DNA of 53,227 nt from Lachnospiraceae bacterium (lineage in GTDB: Bacteria; Bacillota; Clostridia; Lachnospirales; Lachnospiraceae), in contig FUZG01000014.1 of NCBI GenBank assembly GCA_900168235.1, positions 60,350 to 113,576 on the forward strand, written 5' to 3'. Below the pieces are notes generated by a model. The model was not told where the DNA came from. It saw only the letters and a list, made by a program, of their open reading frames with translations, and did no database searches. Made by a program: the position numbers and the translations under genes. Shown here in pieces: positions 1 through 53,227 of this stretch (its first letter is position 1; every line of letters begins with the position of its first letter).

Positions 1-641
1 TCTACTGGCATCTCAGGCATTTCTGCCTCTGCCGGTGCTTCTGCCATCATCGCCGCCATTGCGTCGGGTGTGATTGCATCGGGTGATATCGCATCCACTG
101 GCATTTCAGGCATCGCTGCCTCTCCGGGCGCTTCTGCCATCATCGCCGCCATCGCGTCGGGTGTGATTGCATCGGGTGAAATTGCATCTACTGGCATCTC
201 GGGCATTGCTGCCTCTGCCGGTGCTTCTGCCATCATCGCCGCCATCGCATCGGGCGCGATTGCATCTACTGGCATCTCGGGCATTGCTGCTTCTGCCGGC
301 GCTTCCGTCATCATCGCCGCCATTGCGTCGGGTGAAAGCGCATCGGGCGCGATCGCATCTGCTGGCATTTCGGGCATTGCTGCTTCTGCAGGTGCTTCTG
401 CCATCATTGCTGCCATTGCGTCGGGTGAAAGCGCATCGGGCGCGATTGCATCTACTGGCATTTCAGGCATCGCTGCCTCTGCGGGTGCATCTGCCATCAT
501 CGCCGCCATCGCGTCAGGCGAAATCGCATCCGTAGGCATTTCGGACATTGCTGCTTCTGCTGGTGCCTCTGCCATCATCGCTGCCATTGCATCGGGTGAG
601 ATCGCATCTACTGGCATTTCGGGCATTACCGCATCAGGTGC
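1..641 (-). repeat. In-frame tandem repeat, units of 78 or 93 bp
   Basis: At least seven consecutive units encode 26 or 31 residues each. The 31-residue form carries an extra 5-residue insert (ALSPD or AITPD class) after 'DAIAPD' or 'DAISPD'. Unit lengths are multiples of three, so gains and losses keep the frame. Units differ mainly by synonymous and conservative changes (S/A, V/A/T, E/D). The array continues past the window edge, so copy number is unknown. Confidence 0.85.
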
Positions 642-1091
642 AATCGCATCAACAGGCATCTCCGACACCACTTCAGGTGCTGCTGCCTCTACAGTTACAG
701 CCTCCGGCATAATCTCAGGCATCGCTTCCACTGGCATTTCACTAAAACGGTCCATGATATCTGCACCGATCGCCATAGGTGAAGCAACATATTCATCTAA
801 GCTATTTGTCGCCTGATATATATCTTTCACCGCGCTCTTAAATCCAACTGTATCCAGTTTTCTCCAATTTTCCCTGTCTGTATTATCAAGCGCAGCAGCC
901 AGAATCTTTGTATCTTCCTTGATATTTCTGCCTGCTTTCGCTGCTTTATCCAGATTTCTCATGCGGCAAAGATCCGTCTCTGGTCTATCGAGAAGGTGCT
1001 GCAGAAAATGCCCATCTTCCAAAAAACCATGATACAGAGTTTCGATATAATTATTGAATGCCACATCATCCATGATATATTGTTCGCCCAT
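1..1091 (-). CDS. Repetitive Met/Ala/Pro-rich acidic protein (C-terminus beyond the window)
   Basis: Reading the minus strand from an ATG at 1091 gives 363 open codons with no stop before the left edge. A GGAGG ribosome site (1097-1101) lies 8 nt upstream, which fixes the start. Residues 1-116 are a non-repetitive, mostly helical domain beginning MGEQYIMDDVAF. From about residue 117 the protein becomes tandem repeats built on 'MPEMPVDAI', 'SPDAMAAMM' and 'AEAPAEAA'. No signal peptide or membrane segment is visible. I do not recognise the family. The composition suggests an extended or weakly helical acidic, methionine-rich arm. The open plus-strand frames over the same bases come from the repeat and are not genes. 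The strand call is firm; the function is unknown. Confidence 0.8.
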   Translation of the reverse strand, partial: MGEQYIMDDVAFNNYIETLYHGFLEDGHFLQHLLDRPETDLCRMRNLDKAAKAGRNIKEDTKILAAALDNTDRENWRKLDTVGFKSAVKDIYQATNSLDEYVASPMAIGADIMDRFSEMPVEAMPEIMPEAVTVEAAAPEVVSEMPVDAIAPDAVMPEMPVDAISPDAMAAMMAEAPAEAAMSEMPTDAISPDAMAAMMADAPAEAAMPEMPVDAIAPDALSPDAMAAMMAEAPAEAAMPEMPADAIAPDALSPDAMAAMMTEAPAEAAMPEMPVDAIAPDAMAAMMAEAPAEAAMPEMPVDAISPDAITPDAMAAMMAEAPGEAAMPEMPVDAISPDAITPDAMAAMMAEAPAEAEMPEMPV

Positions 1092-1427
1092 CTTTGCCTC
1101 CTTAAATGACATCCAGCGCCCCTAAAAAACACCGATAGGCGCAGTACCCCCTTTTAAAACACCTAACAAAACATACGAAAAAATGCTCTCTGCTCCACGA
1201 AGCATCAACGTACACACAAAAAGGTATTTGCAATTATTTATCCACATCTGAAATCGGCAAAAATCTTATTCTTCTTAATAACATGACCGATATTAGTACA
1301 ATCTTCATGTACAAATTCTGCCAAGAATAATCCTAACTCCTCTGTTACATTTTTTGCACCTGTAAAACAAAAACATATGTTGTAAGATAAAATCAGTCAT
1401 AATAAAGTCATTCAGTTAAGGAGCAAA
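1092..1427. other. Intergenic region with a short coding-like remnant
   Basis: No complete gene is present. On the minus strand, 1238-1376 stays open with a protein-like reading (TGAKNVTEELGLFLAEF, then VHEDCTNIGHVIKKNK) ending at a TAA at 1238-1240, but there is no start codon and the frame cannot be followed further upstream. It could be the tail of a lost gene. The rest is A+T-rich and probably holds the promoters of the two flanking, divergently read genes. Confidence 0.4.
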
Positions 1428-2732
1428 ATGGGAACATATCTGAATCCAGGAAAAACTTCATTTGAAGAAGCGGTTAATTCCGAGATTTTTATTGATAAAA
1501 CAGAGATAATCTCTTTTCTGAATACAGTAGTCCGAACAAAACAAAAATATGTCAGCGTCTCACGACCCAGACGATTCGGAAAAACAATGGCTGCTGACAT
1601 GATCTGTTCTTATTACGACAGGACTTCCGACAGCAGGGCCTTATTCGAGCGCTTAAATATTTCCAGTTCCACCTCTGTATTTAATAAAAATGAATGGGAT
1701 TTATACCTTGGAAAATTTGATGTCATCAGACTTGTTATGACCAAATTTTTTAAGAAATCACTGACAGTAGAGCAATCTCTGGACACAATGCAGCGTATGG
1801 TCATCCGTGACATAAAGAAAGAGTATCCTGACGCAGATTTATTTAATGATGCAGATCTCCTGCAGACTATAGAAGATATATACTCTCAAAACAATTAACA
1901 AGTTGTTATCGTTATTGACGAGTGGGACGCTTTATTCAGAGAAAAACCCGCTGATAAAGATGGGCAGATAACCTACCTGGACTTTCTCCGCGACTTATTA
2001 AAGGACAATTCCAATATTGCACTCGCCTACATAACAGGTATACTGCCTATCAAAAAATACGGAAAACACTCTGCCCTTAATATGTTTACGGAATATTCCA
2101 TGATGTTTCCCAGACAACTTGCTCAATTTACAGGATTTACGGAAGACGAAGTAAAACTCCTATGCAATCAGTATGGACGGGATTATTCATCCATCAAAAA
2201 CTGGTACGATGGTTACGAAGTAAGCGATGTTGTCCCACCTGATCCTGACTATAGAGAGCTAAAAAATACCGGTGAAAGTCCTGCCGGCAAAAAGTTCAGT
2301 CTTTTTAATCCCTTATCCGTTGTCGAGGCAGTTACAACCGGAGTTATAAAAGATTATTGGAATAAAACAGAAACCTACGAAGCCCTAGCTGATTTTATCC
2401 GTCGTGACTATGATGGTCTAAAAGAAGCCGTTACACTGTTAATGGATGGTGCAAGGCTAAAAATAGATACTTCCACATACCAAAATGATATGACCACTTT
2501 TATCGGAAAGGATGATATTCTTTCATTACTGATTCATTTAGGATATTTGGGATATGATGATACATCAAGTGAAGTCTATATTCCAAACAATGAAATCCTT
2601 GACGAATTTAAAATTTCTTGCCATTTCAAAACCCACATTAAACAATCCGCTATTGTTCCACATCCAAACACAACGAAAGGGCACCCCTACTTTCTGAGCA
2701 CAAAAGTAGAGATACCCTTTAGATATCATTGA
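1428..2732 (+). pseudogene. AAA-ATPase-like / PD-(D/E)XK nuclease-type protein, broken
   Basis: The first part (1428-1898) has the N-terminus of the AAA-ATPase_like family (PF09820), with a 'SRPRRFGKT' Walker A region near residue 46. An in-frame TAA at 1896-1898 stops it. The same frame continues immediately with 'QVVIVIDEWDALF', the Walker B region, and stays open to 2732. One nonsense change therefore splits the ATPase core. The reading after about residue 395 ('EILDEF') no longer looks like the family, and the usual C-terminal nuclease domain (PF08011) is missing, so the 3' end is also lost. Intact members are about 550-600 residues. They are common, often multicopy proteins of uncertain role in gut Firmicutes and Bacteroidetes. 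Confidence 0.85.
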
Positions 2733-2910
2733 TATATTTTATTGTAGTAAAGCCGGACAGGCATAAATTATACGACTGTCTGCAAAATTGTTAATGCTCT
2801 CATAATGCTTATCAATGCATCTCCTATAAATTTACGCTAGGCGCACGAGTGCTATTTTAACAATCGCAGACACAGCAGAGCAAGTTCATTTTTGTATACA
2901 ACCCGACGGA

Positions 2911-3285
2911 TCAGATTCTCTCACTAAGAATCTTCACCGCATTTCTCACGCAGTCATCGCACTCGCAGAGGACCTTTCCTGTTTTGATACCTTTAAGGTC
3001 TCCGCAGATAGTCGCACCGCATTTTTCGTTAAATTCCTGAAGCATTTCCTTTGACTGAGCTACTGTAGGCTTTCCTGAAGTGTTATTCAGTCCGAGCACC
3101 ATATTTGCACCGATGAGTGCTCCGCAGGTTGCCTGCATACATCCCATACCTGCTCCAAATCCTGAGCCAAGAGCCTTTAACTGCTCATCCGTCATGCCTG
3201 TCTTGTCCTCAAAAGCCTTGAGAACTGCCTGACAACAGTTATAACCACTGTGCTTATATTCAACCGCCTGTTCTGATCTTTCCAT
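2911..3285 (-). CDS. C_GCAxxG_C_C family redox protein
   Basis: This 124-residue protein matches the C_GCAxxG_C_C family (PF09719). It has an N-terminal 'GYNCCQAV', a glycine-rich 'GFGAGMGCMQATCGAL' centre, then 'CGATICGDL' and a C-terminal 'CECDDC'. The many ordered cysteines suggest metal or cluster binding or disulfide chemistry, but no reaction is established for the family. An AGGAGA ribosome site precedes the ATG. It is the last gene of a minus-strand run with the ferredoxin and the membrane iron-sulfur protein, 20 nt after the latter, which supports a role in electron transfer. Confidence 0.85.
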   Translation of the reverse strand: MERSEQAVEYKHSGYNCCQAVLKAFEDKTGMTDEQLKALGSGFGAGMGCMQATCGALIGANMVLGLNNTSGKPTVAQSKEMLQEFNEKCGATICGDLKGIKTGKVLCECDDCVRNAVKILSERI

Positions 3286-3305
3286 GATTTTCTCCTATCA
3301 ATAAT

Positions 3306-3881
3306 TCAATCCTTACTGTTTCTTAATCGGCAGATTCCCTGCGTCATTGTACCCATGGGGCAAAAAGTGCACCAGCTCCTTGGTCTGTAGAGCTTCATCA
3401 CTATAAGACCAATGAGTGTGGAAGTCAGCATCATGCTGTAAAAGCCAAAACTGAACTGTGCCACCCAATCAGGAACCCATCCCGCAGTGTATGCCCAGTT
3501 CCACGGCACACGGAACGTCCAGAAAAGCTTCAGAGCCTGACGAAGCCCCTGTGCTCCCGCAGCCACCAGATATGTCTGATAAAGCATGGTTCCAAACATT
3601 GTCATAAAAAATGCAAGGAAACCGTATCTAAAATACTTTGATGACATCCATCCGGGCGCAGGTCTTTTTCCTGAAAACTTCAGCTTCTTTCCAAGAAACC
3701 TGAAAAGCTTACCTCTCCCGCAGTACTGATTGCAAAAAGCCTTATTTCCGCCAAATATCGCAAGAAGCAAAGGCAGTATAAAGTCTATCATCCCGAGCCA
3801 CGCAAAGAGGATATTAAAAAATCCCAGCGAAAAATAGACGATAGGCCAGATCCAGAGGTAGTCCGTCCACTTCTTTTTCAT
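3306..3881 (-). CDS. Membrane 4Fe-4S protein, NapH/polyferredoxin-like
   Basis: The chosen start (ATG at 3881, reading MKKKWTDYLW) gives 191 residues. It overlaps the ferredoxin stop by one base (TGATG) and has GGAGGTGG upstream, indicating translational coupling. A longer frame exists but is unsupported. At least four hydrophobic segments are visible. Two cysteine clusters, 'CNQYCGRGKLF' and 'WCTFCPMGTMTQGIC', resemble those of NapH/CcoG-type membrane proteins (Fer4_5, PF12801). It probably passes electrons between the adjacent ferredoxin and a membrane or quinone partner. The donor and acceptor cannot be named from sequence. Confidence 0.8.
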   Translation of the reverse strand: MKKKWTDYLWIWPIVYFSLGFFNILFAWLGMIDFILPLLLAIFGGNKAFCNQYCGRGKLFRFLGKKLKFSGKRPAPGWMSSKYFRYGFLAFFMTMFGTMLYQTYLVAAGAQGLRQALKLFWTFRVPWNWAYTAGWVPDWVAQFSFGFYSMMLTSTLIGLIVMKLYRPRSWCTFCPMGTMTQGICRLRNSKD

Positions 3882-4075
3882 CACACCACCTCCATGATCT
3901 CGATACAACCTACAGGACAACTTCCTGCACATAAAGCGCATCCGACGCAGAGCTCAGTATCAACAACTGCCGCGATGCCCTTTTTTACACGGATCGCACT
4001 TCTCGGGCACTCATTCATACATTCACCGCATGCAACGCATCTGCCCGCGTCAACAGATGCTTTTCTCTTAGCCAT
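3881..4075 (-). CDS. 2[4Fe-4S] ferredoxin
   Basis: This small protein has 64 residues and two classic cluster motifs, 'CVACGECMNECP' and 'CVGCALCAGSCP'. I chose the ATG at 4075 (MAKRKAS) because GGAGG lies 8 nt before it; an ATG five codons earlier would place the ribosome site inside the gene. It is a soluble low-potential electron carrier. Its stop codon overlaps the start of the membrane iron-sulfur gene, so the two proteins are likely made together and act as partners. Confidence 0.9.
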   Translation of the reverse strand: MAKRKASVDAGRCVACGECMNECPRSAIRVKKGIAAVVDTELCVGCALCAGSCPVGCIEIMEVV

Positions 4076-4193
4076 AACAGATTCCTCCAATGATTAAGCG
4101 TAATATACAAAAACTCCTGCTTTCGGAATTCATTCTAACCGATTTCAGGAGCCTTGCATACAATATAATTGCAATTTATAAAATTTTAACTGA

Positions 4194-4652
4194 TCAATTT
4201 TTGACCGGATGCTCTTTAATGTACTGCTCAAGAAGCTCTGCTGCATCACCGACGATCTCTGCACAGGGTCTCTTTTTGTAGTATTCCTCTGTACGTGCCT
4301 CAGGTGTTGAAACATCATGCTTCACGCTGAGTCCCAGCATCTCACGGCAAATAATGGAACCATGCTCTTCCTCAAATTTATGAGCAAGTTCCTGTATTCC
4401 GGCATAGTGATCTGCCTTTACATCACCTGTTTCCGGACCATCGTATCCGTAAAGGATACCTGCAACCATAAACATTCCTGTAACCGAACCACAGACTTCT
4501 CTCAAACGTCCCATTCCGCCGCCAAAGGAGGAAGCCAGACTCATCATTGTCTTTTCATCTGCCGGGATCATGTCCATAAAGGTCTTTACCAAAGCCTGTG
4601 AACAATTATATCCCTTCTTAAAATTTTCAATCGCAATTTCTCTTCTTGTCAA
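4194..4652 (-). CDS. C_GCAxxG_C_C family redox protein, second copy
   Basis: A second, more divergent member of the family, with 'GYNCSQALV', 'SFGGGMGRLREVCG', 'SIICREMLG' and a single late cysteine in 'RPCAEIV'. I prefer a TTG start at 4652: AGGTGG lies 5 nt before it, and the resulting MTRREIAIENFKKGYNCSQ lines up with the other copy. A GTG at 4661 is the alternative. The gene lies 118 nt upstream of the ferredoxin on the same strand. The two copies differ in their C-terminal cysteines, so they may not be interchangeable. Confidence 0.8.
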   Translation of the reverse strand: MTRREIAIENFKKGYNCSQALVKTFMDMIPADEKTMMSLASSFGGGMGRLREVCGSVTGMFMVAGILYGYDGPETGDVKADHYAGIQELAHKFEEEHGSIICREMLGLSVKHDVSTPEARTEEYYKKRPCAEIVGDAAELLEQYIKEHPVKN

Positions 4653-4819
4653 AGTAACCACCTGCCTGTTTCAGATTTCTAAAAAAGCCGTAAAGCTCAT
4701 CCACAAGCCTTAATAATACACTTTTGGGAATCCCCAGTCCAGCAAAAAACCCCCGACAGGCACCCCCGCCGAGGACTTTTGCAAAGAAGTTTGAAATATA
4801 ATAATGAAGTTGAGTTGTA

Positions 4820-6169
4820 TCAGCCAATTCCACCGTAAATTGCTCCGAGGATAAGCGCCGCGATACATGCAATTACATATACGTACTTGCCGATCGCAAA
4901 CCATCTCTCACCAAGAGGTTTCGCACATCCGCGATTAACTTCCTTTAAGACATATTTCTTTCCGAATACCCAGAAGAACATCAGACCTGCAAGAGCAGCT
5001 CCGAGCGGGCAGATATAGATAGAAACCACATCCATCCATTCAGAAACAATACCCTGTATAACAAGTCCCACAACTGTTCCTACAACACCTATAGCCACAA
5101 CAGCCTTCACTCGGCTAAGTCCGAACTGCTGCTGGAGAGTTGCAACCGGTGCCTCGAAAAGATTGACCAGGGAACTCAGGCCTGCAAAAATAACGCAAAG
5201 ATAAAATACCATTGCAACTACGCGTCCGCCCGGCATGCTGTTCATAACATTTACAAGATAAATGAACATAAGTCCGGGACCGCCTGACTCAAGCTGGGAA
5301 CCGGTTGTTGCGATAGCAGGGATCATCAAAAATGCTGCGATAAGAGCTGCAATAGTGTCAAAAAGCGCAATGTTTACTGCTGCTGCAGGCACATCTTCAT
5401 CAGATCCCAGATACGAACCATATATAACAGTTCCGTTTCCGGCGATCGAAAGTGAGAAAAATGCCTGTCCAAATGCAAAAATCCAAAGCCTCGGGTCCGC
5501 AAGTCCTGCAGGGTTTACGGTAAAGATATACTTATAACCTGCAGCTGCCCCCGGCTGGAAAGCTACATAGATTGCAAGTGCAACAAGCATTGCAAAAAGT
5601 AACGGCATCATGACCTTATTAGCCTTTTCAATACCATCGGCAATTCCAAATGCCATGATAGCAAAGGTAATAGCCATTCCCACAACGAGCCATACATTAT
5701 TGCCCCACGCCGATGCAGTAGCACCAAACGTTCCACCTATCTGATCCATGTCAGTTCCCATAGCATAGATCTGTCCGGAAAAAGCCATGACCAGATACTT
5801 AACTATCCATCCAACTACACAGGAATATCCTATTGCAAGTGCCATAGAACCAATAACTGGTATGAGACCGATCATTTCACCGAGTCTCTTGCCTTTGCCA
5901 GCTTCTTCCGTAGCCTTTCCAAAGGCACCGATCGGACCACATCCTGTGCTTCGTCCGAGAGCAATTTCCCCAACCACTCCCGTGCGTCCGATCAGAATAA
6001 CGAAAATAAAATACGGGATCAGAAATGTCATTCCTCCCCAGGCGGAAACAAGTACCGGGAATCTCCATAAATTTCCCATACCTACTGCCGAACCTACGCA
6101 GGCAAGCACAAAACCGATCTTCGAATCAAATCCATCTTTCACAACAGGCTCATTCGTATTTGCGATCAT
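4820..6169 (-). CDS. Neurotransmitter:sodium symporter (NSS) family amino acid transporter, TnaT-like
   Basis: This 449-residue, strongly hydrophobic protein has the family signature 'GSAVGMGNLWRFP' near its N-terminus, which lines the sodium and substrate site in the LeuT fold. About 11-12 membrane spans are apparent. I chose the ATG at 6169 because GGGAGG lies 7 nt upstream. It follows the tryptophanase gene on the same strand after 160 nt. Bacterial NSS proteins of this type include the tryptophan transporter TnaT, so sodium-driven tryptophan import is the most likely role. The substrate is inferred from context. Confidence 0.85.
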   Translation of the reverse strand: MIANTNEPVVKDGFDSKIGFVLACVGSAVGMGNLWRFPVLVSAWGGMTFLIPYFIFVILIGRTGVVGEIALGRSTGCGPIGAFGKATEEAGKGKRLGEMIGLIPVIGSMALAIGYSCVVGWIVKYLVMAFSGQIYAMGTDMDQIGGTFGATASAWGNNVWLVVGMAITFAIMAFGIADGIEKANKVMMPLLFAMLVALAIYVAFQPGAAAGYKYIFTVNPAGLADPRLWIFAFGQAFFSLSIAGNGTVIYGSYLGSDEDVPAAAVNIALFDTIAALIAAFLMIPAIATTGSQLESGGPGLMFIYLVNVMNSMPGGRVVAMVFYLCVIFAGLSSLVNLFEAPVATLQQQFGLSRVKAVVAIGVVGTVVGLVIQGIVSEWMDVVSIYICPLGAALAGLMFFWVFGKKYVLKEVNRGCAKPLGERWFAIGKYVYVIACIAALILGAIYGGIG

Positions 6170-6329
6170 CGAGTAACCTCCCAATTATATCATTACCTGT
6201 CCATAATTATCCATGTGGAAATAATTCTCGTTATTTCAACGATCTGTCATATCAACATAGCGGTCTTCCCGGTCGCATCGAGAAAACCGCCAGTTCTATG
6301 TACGCTTTATTTAGTTTTTAATAAAAGTC

Positions 6330-8036
6330 TTATTTTCTCTTTTTCTCCTGCTCCTTCTCCCATTCTGTCCAATATGAATAGTCGAGTCCGTCTGCCAGCT
6401 CTTCCTTCTTCGGTGCATACGGCTCAAGCCATGCATGGAAGTGTCGCATCGGAAGAGTATGACCAAATGTGATCTTGAGATTCGGAATAGTGTCACGATC
6501 TTTATAAAGCTGGGTCAGCGCTGCAACTATGTATTCCATGTGCTGTTTGCTGAACTGGCTTCTGTTTATAGCGAGACGTACAACGTTACAAACCTCTGCC
6601 TGCTGTTCAGGAGTCTTCAGATCATACTCCATTGAGAAGTCTCCGAGCTCTGAGCAGCGGATACCATAACGGTGTACCATTTCAAGAGAAAGTGCCTCTC
6701 CTGCAAAACTCTCGTGTCCTCTCTTGTAATTAAAGAACTTATCAACGTCGATATATACGCCGTGTCCGCCTGCCGGCTGAACAACAGGTACACCATTTTT
6801 TGTAAGCTCATCAGCTAAGAACTGGCACTGACGTACTCTCTCATCCTGATACTCAAATCTCTGTTCCTCGTAAAGACCCTGGCAGAGAGCCATGATATCG
6901 TGACCGGACATTCCGCCATAAGAATCATTTCCGTATGCAGATATCTGACGAACCTTTAAGAGATGTCCAATATCAGTCTTTACGGTTCCGTCCTCGTTAA
7001 ACTCTGAGAACTTCTTCCAGAAGAGACCTTTGTCTCTGAATGCCAGAAGTCCGCCCATGTTTGCATGACCATTCTTCTTAAGAGAAGCAGATACAACATC
7101 GAAATATGAGAACATTTCCTTAGCGATCTCAGGAATGGACTTATCTCTGTATCCAGGCTCATTCATCTTGATAAAGTAGCAGTTCTCAGCCCATCTTGCA
7201 CCATCCATAACGAACGGGATGTCATACTTATGAGCAAGCTTTGCAGTCTCACGGATACTATGCATGGAAACAGCCTGTCCACATACAGAGTTATTTGTAA
7301 CTGTTGTGTAGATAAGAGGAATACTGTCTACTCCAACTGCATCGATAAGCTGCTGGAGCTTATCAAGATCCATATCACCCTTAAACGGATTCACATCGTA
7401 TTTTCCGCTTTCCGGTACTTCAAAGAGGATTTCCTTATGGAACAGGTTGCGGGGAACGCTTCCCATCTGCTTGATATTTCCCTCAGTCGTATCGAAATGT
7501 GCGTTTGAAGGGATGACAAACTGCTTACCCGGCCATTTTTTTGCAAATACAGGCTTCAGCACATCAAAAAGAAGTGACTCTGCGCATCGTCCCTGCGGAA
7601 CGATAAATGTATTCGGACGGGAAAGCTGATACTGACCGCCGTTGATGAAGCCGCCCTCATGATCAACAAGGTAAACATCATCCATCATCTTCTCAACATC
7701 GTCGCGATCAACGCCTTCTTTCATATAATTGATAAGACGCTTCTGATTGTCACCGCGCTCCCAGACATCTCTGAAAGCATCGAGAAGAACGTAGTAACCC
7801 TTGTTTCGTCCATAGGACTCATCTGCAAGGAACATTGCAGCCCACTGTGTATCAGTCATGGAAGTTGTTCCGGAATCAGAAAGACAGTCAACATAGAGCA
7901 TGCCTGCCGGAAATGCAAATTCATTATAATGAGTTGCTTCCAGTGCTCTCTGCCTCTGCTCTGCCGTAACGGTGGGAACCTCACGGACTACATGTGTCCA
8001 TGACTTTGGTGCTTCGATATCCAACTTGTACTCCAT
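6330..8036 (-). CDS. tnaA: Tryptophanase (tryptophan indole-lyase), long form
   Basis: A 568-residue PLP-dependent beta-eliminating lyase (PF01212). It splits L-tryptophan to indole, pyruvate and ammonia. Recognisable stretches include 'DSGTTSMT', 'PQGRCAESLLF', 'TTVTNNSVCGQ', 'VMDGARWAENCYF', the lysine region 'SLKKNGHANMGGLL' and 'SYGGMSG'. Two positions favour tryptophanase over tyrosine phenol-lyase: Asp in 'HFDTTEG' and His in the C-terminal 'MRHFHAW'. The ATG at 8036 has GGAGG upstream; a longer frame to 8207 has no ribosome site. It is about 100 residues longer than E. coli TnaA, partly through an insert before 'FIVPQGR'. It is divergent from a regulator and followed by a transporter. 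Confidence 0.85.
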   Translation of the reverse strand: MEYKLDIEAPKSWTHVVREVPTVTAEQRQRALEATHYNEFAFPAGMLYVDCLSDSGTTSMTDTQWAAMFLADESYGRNKGYYVLLDAFRDVWERGDNQKRLINYMKEGVDRDDVEKMMDDVYLVDHEGGFINGGQYQLSRPNTFIVPQGRCAESLLFDVLKPVFAKKWPGKQFVIPSNAHFDTTEGNIKQMGSVPRNLFHKEILFEVPESGKYDVNPFKGDMDLDKLQQLIDAVGVDSIPLIYTTVTNNSVCGQAVSMHSIRETAKLAHKYDIPFVMDGARWAENCYFIKMNEPGYRDKSIPEIAKEMFSYFDVVSASLKKNGHANMGGLLAFRDKGLFWKKFSEFNEDGTVKTDIGHLLKVRQISAYGNDSYGGMSGHDIMALCQGLYEEQRFEYQDERVRQCQFLADELTKNGVPVVQPAGGHGVYIDVDKFFNYKRGHESFAGEALSLEMVHRYGIRCSELGDFSMEYDLKTPEQQAEVCNVVRLAINRSQFSKQHMEYIVAALTQLYKDRDTIPNLKITFGHTLPMRHFHAWLEPYAPKKEELADGLDYSYWTEWEKEQEKKRK

Positions 8037-8058
8037 TATTAATACCTCCTGATAAAAA

Positions 8059-8138
8059 ATTCTCATTTCGAAAATGCTTTTATCAACTATCGGGACATTT
8101 TCTGATAATAAATTATCATTTTGATAAATTTGTGTCAA
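8059..8138 (-). promoter_or_regulatory. tnaA promoter with overlapping palindrome
   Basis: On the minus strand a -35 box TTGACA lies at 8138-8133. The palindrome TTATCA-TTT-TGATAA occupies 8113-8127, overlapping the likely -10 region (GATAAT at 8117-8112 with a 15-nt spacer, or TAATTT with 17). A 9-mer ATTCTCATT follows at 8059-8067. Both motifs recur in front of the divergent regulator gene, so this is a plausible operator. The exact transcription start is not determinable here. Confidence 0.55.
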
Positions 8139-8405
8139 TATTGTTTTTGTATATATTGTGTATTTAAATTGACGTAATTTAACATTCTGTTGTATATTAT
8201 GCTGCATTAATCAATTAACGCGTTGAACAGTGTGTCTATTATATTGCCAACAATGCCCGACTCTCTTGAGAAATATTTTATCAATCCGATCATTGCACTA
8301 TCTGCGCGTACAATCTTTTATCATTCAATAGTTTTTACATCTGCATCTCCCACGCTTGCGATTGATTTTTAGCCGATTTTCACTATAATCAAACTATACA
8401 GTCTT

Positions 8406-8451
8406 ATTCTCATTTTATTTTTATCATTGATAATGAGAATTATCATGATAA
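8406..8451 (+). promoter_or_regulatory. Palindromic operator cluster upstream of the YheO-type regulator
   Basis: Three nested signals are seen: an inverted repeat ATTCTCATT (8406-8414) / AATGAGAAT (8432-8440), a 13-bp palindrome TTATCA-T-TGATAA (8421-8433), and a perfect 12-bp palindrome TTATCATGATAA (8440-8451). They end 32 nt before the regulator start. The same half-sites occur at the tnaA promoter, which suggests one regulator acting on both sides. Confidence 0.55.
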
Positions 8452-8483
8452 GGATGTATTCTGCTCCTGAAAGGAGATCCTAT

Positions 8484-9176
8484 ATGAACGAACATACCAT
8501 TGAACAATATTCTGCCCTGGCTGATTTCCTGGGTCAGGCTCTCGGTCCTCATTTCGAGGCGATCCTCTACGATCTTCACAATATCGTTGCGACCTATAAC
8601 AGCGCTATCAGCGGGAGAAACGTGGGAGATCCGCTGACCAATACACTGAAACAGATTGTCCGCGACAGAAAATATGCGAAGGAAGACTACCTTACAAATT
8701 TCCGCGGTCTCACAGCAAACGGAAAGGTACTCCGATGCTCATGCTTTTTTATAAAAGATAAAAACGGGGAGCTTGAGGGTTTTTTCTGCCTGAACTTTGA
8801 CGATAACCGTTTTAAGGAATTAGCCGAGGATCTGTTCAGACTGTGCCACCCGGACAGCTATGTAGACAGGAATATCGCTATCGAGATACGCGGAAATGAG
8901 GATTCGGGAACTTTCTATGACACGATCTCCGGAGCGACAAACGAAGTACTGCAAAGAGTAGTCGGTGATGACAATATTCCGTCAAACAGACTTACCAAAT
9001 CAGAAAAAATGGAGATAATCCGCCAGTTATACCAGCGGGGAGTTTTTCAGATGAAAGATTCCATAAATACAGTGGGACAGCAGCTTGACTGTTCTCAGGC
9101 TACCATGTACCGCTATATTGCTCAGATAAAGAAAGAAGACAGGCAGTTTGACCCTATAAGCAGTCTGGAGACATGA
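8484..9176 (+). CDS. YheO/DauR-type PAS-HTH transcriptional regulator
   Basis: This 230-residue protein has an N-terminal PAS-like YheO domain (PF08348; 'ALADFLGQALGPHFEAILYD') and a C-terminal HTH_22 domain (PF13309; 'LTKSEKMEIIRQLYQRGVF', then 'NTVGQQLDCSQATMYRYI'). The ATG at 8484 follows AAGGAG; the longer frame lacks this support. It is transcribed away from tnaA and shares palindromic sites with it, so it probably controls the tryptophanase-transporter operon, perhaps responding to tryptophan or a related amine. The effector is not known from sequence. Confidence 0.8.
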   Translation: MNEHTIEQYSALADFLGQALGPHFEAILYDLHNIVATYNSAISGRNVGDPLTNTLKQIVRDRKYAKEDYLTNFRGLTANGKVLRCSCFFIKDKNGELEGFFCLNFDDNRFKELAEDLFRLCHPDSYVDRNIAIEIRGNEDSGTFYDTISGATNEVLQRVVGDDNIPSNRLTKSEKMEIIRQLYQRGVFQMKDSINTVGQQLDCSQATMYRYIAQIKKEDRQFDPISSLET

Positions 9177-9212
9177 CACAGGTTTTGTGCCTTATAGATT
9201 TTGGAGGTATTT

Positions 9213-10238
9213 ATGACTAATAAAGAACACGAAACGCCATTAAGTTTTTCCGCATCAGAAGAACCGTCCCCTATTGAGATGGTCTACGATCAGGTAACAG
9301 ATCTGCTTGATGAATGGGGTACTTCATGGCAGGAGGATCCTGAGGACAGCCCTCTCCGACGCATTATATATGAAGAAAAGCTTCCTGATCTCGTGGACTG
9401 CGTATCAGTGATGCTCATATTCCGCGAGGATCTGCTCAATATCCAGACCCGTTATCAGCGTGCTGTACCTGAAAGCGCCGTACCTGAAATACTTAAATAT
9501 ATGAACGAGCTTAATTCTCATCTGGAGTACGGAAACTTCGTTCTTATTGATGATCACGTTACTTTCAGGACACATTTTTCCTATGATGATGAAACAACCG
9601 TGTCTTTCCGTACACTCGCCGACCTCATACAAAAGGGAACAGATGCTTTCTACGATTACGGTGACGGTTTTGTACGAATAATGAAGGGTGAATCGGATTC
9701 TTCCGCCGAGAGCATCAACGCTCTTAATATCTATCTTCTTTCTACCGTTAAGGATTACGTTGAGGATGAAGATCTCGAGGAATACGACATCCACAATATC
9801 CTTCAGAAAGAATGGCTCCCGGTCCTCTTCTACAATCTGGAATACACAAAGGATCTGCTGAACGCGCTTGAAAAGACAGGTTCATACTTCCTTGAGGGCG
9901 CTCTTCGGGGTGCATGCCGTGAGCAGGACATTGAAGTTACAGAGACCCGGTATGATATTTCTAAAAGCGTATCCGATGACGGCGTCCATCATTTACGTAT
10001 CATCCTGCCCGAACCTCAGGAAAATGACCTCTGCCACGAGATACACCTTCTTTATACAGAGGATCTGTCACTCCGCCAGTACTTTATGGTAGTGCGTGAT
10101 GATACCGTTAACAGAGAGCTCATAGCATCTCTCCTGCCCGACCCTGATGACCTCGAATACTACGGCGAAGCCTATTCCGATCCGGCAGTCACAGCCTCCG
10201 CTATTGAGGATCTTTTCCGCAAGGAAAGCGGTGTTTAA
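9213..10238 (+). CDS. YbjN-like domain protein, unknown function
   Basis: An acidic 341-residue cytoplasmic protein with no signal or membrane segment. Around residues 70-155, 'VPEILKYMNELNSHLEYG' followed by 'FVLIDDHVTFRTHFSYDD' resembles the YbjN / type III chaperone-like fold (PF10722). A second, weaker unit may occupy the C-terminal third. The ATG at 9213 is chosen because GGAGG lies 5 nt upstream. It follows the YheO-type regulator after a 36-nt gap and precedes cheY. No specific role can be assigned; YbjN-like proteins act as chaperone-like or regulatory partners elsewhere. Confidence 0.6.
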   Translation: MTNKEHETPLSFSASEEPSPIEMVYDQVTDLLDEWGTSWQEDPEDSPLRRIIYEEKLPDLVDCVSVMLIFREDLLNIQTRYQRAVPESAVPEILKYMNELNSHLEYGNFVLIDDHVTFRTHFSYDDETTVSFRTLADLIQKGTDAFYDYGDGFVRIMKGESDSSAESINALNIYLLSTVKDYVEDEDLEEYDIHNILQKEWLPVLFYNLEYTKDLLNALEKTGSYFLEGALRGACREQDIEVTETRYDISKSVSDDGVHHLRIILPEPQENDLCHEIHLLYTEDLSLRQYFMVVRDDTVNRELIASLLPDPDDLEYYGEAYSDPAVTASAIEDLFRKESGV

Positions 10239-10247
10239 GATTAAATC

Positions 10248-10266
10248 GTACAAAAGGTTTTTGTAC
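10248..10266. promoter_or_regulatory. Short hairpin/palindrome before cheY
   Basis: GTACAAAA and TTTTGTAC form a perfect 8-bp inverted repeat with a 3-nt loop, 10 nt after the preceding stop codon. It could be a weak terminator for the YbjN-like gene or a protein site for cheY. A related TTTTGTACAAAT occurs upstream of the gene starting at 20366. Confidence 0.35.
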
Positions 10267-10378
10267 AAATTGTAAAACATTTCAGAAATATATTGTACAC
10301 ATTATACAGGCATGATATTATCCATTCCCAGAGAAGCAAATTCGCACATTAAAGTTATTCATTCGGAGGTACAATCAA

Positions 10379-10738
10379 ATGGCTAAGGTTTTAATCGTAG
10401 ATGATGCTGCATTCATGAGAATGATGATCAAGGATTGCATTATCAGCGGCGGCCACGAGGTAGTAGGAGAAGCAGTTAACGGCAAGGATGCTGTAGAAAA
10501 GTACGCAACATTAAAACCCGACATCGTAACAATGGATATCACAATGCCCGAGATGGACGGTATTCAGGCTCTTAAAGCTATCAAGGCTCAGGATCCTGCA
10601 TCAAACGTAGTTATGTGCTCTGCTATGGGACAGCAGGCAATGGTTGTGGAAGCTATCAAGAACGGCGCAAAGGACTTCATCGTAAAGCCTTTCGAAAAGG
10701 ACAAGGTTCTTGCAGCTATCTCAAAGCTTGCAGGCTGA
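10379..10738 (+). CDS. cheY: Chemotaxis response regulator CheY
   Basis: A 119-residue stand-alone receiver domain. The acidic pocket (VDDAAFMR), the phospho-acceptor Asp in 'VTMDITMPEMDG', the Ser/Thr switch in 'VMCSAMGQ' and the Lys in 'FIVKPF' are all present. When phosphorylated by CheA it would bind the flagellar switch. GGAGG precedes the ATG and a strong terminator follows, so it is probably a single-gene unit. No cheA or flagellar gene is nearby, but a chemoreceptor is encoded at about 40 kb. Confidence 0.93.
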   Translation: MAKVLIVDDAAFMRMMIKDCIISGGHEVVGEAVNGKDAVEKYATLKPDIVTMDITMPEMDGIQALKAIKAQDPASNVVMCSAMGQQAMVVEAIKNGAKDFIVKPFEKDKVLAAISKLAG

Positions 10739-10751
10739 TAAAAAAGTGTAT

Positions 10752-10789
10752 AAAAATGGCGCGTCCGGGATTTCGGATGCGCCATTTTT
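10752..10789 (+). terminator. cheY terminator
   Basis: An almost perfect hairpin (AATGGCGCGTCCG / CGGATGCGCCATT) ends in a run of T, 14 nt after the cheY stop. Its A-rich left flank could also stop minus-strand transcription leaving the hypB genes. Confidence 0.85.
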
Positions 10790-10798
10790 CATGTCCGT

Positions 10799-11470
10799 TT
10801 ATTTTAATGTCTTATCTTTCTCTTTATTGATCCACTCTATAACCTGATCCAGTCCCTCTCCCGTCTTTGCGCTAACAGGTATTATCGAAGCGCCGGGATT
10901 CAAGCTTAAGATCCGTTTTTTCGCGAGCTCTATATCAAAATCAAAGAAATCCATAGTATCCGTTTTCGTTATCAGCACCAGATCAGAAACACTGAACATC
11001 AGCGGATATTTCAGCGGTTTATCGTCGCCTTCCGGTACGCTTAAGAGCATTATGTTTTTATGCGCTCCCGTGTCAAACTCTGCAGGGCACACCAGATTTC
11101 CGATATTTTCTAAAATAAGCAGGTCCAGTCCGGCTGTATCGTACTCCTTCAATGCCCTCGAAACCATATCTGCGTCGATGTGGCAGAGCCCGCCGTTATG
11201 TATCTGAATGGACTGAACTCCTGTAGCATCGGCGACACGCTGTGCATCGAGACTGGTCTTTATATCTACATCCATTTCTCCGATGCTGAGACCACCCTTT
11301 AATCTATTGATGAGCGCGGTTAAAAGCGTTGTTTTTCCGCTTCCCGGCGCTGACATCACATTTATAAAAAATGTTCCCTGATCCTTCAGTCTGAGCTTAA
11401 TCTCCTGAGCAGTGCTGTCATTATCAGCAAAAATACTCTCATTTATCTCAATAACTTTTACTTCTCCCAT
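10799..11470 (-). CDS. hypB: HypB-type nickel-insertion GTPase, second of a tandem pair
   Basis: This 223-residue SIMIBI-class GTPase has a P-loop 'APGSGKTT', the metal-binding region 'GGLCHIDADM', 'ENIGNLVCPAEFDTG' and a late 'SAKTGEG'. HypB delivers nickel to [NiFe]-hydrogenase precursors with HypA. No N-terminal histidine-rich or CxxCGC metal-storage region is present. It starts 10 nt after the upstream paralogue with GAGGAG as ribosome site, so the two are co-translated. The G4 motif reads 'ITKTD' rather than the usual NKxD, a change that may alter guanine recognition. Confidence 0.85.
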   Translation of the reverse strand: MGEVKVIEINESIFADNDSTAQEIKLRLKDQGTFFINVMSAPGSGKTTLLTALINRLKGGLSIGEMDVDIKTSLDAQRVADATGVQSIQIHNGGLCHIDADMVSRALKEYDTAGLDLLILENIGNLVCPAEFDTGAHKNIMLLSVPEGDDKPLKYPLMFSVSDLVLITKTDTMDFFDFDIELAKKRILSLNPGASIIPVSAKTGEGLDQVIEWINKEKDKTLK

Positions 11471-11480
11471 GACACACTCC

Positions 11481-12149
11481 TCACTTGTTCCAGTCCTGTA
11501 CTCTGCTCACAAGATACTCTGCCAGCTCCTGAACGCCTTCTCCGGTCTTCGCCGAGATATAAAAGATCTTTATATCAGGGTTATTTTCCCTTGCGCAGCG
11601 TTCAACATTCTCTTTATCAAAGTCAAAAACTGACATGGCATCTATCTTGTTTATGACGAGTATATCTGCAACCTGATACATCAACGGGTATTTCGCAGGT
11701 TTATCGTCTCCTTCCGGAACAGAAAGGATCGTCATGTTCACTGCCGCGCCTGTGTCAAATTCCGCAGGACACACCAGATTTCCGATATTTTCCAAAACTA
11801 CAAGGTCCAGATCATCGCGGTCAAATGCCCTAAAGCCCTGACGGGTCATATCTGCATCCAGGTGGCACATACCGCCTGTATGAAGCTGTATCGAAGGGAT
11901 TCCCGCCCGAATGAGCGTATTCGCATCTACATCAGAGTCGATATCTGCTTCCATGACGCCCCATTTAATGCTGCGGTCCAGATACTCCTTTAATGCGAGC
12001 AGTGTGCTGGTCTTTCCGCTTCCCGGGCTCGACATCAGATTTATGAGACATATCTTTTTATCTTTAAGCTCATTCCGAAGTACTTCCGCATCGGCATCGT
12101 TATTTTCGAGAACGGTCTCCTTCAGCTCTATGATCTTTGCCTTTTCCAT
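11481..12149 (-). CDS. hypB: HypB-type nickel-insertion GTPase, first of a tandem pair
   Basis: A 222-residue paralogue of the downstream gene, with P-loop 'SPGSGKTS', 'GGMCHLDADM', 'ENIGNLVCPAEFDTG' and an intact G4 'VINKID'. The cysteines and histidine of the G-domain metal site are kept. No hydrogenase structural gene or other hyp gene is in the window, so the client could be encoded elsewhere or be another nickel enzyme. Tandem paralogues with different G4 motifs suggest a specialised pair rather than a recent copy. Confidence 0.85.
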   Translation of the reverse strand: MEKAKIIELKETVLENNDADAEVLRNELKDKKICLINLMSSPGSGKTSTLLALKEYLDRSIKWGVMEADIDSDVDANTLIRAGIPSIQLHTGGMCHLDADMTRQGFRAFDRDDLDLVVLENIGNLVCPAEFDTGAAVNMTILSVPEGDDKPAKYPLMYQVADILVINKIDAMSVFDFDKENVERCARENNPDIKIFYISAKTGEGVQELAEYLVSRVQDWNK

Positions 12150-12234
12150 TTATCCTTCTCTCTCCTGTACCTCCATTATTTGTGCTAAAAATTAACACAT
12201 TCCGTTCTATAGTACCTATTCCGGCACGATTTTT

Positions 12235-13128
12235 TCAAGAGGAATTTTCGTCTTTATCGCGCACCATTTCCTGAAGTTTTGAGTTCATATCAAGCTCCAT
12301 GGCTTTCAGGCTGTCAGCGAGATCGCCTATCTCGTCTTTCTGATTTATCACAAGTGAATTAAATACATTTCTCTCGTGATTTCCGTCCTCGTCATCAGTA
12401 AAACGCCCTGTCGCATCAGCTATCTTTACGATAGGTTCGACAAGTGTCTTCCTGAAATACAGGATTGCAAGCAGCGAGCAGACTATTGCTATCAGGAGAT
12501 TGCTCACTGTTGTTATACCTATCTGGGAATATATCTCATTCAGGATATGCGCCATCTGTATGTCCACGCTCACATAGCAGTAAACATCATCCCTGACCTC
12601 GATCTTGCGGAATAAAGACATGAGGTAACCATAGCTGTTATCCGTCCTTGTCACGAACTCATAACGACCTTCTTTTATGTACTGCCTTTCCTCCGCCGAA
12701 AGACCCGATGATTCATAAGTATCATGCTGTCCCATATATGACGGGTTTTCTTCGTCAGTATCCATTATATAAATGATATCATCGCTCTTAGGGATAAAAA
12801 TATAGATATACTCACACTCTGCATCCGCAGCGACCTTTTTTATGATATTCAGGTTTTTTACATAATCCTCTCCGCTCTCTTCATGAGAAAGCGCATGGTC
12901 AGTTTTTTGTGCAGTCTCTATATAATCCTCAAAAGAATCCCACGTAACTGTTGTCTCAATGAGATCGATGACCAAATGAGCATTTCTTGCATAATTTCTC
13001 GAAATAGCACTTTTTACCTGATATATGCCCACTGCCATTATAGACAAGACCAAAAGCAGACATGTACCAAAAACTGCAATACCCACCTTTACACTTACAG
13101 AATAAAGTCCTTTTCTTCTGTATCTCAT
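12235..13128 (-). CDS. Membrane receptor ending at a HAMP domain
   Basis: A 297-residue protein with an N-terminal membrane segment (about residues 14-35), an extracytoplasmic Cache-like region of about 160 residues, a second segment (about 203-224) and a cytoplasmic HAMP-like stretch ('RKTLVEPIVKIADATGRF', 'DEIGDLADSLKAMELDMN'). It stops about 20 residues after HAMP. No kinase, cyclase or chemotaxis module follows in any frame before the next gene. It may work through a separate partner, or be a receptor that lost its output domain. Confidence 0.65.
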   Translation of the reverse strand: MRYRRKGLYSVSVKVGIAVFGTCLLLVLSIMAVGIYQVKSAISRNYARNAHLVIDLIETTVTWDSFEDYIETAQKTDHALSHEESGEDYVKNLNIIKKVAADAECEYIYIFIPKSDDIIYIMDTDEENPSYMGQHDTYESSGLSAEERQYIKEGRYEFVTRTDNSYGYLMSLFRKIEVRDDVYCYVSVDIQMAHILNEIYSQIGITTVSNLLIAIVCSLLAILYFRKTLVEPIVKIADATGRFTDDEDGNHERNVFNSLVINQKDEIGDLADSLKAMELDMNSKLQEMVRDKDENSS

Positions 13129-13190
13129 ACTAGCCCCCTCACTTGGCTGATGAACGGTATCATTATCTTATTTCGGAAAATTTTTTGCAT

Positions 13191-13223
13191 ATAAAAAGTC
13201 CTCCGGAGTAATTCCGGAGGACT
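13191..13223 (-). terminator. pta terminator
   Basis: An 11-bp perfect stem (AGTCCTCCGGA / TCCGGAGGACT) with a 5-nt loop, followed on the minus strand by a T run. It lies 18 nt beyond the pta stop. Confidence 0.9.
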
Positions 13224-13241
13224 CTGAATCTCAAATATATT

Positions 13242-14225
13242 TTATGCAAGAGAAGCTGTGATGATAGCCATTGAGTAAACCTCAAGAGCATTACATCCGC
13301 GGGACAGATCGTTGATCGGTGCATTAAGACCGAGAAGGATCGGACCATAAGCCTCAAAATTACCCATACGCTGCGCAATCTTGTAGCCTAAGTTACCTGC
13401 ATTTACATCCGGGAAAATGAATGTATTTGCATGACCTGCAACCGGTGAACCCGGAGCCTTCTGACGAGCTACGCGGGGAGATACAGCTGCATCAAACTGA
13501 AGCTCACCGTCGATCGGAACATCAGGATACTTTGCCTGAGCCTTTGCTGTAGCATTCTGCATCTTTGTAACTGTAGAATCCTTTGCAGAGCCCTTTGTAG
13601 AGAAGGAAAGGAATGCAACCTTCGGATCTACACCGAAACGGCGTGCACACTCAACTGTCTCACCGCAGATCTCAACGAGCTGATCTTCATCAGGATTGAT
13701 GTTGATAGCGCAGTCACCCATAGCGATAACTTCGTTCTCGCCTGTAGCTGAAGGGCGTACAAGGATGAAACATGATGAAACAACGCTGTTGCCGGGCTTT
13801 GTCTTGATGATCTGAAGAGCCGGACGAACTGTATCAGCTGTGGAATAAGTAGCACCGCCAAGGAGACAGTCAGCCTTACCCATCTTTACGAGCATGGTTC
13901 CAAAATAGTTTGTCTGGCCTAAAAGCTCTCTTGCCTTCTCAGGAGTCATTCCCTTAGCCTTACGAAGCTCTACAAACTCATTGACCATTTCATCAAACTC
14001 TGCATAATTTGCAGGATCGATGATCTCAGCACCGCGAATATTATAACCTGCTTCTTCAGCAGACTTCTGAATCACTTCTTCATTTCCAAGGAGAACCGGT
14101 TTCAGGAAATTGCTTGCGAGCAGTCTGGAAGCTGCCTCAAGTATTCTCGCATCTTCACCCTCAGTCAGTACGATCGTCTTCGGGTTTGCTCTAAGCTGAT
14201 CGATCATTGTTCCAAATCCATACAT
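13242..14225 (-). CDS. pta: Phosphate acetyltransferase
   Basis: A 327-residue protein of typical length for the short-type Pta. It interconverts acetyl-CoA and acetyl phosphate. Diagnostic stretches include 'TEGEDARILEAASRLL', 'KADCLLGGATYSTADTVRPALQ', 'AINPDEDQLVEIC'-like sequence, 'GELQFDAAVSPRVA' and 'NAGNLGYKIAQRMG'. It is cytoplasmic and part of acetate formation and ATP generation in fermenters. Acetate kinase, often the next gene, is not adjacent. It has its own terminator and a long upstream region, so it is likely transcribed alone. Confidence 0.92.
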   Translation of the reverse strand: MYGFGTMIDQLRANPKTIVLTEGEDARILEAASRLLASNFLKPVLLGNEEVIQKSAEEAGYNIRGAEIIDPANYAEFDEMVNEFVELRKAKGMTPEKARELLGQTNYFGTMLVKMGKADCLLGGATYSTADTVRPALQIIKTKPGNSVVSSCFILVRPSATGENEVIAMGDCAININPDEDQLVEICGETVECARRFGVDPKVAFLSFSTKGSAKDSTVTKMQNATAKAQAKYPDVPIDGELQFDAAVSPRVARQKAPGSPVAGHANTFIFPDVNAGNLGYKIAQRMGNFEAYGPILLGLNAPINDLSRGCNALEVYSMAIITASLA

Positions 14226-14646
14226 ATAAATAGTCCTCTTTTCTCCACCGTAATACGATGGTCAAAATTTTGAAGGGTTACGTATCACTGCCGATCGCGC
14301 AGACCGGTAAAATCTCGTTAAGCCATTCATATTAAATTGTACATGTGAAAAATTTAACTTCTTGTATTTTTTTAAATACAATCTTGAAATATGCACATAA
14401 TTTTAAGTTTTACCCCCTCTATGTTAAAAATTTATCACAATATGGTAATATTTCAAGTTTTTTTACTCATTCAATTTCACTATTTATAACCGTATTTAAT
14501 GTGAAAATATTAACACTTTATCCAATCACAATATTAAAGTGTATTCTCATTTACCGGAGTAAGCCGTAAGTGAGCGACAATAATCTCTCTTGCCTAAATT
14601 TCCTAAAACAGATAACATAAGTAGAAAAAACAAGGAAACTGATAAT
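14226..14646. other. A+T-rich intergenic region between pta and the XRE gene
   Basis: No gene is seen. A perfect hairpin TTGTATTT / AAATACAA is at 14362-14381 and a CACTTTA / TAAAGTG inverted repeat spans 14513-14541. At 14551-14583 a stretch reading TTTACCGGAGTAAGCC then GTAAGTGAGCGACAATAA resembles the right end of the family B element (TTACTGGAGCGAGCTGTAAG...), suggesting an old, decayed copy. Promoters for both flanking genes must lie here, but I cannot place them with confidence. Confidence 0.4.
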
Positions 14647-14889
14647 ATGAATCCTGTATTACGTAAAAAATTCGGCGAAGCCGTAAAAAAAAGCCGTGAT
14701 GAACACAACCTCACAATAGAGGCTCTGTCCTCACAGCTTGAAATTGATGCGGAAGTACTCCGCTCCATCGAAGAAGGAACATACGACGCACAGTTCGATA
14801 CATTCCTTCCCCTTATTTGGGCTCTTGAGATCAAGGGCGACACTTTAGATGAATTGATGAAAGCGGAATCCGAGGAAGGCTCATTTTAA
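14647..14889 (+). CDS. Small XRE-type helix-turn-helix protein
   Basis: An 80-residue protein consisting almost entirely of a Cro/C1-type HTH ('FGEAVKKSRDEHNLTIEALS', then 'LEIDAEVLRSIEEGTYDAQ'). I prefer the ATG at 14647, with AAGGA 10 nt upstream, over an upstream ATG at 14590. It converges on the DUF4132 gene, whose stop is only 8 nt away. It is a likely DNA-binding regulator; the target is unknown. Confidence 0.7.
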   Translation: MNPVLRKKFGEAVKKSRDEHNLTIEALSSQLEIDAEVLRSIEEGTYDAQFDTFLPLIWALEIKGDTLDELMKAESEEGSF

Positions 14890-14897
14890 ATAATTCC

Positions 14898-17800
14898 TCA
14901 GAATAGCTGTCTCAGTATTTCCGGGTCTTTTATCTTGTCATCTGCCGCAAACATAAGGACTTTCGTCATGATCTCGGCAGTCTTCGGATCTTCATCAACA
15001 TACGGCAGGAAGATCTTGCTCTTCCTGCTGCCATGAACGGCAACGATGTTTATCTGGTGTCCGCCCACCTTGTGGATCACACCGCTTCCAAGGTGTATCC
15101 TGTAATCCCCTTTCTTTCCTGATATCAGCGCATGCGTACCATCGAATGTCACATTTGATATGCCAAAAAGCTGAAGATTGAAGCCCAATACAACTTTTCG
15201 CATTTCTATAGTAGAATGGCTGGTCTCAGGGTCAACTCCGCCGGGATGCGCAAGACTCACGGTGAGATCTACATCACGCATGGTCTCGGAATAAACAATA
15301 TCCGGCACGTCCTTGATCTTTATGGATTTCCAGTTTTTCCTGTCCTTAAAAGATACCAGCTCTATAGCAGGTTCTTCGATATCAGCAGGCGAGAACCAGT
15401 CCGCCGCAGCATAGATCTCCATTATGATATTGTCTTTGAAATCGACTTTCTCAAGACCATCCTCATAATCAACGATCCAGCGCCGTCCCTGAAGACAGGC
15501 GATTGCTTTCTTCGGCTGTATCTGATATCCGGCAAACATCCGTGAATCTGTCTTTTCCAGCTCTTCATCAAGCTTCACATAAAGCTCGCGGAAAACCTGA
15601 CGGAATGGCTGTTTTACCTTGCCGTCATTATATCTTTCAAAAAATCGCTTCTGAAGCTCTGTCCACTTACCTGCTTTATACATATCATAGGGATGCGCGA
15701 TCCTGACTGTGTCATCCCTATCACTGCTGTCCTTATCTTCCAGCAGGAAAAGCTCTCCGCTCTTAGTGCTGATAAGGACCAGATTACCTATGATGCTCCG
15801 CAGTACAGGATTTTGATCCAGTACAAAGAGCTCTCCCAGTTCATAAACTTCACGGTCTTCCATCGACCGTTCGAGCATCTTTACAGTACGGCTATACTGC
15901 TTTGTGAGCTTATCCTTAAATCCCTTTATCTCCAGAAAATCCTCATTTTTCTTAAGTGCAGAAGGTATAGTCTTTAGCTTCTTTCCTGCTTTCTCGATTA
16001 TCAGCGCAGATTTTCCCTCAGAGTTCACCTCGATATAGACGCTATACTCTCCGATCTCTATACCGTCAAAAAATCTGCTGTTGACGTTTGCGAGCTCTGT
16101 TTCCATGGCAAGCGTCAGACGCATGTCATCTGCATACCCTGCATTTGTGGCGAGATTCTTAAGGGCGATATTTACTGCTTCCGCTTCTGATGCACGGCGC
16201 TGTGCGCCAAACTGTCTGCTTTCTTTCAGAAACTTCTGCAAAAATTCGTACCTTTGCAGCATGTCTTTCTTATCTGAAATAGGGATCAGACCGAGACTCA
16301 TCACAAGATCCTTATTTCTCTTGTCATCTACAGCTGTCTCTATCTCCTCTGCGCTAACCCGCCCGATAGCAGCATCTGCATACTTACGCGCTCTCTGGTG
16401 CTTTCCGCCGTCTGAGATATACTTTGCAGATTTATAGATCTTGTCAAAATTCTTTTCGCCAAGCTCCTCATATACGTCCTTAAACCAGCTCAGATCAAAG
16501 CATCCGTCCCTCAGCTCCTCGGAAGTCAATGGCGTATATCGTGCGATGATCGCCATACGCTTTTCGTCAAACCACTCATTCATGTGTGCCATGAAATAGT
16601 AACATCCGCTCTTAAAGCCCTTGATTCCCAGATATCCTTCGATAAGGTCGATCCACGCCGGAGCAAACATTGCCACTTCAAAGAGACGCTTTTCCTTTAT
16701 ACCGTTCTCTTTTACGGCACGGCGAAACTCCTCTGCTGTTTCTCCCGGCGCAGGTGCAGAGACTCTGAGAAGGTGGCTCAGCACCTCTTTTTTGGAATCT
16801 CCCACGCCCCAGCTCCAGCGGTTTCTGTCAAGCGTCGAGTCGCCCAGCGCATTAAGGATCTCCATTAATCTGCTGATTCCGCGCACTGTACCTATCTGTG
16901 TTATACGACTTGAGAAGATTGTCGGCGAATCTCCTCTCCTAAGCTCGACTTTTAGGATCATATCAGTCAGTTCCTGATAAATCTCCCGTCCTGCCTTTAC
17001 GATCGGGAGATCATCCGCGATTTCCTTATCGTCTGATATACCGGCATGCCGGCGGATTCGGCTTTTCGTATAAATTGAAAAGCTTCCATCCACAAATTCT
17101 GACAATTCTTTTAATGCATCCTTATCTGCAGTCCACTCAAGAATTACTCTGTGAACGTATTGCTTTGGTATGAGCCCTTCACAATAGGCGTGCAGATAAT
17201 ATATAATATCAAGCTTTCCGCCTTCTTTGTTTCTGCCGTACTTCGTCAGGTGATCCTTATAATGCATCCTGTACTCATATGCCATAAGCCAGGGCGCTAT
17301 CTCCTTAAATGAATCATCAAGATAATATGTTCGTGCAGAAGCAAGAAGCGTCCTTATTCTGCAATCATCCATAATATCTATCTTGTCAAAGTGATCATAA
17401 GAACCTGGTTTACGAGGCTGCAGCCATAACTCACTTTCAGGGACCTTAAGTACAAAATATTGCAGTATAGATTTCATGACATCAACAGGAATCCTTGTAT
17501 CCGTTTTATCATTCAGATCCTTCAATATCGAAATAAAGATATCAAAGTTCCACATGCCGTACTTGAAAGGTTTATACCCTATTTTTAATTCATTCTCCCG
17601 AATTATATATTCCAAGTTCTTTCTGTACTTTTTATAATCATCCTGAGTAACCTCATCCTCAGAAATATATCCGGACCCCCGGAGATAAAACTCAAGAAGG
17701 ATGACCTCTTTTTCATCGATCTTATTATCCTCGTAATACTTTTTCCAGAGATCCTTAAAAGGATAGTGGTCACTAACACTCTTTCCGTCATTCCACGAGA

Positions 17801-19937
17801 TCATATGAAGATGCTCTCCTGACATATCGCCAAGACGATGTTCTTCACCACTGCTATCTCTGTATTCAAGCTCAGCATTTTCGTCGATCAGCGCTGTAAG
17901 CCTGTCTAGAAGTTCATGCATACGCTTTTTCGTTGTATTAAAGTACTTTTTAAAAGGTTCCTTTTTTAAGAGGCCATAGGGGTATTTTTCATTAATCGGA
18001 AGAGCTACCTTTTCAGGATCATAAAGTCCGAACCCCGGAAGTTCCAGTGGATCATCCTTTGAAACATGATCTTCTGAAGTTCCAACTATATCATCAATGA
18101 TGATCCTTTCTTCGTTGTCAGCGCCTTCTATACTGCGTATAGCCTCAAGTATGGTCTCCTTATTCGCGATCTTTTCCTGATTTTCACGAAATATATCCAT
18201 TCCTCCGAGTCTCATCATTTTATCCCCGGATGATACAAGCCTATACACAGAATCATGCAGACCATCAGGCTTCTGCTTCTTAAGTATGTCTATGACGCCT
18301 GTGCGAATATCTCCAAGCTTATATCTCAGAAGTTTTTCTATCTCAACGTACTCATCATCCCTGAGATCAACCTTTTCGATAAGCATGCAAGCTGTACCTC
18401 TCGTTGATGAGCCCCTGTTTGCGAGACAACTTATCAATGTTCTCCGCTGAAATTCTGCTTTCGGATTATCAACACAGATCATAAGCGCCCGGTTCCTGCG
18501 CTCCTCATCATCATTAATATCGTCAAGGTGATCACAGACGTACTCTTTCATCGCGGAATCGCTAAGACCGCCTGCAATATATGCCATTCTTCCGAGTATC
18601 ATGCCTTTTGTGAGCTTCGCTGAGAACCACGGAAAAACAAACGGATCCACCACGATCTTTTTCTTAGGAAGCTTTTCAAATATCCCCTTAAGGATCTCAT
18701 AATGCCGTCTCGCCTGATCTTCACTCGTAAAATACGTGCTGATACTCACTTTATTGTCATAGGCGTAATTCGGCATATAGTAAGGGATATACGCCATTAC
18801 CACATCCTGATCATCCCCGGCTCTTTCAATGACACTGCGTGCCACGCGATTTTTATACACACTCCGGTCAAGGCTATAAAGATAATAGGATGCTGCAAAT
18901 TTCTGCTGTCGTGTGCCGTGAGATGCTATTTTCTCGATCTCAGCACAGACATCTTCTATGTCATAAAATCCTATGCTCCAGAGGCCTATGTTAATATGGA
19001 CAGCATCATCGCTTCGTAAAAAGCTTTCCGCCATTTCTCTATCATGTATTGCAAGGCGGATATCATTCAAAACTTTCTCAATAACTCGTCTCGGGTCCTT
19101 CTCTCCTCCGACTCCGGTCCACGTGGCAACAGCTCTCGCAACCGCAGCAAACCGTATGAGGTTATTATCAATGATGGTATCAAGGATCTTTACAAAGGCT
19201 TTCGCTGTACCGCAGTCCGCATTTTCGCAGATACTCTGCCTGATTCCTTCTGAAAGCCTTGCAGCCAGCAAAAATTTGCACAGAAGCTCATGCATCTCAT
19301 AATCATCGGACTTTACCACAGCGCGTATCATACTGCGTGTCACTGCCACTGTATTATTCTCACTCATGACCGCATCGCGGATAGCACCGATAACACCCTG
19401 ATCTCCGGCATCTATCCTCGCCATGATGATGTCTTCCACATCGACTGTGTTTACTTTCTTTCTCCACCATCCAAAGCTGTTATCGTACTTATAACAAACC
19501 TTGTCCTCAGGCATCCTGTCACGGATAAATCCCTCGACATCAGTTCCCCAAAAGCCAAAATCAGCATAGCTTAAAAGCAGGTGGAAGAAATCCTCCAGAT
19601 AAGGTCCATAATCGGAAGTTCTCACACTTCTCCTGTTGTAGCCGTAGGAATATGTGAACTGATTACGTTTTCTGATTATGTGATAAAAATCTACCCGAAA
19701 TTCTTCCGGTACCATGAGATTTATCACATTTACATATTTCTTAGCCCATTTATCAATGTCTAAAACCTGTACATACTTATATTCTTCATCTATTTCACCA
19801 AGATCTCCTCTTGTCAGAGCTCGTACAATTTTTTGATCCGATAAACTGAGTCGGCGGATAGCGGCATCATTTCTTTTGATCCACTGAGCCCTGTAGTTAT
19901 CAGACATTTCCTCCATTATTTTATGATTTAATCCCAT
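14898..19937 (-). CDS. Giant DUF4132-family protein (1679 residues)
   Basis: A very large cytoplasmic protein without signal or membrane segments. The N-terminal two thirds is alpha-helical and repeat-like (DUF5724/HEAT-like). Around residues 1245-1420, 'EAEAVNIALKNLATNAGY' and 'WTELQKRFFERYND...QPFRQVFRELY' match DUF4132 (PF13569). The last ~125 residues ('HPGGVDPETSHSTIEMR', 'LGSGVIHKVGG') match the conserved end block that accompanies DUF4132, which I recall as DUF7737. GGAG lies upstream of the ATG. The gene follows a small ubiquitin-like protein by 12 nt. No catalytic motif is recognised. E. coli MolR-type relatives have no settled function. Confidence 0.8.
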   Translation of the reverse strand: MGLNHKIMEEMSDNYRAQWIKRNDAAIRRLSLSDQKIVRALTRGDLGEIDEEYKYVQVLDIDKWAKKYVNVINLMVPEEFRVDFYHIIRKRNQFTYSYGYNRRSVRTSDYGPYLEDFFHLLLSYADFGFWGTDVEGFIRDRMPEDKVCYKYDNSFGWWRKKVNTVDVEDIIMARIDAGDQGVIGAIRDAVMSENNTVAVTRSMIRAVVKSDDYEMHELLCKFLLAARLSEGIRQSICENADCGTAKAFVKILDTIIDNNLIRFAAVARAVATWTGVGGEKDPRRVIEKVLNDIRLAIHDREMAESFLRSDDAVHINIGLWSIGFYDIEDVCAEIEKIASHGTRQQKFAASYYLYSLDRSVYKNRVARSVIERAGDDQDVVMAYIPYYMPNYAYDNKVSISTYFTSEDQARRHYEILKGIFEKLPKKKIVVDPFVFPWFSAKLTKGMILGRMAYIAGGLSDSAMKEYVCDHLDDINDDEERRNRALMICVDNPKAEFQRRTLISCLANRGSSTRGTACMLIEKVDLRDDEYVEIEKLLRYKLGDIRTGVIDILKKQKPDGLHDSVYRLVSSGDKMMRLGGMDIFRENQEKIANKETILEAIRSIEGADNEERIIIDDIVGTSEDHVSKDDPLELPGFGLYDPEKVALPINEKYPYGLLKKEPFKKYFNTTKKRMHELLDRLTALIDENAELEYRDSSGEEHRLGDMSGEHLHMISWNDGKSVSDHYPFKDLWKKYYEDNKIDEKEVILLEFYLRGSGYISEDEVTQDDYKKYRKNLEYIIRENELKIGYKPFKYGMWNFDIFISILKDLNDKTDTRIPVDVMKSILQYFVLKVPESELWLQPRKPGSYDHFDKIDIMDDCRIRTLLASARTYYLDDSFKEIAPWLMAYEYRMHYKDHLTKYGRNKEGGKLDIIYYLHAYCEGLIPKQYVHRVILEWTADKDALKELSEFVDGSFSIYTKSRIRRHAGISDDKEIADDLPIVKAGREIYQELTDMILKVELRRGDSPTIFSSRITQIGTVRGISRLMEILNALGDSTLDRNRWSWGVGDSKKEVLSHLLRVSAPAPGETAEEFRRAVKENGIKEKRLFEVAMFAPAWIDLIEGYLGIKGFKSGCYYFMAHMNEWFDEKRMAIIARYTPLTSEELRDGCFDLSWFKDVYEELGEKNFDKIYKSAKYISDGGKHQRARKYADAAIGRVSAEEIETAVDDKRNKDLVMSLGLIPISDKKDMLQRYEFLQKFLKESRQFGAQRRASEAEAVNIALKNLATNAGYADDMRLTLAMETELANVNSRFFDGIEIGEYSVYIEVNSEGKSALIIEKAGKKLKTIPSALKKNEDFLEIKGFKDKLTKQYSRTVKMLERSMEDREVYELGELFVLDQNPVLRSIIGNLVLISTKSGELFLLEDKDSSDRDDTVRIAHPYDMYKAGKWTELQKRFFERYNDGKVKQPFRQVFRELYVKLDEELEKTDSRMFAGYQIQPKKAIACLQGRRWIVDYEDGLEKVDFKDNIIMEIYAAADWFSPADIEEPAIELVSFKDRKNWKSIKIKDVPDIVYSETMRDVDLTVSLAHPGGVDPETSHSTIEMRKVVLGFNLQLFGISNVTFDGTHALISGKKGDYRIHLGSGVIHKVGGHQINIVAVHGSRKSKIFLPYVDEDPKTAEIMTKVLMFAADDKIKDPEILRQLF

Positions 19938-19949
19938 TACAGATTCTCC

Positions 19950-20366
19950 TTACCAAAGTCTTCCTGCCATCATTGTGAGCTTTATAAAAGTGATCTCCGT
20001 GTCCTGACCTATATGCAGGACTTCTGTCAAACTCTCTGCCTTGTGATCACCCACAAATAATACGGTCACGCCATCTTCAAAGCTTTCTACCGCGTTCTTT
20101 TTTGCAGTTTCCGGATCAGGAAGCTTTAGACCGTTATTTGTATCAAAATCCACCCTTCCTGCGGAAGCCCTGTCCTTTATTTCCTGCTCGGTAAGGACTT
20201 TTATGAGCTCTGTCTGCTCTTTTCTCTCTTTATACTCATGAAGCGTATGCTCCACCATAAACTCCAGAAATTCCCGAACAGTGACCCCCTCGGAAAAATC
20301 CCTGTCGATAACTTTTGTCTCTATGATCCTGTTCCCTTTAGTGATGCTCTTTACATTTATCTTCAC
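19950..20366 (-). CDS. Ubiquitin-like (beta-grasp) small protein partner of the DUF4132 protein
   Basis: A 138-residue protein. The start is GTG at 20366 with GGGAG 7 nt upstream. Its first residues, MKINVKSITKGNRI, resemble ubiquitin (MQIFVKTLTGKTI). Its last part, 'VLFVGDHKAESLTEVLHI' then 'GQDTEITFIKLTMMAGRLW', resembles ubiquitin's 'LIFAGKQLEDGRTLSDYNI' then 'QKESTLHLVLRLRGG'. A helix ('TVREFLEFMVEHTLHEYKER') and a ~45-residue insert lie between. There is one glycine three residues from the end instead of a terminal GG. I infer a beta-grasp fold. It is co-transcribed with the giant gene. YukD-like or a simple adaptor fold are alternatives. Confidence 0.6.
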   Translation of the reverse strand: MKINVKSITKGNRIIETKVIDRDFSEGVTVREFLEFMVEHTLHEYKERKEQTELIKVLTEQEIKDRASAGRVDFDTNNGLKLPDPETAKKNAVESFEDGVTVLFVGDHKAESLTEVLHIGQDTEITFIKLTMMAGRLW

Positions 20367-20450
20367 GCACGCTCTCCCTTTTGTACAAATGTTAATACAA
20401 TCATAGCATAATAATTTTAAGGTTTTATTAAGAACGAAATAAACAGCAAA

Positions 20451-20488
20451 AAAGGTGCACTGCGGCTCTTCACCATCAGTGCACCTTT
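20451..20488 (-). terminator. Terminator of the HPr-like gene
   Basis: A 12-bp perfect stem (AAAGGTGCACTG / CAGTGCACCTTT) with a 14-nt loop and a T run on the minus strand, 26 nt beyond the HPr-like stop. It separates this gene from the ubiquitin-like/DUF4132 pair downstream. Confidence 0.9.
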
Positions 20489-20513
20489 ACTATCAAATAT
20501 CAACCTATATATT

Positions 20514-20774
20514 TCAGCCTACGTCGCTCACGATAAACTCTGACAGTCCGTTTACTGCCTCGACTTCATCAACGCCCTCAGCTATGACTTCAACATCCTG
20601 ACCTACGCCTATACGGAGCGTCATCATGCCCATGATGCTCTTGGCATTTACATTCTTTATGCCGCTCCTGATATGGATGACACTGTCATAGTTTCCGGCG
20701 AGCTGAACGATTTCTGATATCACAGAAGTCGGCTCTTTTTCCCAGTTTCCGGTTGTAATTTTTTTACTAGTCAT
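20514..20774 (-). CDS. HPr-like protein lacking the phospho-histidine
   Basis: An 86-residue protein with an HPr-type second half: 'VNAKSIMGMMTLRIGVGQD' and 'VEAVNGLSEFI'. The Ser of the regulatory site (KSIMG) is present. In true HPr a GxHARPA active-site loop precedes the first helix; here that place reads 'TGNWEKEPTSVIS', with no histidine. It therefore cannot act as a PTS phosphocarrier, but could still be bound or phosphorylated at the serine. AAGGTGGG precedes the ATG. It is a single-gene unit. Confidence 0.75.
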   Translation of the reverse strand: MTSKKITTGNWEKEPTSVISEIVQLAGNYDSVIHIRSGIKNVNAKSIMGMMTLRIGVGQDVEVIAEGVDEVEAVNGLSEFIVSDVG

Positions 20775-20961
20775 ACTACACCCACCTTTTAGAATCTAAC
20801 CACCCACTCTTAGCTGCCTGTGAACAACGTTTTATATGCTCATTGCACAAACACAGATACAATTATAAGCATAAATCATCGTCATTTCAATGCGTTCTTT
20901 ATAAATGCGCTATGTGGTATAATACCTAACTGATGCTATCAGAATAGGAAGTGAATCACAT

Positions 20962-21567
20962 ATGAACGAAAGACCCCAGAATGTCCTAAAAGACATGAAT
21001 TTTCAACAGAAAGCCGAATATATCTTCGACTACTACAAGTTCCACATCGGTGCGGCATTTGCCGTGATCTTTATCATCGTATACATCCTGAACGGGATAT
21101 TTACCCATAAAGACACCGTGTTCAGCATTTCCGCCGCAAATCTCTATCTTACCGAAGGTACAGAAAGCTTTTTCACCACAGATTTCCTGAAGGAAAAGGG
21201 AATCGATACCAGGAAAAATAAAGCTGACCTCTACAGTCTCGCCATCACCAGGGATGAATCAGAAAGCGGATTTACCTATGCTTCACACATGAAGCTCATG
21301 ACCATGATCTCTGCCGAAAATCTGGACGTGATCTTTATGGACGACAGTTCCTATGAACTCTTTGCGACAAACGGTTATCTGACTGATCTGAGCTATCTCA
21401 CGGATGACAGCTCCATGTTTTCCGATGGAAAAACTGACCGCTTAGTGATACCTGCGTCACCCTACTTTGAAGAGAACGGCTCCGATAAGGTGTATGTCGG
21501 AATCGCGATAAATTCACCGCACAAGGGACTCGCAGAGGAATTTATAAAGTACATACTAAAATCCTGA
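20962..21567 (+). CDS. Single-pass membrane-anchored extracytoplasmic protein, unknown
   Basis: A 201-residue protein. Residues 1-28 are cytoplasmic and charged, about 29-48 form one membrane segment (HIGAAFAVIFIIVYILNGIF), and the rest is outside. The outer part has a phrase typical of substrate-binding-like folds ('LDVIFMDDSSYELFATNGYL', 'GLAEEFIKYILKS'), but it is too short for a full binding protein. The start ATG follows a purine-rich GGAAGTG. It stands alone between divergent HPr-like and convergent uppP genes. The function is unknown. Confidence 0.65.
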   Translation: MNERPQNVLKDMNFQQKAEYIFDYYKFHIGAAFAVIFIIVYILNGIFTHKDTVFSISAANLYLTEGTESFFTTDFLKEKGIDTRKNKADLYSLAITRDESESGFTYASHMKLMTMISAENLDVIFMDDSSYELFATNGYLTDLSYLTDDSSMFSDGKTDRLVIPASPYFEENGSDKVYVGIAINSPHKGLAEEFIKYILKS

Positions 21568-21579
21568 TAACAAACACAC

Positions 21580-21613
21580 AAAAGGGAGACGGTTCAATAC
21601 CGCCTCCCTTTTC
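21580..21613 (+). terminator. Terminator after the membrane-anchored protein gene
   Basis: The stem AAAAGGGAGACGGT / ACCGCCTCCCTTTT has one A-C mismatch and a short loop (TCAAT), followed by T residues. It starts 13 nt after the stop. Confidence 0.85.
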
Positions 21614-21641
21614 TTATGCTTCTCTAAAATACCTTATTCAG

Positions 21642-22478
21642 TTAGCCCGCAATGGCAAAATACGCAAGAACAACGATTCCAAGTGCGATCCTGTACCATC
21701 CGAAAGGCTTGAAATCATGCTTTCTGATGTAGCTCATGAGGCAACGGATAACAAAGATCGAAACCAGGAACGCTGATACCATTCCGATAGCGAGAATAGC
21801 AAATTCATTTCCTGTAAATCCAAATCCGAACTTCACGATCTTCAGAAGACTCGCGCCGAACATTACAGGGATCGCAAGGAAGAATGTAAACTCAGCCGCA
21901 ACCGTTCTGGAAACACCGAGAAGAAGCGCTCCGATGATAGTAGCTCCGCTTCTTGATGTTCCGGGGAGAAGAGCTGCGATAACCTGCCAGATACCGATGA
22001 TAAGCGCGGTCTTGATAGTTAATTCATCAAGTGAATTGATCCTGCTTTCTTTTCCCTTATTTCGTGTCTCAACTACGATAAAAAGGACACCGAAGAGGAT
22101 AAGCATGACTGCAACAACGTATCCATTGTAAAGGTGCTCATCGATCCAGTCATCAAGGGGCAGACCTACGGCAACAGCCGGAAGGCATGCAATGATGATC
22201 TTTACCCAGAGCATCCATATATCCATGCGGTTGATCTTTTTCTCAGCTATCGCCTTTTTTGAAAAATCAAAAGGAAAGATCTTGTTCCAGTAAAGAACTA
22301 CCACCGCAAGGATCGCGCCGAGCTGTATCACAACAAGGAACATATTCCAGAATTCTGCAGAAACATTCATCTTAACAAATTCATTTAAGAGGATCATGTG
22401 TCCTGTAGAACTTACCGGAAGCCACTCAGTGATACCCTCTACGATACCAAATAAAAGTGCTTTTATAAAATCCAGCAT
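21642..22478 (-). CDS. uppP: Undecaprenyl-diphosphatase UppP (BacA)
   Basis: A 278-residue polytopic membrane protein with the two family motifs 'GITEWLPVSSTGH' near the N-terminus and 'LLPGTSRSGATI' in the second half. It removes a phosphate from undecaprenyl diphosphate to recycle the lipid carrier for peptidoglycan synthesis. It lies 74 nt after proS on the same strand; a GTCGGTA / TACCGAC hairpin without a T run sits in the gap (22514-22540), so read-through from proS is possible. Confidence 0.93.
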   Translation of the reverse strand: MLDFIKALLFGIVEGITEWLPVSSTGHMILLNEFVKMNVSAEFWNMFLVVIQLGAILAVVVLYWNKIFPFDFSKKAIAEKKINRMDIWMLWVKIIIACLPAVAVGLPLDDWIDEHLYNGYVVAVMLILFGVLFIVVETRNKGKESRINSLDELTIKTALIIGIWQVIAALLPGTSRSGATIIGALLLGVSRTVAAEFTFFLAIPVMFGASLLKIVKFGFGFTGNEFAILAIGMVSAFLVSIFVIRCLMSYIRKHDFKPFGWYRIALGIVVLAYFAIAG

Positions 22479-22552
22479 AAATAATCCATTCCTGCCTTAT
22501 ACATATTTACAGTCGGTACTGTAACAAACAATACCGACCGTAGTTTCTATTA

Positions 22553-24295
22553 TTAGATCCTGTCCTTAACCTTAGAATTGATCTGAGCATAGAGATCATC
22601 AACAAGCTTCTTTGTCTCTGTGATGATATCCTCTTTATTAACCTTGAGCTGTACGCTCTTGTCTCTTGTAGAAAGCTCGATCTGACCCTCTGCAAGCGCC
22701 TTCGGTCCAACTGTAACTCTTACAGGAACACCGAGAAGGTCTGCATCTGCAAACATAACACCGGCTCTTACGTCTCTGTCATCATAAATAACATCAAGAC
22801 CAAGCTTCTGAAGCTCTGCATAAACTTCATCAGCAGCAGCCTTGCACTCAGCATTGTCCTGTCTCATGCAGCATACATGAACCTGCCAGGGAGCAACAGT
22901 GATAGGCCAGATAGGTCCCTTTTCATCGTGGCAAGCTTCCATGATGCAGGCAGCGAGACGACCTACGCCGATACCGTAGCATCCCATGATAGGAGTCTTT
23001 GTGTTGCCCTCTTCATCAATGTAAGTCATGCCCATGCTCTCTGTGTATTTTGTACCGAGCTGGAAGATGTTACCTGCCTCGATACCACGGCTGATACGGA
23101 TAGTCTTCTTTCCGCAGCAAGGGCAGATGCCGCCGTCCTGGATCTTGCTCACATCAACGTACTCTACATCGCCTATATCACGCTTGATATTGAGACCTGT
23201 GTAGTGGTAGTCAACCTCATTAGCTCCGCAGCAAAGGTTCTCGATGCCCTCAAGAGACTTATCATAAATAATACGGCACTTTGCCTTCTGATCATAAGGT
23301 CCGCAGAAACCTGCAACGAGACCGGAATCAGCAGTCACTTCACCCGGATGTACAGCTTCTCCAAGGAGATTTGTGAGCTTTGTTTCATTTACTTCGTAAT
23401 CACCGCGGAGGAATACTACGATGTACTCATCTGTAGCATTTACCTGATAGATAACAGCCTTGCAGGACTCTTCTACTCTGCTCTTCAGGAACTTGCAGAC
23501 ATCCTCGATAGTCTTGCAGTCAGGTGTATAAACCTTTTCAAGCTCCTTCATCGGGCTGCATCCGCTGTTATCAACAGTTGTGTCAGCAGCTTCCATATTT
23601 GCGCTGTATCCGCACTCATCGCAGAGAACGATGGAATCCTCACCGGCATCAGCAAGGAGCATGTACTCGTGAGAAACGCTTCCGCCGATCATACCGGAGT
23701 CAGACTTTACGGAAATTACATCAGGAAGACCTGCACGCTCGAAAATCCTGTCGTAAGCATTTGCCATTCTGTCGTAGTACTGCTCAAGATCTTCCTGAGA
23801 AGTATGGAAAGAATATGCATCCTTCATTGTGAACTCACGAACACGGATAAGACCTGCTCTCGGTCTTGCCTCATCACGGTACTTTGTCTGGATCTGGAAG
23901 ATAGAGAACGGATAGTTTGCGTATGTCTTTCCGTAATCTCTTGCAAGATGAACTGCAGCTTCCTCATGAGTCATACCAAGGACCATGGGTGTGTCATTCC
24001 GATCCTTGAAACGGAGAAGCTCCTCACCTACGCTCTGGTATCTGCCTGACTCTTCCCAAAGAGCACCGGGAAGAACTACCGGGAACATAACTTCCTGACA
24101 GTCAACGCCGTCCATCTCCTCACGAAGGATCTTCTCGATATTCTGGGTAACTCTCTTCATCGGATTGTAAAGAGAAAAGATACCGTTTGATACACGCTTT
24201 ACATATCCGCCTCTGAGGCTGAATGTATGGCTGTCGATAACACAATCAGCCGGCTTTTCCTTAAATCTCACACCTACTAATTTACTGAGTTTCAT
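22553..24295 (-). CDS. proS: Prolyl-tRNA synthetase
   Basis: A 580-residue class II synthetase of the bacterial type with an editing insertion. Motif 2 'REFTMKDAYSF', the 'GMTHEEAAVHLARD' region, a cysteine pair 'CPCCGKKT' in the insertion domain and motif 3 'GCYGIGVGRL' are visible. The ATG at 24295 follows AAGGAAGG; an upstream ATG ten codons earlier lacks support. It charges tRNA-Pro. A T-box leader lies directly upstream, so expression should rise when uncharged tRNA-Pro accumulates. Confidence 0.95.
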   Translation of the reverse strand: MKLSKLVGVRFKEKPADCVIDSHTFSLRGGYVKRVSNGIFSLYNPMKRVTQNIEKILREEMDGVDCQEVMFPVVLPGALWEESGRYQSVGEELLRFKDRNDTPMVLGMTHEEAAVHLARDYGKTYANYPFSIFQIQTKYRDEARPRAGLIRVREFTMKDAYSFHTSQEDLEQYYDRMANAYDRIFERAGLPDVISVKSDSGMIGGSVSHEYMLLADAGEDSIVLCDECGYSANMEAADTTVDNSGCSPMKELEKVYTPDCKTIEDVCKFLKSRVEESCKAVIYQVNATDEYIVVFLRGDYEVNETKLTNLLGEAVHPGEVTADSGLVAGFCGPYDQKAKCRIIYDKSLEGIENLCCGANEVDYHYTGLNIKRDIGDVEYVDVSKIQDGGICPCCGKKTIRISRGIEAGNIFQLGTKYTESMGMTYIDEEGNTKTPIMGCYGIGVGRLAACIMEACHDEKGPIWPITVAPWQVHVCCMRQDNAECKAAADEVYAELQKLGLDVIYDDRDVRAGVMFADADLLGVPVRVTVGPKALAEGQIELSTRDKSVQLKVNKEDIITETKKLVDDLYAQINSKVKDRI

Positions 24296-24360
24296 ACTTA
24301 CACCTTCCTTACAACAGTATTCCAAATATCAGCAGCTTACGGACGACATCTTTATAAACA

Positions 24361-24640
24361 AAAAAACGTCCTAAGCATACTTTTCCTGCATACTTAGGAC
24401 GAATAAAAATCCGCGTTACCACCTAAATTCAGACCATTGGTCTGCTCTCTGCGTGGGAATCCCACTTGTCTATGATCACGGTGACCTCCGGCAGAAGTTT
24501 CTGAAATCGATCAGTTTTCCCTCCTGCTGCTCCCAGACGGGTTCGGTATCCGAAAACCAAAGCCTCGCACCAACCGGCTTCTCTCTTAAGGTCTCTAAAA
24601 TACCTACTATTTCTGTTCAACGCATTTAACAAGAATTTTA
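24361..24640 (-). promoter_or_regulatory. T-box riboswitch leader of proS
   Basis: On the minus strand the leader contains the conserved T-box 'GGTGGTAACGCGG' (24411-24423), followed by a strong terminator hairpin at 24367-24401 (CGTCCTAAG..CTTAGGACG) and a run of seven T. Upstream structure includes an AGAGA-type stem I element and 'GGTATCCGAA' (sense strand: GATACCGAACC), where a CCG proline codon could be the specifier. The 5' boundary is approximate. Uncharged tRNA-Pro would pair with the T-box and stop terminator formation. Confidence 0.9.
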
Positions 24641-24673
24641 CCCTCTGAGCATAAAAAGGTCAACCTGGAATTA

Positions 24674-25210
24674 TCACTTAATAAGCACAAATGCAGTTCT
24701 CCGGAAAGCTGAGATTATACGGATCACCGCAGAATACATTAATCCCATGCTGTAAATAATAACTGCGGTATCGGTCTTCTTTAAGAAAATGAGGCACGAA
24801 ACTGCAATGATAAAATTGATCACACCGTGGGACATTTTCATTTTCCACGGTCCCTCAACCGACCTCTTTGCCTCCATCGCCCTCAAAATCTCGACAACAC
24901 CGGAAAAAGCATGGATTCCCGCAAGGTACAGCAGTATATATATCTTTGGTATATCTGTAAATGATCCTGTCACCATGGCGAAATCAATAAAAACTACCCC
25001 TTGGAAAAGGATCATTTTTCCCCCGACCATATGCCTTGCCATGACAAAGTAAAAACATATATCCTTTATTCCCTTTATCAGCAAGCCTATTGACAGTACT
25101 ATTATCACAAAAGAGTATGCTTCATCCGATGGAGCGACAAAAAACACCAGTCCGATCACCAGCATTATAACACCGATGAAAAAATTTCTGATCCTTTGAA
25201 AAATAGTCAT
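24674..25210 (-). CDS. DUF308 / HdeD-like membrane protein
   Basis: A 178-residue protein with about six hydrophobic helices ('FFIGVIMLVIGLVFFV', 'YSFVIIVLSIGLLIKGI' and others) and few charged residues, a pattern typical of DUF308. I chose the ATG at 25210, with GAGGG 7 nt upstream; a GTG two codons earlier is too close to the ribosome site. The start lies 2 nt past the preceding stop (TGA-AT-ATG), so translation is coupled to the DUF6765 gene. The role is unknown. Confidence 0.65.
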   Translation of the reverse strand: MTIFQRIRNFFIGVIMLVIGLVFFVAPSDEAYSFVIIVLSIGLLIKGIKDICFYFVMARHMVGGKMILFQGVVFIDFAMVTGSFTDIPKIYILLYLAGIHAFSGVVEILRAMEAKRSVEGPWKMKMSHGVINFIIAVSCLIFLKKTDTAVIIYSMGLMYSAVIRIISAFRRTAFVLIK

Positions 25211-25212
25211 AT

Positions 25213-26331
25213 TCACGCCCTCTTTAAGAATCCTAAAATGCTTTGCTTTACTGCCCCTGCAAGCTTATTCTTTGATCTGCAGATCTCATCTATGACCATT
25301 CCCTTATGGGCTATTGCTCCTCTGGTAAATTTCCCTATAAAAGTCCCGTCTCTTTCCTTCTTCGGACACTTTGTATATTCATCAAAATATTTTGATACCG
25401 AAAAATCTTCTATAATCCGCCCGGACAGTTCCTCTCCAAAAGCTTTCCAATCTTCTGAAGCAACTATCTGCCGTTTTAGGATTATCTCTTTTATCCTGTT
25501 GATCCAGGGCTCGACTGCTTTCATATCATAAGTATCCTTTTCAAAAGAGGACACTTCCCCGCGGATAAATTTCATGGCATAGATCATCTGCGTAAATGCC
25601 CTTAGATAGTCTGACGGATTATCCTTTACTATCTCTTCATAATTCCCCCACGCAGGCAGATAATGATATCTTACGAAACTGTAATCAGGCAGGTGTCCGG
25701 CTCTTCCGTGCCCCAGATTCATGATCGAGTTTTCAGTGTTTTGGTAAAGACTGTTGGTATAGATGCTGTTTTCAAGATCATCGGGTGTCGATGCCTTATG
25801 TACAAATTTTATCTTCTTTTCTGTATAACCACCTTCATCAGGCAAAAGTTCAAAGAAAAAATCATTTGTATTATTGATAACGAGAGAAGGCGTTCCTGCA
25901 AAATTCGTATGCGCCCAGGTATCCGCCAGAACATGCATGGCGATGCCCACTGACTGGAGAGGCTTATCCTTCGCAAGTTCCACGGTTTTCACTACGAGAT
26001 CACCGTTTGGTCCGCAGATCAGCCTGTATTTATCAAGGTACCGTTTTGAGCACCCTTGCTTCTCTGCATAAAGATTCCTTGGCAAAAAATGAAAAGCAGA
26101 CCATATCCTTGTGATCTCCTGAAGTCCCACCGGATCTGTCCTTGCATCCATCAATTCCAGCTGCATCTGCGTCGTTGCAGCAGAAACCGGACCTTTTATC
26201 TTTGATAACAAGGTCGCTGAACACATGTCGACAAACTGCGCGCTGTATGCAATATCCTGACTTTCTTCATGTGAATAACCCGCAATATATGCGGCGCAAT
26301 ATGTAGCATAATAGTGAAAATCTTCCTGCAT
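25213..26331 (-). CDS. DUF6765 family protein (phospholipase C-like helical fold)
   Basis: A 372-residue protein starting 'MQEDFHYYATYCAAYIAGY', a start I recognise from DUF6765. The histidine-rich 'GIAMHVLADTWAHTNFAG' resembles the metal-binding core of zinc-dependent phospholipase C / S1-P1 nuclease folds. No signal peptide is seen, so it is probably cytoplasmic. It lies 6 nt after a membrane-protein gene and is coupled to DUF308, forming a three-gene operon. The reaction is not known. Confidence 0.7.
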   Translation of the reverse strand: MQEDFHYYATYCAAYIAGYSHEESQDIAYSAQFVDMCSATLLSKIKGPVSAATTQMQLELMDARTDPVGLQEITRIWSAFHFLPRNLYAEKQGCSKRYLDKYRLICGPNGDLVVKTVELAKDKPLQSVGIAMHVLADTWAHTNFAGTPSLVINNTNDFFFELLPDEGGYTEKKIKFVHKASTPDDLENSIYTNSLYQNTENSIMNLGHGRAGHLPDYSFVRYHYLPAWGNYEEIVKDNPSDYLRAFTQMIYAMKFIRGEVSSFEKDTYDMKAVEPWINRIKEIILKRQIVASEDWKAFGEELSGRIIEDFSVSKYFDEYTKCPKKERDGTFIGKFTRGAIAHKGMVIDEICRSKNKLAGAVKQSILGFLKRA

Positions 26332-26337
26332 ATTTAT

Positions 26338-26835
26338 CTACCCCTGAATCTTTTTGTTATTAGGACTGTCTTCACTTTCTCTGAGCTTTTTTATCTTGAA
26401 TGATGAAATAATGACAACTGTCAGAATAAATATGATAGTAATGTCAACAATTATCGACGCGATTGTGGTATCTATATCATCCATATGCTTAAACATATCG
26501 CTATATTCTGAAAAGCAGAGGATTTCCAGGACCCATAGAACACAGGCGCCGATCACATAACCTTTATGATATGTTTCCCCCTGTGCCGACCTTACAGCAT
26601 TTATCCCAATGTAGAAATGCAGCGCAAGCGCAAGTGACATGAAAACCACGAGCACAGCCACCACTATGATTTCCTTCAATATTTCTGCATTACCTTTAGA
26701 AAAAGACATTTTTATATCCGGATAGATCTGCAGGACCACCTTGATCAGGCTCCAGCACCCCATTACTATCACTCCGATGCCGCCTACACGCAGATCGTCT
26801 TCGCACCGTCTTAACAGGCTTTTATCATTTTTCAT
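26338..26835 (-). CDS. Four-helix membrane protein, unknown
   Basis: A 165-residue protein with four hydrophobic segments (about residues 20-38, 60-80, 95-112 and 127-147) and a basic C-terminal tail. The ATG at 26835 (MKNDKSLL) has AAAGGG 8 nt upstream; two in-frame ATGs a few codons earlier are worse placed. It is the first gene of an operon with the DUF6765 and DUF308 genes. I do not recognise the family. Confidence 0.6.
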   Translation of the reverse strand: MKNDKSLLRRCEDDLRVGGIGVIVMGCWSLIKVVLQIYPDIKMSFSKGNAEILKEIIVVAVLVVFMSLALALHFYIGINAVRSAQGETYHKGYVIGACVLWVLEILCFSEYSDMFKHMDDIDTTIASIIVDITIIFILTVVIISSFKIKKLRESEDSPNNKKIQG

Positions 26836-26857
26836 AGTCATTTCCCTTTCGATCAAA

Positions 26858-26896
26858 AAAGAAAAGCCGATATTCCTCTATCAAGAATATCGGCTT
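26858..26896 (-). terminator. Terminator of the zinc-ribbon gene
   Basis: The perfect 12-bp stem AAGCCGATATTC / GAATATCGGCTT is followed on the minus strand by TTTTCTTTTTTG. It ends the TIGR04076/zinc-ribbon pair and isolates the next operon. Confidence 0.9.
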
Positions 26897-26913
26897 CAAA
26901 AATCAAATCTTTA

Positions 26914-27291
26914 TTAAATTCTAGCCCCGCATCTTGGACAAAATGCATAGTCTGCTGCTGACTCACATCCGCACTGCCGGCACCTTTTATACGCGGTGTT
27001 ATAATATCTTCCTCTCTGCATCATTCTCAGATTTGACGGAAGTATTTCAACTGTTTCTCCCTTTGCGATCATCTTACCGATCTCACGATCAAGCTCATAG
27101 ATCGTTCCGCAGCAGCTTGTCTGCACATAGTAACGCTTATTCCACTTTATGGTCGGTATAAAGAAAATCGTAAATACCTTATATGTCATAAACACATTAT
27201 ACCGTCCATATTGTCCGCAGACAGCACAGGTTGTAAGCTGATTAAAATTAAAAACTTTCCTGCCGCTGGACATTCCCATTATCAAAAACAT
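26914..27291 (-). CDS. Zinc-ribbon protein
   Basis: A 125-residue protein with two cysteine pairs typical of zinc ribbons: 'CAVCGQYGRYNVF' with 'CCGTIYELD' in the first half, and 'CRQCGCESAADYAFCPRCG' at the C-terminus. A short hydrophobic stretch (TYKVFTIFFIPTIKW) lies between. It resembles small Firmicute zinc_ribbon_15-type proteins. The start is 2 nt after the TIGR04076 stop and lacks a good ribosome site of its own, so it is probably coupled. The binding partner is unknown. Confidence 0.7.
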   Translation of the reverse strand: MFLIMGMSSGRKVFNFNQLTTCAVCGQYGRYNVFMTYKVFTIFFIPTIKWNKRYYVQTSCCGTIYELDREIGKMIAKGETVEILPSNLRMMQRGRYYNTAYKRCRQCGCESAADYAFCPRCGARI

Positions 27292-27293
27292 AA

Positions 27294-27608
27294 TTACTCT
27301 GCATCCTCTTCCATAGTTTCCAGTAAAAAACTCACCGGTCTGAACCCATCATTACAAGATATCATGGCAGACCTTGGATTTTTCATCCACCCATCATATA
27401 TATTTTCTCCGCCATGCGCAAGCGTCATTACAAAAGGCGATACTGTATCCCATGCGCTGTCACAAAATCCCTCAGGCTTTACCCAGCCGTTTGATACAAA
27501 AATTTGTCCGAGACTCATACTGCACGCGTGCTCGATGGGATTCTCGTACTTTTCCCTGAGATCCTTGTAGTCCGCGATTTTCATGACTGTAATCCTAATT
27601 TTTTTCAT
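27294..27608 (-). CDS. TIGR04076 family protein
   Basis: A 104-residue protein fitting TIGR04076: an N-terminal 'KKIRITVMK', 'GQIFVSNGWVKPEGFCDSAW', 'LAHGGENIYDGWMKNP' and 'SCNDGFRPVSF'. Members are small proteins of unknown function with conserved cysteines, often near redox or metal genes. Two cysteines (GFCDSAW and ISCNDG) are kept here. It is followed directly by the zinc-ribbon gene. Confidence 0.8.
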   Translation of the reverse strand: MKKIRITVMKIADYKDLREKYENPIEHACSMSLGQIFVSNGWVKPEGFCDSAWDTVSPFVMTLAHGGENIYDGWMKNPRSAMISCNDGFRPVSFLLETMEEDAE

Positions 27609-27628
27609 GGCAGAAAATCCTTCATCTA

Positions 27629-28399
27629 TTACTTTAGATCGTCTGTATCCACAGGCTTGTAAGTATCCATGTACTTTTCGTATTCCTTCATGGTTATAGA
27701 CTCACCATTATATGTGAAAGTACTGTTCTCATCATAATGATCATCTTCGTTATCGTAATACTCAGCGTTTATGGTTATTTCCTCGACCTTGTTTCCGTCT
27801 CCCTCGTAGCGTGTGAGAGTGAGAAGCTGGCGTCCTCCGTGAGAAAAATCGCTGTGGGCTACATATGTCTTACCCTCTCCCTCGTAAATAGAGCAGAATC
27901 CGGTAGTTCCCTCTCCGCCTGTCAAAAACATGATCTTTCCATCAATCGCTTCATAAATATCGAGACCATAATACTGCTGATTGACTAAAAGCTCCTTCTT
28001 TCCGTCATCATCAACATCATAATAATAAACATCAGGCTCAATGCCTAATTCTTCTTTTACATAATCATAAAGTTCAGAAAACTTCTTATCTCCCGCCGGG
28101 ATTTCATCATTTACAAATGCCTGCAGGACCGCTTCTGTATCATCAGCAGCTGCTGCGTCAGAAGCATCTGCCTCTTCTGTTACCTCTGTCTCTGATGCAG
28201 CCTCAGTCTCTTCTGTTTCTTTCTGCTCTTCTGTCTCAGGTTCAACTGCCTCACTTACTTCCTTCTGAGCGCTCTTGTCCCCATGGATGAGTTCATCAAT
28301 GCTTGGCGCATATTCACATCCTGACAGGATCGATGCAGCCAGAACAGCTGTTAAAACACATGCACTTATTCTCTTCTTACCAATACTCTTCCTCTTCAT
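27629..28399 (-). CDS. Lipoprotein with an acidic linker
   Basis: A 256-residue protein with a lipoprotein signal (KRISACVLTAVLAASILSGC; cleavage before Cys28). Residues about 40-90 are a Glu/Thr/Ala-rich flexible linker. The C-terminal part contains 'DVDDDGKKELLVNQQYYG', a VCBS/FG-GAP-like calcium-type loop seen in Clostridial lipoproteins. It would sit on the outer face of the membrane. The role is unknown. Similar lipoprotein genes occur at 34.8-35.8 and 51.7-52.5 kb but share mainly the linker style. Confidence 0.75.
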   Translation of the reverse strand: MKRKSIGKKRISACVLTAVLAASILSGCEYAPSIDELIHGDKSAQKEVSEAVEPETEEQKETEETEAASETEVTEEADASDAAAADDTEAVLQAFVNDEIPAGDKKFSELYDYVKEELGIEPDVYYYDVDDDGKKELLVNQQYYGLDIYEAIDGKIMFLTGGEGTTGFCSIYEGEGKTYVAHSDFSHGGRQLLTLTRYEGDGNKVEEITINAEYYDNEDDHYDENSTFTYNGESITMKEYEKYMDTYKPVDTDDLK

Positions 28400-28508
28400 T
28401 TTTCAACCTTTCGCTTTCCAATATTCTCTCCGGATCAAATGCTGTTGCACCTAATACTGATACATTGTATCAGAGCTCAAGGTCGAAAAATTTAACATTT
28501 TATTAAGA

Positions 28509-29390
28509 CTAATGCATTTTTACCATAAGTTCTGCGCACTCGATAAACTTAAGCACAGCCGGGGATGCGGTCTTAAGGGATCTCACCGCCATACCCATGT
28601 GAAGGATATATGATGGCTCAAGAGGGATCACCCGGATCTTTCCCTGATTTTCGCCTGTATTCAGACCGATGCTGTTTGTTATGCTGACGCCCATTCCCCG
28701 CTCTACCATCGACATCAGCGCATAGCTGTCGAATGTAGATATGGTGATATTCGGAGAGACCCCCGACTGGCGAAGGATGTGCATAATATCGTAGTCGTAT
28801 CCGTGATCTGACATGATGAAGCGTTCACCCTCAAAGCACTTTACCGGGAAAACCTCCGCATCCGCCATCGGGTGATCTTTCGGCACGACTGCCACCATCG
28901 GGTCATCCATGAGCGGTATCCAGTCATGCTTTTCCTTCATGCTGGAATCGTTAAAAAATGCAATATCTGCTTTTCCTGAAACAAGCCTTTCAACGATATT
29001 ATCCTGCGTTCCTACATATAGATTTATCTGAACGTCAGGGTATTTTTTTTGAAAAGAAGAAATGATATCCGGCATGCAGGTATACGAAAGACTGTGATAC
29101 GATGCCACATTTATCGTGCCAAGTATCACACCCTTCAATCCCGCTGCCGTTTCGCGGAGCTTTTCCTCATCACTGAGTATCCTCTGGATTATTGGCAGTA
29201 ATTTTTCTCCCGAGGTAGTTAAGGAAACACCGTTCTTTCCGCGGATGAGAAGCGTAGTATCAAGTTCTTTTTCCAGCGTCTGTATGAGCTGGCTCACCGC
29301 CGAGGAAGTATATCCCAGAACTTCCGCCGCATTGCGTATGCTTCCCGACTCAACAGCCAGTACAAACGCCTTGTATCTTGCATTATCCAT
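28509..29390 (-). CDS. LysR-family transcriptional regulator
   Basis: A 293-residue protein with an N-terminal winged HTH ('SGSIRNAAEVLGYTSSAVSQ', 'LIQTLEKELDTTLLIR') and a C-terminal substrate-binding-like domain. The sequence 'YTSSAVSQLIQTLE' is the classic recognition helix region. It is transcribed in the same direction as its neighbours and is not divergent from an obvious target, so the regulon cannot be inferred. The ribosome site is weak (GGTGA). Confidence 0.88.
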   Translation of the reverse strand: MDNARYKAFVLAVESGSIRNAAEVLGYTSSAVSQLIQTLEKELDTTLLIRGKNGVSLTTSGEKLLPIIQRILSDEEKLRETAAGLKGVILGTINVASYHSLSYTCMPDIISSFQKKYPDVQINLYVGTQDNIVERLVSGKADIAFFNDSSMKEKHDWIPLMDDPMVAVVPKDHPMADAEVFPVKCFEGERFIMSDHGYDYDIMHILRQSGVSPNITISTFDSYALMSMVERGMGVSITNSIGLNTGENQGKIRVIPLEPSYILHMGMAVRSLKTASPAVLKFIECAELMVKMH

Positions 29391-29470
29391 ATATTCACCA
29401 GTGTTTGATCATATTTACGAATCCATTCTTCTCCCATTATAAAACCCGCAAACACCGGCATCAATATATG

Positions 29471-30253
29471 TCATTTTCTGTTCTTCTCTATCCAGTCAAC
29501 TGCAAAATCAACGAGTTCTCTCTGCTTCATGAGCCTCAGCACTGCATTTCCTAATGAAACACGCTTCACATTTCCCTGTTTCTCAAAAGCGGCCCCCAGT
29601 TCTGTAAAATCTTCTCCGTCAACAAAAAGTGTTTCATACTCTTTCCACACGCGCTTCCCGTTTTCCATGACAGCGCTGTGCTCTATGCAGTTATGCTTCC
29701 CGGGATACTCTGCGCGCACATCCGCGAGATGGATCGAGGTATTTTTATCATGATCCACACCTATCAGCAGTACAGAACCATCCAGATCATAAAATTTACC
29801 TATAGGTGACCCCTCTCCAAAAATATTTGAAAGGTCGTGCTCCGATACCAGATGCTCAGCATATTTACCCCATGCAGAAACCGAACGCGCAGGATGATCG
29901 CTCCTAAGAGTCCCATCCCATGACCTGAACATTTCCGCAACCGCTCCCATAGTATTTGTGGGCGTTATCTTCTTGTCATACGCAGGCCAGTTATCCCGTA
30001 TCACCTGCCAGTATTCTTCCGGGACAGTCCAGTGAACACCGTCCTCGGGATCAAGATTTTTCCATGACTGTGTCGGCATCATTATGGTACCCTCAGAGCC
30101 GACTGCTTCTGTCAGTGCCTCGATAACAGTCTGCGCACCGCCGCACACATAGCCTATGGAACCAAGTGAAGCATGTACCATCAACGCCTGTCCCTTATTA
30201 ATTCCAAGCTCAGAAAAAGCATGCAAAATGTCTTTTTTAGTGATGGGTCTCAT
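29471..30253 (-). CDS. AAC(3)-family N-acetyltransferase (YokD-like)
   Basis: A protein of about 260 residues of the aminoglycoside 3-N-acetyltransferase fold (PF02522), with 'LMVHASLGSIGYVCGGAQTV', 'GTIMMPTQSWKN', 'RSDHPARSVSAWG' and 'SPIGKFYDLDGSVLLIG'. The ATG at 30253 (MRPITKK) fits homologues; an ATG at 30262 with GGGAGG 2 nt before it is the alternative. It would use acetyl-CoA as donor. Chromosomal members such as YokD often have no proven drug substrate, so resistance should not be assumed. Confidence 0.85.
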   Translation of the reverse strand: MRPITKKDILHAFSELGINKGQALMVHASLGSIGYVCGGAQTVIEALTEAVGSEGTIMMPTQSWKNLDPEDGVHWTVPEEYWQVIRDNWPAYDKKITPTNTMGAVAEMFRSWDGTLRSDHPARSVSAWGKYAEHLVSEHDLSNIFGEGSPIGKFYDLDGSVLLIGVDHDKNTSIHLADVRAEYPGKHNCIEHSAVMENGKRVWKEYETLFVDGEDFTELGAAFEKQGNVKRVSLGNAVLRLMKQRELVDFAVDWIEKNRK

Positions 30254-30342
30254 GATCCTCATAACCTCCCAACTCATTTCATTTTTCAAAAAATTGTACA
30301 TCAAATATTTATTAAAATAAATACCCCGCTTAGTGCTTCGTA

Positions 30343-30431
30343 CAAGTTACGCTAGGCTCGACAAAACCTCGCCAAGCGAACTTGCATAACACGCACTAAG
30401 CTCGAAAATACCTCGCTAAGTGCTCCGAAAA
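30343..30431 (+). repeat. Family A hairpin array, copy 1 (two units)
   Basis: Two 29-nt imperfect hairpin units start at 30350 and 30394, exactly 44 nt apart. Each has a stem of 4 bp, an A-A mismatch and 3 bp, around a conserved CTCGA...CCTCG core. The trailing end of a third unit (GCTTAGTGCTTCG) precedes them. On the minus strand the array begins one base past the terminator of the mechanosensitive-channel gene. Confidence 0.85.
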
Positions 30432-30432
30432 A

Positions 30433-30476
30433 TAAAAAGAGCAGTTCCTGCTTCAAAACGAAACAGAAACTGCTCT
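30433..30476 (-). terminator. Terminator of the mechanosensitive-channel gene
   Basis: The stem AGAGCAGTT(C)CTG / CAG(A)AACTGCTCT with a CTTCAAAACGAAA loop is followed on the minus strand by TTTTTATT. It starts 9 nt beyond the stop. Confidence 0.85.
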
Positions 30477-30484
30477 CTACATGA

Positions 30485-31885
30485 TCATGACAAATTTTTG
30501 TAGGCAACTATATGAACATTATTATTCCTGGTGCCTATGTTTATGCTGTCTGTGATCTTTATCAGGATAACACGTTCAAGATCACTGTTTTCGCCTTTCT
30601 CATCCTCCGATTTCCACAGCCAGCTTTCATCGCTGCCGCTATCGTTATTTTTCCCGAAATTTTTAATACATGAGTAAATTCGGTATTTGATATTGTCCAT
30701 CACATCCATATTCAGCTTATCACTTGTGGACAATGCAGAGAGTTCATCTGCGGTCAGGTTAGTTACGGCAACATTTTTTACGAGGATATGTACCTTAACT
30801 CTTTCTGCCGTTCCCGAGATCCAAAACTCATACACATTCTTCGGAAAAAGCCTTTGGCTGAATCCTAACAGTTCCTCAGTGATAAGTCTGAGTGTCCTGG
30901 CACTTTTTTGGCTCAGACCATAATACTCCGCATACTGTTCTGATTTATTAAGACACTCCTGAAGCCCCTTTTCAAAAACAGTGATCTGTATACGGTCTGT
31001 TCTGATCTTTACATTTCTCTTTCCGACATTATCCGATGCCTCGATCGGTGTATTCTTCATATCCCTTTGAACAACATTGATATAATCGTACGGGATCTCA
31101 ATATTATTCTGTCGGAACTGCTCTATAACAGCTATCCTTACCTCACTGCATGCAAGGAAGTTATCCGTATCACTGGCTGTCCAGATAGTTGTTTCCAGTT
31201 CATAAGCACTTCCGGTAAAGCCCATGAGATAGACATCACCATATCCGTCAAGGTCATCATTCTTTTCATTGTTCGGAAGCGTATGCGGACAGTTTTTTAC
31301 AGCTTCACGTATCAAATGAATAGCAAGACGTACGTCACTTGCATAAGAAATCTGGAATTTTATGAAAGTCCCCCGCAGATTACCGTGATGGTAACTTGTA
31401 TTCAGAATTATCCTGTCATTTATCACACTGTTCGGGATAATATAGCAGATATTGTCCATGGTCTTCAGGACAACATGACGTCCTGTCATATCATCAACCA
31501 CACACGGTTTATCAACATCTGTCAGCAGGACCCTGTCACCAATATTGAACGGACGATAGATGCTGATCATCATACCGGCGAGCACATCCTGAAAAATGTC
31601 CTTTCCGATGATACCGAGAACAGCCGTGATGACAACAGAGCTTCCAAACGCAAGCCCGTATAATTTATCAAATCCTTTGAAGCCGGTCACAGCAAAAATT
31701 ATCGCCGTGATGATGATAATACCCTTGCATAAACGTCGTAAAAATTTTAAGTGGATCTTGTTGTTCCCATTATCGATTTTTTGAAAAACATAGTCGTTTA
31801 CTTTACTTGCTACTATTCCCGCAAAAACAGCTATGACAACATTTCTCAAAAACACATTAGATATAACAGAATTCAAAATCTCCAT
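30485..31885 (-). CDS. MscS-type channel fused to a GHKL-ATPase-like C-terminal domain
   Basis: A 466-residue protein. Residues 1-100 form three membrane segments; 'GIIGKDIFQDVLAGMMISIY' then 'RPFNIGDRV' is the MscS pore and upper beta-domain signature (PF00924). The MscS part ends near residue 285. The next ~180 residues contain 'KSARTLRLITEELLGFSQRL', which looks like the N-box helix of small GHKL/anti-sigma-type ATPases, followed by 'FWISGTAERVKVHI' and 'SALSTSDKLNM'. I recall stand-alone Lachnospiraceae proteins of this kind. The protein would open under membrane tension; the added domain may bind nucleotide or a partner. Confidence 0.75.
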   Translation of the reverse strand: MEILNSVISNVFLRNVVIAVFAGIVASKVNDYVFQKIDNGNNKIHLKFLRRLCKGIIIITAIIFAVTGFKGFDKLYGLAFGSSVVITAVLGIIGKDIFQDVLAGMMISIYRPFNIGDRVLLTDVDKPCVVDDMTGRHVVLKTMDNICYIIPNSVINDRIILNTSYHHGNLRGTFIKFQISYASDVRLAIHLIREAVKNCPHTLPNNEKNDDLDGYGDVYLMGFTGSAYELETTIWTASDTDNFLACSEVRIAVIEQFRQNNIEIPYDYINVVQRDMKNTPIEASDNVGKRNVKIRTDRIQITVFEKGLQECLNKSEQYAEYYGLSQKSARTLRLITEELLGFSQRLFPKNVYEFWISGTAERVKVHILVKNVAVTNLTADELSALSTSDKLNMDVMDNIKYRIYSCIKNFGKNNDSGSDESWLWKSEDEKGENSDLERVILIKITDSINIGTRNNNVHIVAYKNLS

Positions 31886-31979
31886 ACGCCCCCCATAATC
31901 AACCCTTAACTATTCTATTATATCTAAATCCCGCTGCATTTTATGTACAAAAAATTATCCTTAAAATATTAAAATCATT

Positions 31980-32126
31980 GTTACTGTTCACTCGCTTACA
32001 GCTCGCTCCAGTAACAGATTTTGCCAATTAAATCGCCTTCGGCGATGGGCAAAATCATATTGGCTTTCCTTGGTTATTGACTGCAATCTCCGCAGCAAAG
32101 TGCTCCGATTGCCTGTGAACAGTAAC
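31980..32126 (-). mobile_element. Family B MITE-like element, copy 1
   Basis: A 147-bp element with perfect 11-bp terminal inverted repeats (GTTACTGTTCA / TGAACAGTAAC), flanked by a perfect 8-bp duplication AAATCATT (31972-31979 and 32127-32134). The duplicated target overlaps the stop codon of the EAL gene, which stays intact. Inside are a GATTTTGCC / GGCAAAATC stem with an ATCGCC / GGCGAT tip, and a second hairpin GCAATC / GATTGC around a GGAGCACTTTGC core. There is no coding capacity, so it would be non-autonomous. Confidence 0.85.
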
Positions 32127-32129
32127 AAA

Positions 32130-34349
32130 TCATTTCAATTTTTCAAATTCTTCGCATGGCATTGGCTTATAAAAATAATATCCCTGCATCTCGGTACATC
32201 CGTATTCTTTCAGAAAAAATGCCTTTTCTCCTGTTTCTACGCCTTCGCTTATCACATCCATGCCAAGTTCCCTGATCATTTGGACAATATGCTTAATTAT
32301 GATATTACCCATAACAGGGTTTCCCGTATCATCCTGAAACTTCAGATCAAGCTTTATCCTGTCGACTGCCACTTCCTTCAGCATGTTGAGCGAAGAATAT
32401 CCACTTCCGAAATCATCCATTTCTACAGCAAACCCAAATGCCCTGAGTTTATCGGTGGTTTCTGCCAGAAGCTCCTTTTCCTCTACATAAGCGGATTCTG
32501 TGATCTCTATATGAAGCTGATCTGCATCAATTCCGTATTTCTTTATCAATTCATTAAAATACTCTGCAACATTTCCATTTGCCAGGATATCACACCGGGA
32601 CAGATTGACCGAAATGCGCCTTCTTACACCTGCTTCGTTCCATCGCCTGATATCCCTGCACACAGTTTCCCATACAAAGCAATCCAGCTCATATATATGA
32701 CCCGCTTCTTCCAGTGCCGGTATAAATTCTTTTGGAGAGATCCATCCAAGCTGAACATGTTTCCAGCGGCAAAGCGCCTCTGCGCCAATTATTTTTCCCG
32801 AATCAAAGTCAACCTGCGGCTGATACCACACCCGGATCTCACCTGAACCCAATGCAACGGGAATATGATTTACTATCTCCGCAATCCTCTTTCCCTTTTC
32901 CCACTGGGTTGGATTATAAATCTCGAAACCGTCCCTTTTCTGTTCCCTGAGTTTCTTTTCTGCGATTCTCGCGCAATCCAGCATTCGTTCCACATCGATC
33001 TGCTGATAATCCTCAGGTGTAAGCACATACACTCCGCTTCGTATACGAACCTTTATATCTTTTCCACGATATGTAAAGAAATTACGCATAGGTGCAAAAA
33101 CATGTTCATTATCACGATCCAGTTTATCATCGCCGGGCATCACACGGAGAACCGCAAAGTGATCACTTTCCAAACGTCCTATAGCCTCCATGTCAGATAA
33201 TAGATCAAGAGACCTGTTTACCCAGAATTTTAAGAGATCATCTCCTGCATTTCTTCCAAAACTCTCATTTATAAACTTGAAATCCTTAATGTTGTTGTAG
33301 GAAATGATATACGGGACGTCAGGATACTCCCTAAGCAGTTCTTCAACCCTTTTTTTGAATCCGTTCAGGCTCAGGGCACCTGTCAGCAGATCATGGTCGA
33401 TCATCCGGCGCATTTTTTCTTCCTGCTCCAAACGAGTCGTCCGGGCTTTCATAACGACCAGTGCTGCCATCATCATGCAAAGGAGCAATCCCAGAGTAAT
33501 TATCACTCCATACTCATATAAATAGTCCGAAAGGTCATATTTATACAGTTTCCTGCTGGTGTGATCCAGAACTATAGCCTGCCTCTTCGTATCCGTAAGA
33601 CGTTCGATCCCGGAATTAAGACGGGCTATAAGCACCCTGTTATCTGCGTTATCAAGCGTACCTACACGAAAGTCCATCGAAAACATTGCCGACGGATGTA
33701 CTTTCAGCTTGGAATAAGCAGGCTTTTGCAGCAGATAGCTCCAAACATAGGAATTATGAAGAAGCGCATCAACCTTTCCCGAGCGGAGCGCCTCAACACT
33801 GTCCGACATATTTTCGTACATGCTGATATCGACGCCGGGATAAAGCTCTTTCACCGTTTCCGCGCCGCCGCTCAGAGATTTCAGCATCCCCACCTTGAGC
33901 TCATTCATTGGCGGGATCGTAGTTTTATTCGTAGTTACAAGAGTAAACGGTGTCTGTATCAGATTATCCGTTACTATGGTAGGACGTCCTAAAGCGCTTT
34001 CAATGGCACTGCCAAAGGGCATGATCACATCATATTTTTCGTTATCAAGAGCTTCCTTAAGATTCTTTTCCTCTATGATGATGAACTTAGCCTCAAATCC
34101 GGCATTTTCAGCCGCGGCGCGCATGAGATCAACTCCGATACCGGTAACCTCTCCGCTCTCTCCATCCACATAAAAAACAGGACAGCGATCATCCGGGACT
34201 CCCACGATAAGTGAATCCCGGCTTTCCTCTCCTGATACTTTTTCTATATCAACTTTCGGGCATAGCATCAAAATGAATACGCAAAAAAAAGCTGCTATGA
34301 ACCATCTGAAGACCATCGTTCTTTTCAAGTCAGAGCACCATCCTCTCAT
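32130..34349 (-). CDS. Periplasmic-binding sensor / degenerate GGDEF / EAL c-di-GMP phosphodiesterase
   Basis: A 739-residue protein with an N-terminal membrane anchor, an extracytoplasmic SBP_bac_3-like domain (about 45-265), a membrane helix (about 279-299), a GGDEF fold (about 310-470) and a C-terminal EAL domain. The GGDEF signature reads 'RLESDHFAVL', so cyclase activity is unlikely. The EAL site looks complete: 'EALCRW', 'NLSRCDI', 'EITES', 'DDFGSGYSS', 'KLDLKF' and 'SEGVET'. It probably breaks down c-di-GMP in response to an external small molecule. The start is uncertain; its ribosome site is weak. Confidence 0.88.
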   Translation of the reverse strand: MRGWCSDLKRTMVFRWFIAAFFCVFILMLCPKVDIEKVSGEESRDSLIVGVPDDRCPVFYVDGESGEVTGIGVDLMRAAAENAGFEAKFIIIEEKNLKEALDNEKYDVIMPFGSAIESALGRPTIVTDNLIQTPFTLVTTNKTTIPPMNELKVGMLKSLSGGAETVKELYPGVDISMYENMSDSVEALRSGKVDALLHNSYVWSYLLQKPAYSKLKVHPSAMFSMDFRVGTLDNADNRVLIARLNSGIERLTDTKRQAIVLDHTSRKLYKYDLSDYLYEYGVIITLGLLLCMMMAALVVMKARTTRLEQEEKMRRMIDHDLLTGALSLNGFKKRVEELLREYPDVPYIISYNNIKDFKFINESFGRNAGDDLLKFWVNRSLDLLSDMEAIGRLESDHFAVLRVMPGDDKLDRDNEHVFAPMRNFFTYRGKDIKVRIRSGVYVLTPEDYQQIDVERMLDCARIAEKKLREQKRDGFEIYNPTQWEKGKRIAEIVNHIPVALGSGEIRVWYQPQVDFDSGKIIGAEALCRWKHVQLGWISPKEFIPALEEAGHIYELDCFVWETVCRDIRRWNEAGVRRRISVNLSRCDILANGNVAEYFNELIKKYGIDADQLHIEITESAYVEEKELLAETTDKLRAFGFAVEMDDFGSGYSSLNMLKEVAVDRIKLDLKFQDDTGNPVMGNIIIKHIVQMIRELGMDVISEGVETGEKAFFLKEYGCTEMQGYYFYKPMPCEEFEKLK

Positions 34350-34404
34350 ATATACATAATCGCCCTTTTTTCATATAAACATTAGAGTTTTTATCATTAA
34401 GTTT

Positions 34405-34425
34405 TTCTAATCTCAAGAGTTAGAA
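34405..34425. promoter_or_regulatory. Palindrome upstream of the 61-residue protein gene
   Basis: A 21-bp near-palindrome (TTCTAATCTC-AA-GAGTTAGAA, with one unpaired base) lies about 100 nt before the small gene and 56 nt before the divergent EAL gene start. It could be an operator shared by both. No known regulator site is recognised. Confidence 0.3.
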
Positions 34426-34522
34426 TCATTAGCTTTTCATTAATGTTCATCCAAGATATAGTATTTATAGAAAAAAATGCTCCGATCCCTGTGATCGTGC
34501 TATTGAAAGGGGAGCCTTGGTT

Positions 34523-34708
34523 ATGAAAATGGAAAAGGCTATTTACGAGAGACAGCAGACTTATGATTCAAATGTTAATGCAGATATGCGGCTTGCATCC
34601 TATCAGTCATTTAAGAATGACGCTCGCGAGTGCTGCCACATTTCAGACCTGTTCCATGTGATCACATCAGCAATCAACGGACTTGTTCCTAAGGGACATG
34701 CTCATTGA
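34523..34708 (+). CDS. Small 61-residue protein, unknown
   Basis: The start is supported by GGGGAG 8 nt before the ATG at 34523. The protein (MKMEKAIYERQQTYDS...) is soluble, with a mix of charged residues, two adjacent cysteines ('RECCHISDLF') and a histidine-rich end (KGHAH). It has its own upstream region and a very strong terminator, both signs of a real, well-expressed gene. No family is recognised. Confidence 0.65.
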   Translation: MKMEKAIYERQQTYDSNVNADMRLASYQSFKNDARECCHISDLFHVITSAINGLVPKGHAH

Positions 34709-34725
34709 TAATATTTAGATATGGT

Positions 34726-34763
34726 AATGCCCCGGGAAATGAATGTTTCCCGGGGCATTTTTT
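34726..34763 (+). terminator. Terminator of the 61-residue protein gene
   Basis: A 14-bp perfect stem (AATGCCCCGGGAAA / TTTCCCGGGGCATT) with a 6-nt loop is followed by a T run. It lies 18 nt after the stop and is one of the strongest terminators in the window. Confidence 0.93.
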
Positions 34764-34780
34764 GCGCTTATAAAATTTAC

Positions 34781-35785
34781 TTAGAAAACAAAGTTAAATT
34801 CATACTTATCGCCAACCGTGAACGGGCTTCCATCGCTCTTAGTCACTTCAAAGCTTGCTCCGTCCCAGCCATTTAAGCGGATGATTCCTTCAACATCACC
34901 TTCATAAGAAGTATAAGCAAGTTCTCCATTACCTTTACTTGTGAAGTTTCCCTCTGTCTCACCAAGTCTGAATATTGAAATCTTGGCTACATTATCATTT
35001 TCCCAACCAAGGCTTGTCACAAGTGAACTGCAGACACTTCCGGATTCCTGATCATCAACGTATGTTCCATATTCAGATCTCTCAGGCATCGTTACATTCT
35101 CGCCCTTGATCTTTCCGAGTTCAACCGCGATGATATAGCATCTGTTCTTTGTAAATTCCTCCAAAAGTGAGTTCTCAAGCTGAGGATAGATAGATCCGCC
35201 CTCATCTCTCGGTCCAAGGTTCTCAAGAATAACCTCTTCCTTCATAGAGTTCCATGCACGCTGACCCTTAAGCACTCTCTCCTTGGTCTCAGCATCAGCA
35301 GAATCTGAAAATCTTGACCATAAGCTGTTCAGCTCTGCATCCCAGATCTGATAATACCAAAATGCAACTGCAGACATCTCAGCCTGATTTTCTGCCTTAC
35401 TGAAAGTGGCTTCATACTTCTTCTCGATCTTATCGATACTCTCAAGCTCTTCCTTCAGAGATGATGCTGACGCTACCGCACTGTCTACATCAGCCTTGAT
35501 ATCTGTTACATAGTCGTGCTCAAAATCAAATTCTCCGCCAACCTCTGTACCTTCAGCCTCATCATCAAAAGTGATGTCTGTGTCAGAAATTTCCTCGTTA
35601 TCTGAGTTATCTGATGCATTTTCAGAATCCTCAGAACCGGCATTGATCGTTTCCTTATCTGCCTCATATCCCTCGATCTGCTCGGGTGCGCCGGATACGG
35701 CTTTATCCGTTTTTGCCTGACTGCATCCTGCAAGAACCATGGTTCCTGAAAGCAGACACATTAAAATAATTCGATTAAGTTTCAT
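34781..35785 (-). CDS. Lipoprotein with a LprI/DUF1311-like domain
   Basis: A 334-residue lipoprotein with signal 'LLSGTMVLAGC' (lipid Cys at 21), then an Asp/Glu/Ser-rich linker to about residue 90. The helical block around residues 100-225 ('WYYQIWDAELNSLWSRFSD', 'GQRAWNSMKEE', 'NRCYIIAVEL') matches LprI/DUF1311, a fold known from lysozyme-inhibitor lipoproteins. A beta-rich C-terminal domain follows. It would act at the outer membrane face or wall. A role against lysozyme is only a family-based possibility. Confidence 0.75.
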   Translation of the reverse strand: MKLNRIILMCLLSGTMVLAGCSQAKTDKAVSGAPEQIEGYEADKETINAGSEDSENASDNSDNEEISDTDITFDDEAEGTEVGGEFDFEHDYVTDIKADVDSAVASASSLKEELESIDKIEKKYEATFSKAENQAEMSAVAFWYYQIWDAELNSLWSRFSDSADAETKERVLKGQRAWNSMKEEVILENLGPRDEGGSIYPQLENSLLEEFTKNRCYIIAVELGKIKGENVTMPERSEYGTYVDDQESGSVCSSLVTSLGWENDNVAKISIFRLGETEGNFTSKGNGELAYTSYEGDVEGIIRLNGWDGASFEVTKSDGSPFTVGDKYEFNFVF

Positions 35786-35899
35786 AAAATCTCCTCTGCT
35801 ATGATCATTTTTCTATCAATCACACAAAAGCTATTATAATCGCAAATAATCTATAAAAAAAGTCCAAATGTGTCGATATGTTTCCTGTAAAGTGCATTT

Positions 35900-36045
35900 G
35901 TTACTGTTCAGAGGCAAACTGCGCACTACGCTGCGCAGTTATGCCCCAATAACGAAGGCGAGCCATTGGATTTTGCCCATCGCCAGAGGCGATTTAATTG
36001 GCAAAATCCGTTACTGGAGCGAGCTGTAAGCGAGTGAACAGTAAC
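35900..36045 (+). mobile_element. Family B MITE-like element, copy 2
   Basis: A 146-bp copy in the opposite orientation to copy 1, with the same 11-bp terminal repeats and a perfect 8-bp duplication GTGCATTT (35892-35899 and 36046-36053). The right two thirds closely matches copy 1. The left hairpin is different: AACTGCGCA / TGCGCAGTT instead of the GCAATC stem. It lies between divergent genes, upstream of the oxidoreductase promoter. Confidence 0.87.
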
Positions 36046-36060
36046 GTGCATTTTTTGTAG

Positions 36061-36089
36061 TTGACAACAGTTCCGTAAAAGAGTATTTT
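36061..36089 (+). promoter_or_regulatory. Probable promoter of the flavin oxidoreductase gene
   Basis: A consensus -35 TTGACA (36061-36066) and a -10 TATTTT (36084-36089) are separated by 17 nt. It sits 16 nt beyond the end of the family B element and gives a leader of about 115 nt. Confidence 0.5.
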
Positions 36090-36211
36090 AATTGCATACA
36101 ATTCAATTATACACAACTTCAACTGAGAACCTAATTTACAGAGGTCTAAAGTAAACGTTCACTCTTTTGACCCTGACACTATGTATAAAGCACACATAAA
36201 GGAGAAAACAT

Positions 36212-37576
36212 ATGGCAAATTATGACTACGACGTACTCTACATTGGATCCGGACACGCTGCATGGCACGGCGCACTTATCCTTGCCCGCGCAGGAAAGAA
36301 AGTCGCTTTCGCAGAGCGCGATCTGACCGGAGGAACATGCACAAACTATGGCTGTGACGCAAAGGCACTCCTTGACGGACCTGCTGAACTGGTATCTGCC
36401 CTTGAAAGATACAAGGATCTGGGACTCACTGCTGATATAAAGATGGACTGGCAGAAATTCATGTCCTACAAGCATCAGGTGATCGACCCCTTAGCAGATG
36501 TTATGACAGGAATGTTGAATAAAGCAGGCTTCCCTATCATTAAGGGCGATGCAGAATTTATCGATGCTCATACAGTTAAGGTCGGTGACCAGACTGTGAC
36601 AGCTGAAAATATCGTTATCTGCACAGGTCAGAGTGATTTCAGACTGGATATTCCCGGCAAGGAATACATGCACACAAGCCGTGATATCCTGGATCTTCCT
36701 GAGCTTCCGAAGCATATCACATTTATCGGTGCAGGAATCATCTCCATGGAATTTGCCTCACTCCTCACACAGTTTGGAGTAAAGGCTACAGTTATCGAGT
36801 TTGCTGACAGAGCTCTCCTCGCATACAGCAAGGAATACTCTGAGCGTATCGTCGATAAGTTAAAGGCTGCAGGCGTAGACTTCCACTTCGGTGAGTCACT
36901 TTCATCTGTAGAAAAGTCAGGCGACAAGTACATCGCAAAGACTGCATCCGGTCTCACTGTTGAGACAGATTATATCCTTGCCGCTACAGGCAGACGTGCA
37001 AACGTAGAAGGTCTCGGACTTGAAAAGGTTGGTATCGAGTTCAGCCCCCGCGGTGTAAAGGTTGACGATCACATGCGCACAAACGCAGCGAATATCTATG
37101 CAAGCGGTGACGTAGTTGATAAGATGATCCCCCGTCTCACACCGACTGCTACATTTGAGTCCAACTATATCGCACTCGCTATCCTCGGAAACCCGGCACC
37201 TATCAAGTACCCTGCTGTTCCGAATGTTGTATTTACCCTTCCCCGCATCGCGGCAGTTGGCGTTACTGTAAATCAGGCAGAAAAAGAGCCTGAAAAGTAC
37301 CATATTGAAAAGCTTGAGTACGGAAAAATGTTGTCCTTTGAGTTTAGAAACGAGACGGACGCCGAGGCAACCCTCGTTCTCGATAATGATAACTACCTTG
37401 TAGGTGCTGAGCTCTACGGCGATATGGCAGGAGAAATGATCAATACTGTCACACTTATCATTAACGCCCGAATGACAATGGAAATGATGATGGGAACAAT
37501 ATGGGCATTCCCCACACAGACAGACGGTCTCACAGAACTCCTTGCATCAAAGCTCCATAGTGATATGGCGAAATAA
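36212..37576 (+). CDS. Dihydrolipoamide dehydrogenase-like FAD disulfide oxidoreductase with altered active site
   Basis: A 454-residue protein of the pyridine nucleotide-disulfide oxidoreductase family. It has an N-terminal FAD fingerprint 'YIGSGHAAWHGALILARAG', the redox pair Cys43/Cys48 in 'GGTCTNYGCDAK', an NAD(P) fingerprint 'FIGAGIISMEFASLL' and a dimerisation domain. In lipoamide dehydrogenase and glutathione reductase the C-terminus carries HxHPTxxE; here it reads 'WAFPTQTDGLTE', so the catalytic His is Phe and the Glu is shifted or Asp. It is not next to any 2-oxo acid dehydrogenase gene. The substrate is unknown. Confidence 0.8.
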   Translation: MANYDYDVLYIGSGHAAWHGALILARAGKKVAFAERDLTGGTCTNYGCDAKALLDGPAELVSALERYKDLGLTADIKMDWQKFMSYKHQVIDPLADVMTGMLNKAGFPIIKGDAEFIDAHTVKVGDQTVTAENIVICTGQSDFRLDIPGKEYMHTSRDILDLPELPKHITFIGAGIISMEFASLLTQFGVKATVIEFADRALLAYSKEYSERIVDKLKAAGVDFHFGESLSSVEKSGDKYIAKTASGLTVETDYILAATGRRANVEGLGLEKVGIEFSPRGVKVDDHMRTNAANIYASGDVVDKMIPRLTPTATFESNYIALAILGNPAPIKYPAVPNVVFTLPRIAAVGVTVNQAEKEPEKYHIEKLEYGKMLSFEFRNETDAEATLVLDNDNYLVGAELYGDMAGEMINTVTLIINARMTMEMMMGTIWAFPTQTDGLTELLASKLHSDMAK

Positions 37577-37592
37577 TAATCCTTAACCTATA

Positions 37593-37634
37593 AAAAGGCA
37601 TGACACACGATGATACTTGTGTGTCATGCCTTTT
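37593..37634 (+). terminator. Terminator of the flavin oxidoreductase gene
   Basis: A 16-bp perfect stem (AAAAGGCATGACACAC / GTGTGTCATGCCTTTT) with a 10-nt loop. It lies between convergent genes and has T runs on both sides, so it could serve both. Confidence 0.92.
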
Positions 37635-37637
37635 CCT

Positions 37638-38417
37638 TTATACGATCGCTTTATTATATAAAATGTGGGTTGCACCGTTATCCGTCTTTATGATATCCGC
37701 ATCTATCTTAAACACCTCAGACAGCATCCTTTTTGTAATGATCTTTTCCGGTGTTCCATGGGCTACTATACAGCCGTTATCCACCACATATATTTCATCA
37801 CAGTAGTTAGATGCGAGATTCAGCTCATGAAAAACAGAAATGACGGTTTTCCCTATCTTTCGTATGAGATCCATGATCGCCCACTGATAATGAACATCCA
37901 GATGATTTGTAGGCTCATCCAGTATAAAAATCTCTGTTTCCTGCGCTATGGACCTTGCGATCATGACTCTCTGCTTTTCGCCGCCGGACAGCTCAGAGTA
38001 CGGCCGTTCGAGCATCTTGTCCATTCCCACATATTTTAGGGAGCGGACTACTATATCCCTGTCCTCTTTCGTGTCAGCCTCAAACATTTTTCTGTAAGGG
38101 ATACGCCCCATCATGACCATCTCATAAATGCTGTACGAAAAATCAGTATTGTGTTCCTGCTTCATGACAGTCATTTCTCTTGCGCTGTCCCTGTATGAAT
38201 AGGAATGAACGTCCTTTCCATTGAGGTACACGACGCCATCCTTCGGATCGATCGCCCTGTAAATATGCTTTAAGGTTGTAGTCTTCCCGCTGCCGTTTGG
38301 TCCGATCACACCTATCATCTTTCCCTTCGGCACATCGAGAGTGACTCCGTTCAAAATTTTGTGCGCACCCACAGAGTATTTCAGATCTTTTACGGATATT
38401 TTTATCGTATCTCCCAT
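37638..38417 (-). CDS. FecE/BtuD-type ABC transporter ATP-binding protein
   Basis: A 259-residue ATPase with Walker A 'GPNGSGKTT', signature 'LSGGEKQRVMIARSIA', Walker B 'IFILDEPTNHLD' and the switch His in 'VISVFHELNL'. It belongs to the iron-siderophore/haem/cobalamin group. It starts 5 nt after the remnant permease gene with GGAGG upstream. Its own frame is intact, but the permease is truncated and no binding protein is nearby, so this transporter is probably non-functional unless the ATPase serves another permease. Confidence 0.9.
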   Translation of the reverse strand: MGDTIKISVKDLKYSVGAHKILNGVTLDVPKGKMIGVIGPNGSGKTTTLKHIYRAIDPKDGVVYLNGKDVHSYSYRDSAREMTVMKQEHNTDFSYSIYEMVMMGRIPYRKMFEADTKEDRDIVVRSLKYVGMDKMLERPYSELSGGEKQRVMIARSIAQETEIFILDEPTNHLDVHYQWAIMDLIRKIGKTVISVFHELNLASNYCDEIYVVDNGCIVAHGTPEKIITKRMLSEVFKIDADIIKTDNGATHILYNKAIV

Positions 38418-38422
38418 TTCTC

Positions 38423-38797
38423 TTACATCCTCCCGCCATTATTTCTGTATAAAAGCCATGCAAAGAAAGGTCCGCCGCAGAATGCAGTAAATATACCGAT
38501 CGCGAGCTCCTGCGGTGCCATGATCGTTCTCGCCAGTATGTCCATCCATAAAAGGAAGATCCCGCCGCCTATAAAGCACATGGGAAGCGACTTTCTGTGA
38601 TCCGAACCAATGAGACTCCTTATGATATGCGGTATGATAAAGCCTACAAAACCTACCAGTCCTGCCGCAGAGACAATGAGACCTGTGAGAAAGGAAACCG
38701 CGATGATAGTGCGCTGTTTTACCTTTCTCGCATCTATACCGAGGCTTATCGCCGTCTCATCGCCAAGTGACATGGCATTATAGGCTCTGGCATTTAT
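38423..38797 (-). pseudogene. FecCD-type permease, C-terminal fragment
   Basis: Only the last ~125 residues of a ~330-residue FecCD permease remain: 'INARAYNAMSLGDETAISLG' through 'GLVGFVGFIIPHIIRSLIG' to 'CGGPFFAWLLYR'. Similarity begins before the first ATG (38773), at about 38797, and an in-frame TGA precedes it at 38810-38812. About 200 N-terminal residues, including most membrane helices, are missing. A deletion end lies near 38800, beside a long palindrome. Confidence 0.85.
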
Positions 38798-38856
38798 ATA
38801 ATGTAGAAGTCATAGAAAACCTCTCCGAATCATTTAACGAGTGGAAGTAATATAAA

Positions 38857-38911
38857 AGGATAATATATTACCTTTTTACCGCCCTTTAGGTAAGAGATAA
38901 TATATTATCCT
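38857..38911. repeat. 55-bp nested palindrome
   Basis: A perfect 14-bp inverted repeat AGGATAATATATTA / TAATATATTATCCT encloses a second short stem TTACC / GGTAA. It lies 12 nt past the stop of the minus-strand gene at 38924, so it may be that gene's terminator (TTTTATATTA follows). It is also next to the permease deletion end. I see no target duplication. Confidence 0.6.
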
Positions 38912-38923
38912 CTTTATTTTTTA

Positions 38924-39235
38924 TCACGTTGCTTTTTTCTTCATGAGAGCTATGACATCGCTGTCGCCCATGATCCTTATGGCTTCAATAACACATCTGT
39001 AAATAAGTGCCATTTTTCTCTGGTCCCCGTCACTGACGTCACACCGGGATTCCATCAATTCAAAATGTCTGATCGCTTTCTCTGCTGTACTTCTTGTTAT
39101 TGCCTGTCCCTTGCAATATAGAGTTCCTGTGGAAGAATCAAAATATGATGCCCCGTTTTTTAACCTCTCCATATCCGGAACTCCCATTGATGTCGCAAGC
39201 TGGCTTATAAGATCATTGCGCTCAAATTCCTTCAT
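38924..39235 (-). CDS. Hypothetical 103-residue protein
   Basis: The ATG at 39235 (MKEFERNDLISQ) has GGAGGGG 7 nt upstream; the longer frame to 39328 is not supported. The protein is soluble, with an N-terminal helical part, a short beta-like stretch ('SYFDSSTGTLYCKGQAITRS') and a helical C-terminus ending in lysines. No family is recognised. It lies in a decayed stretch between a truncated permease and a MATE fragment but looks intact. Confidence 0.5.
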   Translation of the reverse strand: MKEFERNDLISQLATSMGVPDMERLKNGASYFDSSTGTLYCKGQAITRSTAEKAIRHFELMESRCDVSDGDQRKMALIYRCVIEAIRIMGDSDVIALMKKKAT

Positions 39236-39382
39236 ATTTATCCCCTCCGTCATCAAAGAATTAAATCTCCTCTTACTTTTTTGGATAATATGATAAAAAT
39301 CAACAGCGAACGAACATTCAAATGCCAACCTTCGTCAAACATAAAAAATCCGGCTTCTTTTTTGTACCGGGATCGATGATGA

Positions 39383-39637
39383 CTAAGCCCTAAATCCCGG
39401 CGGGCCAGCCCTTCTGCTTTCGTATTCCTGCATAGATCGCATACGAGACAATGACTGTAAAGAAATGATCCCGATTCCAAGTCCTGCCAGTCTTCCAAAA
39501 CGAAATACTTCGTCCATTCGCTCCCTGTTTTTTGCCGAATAGCTGTATGCCAGGAGCGGTACCATCCCCATGCATATTCCGATGCCGATATTTAACGGTA
39601 AACGCTCCCAACGCATGCGGAACACTGTCCTCTTCAA
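39383..39637 (-). pseudogene. MATE efflux protein fragment
   Basis: The segment 'RLPLNIGIGICMGMVPLLAY' followed by 'SYSAKNRERMDEVFRFGRLAG' resembles the middle of MATE-family transporters (the PLxAYNYxAKNxxRM block). Only about 45 residues fit; the reading then loses similarity and stops. A full MATE protein has about 450 residues. No start or ribosome site is convincing. It is a remnant. Confidence 0.6.
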
Positions 39638-39711
39638 AAAGAAAGCGCTTATCTTCCAAGTTTATTCCTCACTATACAAAATTTTGTCTATTACTTGGAT
39701 TATACTCTGCG

Positions 39712-39748
39712 CAAAAAACTGCGGCAACGGGAAATCCCGAAGCCGCAG
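39712..39748 (-). terminator. Terminator of the chemoreceptor gene
   Basis: The minus-strand hairpin CTGCGGCTTCGGGA / TCCCGTTGCCGCAG, with a short loop, is followed by six T residues. It is 26 nt beyond the chemoreceptor stop. Confidence 0.9.
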
Positions 39749-39773
39749 CCTTGACCGTTATTATTGAATTTGC

Positions 39774-41459
39774 TTATTTCCTAAGTTCAAACTTTTCTAC
39801 AAGTCCTCTCAGTGAATTAGCGTGTTCACTCATCTCACTACTGATAGCAAGTGACTGCTCTGATGTTGCCGCATTGTTCTGACCAACAGTAGAAATCTCC
39901 TTGATGCTTGCGGACATTTCCTTGATGGATTCTGCCTGCAGGTTTGATGCATCGGCAATGGTCTTTACCTTTGCTGCGATTCCCTGAACCTGTGCTACCA
40001 TGCCATCGAGCTGCTCTGCAGTGTTATTTGCGATAGTGATTCCTTCTTCCACACTCTTAAGAGAAGCATTTATAAGACCTGCTGTGTTCTGCGCTGCTTC
40101 AACTGTCTGTCCTGCAAGCTGTGAAACCTCTGTTGCAACGACTGCAAATCCCTTACCGGCTTCACCTGCTCTCGCTGCCTCGATAGATGCGTTAAGTGAC
40201 AGCAGGTTTGTCTGATCTGCAATAGCATTAATGGTATCGATGATCTTTGAGATCTCATGCGAGGAAGCAGAGATCGCATCCATTGCCTTGACCACATCCT
40301 GCATCCGCTTATTACCATCTACTATATTACCTGCAACAGCCTCCACCTCTCTGGAAATAGAAGTTGCATCTGTAGAATTGCCGGAAATCTGGTCTGTGAT
40401 CTTATCAACTGTTACTGACAGATCATCAACGATATTTGCCTGATTTGTAACAGTTTCTGCAAGATTCTGACCTGCTCCTGCGATCTGGCTTGCGCCGTCA
40501 GAAACCATCTCGGATACTTCCGTGATCTCATTCATTGATTCAGAAATCTCACGTGAGAAGCTCTCTATTGCATCCTGAATACTCTTGAAATCTCCGTCAA
40601 AATCTCTTTCGAAATTGATATTGAAGTTTCCGCCTGCCATTGTAGACATGACATTTTCGATCTTATCAATATAGTACGCAAGAGAATCGACTGCTTTTCT
40701 GAGCTCCCGTGCCACGATACCGATCTCATTATCCGAATCATAATCGATCTCTACATGGACATTTCCGGCTGCGATCTCAGTGGATGCTCTCTTCAGGATA
40801 TCAAGGTCATCCCCGATTTCCTTCACAAGATATGTCGTGGTCTTTTTATTCATTACCATGATCACGATCTGTGCACATATGAGAACGAGGACCGAAATAC
40901 CTATGATAACGAGGATCGTCTTATATTTATTTCCTGCTGCCTTTCCTGCGAGTTCACCGGTCTCATCCAATGAATCCGCAAGGGTTTCAGACACGTCATT
41001 CAGCGTTGAATTGTAGTACGCAAGGGCACCTTCAGCATCTCCGGCTTCGATAAGAGCGATCATCTCAAATGAAGCATTTTCAAAGGCTTTCCAGTTGGTA
41101 TCGAGTCTGTTTCCCAGATCTTTATTATTCAAATTTTTGGAGATCTTTGAAAAATATCCCTGAATCTTCGGGAATCTTCCCTCCAGATCTTCCTTCTGAT
41201 CCGCAGTAACCTTCTCATCTCCCGATGCAAGAGCAAAGAGCAGACGCTTATTTATAGTCTGTACATCTTTCCGAATCTCCATCTGGTAATTCTCTGTTAC
41301 AAACTGGACATTATAAAAATTGTAAACATTTACAAAAATCAGTGCCATAAAAATACCCATTATGATCGCACTGAGTAAAAACATCCTGATCGTAAATCCT
41401 GAGAACTGCTTCAGAGCTCCCGCAATAGTCTGTCTCTGTCCCTTCTGTACCTTAGCCAT
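39774..41459 (-). CDS. Methyl-accepting chemotaxis protein
   Basis: A 561-residue transmembrane chemoreceptor. Membrane helix 1 is at about 28-50, a four-helix-bundle-type sensor spans about 50-180, and helix 2 is at about 182-206 ([20 protein letters not shown]). HAMP ('[20 protein letters not shown]') and a second HAMP-like unit follow. The signalling tip '[20 protein letters not shown]' then '[10 protein letters not shown]' is canonical. It would signal through CheA/CheW to CheY. There is no CheB/CheR pentapeptide at the end. It is a single gene with its own terminator. Confidence 0.92.
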
Positions 41460-41587
41460 AATCCGCCTCCTATCTCCCCGCGATATGGTTAAAAATGACT
41501 TTTCTATAGGTCGATATCGGCTTATATGACTGATTTTTATATAGTATATATGTTCTTTTTCAAAAAAATGTGCCTGCTCTTAATAAA

Positions 41588-41762
41588 CAAGTTACGCTAG
41601 GCTCGACAAGACCTCGCCAAGCGAACTTGCATAACACGCACTAAGCTCGAAAATACCTCGCTAAGTGCTCCGAAAACAAATATCACTAGGCTCGATAAGA
41701 CCTCGCCAAGTGAATTTGCATGGCACGCACTAAGCTCGAAAACACCTCGCTAAGTGCTCCAC
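41588..41762 (+). repeat. Family A hairpin array, copies 2 and 3 (four units)
   Basis: Four 29-nt hairpin units start at 41595, 41639, 41684 and 41728 (spacings 44, 45, 44). The first unit of the second pair has A-T at stem pair 2 where the other first units have G-C, a compensatory change. Relative to thrS, whose terminator ends 4 nt away, the array has the same orientation as the copies at 30.4 and 51.7 kb. The remaining gap between the array and the chemoreceptor start (41460-41587) holds nothing else I recognise. Confidence 0.87.
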
Positions 41763-41766
41763 ACAA

Positions 41767-41799
41767 CAAAAACTCCGAGAGATAATTCCCTCGGAGTTT
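41767..41799 (-). terminator. thrS terminator
   Basis: A perfect 10-bp stem AAACTCCGAG / CTCGGAGTTT with a 10-nt loop and a minus-strand T run. It lies about 50 nt after the thrS stop. Confidence 0.88.
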
Positions 41800-41849
41800 C
41801 GTTGATAAACTGTTTTTCAGCAGTTTACATTTTTTGTTTATTATAAATC

Positions 41850-43640
41850 TCAGTCGCGAGCTTTTGTCTCGATCTCGCTGATGATCTTCTCTACAAATGC
41901 TTCCGCACTCATAGTCTCGTTCTTAACCTGGTCACGCTTTCTTACGGATACTGTTCCGTCCTCTGCTTCCTTTGCGCCGAGGATGAGCATATACGGTACG
42001 CGGTCGTGAGACTGACCCTCACGGATCTTGTACTTCATTGTCTCATTACGGTCATCAAGCTCTACGCGGATTCCTGCATCTTTCAGCATGCCGTAAACCT
42101 TCTCGGAGTACTCCATAGTCTTGTCAGAGATAGGAATGATCTTTACCTGCTTCGGAGCAAGCCATGTCGGGAACTTACCCTTTGTCTCCTCGATGATGTA
42201 TGCCATGAATCTGTCCAGAGATCCAAGGATAGCACGGTGAAGCACTACCGGTGTCTGCTCTGTTGAATCACTGTCAATATACTTAAGGTCAAACTTAGCC
42301 GGCAGACAGAAGTCGAGCTGGCAGGTTGAAAGTGTATACTCAGCACCAACGGCAGGCTTAACATTTACATCAAGCTTCGGACCGTAGAACGCAGCCTCAC
42401 CGATTTCCTCTGTGTACTCGATGTTAAGGTCATTCAGAACGCGGCGGAGAGCATCCTCTGCTGTATTCCACATCTCATCATCAGGATGATACTTCTTTGT
42501 ATCTGCAGGATCTCTCAGTGACAGTACACAGCGGTAATCTGTGATGCCAAAGTCCTTATATACGTCAAAGATAAGATCAACTACCTTACCAACTTCACTC
42601 TCGATCTGATCCGGTGTTACAAAAAGATGTGCATCATTCTGGCAGAAGTGACGTCCTCTTTCGATACCCTTAAGTGTTCCGGATGCCTCAAAACGGAAGT
42701 CGTGAGCGATCTCACCGATACGGATCGGGAGCTCACGGTAGCTGTGAGGTCTGTTTGCATAGATCATCATGTGGTGCGGGCAGTTCATGGGACGGAGAAC
42801 AAAGCTCTCTCCCTCAACTTCCATTGCAGGGAACATATTCTCCTTGTAGTGAGCCCAGTGCCCTGATGTCTCATAAAGCTGAACTGTACCTACACAGGGA
42901 GTCATAACATGCTGGTAGCCGAGCTTGCGCTCCTTTTCCTTGATATAGTCCTCAAGCTCCTGCCATACTGTATAACCGTTCGGAAGGAACATAGGAAGTC
43001 CCTTTCCGATGAGATCGTCAGTCATGAAGAGACCCATTTCCTTACCGATTCTTCTGTGGTCGCGGGCGCGTGCCTCTTCCTGCTGTTTCTCATACTCAGC
43101 AAGCTCTTCCTTTGTAGCAAAAGCAACACCGTTGATACGTGTGAGCATCTTGTTGCTGGCATCATTCTTCCAGTAAGCACCGGATGACTGTGTGAGCTTG
43201 AAAGCCTTCAGAGCCTTTGTATAAAGGATGTGAGGACCTACACACATATCGATGTAGTCACCCTGCTGATAGAAAGAAATGACTGCATCTTCCGGAAGAT
43301 CACCGATGTGTTCTTCCTTGTACTTTGCATGACGCTCCTGCATGAGCTTTACAGCCTCGTCACGAGGAAGGATAAAGGAATTAAACTTAAGATTCTCCTT
43401 TACGATCTTTCTCATCTCAGTTTCGATCTTCTCAAGATCTTCATCTGTGATCTTCTTATCGCCGAGATCTACGTCATAGTAGAAACCTTTTTCTGTAGCA
43501 GGTCCGTATGCAAAATCAGCCTCAGGATACAGGCGCTGGATAGCCTGTGCCATGATATGTGCCGCTGAGTGACGCAGTACGTGCTGCTCCTCTTCCTGCG
43601 GGCACTCTCCAACTGTTCCATCTTTGTATAAAATCTTCAT
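41850..43640 (-). CDS. thrS: Threonyl-tRNA synthetase, form without TGS domain
   Basis: A 596-residue class II synthetase. The editing domain zinc/His motif 'HSAAHIMAQA' with 'CVGPHI', catalytic motif 2 'DFRFEASGTLKGIERGRHF' and the C-terminal anticodon domain are present. It begins nearly at the editing domain: only about 20 residues precede it, so the ~60-residue TGS domain of E. coli-type ThrS is missing. Short forms occur in Lachnospiraceae. Purine-rich GGAAAGAAG precedes the ATG. The 95-nt upstream gap shows no T-box motif. It charges tRNA-Thr. Confidence 0.95.
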   Translation of the reverse strand: MKILYKDGTVGECPQEEEQHVLRHSAAHIMAQAIQRLYPEADFAYGPATEKGFYYDVDLGDKKITDEDLEKIETEMRKIVKENLKFNSFILPRDEAVKLMQERHAKYKEEHIGDLPEDAVISFYQQGDYIDMCVGPHILYTKALKAFKLTQSSGAYWKNDASNKMLTRINGVAFATKEELAEYEKQQEEARARDHRRIGKEMGLFMTDDLIGKGLPMFLPNGYTVWQELEDYIKEKERKLGYQHVMTPCVGTVQLYETSGHWAHYKENMFPAMEVEGESFVLRPMNCPHHMMIYANRPHSYRELPIRIGEIAHDFRFEASGTLKGIERGRHFCQNDAHLFVTPDQIESEVGKVVDLIFDVYKDFGITDYRCVLSLRDPADTKKYHPDDEMWNTAEDALRRVLNDLNIEYTEEIGEAAFYGPKLDVNVKPAVGAEYTLSTCQLDFCLPAKFDLKYIDSDSTEQTPVVLHRAILGSLDRFMAYIIEETKGKFPTWLAPKQVKIIPISDKTMEYSEKVYGMLKDAGIRVELDDRNETMKYKIREGQSHDRVPYMLILGAKEAEDGTVSVRKRDQVKNETMSAEAFVEKIISEIETKARD

Positions 43641-43735
43641 AGTTCTTCTTTCCGTTCTTTAAGAATTTGACTTTTTACAATCCGTCTAATCTTAACATTT
43701 ACGGGAATTATCATCAATGCCAAAATGCTATGTAA

Positions 43736-44122
43736 TTATCTCTGAACCACTTCTATCTCAACACCATTCGGATCCTTGAAAAGAATATTGTGGAATTTCA
43801 GGTTTTCACACCATGACGGCTTCATTGTGACCTCAACCTGATTTTCAGTGAGCTTTTTATAAAAACCGTCAAGATCATCTGTAAGAAGTGCCATGTGCCG
43901 ATAGATCCCTCTGCTGTCCACGTCACAGGTGATCTTTTCAGTGTCATACTTATAGTGTATGAGCTCCAGTCTGGTATCCCCCAGTGCAAAATAACGTATC
44001 TCATGGTCTCCCATGTCTACCAGCTCCTGCTTTTCCAGACCTACGATATTCTCGTAAAAATCTTCGCTGACCCCCAGATCAGTCACATTTACCGTAAAAT
44101 GATCAAGTTTCATGATTCCCAT
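43736..44122 (-). CDS. VOC superfamily (glyoxalase/bleomycin-resistance-like) protein
   Basis: A 128-residue protein with two beta-alpha-beta-beta-beta halves. 'LDHFTVNVTDLGVSEDFYENIVGL' and 'LFKDPNGVEIEVVQR' are hallmark ends of the VOC fold, with a metal-type His in 'LDHFTVNV', 'ELIHY' and Glu near the end. GGAGGG precedes the ATG. The substrate cannot be named. It is 95 nt upstream of thrS on the same strand. Confidence 0.85.
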   Translation of the reverse strand: MGIMKLDHFTVNVTDLGVSEDFYENIVGLEKQELVDMGDHEIRYFALGDTRLELIHYKYDTEKITCDVDSRGIYRHMALLTDDLDGFYKKLTENQVEVTMKPSWCENLKFHNILFKDPNGVEIEVVQR

Positions 44123-44279
44123 TTGTACCCTCCAAACAATTTTTTCCCCTTAAGTGTAACACATTTTTTTGTCCACGCACACTTTGCACAAAATCAGATA
44201 CATTTCGTCCCTTAAACGTATGCGTGTCGAAGTTTAGAAAATTAGCCTTTGATAAAATTTTCGTTATCGTTTATGATGT

Positions 44280-44305
44280 GTATTGTCTGATGCGCAAGAC
44301 AATAC
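44280..44305 (+). promoter_or_regulatory. Hairpin in the leader of the second HPr-like gene
   Basis: GTATTGTCT / AGACAATAC pair perfectly (9 bp, 8-nt loop), 77 nt before the start codon. No T run follows, so it is more likely a protein site or leader structure than a terminator. Confidence 0.4.
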
Positions 44306-44382
44306 AACTTGTATTAAACCTGTGCAAAAGATGTATCATATCAAAAAACCGCGAAAAGACGGTTAAATAAGGGAGTATACAA

Positions 44383-44625
44383 ATGAATAACATTTCGGTT
44401 TCACTAAATAGCAAGGATCAGATTCGCGAATTTATCCAGATCAACACAAAGTCTGGATGTCAGGTGGACGTAAGTGATGGCCGCAGCTTTATCGACGGCA
44501 AATCACTTTTGGGGTTACTTTCACTGGCACTTTTCCATCCGTTATCTGTATCGCTGATCGGTGAAGATGCAAGCACAGCAAAGGTTTTTGAAGCTTACAA
44601 AGAACATAATCTTCTCGCCGTTTGA
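44383..44625 (+). CDS. HPr-like protein lacking the phospho-histidine, second copy
   Basis: An 80-residue protein with the HPr-like core 'DQIREFIQINTKSGCQVDVS' then 'FIDGKSLLGLLSLALFHPLS'. The region equivalent to the phospho-His loop has no His; the only His lies in 'LALFHPLS' and 'YKEHN'. The KSLLG serine is kept, as in KSIMG of the copy at 20.5 kb. It has its own leader and a strong terminator. AGGGAG precedes the ATG. It cannot carry phosphate as HPr does; a regulatory or structural role is inferred. Confidence 0.7.
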   Translation: MNNISVSLNSKDQIREFIQINTKSGCQVDVSDGRSFIDGKSLLGLLSLALFHPLSVSLIGEDASTAKVFEAYKEHNLLAV

Positions 44626-44652
44626 TAACGGTCAGATTAAATACTAGATGTC

Positions 44653-44689
44653 AAAAGAGGCAGTCCACAGAACGTGGCTGCCTCTTTTT
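44653..44689. terminator. Bidirectional terminator between the HPr-like and ABC-F genes
   Basis: The stem AAAAGAGGCAG(TCCAC) / (GTGG)CTGCCTCTTTTT has T runs on both strands. It lies between convergent genes and serves both. Confidence 0.92.
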
Positions 44690-44713
44690 GTGATGCCTGT
44701 ATGAAAACTAACA

Positions 44714-46375
44714 TCAATCTTCTTTTTCCGTACCAAGTACCTTCCGCGCGGCATCATATTTACCGGCACGGATAAGATTTGAAACCTTGATCTCTGTTTC
44801 GATACGTTTTCTTTCTGCCTCAAAAATATCGCTGGCAAAATACTTTTTATAAATTGATTTTCTGTAAGCACGGCCGCTCATTTCTCTGATAGTGCCGTCC
44901 TCTATCATAAGTATCCTGTCTGCACATGCAGTGATAGCAAAAAGATCATGGGATACCAGTATCACAGTTCCCTCATACTCCCGAACAGCCTTCTCCAGCT
45001 CGATCTGCGCATAGATATCGAGGTGGCTCGTAGGCTCATCCAGAAGGAGACCCGTATGCGGAGTCTTGCAGAGCATCTCTATCTGAGCGATATTTCTCTC
45101 ACCGCCAGAAAGCTTAAGCTCATGGTCTGATTCCACTATCTGTCTGAAATATCCGATCTTTCCGGGCATCTTCTCTTCCAGATCAGCATAGATATCGCGG
45201 AGCATACTGGACTTACCTGTTCCGTTTGTACCTACGATAGCTATCTTCTCTCCGGGCTTTACTGTAAAGGACACATTCTCAAGGATCTTCCTGTCGCCAT
45301 AAGCGAGCGAATAGTGATTTACAGCGATTTCTGCGGCGGTTACGATCTCCTCAGGCTTTTCTTCCATGTCGGAAGCTTCATCAACCGCCTCTGATGTATC
45401 CTCAGCCACATCCTTAAATGCCAGATGGAACTCATGATCATGGTTTTCGATAAAGGGATCCTCTCCCCTCATCTTACGAAGACGCTCCATATATGTAGCT
45501 CTTGCCCTCAGCTGTCTGCCAAATCTTGGCTCTGCGATGGATTCTGCAAGCTTACGGATATTCTTTACAAGCTGTTCCTGCTTTTCTATAAACTCATCAA
45601 AATCTCTCGCATGCTCAAAGATTTCGATCTTGTTCTCAAGCATCCAGCTGTTATACTCAGCAAAATTACCCGGGAACTCACGAACAGACTTATTTTCGAT
45701 ATCAAGTACCTTATCAAAGCACTGCGTGAGCAGAAGCCTGTTATGAGTAATGGTAAGCAGCGTGCCGTCGTGATTATTGATGAGCTTTATGAGCGCAATG
45801 AGATTCTCAAAATCAAGGAATACATCCGGCTCATCCATGATAAGAAGCTGAGGCTTAAGGAGCATGTTTCTCATGATAAAAAGAAGCTTATACTCGCCTC
45901 CGCTCAAATTTGTCACCGGAATGTCCGCAAGATCTGAAAGTCCCGCCACAGCCAGCTCTTTTCCGATATTAGACTCATAGTTATATGCGTCCACGGTCTC
46001 GATCTCATCAACGACCTTCTGATACTCCTCATAAACAGCATCCAGATTCTCAGATTCTGCCATCTTTGCGCAGAGATCATCAGATTTCTGTATCATCGCC
46101 TTAAAAGGAGCCGCCAGGAAATCGACGGTAGTGAGTTCGGATGTTTCATGCTCGACAAACTGGCTCACATAACCTATACGGATATTTTTATCCATTCGGA
46201 TAAGTCCGTCGTAGGTATATTTTTCCTCATTCATTATGAGATTTACAAGCGTAGTCTTTCCGGAACCGTTACTTCCGATCAAAACCGCATGATCGCCTGC
46301 ATTTATCTCAAAATTGATGTTTTCGTACAGATCTTTTTGTGGATGACCGAACGAGAAATTATCAAACCTGATCAC
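44714..46375 (-). CDS. ABC-F family ATPase
   Basis: A 553-residue protein with two ABC domains and no membrane segment. The first has Walker A 'GSNGSGKTT' and signature 'LSGGEYK'. The second has 'GTNGTGKSS', 'LSGGERNIAQIEML' and 'LLLDEPTSHLDIYAQ'. A charged linker joins them. ABC-F proteins act on ribosomes, some giving antibiotic protection. The start is GTG, overlapping the SlyD stop by 4 nt (GTGA), with GAGGTAGAA upstream, so it is coupled to that gene. The exact ABC-F subgroup cannot be set by eye. Confidence 0.88.
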   Translation of the reverse strand: MIRFDNFSFGHPQKDLYENINFEINAGDHAVLIGSNGSGKTTLVNLIMNEEKYTYDGLIRMDKNIRIGYVSQFVEHETSELTTVDFLAAPFKAMIQKSDDLCAKMAESENLDAVYEEYQKVVDEIETVDAYNYESNIGKELAVAGLSDLADIPVTNLSGGEYKLLFIMRNMLLKPQLLIMDEPDVFLDFENLIALIKLINNHDGTLLTITHNRLLLTQCFDKVLDIENKSVREFPGNFAEYNSWMLENKIEIFEHARDFDEFIEKQEQLVKNIRKLAESIAEPRFGRQLRARATYMERLRKMRGEDPFIENHDHEFHLAFKDVAEDTSEAVDEASDMEEKPEEIVTAAEIAVNHYSLAYGDRKILENVSFTVKPGEKIAIVGTNGTGKSSMLRDIYADLEEKMPGKIGYFRQIVESDHELKLSGGERNIAQIEMLCKTPHTGLLLDEPTSHLDIYAQIELEKAVREYEGTVILVSHDLFAITACADRILMIEDGTIREMSGRAYRKSIYKKYFASDIFEAERKRIETEIKVSNLIRAGKYDAARKVLGTEKED

Positions 46376-46812
46376 TCTTCTACCTCAACAAGCTCGATCT
46401 TGAAATTAAGTGCCTTGCCTGCAAGTTCATGATTTGCATCAAACTTAATATTCTTATCATCCTTCTCAAGTACAGTTACCGGGAAAGGCTGACCGTACAT
46501 GTTCTGAAGATACAGCTTCTGTCCAACCTCAAGCTCCTCAGAACCCGGAAGCTGCTCGAGCTCAAGTGTCAGGATCGCTTCCTCATTTCTCTCACCGTAT
46601 GCTTCCTCAGGCATCAGATGTACATTTACGATGTCGCCAAGCTTCATATCAGCAACAGCCTTATCAAATCCTGCAATCATCTGACCTGCGCCGCATTCAA
46701 ATGCGAGCGGCTCGCCTCTGTCATATGAAGAATCAAACTGTGTTCCGTCATCAAGTGTACCCTGATAATGAACCTTTACCTTCTTTCCTACATTTACGCC
46801 TTCGATGCTCAT
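46372..46812 (-). CDS. SlyD-type FKBP peptidyl-prolyl isomerase
   Basis: A 146-residue protein with the FKBP core 'VKVHYQGTLDDGTQFDSSYD' and 'GEPLAFECGAGQMIAGFDKA', an IF-insert ('MPEEAYGERNEEAILTLELE') and 'DANHELAGKALNFKIEL'. This layout matches SlyD-like FKBP chaperones, but the histidine-rich nickel-binding tail is absent. AAGGAGA precedes the ATG. It is coupled to the ABC-F gene, suggesting a shared link to translation or folding. Confidence 0.9.
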   Translation of the reverse strand: MSIEGVNVGKKVKVHYQGTLDDGTQFDSSYDRGEPLAFECGAGQMIAGFDKAVADMKLGDIVNVHLMPEEAYGERNEEAILTLELEQLPGSEELEVGQKLYLQNMYGQPFPVTVLEKDDKNIKFDANHELAGKALNFKIELVEVEE

Positions 46813-46966
46813 TTTATTATCTCCTTAAATATGTAACCATAAATATTCTTTTTTTACAGTGACTCACATCATATTCTTTCTCAATCAGAGCCATAAATTC
46901 CCTGCCTGCATCTGAATAGTAGCGACCTACATATTATCAATTTCAACAGTTTTATTCAAGTCATAC

Positions 46967-47013
46967 AAAAAACACTGAAACACAACCTTTTCAGTCATGC
47001 ATCAGTGTTTTTA
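46967..47013 (-). terminator. Terminator of the 159-residue protein gene
   Basis: AAAAACACTGA and TCAGTGTTTTTT form a stem with a ~22-nt loop and a T run on the minus strand. It starts 23 nt beyond the stop at 47036. Confidence 0.75.
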
Positions 47014-47035
47014 TCAAGCACACCGCCGGAACTGT

Positions 47036-47515
47036 TTAATTCCAGTCGCCTGCTACGGAAAGCGCCTTATCAATATATTCCGGATCTCCGAGGATCACCT
47101 TTGTAAAAAGCTTCTCGAAATTTTCCTTAAAATCTTCAAAATCCTGACCTATAGAAAACCTGTCAAGCTCCTTACATTCAGCCAGTGCATAGGGTACGCC
47201 GGATCTGGTATATCCAAAACCCTCGTCCTTTCCAAGCACATAGAGATTTGTATAAAGGTTTCTGGTCTTTGAATCCTCGCATATCTCCGCACACAGATGA
47301 CCTATCGTACAACTTCCATAGAACTTTTCATCAGAGGTTATATCTCCCTCACCTCTCGACAGCTCTTTCCAGCTGTCCTTTGACATCCTCCAGTGATAGA
47401 AAAGATAAGCATCCTCCGCAGTCAGCAGCTCCTGCTCATCGTCAAATTCATCAAACTCAGTGATTTCTTCTTTCCTTAGAAAAAACGACATAACTTTGTT
47501 TACAAGCTTGCCCAT
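47036..47515 (-). CDS. Hypothetical acidic 159-residue protein
   Basis: A soluble acidic protein with a basic N-terminus (MGKLVNKVMSFFLRKEE), then an Asp/Glu-rich stretch and 'LLTAEDAYLFYHWRMSKDSW'. Two clusters of aromatic and cysteine residues occur ('FYGSCTIGHLCAEICED'). GGGAGGAAG precedes the ATG. No family is recognised. It has its own terminator and lies upstream of the SlyD/ABC-F pair on the same strand. Confidence 0.65.
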   Translation of the reverse strand: MGKLVNKVMSFFLRKEEITEFDEFDDEQELLTAEDAYLFYHWRMSKDSWKELSRGEGDITSDEKFYGSCTIGHLCAEICEDSKTRNLYTNLYVLGKDEGFGYTRSGVPYALAECKELDRFSIGQDFEDFKENFEKLFTKVILGDPEYIDKALSVAGDWN

Positions 47516-47667
47516 CTGAACTTCCTCCCTCTTGTAAAGCAGGCATCGATAATACTCTCCCCCGACACTAATGTGCCGTTATCAATGCACTTCATTATTT
47601 TACAACGAAATGTCGTTTTGCTCTAGTTTAAATGCATTTTAAATACAAAGTACATTTTAAATACAAT

Positions 47668-48681
47668 TTAATTCACCATATCCCTAAGCTCCAGCTCAGA
47701 CATGATGAAATCCCTGAAAGCCACGGCTGCGTCAGTTTCTTCTTTTGAACTGTTCTGATACAGATTGATCACTCGATTGATCTCAGTATCATCAAGTGTC
47801 AGCATCCTTATCTGTGAAAATCCCGCAGTTCCCGGCGCATCACGCGGTATCAGTGCCGCACATTCACTTCGTGATATCATCTCCAGCGCTATACTGTAAT
47901 GTGTAGTCTCTATCCTGCACTTTGGCTCAAATCCATGTTTTTTGCAGTATTCCAGTATTCTAGCTCTGTGGGAATGTCCGGCTGTGGGCAGGATAAACGG
48001 GATATCCTTCGCTTCTTCCAGCGTCACAATCTCCTTTGACGCTATTTTCATATCCTTATTTACGACCAGCGTATATGGTTCCTCCAAAATAGATGTGAGA
48101 TATACGAAAGCACTGTTTCCAAGGTGATTTCCGTCATCATCGTATTGTTCCACCCGTGTCAGATCACGTTCTCCCCCATCAGACTCAAAACTCACGCTCT
48201 CCCCCTGCTTTCCGACATAACCATCAGAATAACGGGAAAGATCATTATTTGAAGTCGCTCTTATTACAAAATCGCAGTCTTTCCAGTTCACGGCATTGTC
48301 ATAGGCGTACGATGTCTCTTCCCGTAAAAGTATCCTTGGATAAAGCAGCGAAAACTCAGATATCATTCTTGATATAAACATATTCTCGATACAAGTAACA
48401 AGGGTCAGTGTGCCTTCTGTATCAGCATTTATCCTTGCCGCGAGCCTGATCATTCCCACCTGAGCCAGAAACTGACCACAGGTTTCATAAAAAGCCTTTC
48501 CTGCACGACTGAGGACAATTTCCCTTCCTATTCGGTTAAAAAGCTTTGTATCCAGCTCATCTTCAAGCATTTTTATCATACGGCTGAGTGACGGCTGCGA
48601 AACATGTAGTTCCGCGGCAGCCTTAGTCATGTTGCCAACTTCCACTATTTTCCTAAAATACTCGATCTGTGTTGTGTTCAT
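47668..48681 (-). CDS. LysR-family transcriptional regulator
   Basis: A 337-residue regulator with a canonical N-terminal HTH: 'GNMTKAAAELHVSQPSLSRM' then 'IKMLEDELDTKLFNRIGREI'. The C-terminal effector domain is somewhat longer than usual because of a ~30-residue charged insert near the middle ('GKQGESVSFESDGGERDLT'). GGAAGTG precedes the ATG. It is divergent from the esterase-GntP operon, the usual arrangement for LysR targets, so it probably senses the transported or hydrolysed compound. Confidence 0.88.
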   Translation of the reverse strand: MNTTQIEYFRKIVEVGNMTKAAAELHVSQPSLSRMIKMLEDELDTKLFNRIGREIVLSRAGKAFYETCGQFLAQVGMIRLAARINADTEGTLTLVTCIENMFISRMISEFSLLYPRILLREETSYAYDNAVNWKDCDFVIRATSNNDLSRYSDGYVGKQGESVSFESDGGERDLTRVEQYDDDGNHLGNSAFVYLTSILEEPYTLVVNKDMKIASKEIVTLEEAKDIPFILPTAGHSHRARILEYCKKHGFEPKCRIETTHYSIALEMISRSECAALIPRDAPGTAGFSQIRMLTLDDTEINRVINLYQNSSKEETDAAVAFRDFIMSELELRDMVN

Positions 48682-48757
48682 TCCCGATCACTTCCTTATA
48701 ACAACTGCCCATTTATGTACTATGAAAGCCTACATACGACCCCTTCGATAAATTCAT

Positions 48758-48927
48758 GTTTCTTAGTTTCAGTTTCAAAGTTCATAGTTTTTGAAACTGA
48801 CAATCAGAAACACGCATTTACTGCGGGTTTCGTATGAAAGTTTTTACTGCGCAGAAATGGGCAATTTTTAAATGCGAAGCATTGCCCATTTCATGGCTTT
48901 TGGAATGCCTGCATTTCAAAAGTCATG
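48758..48927. repeat. Cluster of three inverted repeats (region C)
   Basis: Three hairpins follow one another: TCAGTTTCAAA / TTTGAAACTGA (48769-48800), GAAATGGGCAAT / ATTGCCCATTTC (48854-48892, perfect 12 bp), and CATGGCTTTTGGAATGC / GCATTTCAAAAGTCATG (48892-48927, 17 bp with two G-T pairs). Between the first two, GAAAC...GTTTC encloses GCATTTACTGCGG, a core also found in family B. Only one copy is in the window. It lies between the LysR regulator and the esterase. Confidence 0.7.
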
Positions 48928-49215
48928 GTTTTTGAAATATAGGTCTTTTAACAGCAGAATCTTAAAGTTACATTAAACTACTATTAAATTACTTTAAACG
49001 TATTGATTTTCACTTATTGATAATTGCAAAACATTAATAATTATTTATCAAAGTTACAACAAAATGATATCATACTTCGTTTTACAATAGCATTTTCGTT
49101 ATCATTTTATATCAAAACGTGTATTAGACGCCACCACTTTTCTTTTTTATACTTTATACATACTAGTTAATTTCTTAACGAAAATAATAAATTCTATATA
49201 AAGAAAGGAACACTT
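48928..49215. other. A+T-rich promoter region of the esterase-GntP operon
   Basis: This stretch is very A+T-rich and holds no gene. A TTGATAA / TTATCAA inverted repeat (49017-49051) is a possible LysR-type site. The ribosome site AAAGGAA lies 8 nt before the esterase ATG. No clear -35/-10 pair stands out from the background of TA-rich sequence. Confidence 0.35.
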
Positions 49216-50205
49216 ATGGACAAAAATTTCCCAACTAACAGAAGTGTCTGGCTCAAGTCCGAGCCGGAGATCGATCTGAGTCAGTTCAAAAAGACCGAAC
49301 TTGACATTCAGTATGCGGATGAGTCAGTGAACCAGATCCTCGACATCTGGTATCCTGATCAGGGCGAAGGTCCTTACCCGCTGGTAGTCATCTTCCATGG
49401 CGGAGCTTTCGCAGCCGGGCACAAGCGCACTCACTACATCAAAAGTATGTGCAAGCCTATTTCACAGGGTTATGCCATCGCGACAGTTGAGTACCGTCTT
49501 TATTCCGAAGCAAAGTGGCCTGCACAGCTCTATGACGGAAAAGCTGCTGTACGTTTCCTTCGTGCAAATGCAGAGAAGTACAACCTCGATCCGAACCGTT
49601 TCGCAGTATGGGGCAACTCCGCAGGCGGAAATGTAACTCAGCTTCTCGCTGTTACAGGCGATGATCCGGAGATGGACGATCTTTCTCTCGGTGTCGAAGC
49701 TTCAAGCAAGATTCAGGCTGCTATCGCATGGTACACAACAAGCGAGCTCATGAGCTGTGAGCAGTTTGGTTTTGATATTGCAGAGAAGAGAAATGCGACA
49801 GGCGCAGGAAAGGGCATGATGCCCGGCGACGGAGAAGGCATGAAGTCCATGTTCGGTGAACTTCTTGGTTTCAACCCGCTCCTCTATCCTGAGCGCACAA
49901 TGAAGGCAAGTCCTATCGCATATGTTACAAAGGACTGCCCGCCCATGCTCCTGCAGCACGGCACAAACGATATGGTCATCGATCCTCGTCAGTCAATCTA
50001 CATGAAGGAAAAGATCGATGAGGTATGCGGCGAAGGTCGTGCAGAGCTTGATCTTTTCGAAAACGAACCTCACGGAAGCCAGGTTATCAAGGCTGATGAG
50101 AACATCACACGATGCATCGACTGGCTGGACAAGATCTTCTTTGACGGAAAGAATCCTTACCGCGGACCTCTCAAGGAGATCACTATTCTCGATGGAGAGA
50201 ACTAA
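49216..50205 (+). CDS. Alpha/beta-hydrolase esterase
   Basis: A 329-residue protein of the BD-FAE/HSL-like esterase group. It has the oxyanion motif 'IFHGGAFAAGH', the nucleophile elbow 'GNSAGG', an acid residue in 'GTNDMVIDPR' and the catalytic His in 'NEPHGSQ'. No signal peptide is seen, so it is cytoplasmic. It is followed 18 nt later by a GntP transporter gene and is divergent from a LysR regulator. It probably de-esterifies an imported compound such as an acylated sugar acid; the substrate is inferred only. Confidence 0.88.
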   Translation: MDKNFPTNRSVWLKSEPEIDLSQFKKTELDIQYADESVNQILDIWYPDQGEGPYPLVVIFHGGAFAAGHKRTHYIKSMCKPISQGYAIATVEYRLYSEAKWPAQLYDGKAAVRFLRANAEKYNLDPNRFAVWGNSAGGNVTQLLAVTGDDPEMDDLSLGVEASSKIQAAIAWYTTSELMSCEQFGFDIAEKRNATGAGKGMMPGDGEGMKSMFGELLGFNPLLYPERTMKASPIAYVTKDCPPMLLQHGTNDMVIDPRQSIYMKEKIDEVCGEGRAELDLFENEPHGSQVIKADENITRCIDWLDKIFFDGKNPYRGPLKEITILDGEN

Positions 50206-50223
50206 TACAGAAAGGGTAAAAAA

Positions 50224-51561
50224 ATGAACGCAACTATTTCAGTTATCGGTCTTCTGATAGCAGCGATACTTTTCATCGTTGTTGTCTGGAAGGGACTCGA
50301 TGTATTTACTTCAACTATTCTCGTATCTTTTATAATCATCGCAACAAGCTGGATGAACTGGTGGGAAGCTCTCACAAGCTATGCCGGCGGATATACAGGA
50401 TTCATCGGCAGTCAGATTTTTGTACTTGTAATCGGTGCTGTTTTCGGTGAACTCATGGCAGCATCCGGTGCAGCTGAGTCTCTCGCAAATATCATCACTG
50501 AGAAGCTCGGCGTTAAGAACGTGATTCTGTCTATCACAGTTATCACTACTGTATTCGTATACGTTGGTATCTCCGGATTCGTAGTTCTTTTCGTTATCGC
50601 ACCTATCGCAACAGTTATGATGAAGAGAGCTGGTTATCCTTACAGAATGATCCCCGGAATCATCTTTATCGGTGCTACATGCTCCGCTATGCTTCCTTAT
50701 GCGATTAACGTTACTAATACAATCCCGGCTTCTATCATCGCAGAGCAGCTCCCCGGTGAGCCTGTTTCTCTCGGAAGCGCTCCTGTTCTCGGTATCGTTG
50801 CATTCGTTGTTTCCACAGCTGTAGGTTACGGTTACATGGTTTACGCAGCAAAGAAAGCTGCTGTTAAGGAAGGCACAGTTGTTGATACTTCTACACCTGT
50901 AAAGATTGTTCCTACAAGAGACGATCTTCCGTCAGTTGGAATTTCCATCATTCCTTTCGTTGTTGTAATCGCACTGGTTCTTGCTCTGTCAAATGTTCCT
51001 GCTATCAAGATGGACAATGCAAATGCAGTCGTTGTACTTGCTATGTTCGTTGGAAGCGTTCTTCTCGTTCTCCTCTGCCACAAACAGATCGGCGACAAGC
51101 TCCGCGAGACGATCGGTAAGGGTGTTCAGAATGGTGTCGGCGCAACTGTTATGGCTGCTGCTATCATCGGTTTCTCCACAGTTCTTCAGTCCAGCATCGG
51201 TTTTGAAGCTATCAAGAACTGGGTTCTGAACTTCAGCATGAATCCTTATATCACAGAGTTCCTCGGACTGAATATCCTTGCAGGTATCATGGGAAGCGGA
51301 ACTGCTGCTGTACAGACATTCTTCCAGTTCTTCACCGGTACTCTTGTTCAGAAGGGTGCTTCTCCTGCAGCTCTTCACCGTATCGCTCCTGCAGCCGTTA
51401 CAGGTATGAATACTCTGCCGAACGCAGGTGGTATGGTCGCTCAGCTTAACTGGATGAAAATCTCACTTAAGGATGGTTATCCTTACGTATTCGTTACATC
51501 CGTAGTTGCTCCTATGATCGGTGCATTCGTAGCCTGCCTCGTAGCAATGGTAATGTATTAA
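50224..51561 (+). CDS. GntP-family permease
   Basis: A 445-residue polytopic membrane protein with about 12 hydrophobic segments. 'IGSQIFVLVIGAVFGELMAA' then 'SGAAESLANIITEKLG' and 'GIMGSGTAAVQTFFQF' fit the GntP (gluconate-type) family, which imports sugar acids or other carboxylates with protons or sodium. AGAAAGGG precedes the ATG. It forms an operon with the esterase and ends at a strong terminator. The substrate is likely a hydroxy or ester-bearing carboxylate, but this is inferred. Confidence 0.85.
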   Translation: MNATISVIGLLIAAILFIVVVWKGLDVFTSTILVSFIIIATSWMNWWEALTSYAGGYTGFIGSQIFVLVIGAVFGELMAASGAAESLANIITEKLGVKNVILSITVITTVFVYVGISGFVVLFVIAPIATVMMKRAGYPYRMIPGIIFIGATCSAMLPYAINVTNTIPASIIAEQLPGEPVSLGSAPVLGIVAFVVSTAVGYGYMVYAAKKAAVKEGTVVDTSTPVKIVPTRDDLPSVGISIIPFVVVIALVLALSNVPAIKMDNANAVVVLAMFVGSVLLVLLCHKQIGDKLRETIGKGVQNGVGATVMAAAIIGFSTVLQSSIGFEAIKNWVLNFSMNPYITEFLGLNILAGIMGSGTAAVQTFFQFFTGTLVQKGASPAALHRIAPAAVTGMNTLPNAGGMVAQLNWMKISLKDGYPYVFVTSVVAPMIGAFVACLVAMVMY

Positions 51562-51570
51562 TAAGTAAAA

Positions 51571-51618
51571 TCCCCATGTCATCGGGTTATTTACCAATCG
51601 ATGACATGGGGACTTTTT
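51571..51618 (+). terminator. Terminator of the esterase-GntP operon
   Basis: A 14-bp perfect stem (TCCCCATGTCATCG / CGATGACATGGGGA) with a 14-nt loop and a T run, 9 nt after the stop. The family A array begins 6 nt further on. Confidence 0.93.
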
Positions 51619-51623
51619 TAATT

Positions 51624-51710
51624 TTCGGAGCACTTAGCGAGGTATTTTCGAGCTTAGTGCGTGTTATGCAAGTTCGCTTGGCGAGGTTTTGTCGAGCCTA
51701 GCGTAACTTG
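51624..51710 (-). repeat. Family A hairpin array, copy 4 (two units)
   Basis: Two units on the minus strand, starting at 51631 and 51675 (44 nt apart), nearly identical to the copy at 30.4 kb over about 87 nt. The array lies directly after the terminator of the plus-strand GntP gene, keeping the same gene-terminator-array orientation as the other loci. It ends 12 nt before the stop of the convergent lipoprotein gene. Confidence 0.87.
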
Positions 51711-51722
51711 TTTAAATTCAAA

Positions 51723-52463
51723 TTACTGTCCTTCAATCCAGGATGCATCATATTCGCCGTACTCTCCGTTATTTATAGATCCGATTCCGAAGAACCATGC
51801 TCCGGTATAACTTCTAAACATCCTTTCATCACGAGATGCTTTATCTATCATCTCACCATTCTTATATATTATAGCGCTGCAATCCGTGTCTACATCATTC
51901 ATACTTGTTTCCCATGAGAAATTGTATTTAACATCGTCACGGTAAAACTCCGCACGCCAACCTCTTCCCACATTTTCCTTAGAATATACCAGCTCTTCTA
52001 CACCATTCAGTTTATAGTAGCAGTTATACTTTCCATCTGCTTCTTCCACACGCTGCGAGCTGTAATCCACCGAGGAAGTTCCGTCACTTACCTCTATAAC
52101 AAGGTTCTCTTCATAGGAATCTGCATTTGTATCCAGCTCATTCCAGACAACGTCAAGGGTATAAGGTACTGAAGAACTTACTCCCTCACCAAGTGAAACA
52201 TCGTCCGTATTTTCTTCAGAGGCTTCCGCTTCTGTCTCTGAGCTCTCCGTCTCTTCACTCCTGTCTTCGCTGCTGCATGCAATCTCTTCACTTTCAGAAG
52301 CATCCTCATTCGATTCACTGCTCTCAACAGCTTCAGCAGACTCATTTTCATCAGCTTCTGAGACACTGCTGCTCTGTTCCAAACCACCGCTAACATTACT
52401 GCATCCTCCAAATACAGCCAGTGCCGTAGCTAATACGATAACGATACCTAATCTCTTTTTCAT
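51723..52463 (-). CDS. Lipoprotein with a Ser/Glu-rich linker
   Basis: A 246-residue lipoprotein with signal 'IVLATALAVFGGC' (lipid Cys at 21), a long Ser/Glu-rich linker (about 25-95) and a ~150-residue C-terminal domain rich in aromatics and beta-like strings ('KYNCYYKLNGVEELVYS', 'RGWRAEFYRDDVKYNFSWE'). GAGAGGATT precedes the ATG. The outer domain is not recognised. The linker style resembles the lipoproteins at 27.6 and 34.8 kb. Confidence 0.72.
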   Translation of the reverse strand: MKKRLGIVIVLATALAVFGGCSNVSGGLEQSSSVSEADENESAEAVESSESNEDASESEEIACSSEDRSEETESSETEAEASEENTDDVSLGEGVSSSVPYTLDVVWNELDTNADSYEENLVIEVSDGTSSVDYSSQRVEEADGKYNCYYKLNGVEELVYSKENVGRGWRAEFYRDDVKYNFSWETSMNDVDTDCSAIIYKNGEMIDKASRDERMFRSYTGAWFFGIGSINNGEYGEYDASWIEGQ

Positions 52464-52524
52464 AATCCTCTCCCTGATATAATCCTGTGTGTTCCTATAT
52501 CACGTAACACAGAGATTATATCAC

Positions 52525-52555
52525 AAAAACCCCGTGTCACAAGGACACGGGGTTT
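52525..52555 (-). terminator. Terminator of the rRNA-tRNA operon
   Basis: The stem AAACCCCGTGTC / GACACGGGGTTT with a 5-nt loop is followed by five T on the minus strand, 8 nt beyond tRNA-Thr. Confidence 0.92.
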
Positions 52556-52562
52556 AAGACTA

Positions 52563-52635
52563 AGCCGATGAACGGACTCGAACCGTTAACCTGCTGATTA
52601 CAAATCAGCTGCTCTGCCAATTGAGCCACATCGGC
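52563..52635 (-). tRNA. tRNA-Thr (TGT anticodon)
   Basis: A 73-nt cloverleaf. The acceptor stem GCCGATG / CATCGGC is perfect, the T-loop reads GGTTCGAGTCC, and the anticodon loop TTTGTAA gives TGT, reading threonine ACA codons. CCA is not encoded. It is the last gene of the operon. Confidence 0.96.
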
Positions 52636-52651
52636 ATATTTAGTTTTTAAG

Positions 52652-52724
52652 TGGGACCTACAGGGCTCGAACCTGTGACCCTCTGCTTGTAAGGCAGATG
52701 CTCTCCCAGCTGAGCTAAGATCCC
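52652..52724 (-). tRNA. tRNA-Val (TAC anticodon)
   Basis: A 73-nt cloverleaf with acceptor GGGATCT / AGGTCCC (one T-G pair), T-loop GGTTCGAGCCC, and an anticodon loop CTTACAA giving TAC for valine. CCA is not encoded. Confidence 0.96.
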
Positions 52725-52729
52725 ACAGA

Positions 52730-52803
52730 CGACCCACGACGGACTTGAACCGTCGACCTCCGCCGTGACAGGGCGGCGCTCTAACCAACTGAGCCAGTGG
52801 GCC
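52730..52803 (-). tRNA. tRNA-Asp (GTC anticodon)
   Basis: A 74-nt cloverleaf with acceptor GGCCCAC / GTGGGTC (one G-T pair), T-loop GGTTCAAGTCC, and an anticodon loop CTGTCAC giving GTC for aspartate. It is the first tRNA after 23S rRNA. Confidence 0.96.
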
Positions 52804-52869
52804 ATTTCTTCACTATACTCTGTACAGTGAAAACCGAACATCGAATTCAAATTTCATCCTGGAATAACG

Positions 52870-53010
52870 TCACTGTCATTCGCTTGCAGCTCACTCCAGT
52901 AACAGATTTCGCTAATTAAATCACCTTCGGTGATGGGCGAAATCTTATGGCTAACAAAGTTCATTTCAGAAAACTCCGCAGTAAATGCTCCGTTTTCATC
53001 ATGACAGTAA
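52870..53010 (-). mobile_element. Family B element, copy 3, in the rRNA operon spacer
   Basis: A 141-bp diverged copy in the same orientation as copy 1. The terminal stem is changed but still pairs (TTACTGTCAT / ATGACAGTGA on the minus strand, with one G-T). Inner stems keep pairing through compensatory changes: ATCACC / GGTGAT and GATTTCGCC / GCGAAATC. No target duplication is visible, so it is probably an old insertion. It lies between 23S rRNA and tRNA-Asp, where a 5S gene often lies. Confidence 0.75.
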
Positions 53011-53033
53011 TAATCCACCGATTGTTTATCTTG

Positions 53034-53227
53034 GACAAGCACTCGACCTATTAGTAATGGTCAGCTGCACACCTCACGGTGCTTCCACCTCCATCCTATC
53101 TACCCTGTACTCTTCAGGGGGTCTCGCGGATCTCATGGATCCTTGGATATCTCATCTTGAGGTCGGCTTCACGCTTAGATGCCTTCAGCGTTTATCCGAT
53201 CCGGATTTGGCTACCCTGTTGTGGAAT
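53034..53227 (-). rRNA. 23S ribosomal RNA, 3' end (partial)
   Basis: The minus strand gives the conserved 3' end of 23S rRNA, including 'CTAATAGGTCGAGTGCTTGTC' shortened at the end, 'AACGCTGAAGGCATCTAAG' and 'GAAGCCGACCTCAAGATGAG'. The 5' part lies beyond the right edge. The mature end near 53034 is approximate. Confidence 0.95.

Follow-up and report, generated by a model that had tools for sequence, protein, structure and literature searches.

Introduction

Bil and CBASS cap2/cap3 are bacterial operons for ubiquitin-like conjugation. The locus described here lies in the window, a 53,227-nt stretch of Lachnospiraceae DNA that was analysed as a whole. Like those operons, it holds a ubiquitin-like (or ubiquitin-like-protein-handling) component in a short operon; unlike them, it has no E1 or JAB match on its contig, and no known anti-phage system of PADLOC-DB (2023 library) was matched. 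The small protein resembles MoaD, ThiS and SAMP in its predicted beta-grasp fold and its C-terminal L-x-G tail, which ends in GG in some phyla. It differs from them in a helical insert with invariant residues of its own, in the lack of a match to PF02597, the ThiS model, and in its steady partner, a DUF7737–DUF4132 protein, with no ThiF-family match on the contig of the pair.

The partner shares its DUF4132 domain with DUF4132 proteins that lack DUF7737 (WGR-DUF4132 proteins and those found with MoxR AAA or DUF5682), a type to which the E. coli yeh genes presumably belong. Unlike the window pair, these proteins also lack the ubiquitin-like gene, in eight of eight genomes.

Published data exist for a homologous pair in Deinococcus radiodurans. 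According to excerpts of one paper, drA0165–drA0166 is listed as a putative operon of the DdrO DNA-damage regulon, its operator lying at −83, the level of DRA0166 protein rises after mitomycin C treatment in the wild type and not in an irrE mutant, and DUF4132 is possibly involved in molybdopterin biosynthesis (PMC8533742). Excerpts of a second paper report that a deletion of DR_A0165 gives higher antioxidant capacity and also raises catalase activity and katA expression, that Trx1 binds DR_A0165 and that the four pull-downs with tagged DRA0165 have 157 co-purified proteins in common; DR_A0165 is said there to have no RDRM and to occur in Deinococcus only (PMC9650054). The window pair had been regarded, in a first-pass annotation made from the sequence alone, as a system with no described function. 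Given the expression and knock-out data for the Deinococcus pair this was too strong, but in the excerpts used neither paper describes a ubiquitin-like/DUF4132 system, and nothing naming DUF5724, DUF7737, PF18991, PF24879 or PF13569 was found in the literature searched.

Results and discussion

The small gene occupies 20366..19950 on the minus strand, starts with GTG and encodes 138 aa with the C-terminus ...ITFIKLTMMAGRLW; it is assigned as ubiquitin-like (beta-grasp) from the ORF, the alignment and the predicted fold. A Shine–Dalgarno-like AGGGAGA, picked out by eye, stands ahead of the GTG (20373..20379, minus). The giant gene (19937..14898, minus; 1679 aa) begins 12 nt further on, so the first-pass description of the two-gene arrangement was correct. 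So was its claim that a terminator parts the pair from the gene upstream: a Rho-independent terminator at 20448..20488 (minus), belonging to an upstream gene named HPr-like by eye, forms a hairpin (about 20488..20448) of −28.7 kcal/mol with a z-score of −6.8, equalled by 0 of 200 shuffles. This hairpin was absent from the output of a simple terminator scan. The plus strand over 19950..20366 has no open frame, its three frames containing 2, 3 and 11 stops. Comparison with two close relatives gave dN/dS values of 0.05 and 0.12 for the small gene and of 0.09 and 0.09 for the giant gene; both are under purifying selection. A small helix-turn-helix-like (HTH-like) gene, named by eye, lies at 14590-14889 (plus strand) and is convergent with the 3′ end of the giant gene.

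Three Pfam domains, all above their cut-offs, were found in the giant protein: a DUF5724 region (aa 48-1278, 19796..16104, minus; 1026 bits), DUF4132 (aa 1318-1487, 15986..15477, minus; 117 bits), which is part of the structural model m07456e3f14f5 (pLDDT 86), and DUF7737 (aa 1577-1678, 15209..14904, minus; 108 bits). Positions ~469-614 of the DUF5724 profile resemble HEAT-like alphaRep repeats in sequence. No cysteine is invariant or 90% conserved in an alignment of 37 giant proteins (A3: that of the window, two from plasmid records and those of 34 of the 61 listed loci). WGR was not matched in the giant protein at E ≤ 1, and inspection by eye of the ORFs flanking the pair revealed no AAA or DUF5682 gene.

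The AlphaFold model of the small protein, of modest confidence (pLDDT 67), has the order beta-beta-alpha-(helical insert)-beta-beta-beta and so shows the beta-grasp topology, beta-beta-alpha-beta-beta(-beta). Its nearest folds are MoaD and ubiquitin, and the 50 VIA-align rows listed are all domains that we take to be of ubiquitin-like fold. The resemblance to ubiquitin first noticed in the sequence therefore gains support from the predicted fold, although Pfam does not see it. Neither Pfam nor NCBIfam contains a family matched by the small protein; sequence searches of Pfam, NCBIfam and the PDB, with the single protein and with profiles A2 and A7, returned only apparent chance matches, and in one weak-family search PF02597 was absent among the best 25 of 54 families. 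PF02597 gave no match at E ≤ 1 to the window protein and six relatives. Run against the window's genome at E ≤ 0.001, it found two other places and not the small gene. HHalign aligned the last strands in register with ThiS/MoaD relatives (E 0.003 and 0.011), with a probability of only 4 and 10%, which is too weak for homology to be claimed by profile–profile comparison. No model in Pfam, then, recognises this ubiquitin-like family. The insert of about 45 residues that had been noted in it is real and contains six of the seven residues (G70, N91, A92, E97, D98 and G99) that are invariant in 81 sequences (alignment A2, in which the L073 row is N-terminally short in its ORF and the L036 and L094 rows were trimmed). 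The seventh, G135, is in the tail.

The genomes of 84,980 species were scanned with the small protein and 93 relatives were found, of which 80 loci were kept. In 69 of these the giant gene starts on the same strand at most 200 nt further downstream; with starts placed by the longest ORF, the two genes overlap in 14 of the 69 and are separated by 1 nt in 18. Among the 11 non-adjacent loci, L048 has its giant gene 2.4 kb off and the genomes of the other ten all have DUF5724 above cut-off, one of them (G148) only as a short piece; the DUF5724 check was positive in all 14 genomes to which it was applied. The small gene was found in six of 145 relatives of the window's genome, a search made with one sequence in which distant copies may be missed (cyanobacteria were searched with a profile), and DUF5724 above cut-off in the same six; two more relatives (G040 and G094) have DUF5724 at E ≤ 0.001 but below cut-off. 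In one carrier, G066, the small and giant genes are on different contigs. The protein distances of the two genes are correlated (Mantel r 0.89, reached in 0 of 999 permutations, 60 loci). The two genes co-occur far beyond chance. No fusion of them into one ORF appears in the table of 80 loci, no other gene cluster (clusters judged by eye) stands at one relative place in more than four loci, and tblastn searches, with the giant protein against phages and the small protein against viral contigs, gave no sign of phage or viral carriage.

According to record titles and taxonomy lines, most carriers are Bacillota, and the others belong to Bacteroidota (Parabacteroides, Bacteroides), Planctomycetota, Cyanobacteriota (Scytonema), Deinococcota and Pseudomonadota (Novosphingobium). 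The survey for the same neighbour that the first-pass annotation had proposed thus finds a recurrent pair, and homologous pairs are present in at least six phyla. Some loci depart from the simple arrangement. In L019 (258-10752) one ubiquitin-like gene lies between two giant DUF5724-DUF4132-DUF7737 paralogues. In L147 a GG-tailed ubiquitin-like gene (6304-6783) has no adjoining giant gene, and a second, short-type pair is on another contig of the same genome. In L152, L063 and L095 the giant genes are in pieces and the ubiquitin-like gene is open, owing to sequencing error or decay.

The 145 genomes sampled from the class of the Scytonema genome included 19 with DUF4132, and all 14 with the ubiquitin-like gene were among these. 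In six of the 14 the partner is a short DUF4132 protein without DUF5724, of ~830-880 aa in the five intact cases and in pieces in the sixth (L152). Across two samples of 145 genomes, which hold 28 DUF4132 genomes (19 + 9), the ubiquitin-like gene was present in 20 of 20 with DUF7737, a count that includes the unlinked copy of G066, and in 0 of 8 without it; some of the sequences counted also went into profiles A7 and A9. Pfam agrees wherever it was run: it finds DUF7737 in the protein of the window and in those of L148, L151, L153, L099 and L098, and in none of the DUF4132 proteins from L231 to L238. The other two DUF4132 genes of G060 gave no match with the A9 profile. Outside the two samples, a Nonomuraea locus has DUF4132 and DUF7737, yet no ubiquitin-like gene in the 13 kb read. 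In the eight genomes without DUF7737, Pfam showed WGR in one (L231) and HEAT_2 above cut-off in one (L235), and a scan of some of the neighbours showed AAA_5 beside both loci scanned for it (L231 and L233) and DUF5682 beside the one scanned (L232). By eye, an AAA gene also adjoins the DUF4132 gene in L232 and L236. Because of the 20/20 and 0/8 counts, the partner of the ubiquitin-like gene is the DUF7737 branch and not DUF4132 in general. The beta-grasp/DUF4132 system proposed earlier therefore stands as a pair, but its link is the C-terminal DUF7737 module rather than DUF4132 as such.

The window protein ends in AGRLW and has no C-terminal GG. In the 80 loci, invariant G135 is followed by RxW or RxY in 60, W in 8, nothing in 2, G, A or R in 1 each and other short tails in 7; 58 of the 80 end in G-R-x-W and one ends in GG. 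In three other phyla copies with a GG end were read: it was found in 15 of 15 cyanobacterial copies read, in three of three from Deinococcus (Deinococcus sp. D7000 left out) and in one from Novosphingobium. The caution about classic conjugation that had been drawn from the non-GG tail was right for the lineage of the window; some other phyla do have the GG tail.

Carrier genomes were also inventoried for E1, ThiS and JAB proteins. The window's genome encodes ThiF-type E1s, ThiS and two Prok-JAB proteins, all away from the locus: the matches are on contigs C12, C13 and C28, the pair is on C10, and no E1 (ThiF) or JAB was found in the same locus. Two carriers among its relatives, G066 (tail GW, 96% complete) and G143 (tail GRMW, 99% complete), have no ThiS or Prok-JAB match at E ≤ 0.001. 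In both of these and in G147 (tail GAMC), all three of them Bacillota, TcdA, a tRNA enzyme, is the best model for the sole ThiF-family match above cut-off, although this match stays below the curated cut-off of the TcdA model itself; G143 has one further ThiF-family match, below cut-off. A usable E1 was thus not found in every carrier genome. Because these three genomes have no ThiF-family match above cut-off except the TcdA-like one, whatever function the whole family shares probably does not rest on E1-driven conjugation. In the window's genome, with its E1s, ThiS and JAB proteins, conjugation may nevertheless occur. On C12 of the window's genome (L172 and L163) a 484-aa ORF combines a ThiS-like head with a ThiF match, and a JAB match adjoins it. 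The ThiS-like protein of this genome ends in GGGQ, those of other genomes in GGGAY and GGGR. These features suggest that a distinct sulfur-carrier set is present, with tails that may have to be trimmed.

The pair of D. radiodurans, DRA0165–DRA0166 (SEP068184), is homologous to that of the window: the small proteins are 31% identical over the aligned part, the giant DUF4132 proteins are 29% identical, and the genes are 2 nt apart. DRA0165 ends in GG, in contrast to GRLW in the window protein, and has an RDRM, the DdrO operator, upstream, whereas the 300 nt upstream of the window pair contain none with fewer than three mismatches (best matches: RDRM with 3 mismatches, SOS box with 4). The RDRM of DRA0165 is exact at L096 7917-7935, as listed in the excerpts of PMC8533742; upstream of the pair it is also exact in D. 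psychrotolerans and has two mismatches in D. ficus. These operators are at odds with the 'no RDRM' of the PMC9650054 excerpts, as the relatives in other phyla are with the 'Deinococcus-specific' small protein of that text. SOS regulation in Bacillota was considered and set aside. Upstream of 80 starts (79 loci and the window), compared with mononucleotide shuffles, CGAACN4GTTCG within two mismatches occurred at 10 (6.3 in shuffles), GAACN4GTTC within one mismatch at 12 (6.9) and RDRM within two mismatches at 1 (3.0), at most a slight excess of boxes.

The explanation that we consider rather probable is that a ubiquitin-like subunit docks non-covalently on a giant scaffold, with its tail near DUF7737. 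The pair would be a two-gene operon for one protein machine, with the small gene providing a beta-grasp subunit, ubiquitin-like but with a helical insert peculiar to the family, and the large gene a long scaffold, made in part of HEAT-like repeats and followed by DUF4132 and DUF7737. The small subunit would bind the large one non-covalently, its C-terminal L-x-G tail most likely fitting into a site on DUF7737 or beside it; once bound, the small subunit would switch or assemble the scaffold. Physical binding, with the tail as a docking peg, is what we infer in this model; a role in a stress or DNA-damage response may be supposed from Deinococcus only. Three points favour docking: most copies have a conserved aromatic peg behind G135, some carriers seem to lack E1s, and a conserved cysteine that could serve thioester chemistry is absent from the giant protein.

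Alternatively, the small protein might be a conjugated modifier like SAMP or Ufm1, ready-made in the GG lineages and cut in Bacillota, where removal of the RxW tail would expose G135, with the E1 and protease encoded elsewhere in the genome and the giant protein as receptor, target or ligase-like factor. The invariance of G135 beside a variable tail, the free GG ends of the cyanobacterial, Deinococcus and Novosphingobium copies and the ThiF-family, Prok-JAB and ThiS-like proteins of the window's genome (the last with a residue beyond its glycines) fit this. The 157 proteins shared by the DRA0165 pull-downs fit it too, but the C-terminally tagged protein also pulled them down, which tells against conjugation through a free GG end (PMC9650054, excerpts). 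Conjugation is made unlikely by the separate contigs of the enzymes, the lack of a recurrent third gene, the TcdA-like matches of G066, G143 and G147, and an RxW tail conserved in distant relatives including Bacteroidota, unlike a throw-away propeptide.

A role as a MoaD/ThiS-type sulfur carrier, in which MoeB/ThiF would thiocarboxylate the GG to feed an enzyme site in DUF4132-DUF7737, is very unlikely for the small protein. MoaD is among its closest folds, independently for DRA0165 too (PMC9650054, excerpts), the molybdopterin suggestion for DUF4132 (PMC8533742, excerpts) points the same way, and the last strands are in register with ThiS/MoaD relatives, but the HHalign probabilities are low, PF02597 misses the protein in both searches, most Bacillota copies lack the second glycine and the loci share no third gene in a constant position. 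If the small protein were a small chaperone or regulator serving the giant protein, beta-grasp-like by accident and outside ubiquitin-like biology, this would account for the modest model confidence and for the fact that, in the matches listed, no known ubiquitin-like family was hit by sequence. Such a role is decidedly improbable in view of the VIA-align rows, the independent prediction of DRA0165 as resembling MoaD-type proteins and SAMP1 (PMC9650054, excerpts) and a GG tail in three phyla at the same place as in ubiquitin and MoaD.

Conclusions

Taken with its relatives, the pair suggests a bipartite machine not described before, which in Deinococcus is linked to the DNA-damage response. 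One branch of a widespread giant-protein family, marked by the single domain DUF7737, has a steady ubiquitin-like partner, and three DUFs become testable at once. Two separate Deinococcus papers, one on an orphan stress peptide and one on a DNA-damage operon, are joined to a general bacterial system, which offers a ubiquitin-like protein with a tail that varies by phylum between GG and a conserved aromatic end. More tentatively than docking itself, DUF7737 could be a receptor or processing module for an unnamed ubiquitin-like protein. The pair, spread through at least six phyla, would then be a ubiquitin-like signalling device free of E1, E2 and E3 that Deinococcus has coupled to its DNA-damage control, with the GG and RxW tails as two states of one docking peg. 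If true, this would provide a natural test of a ubiquitin-like tail moving between covalent and non-covalent use.
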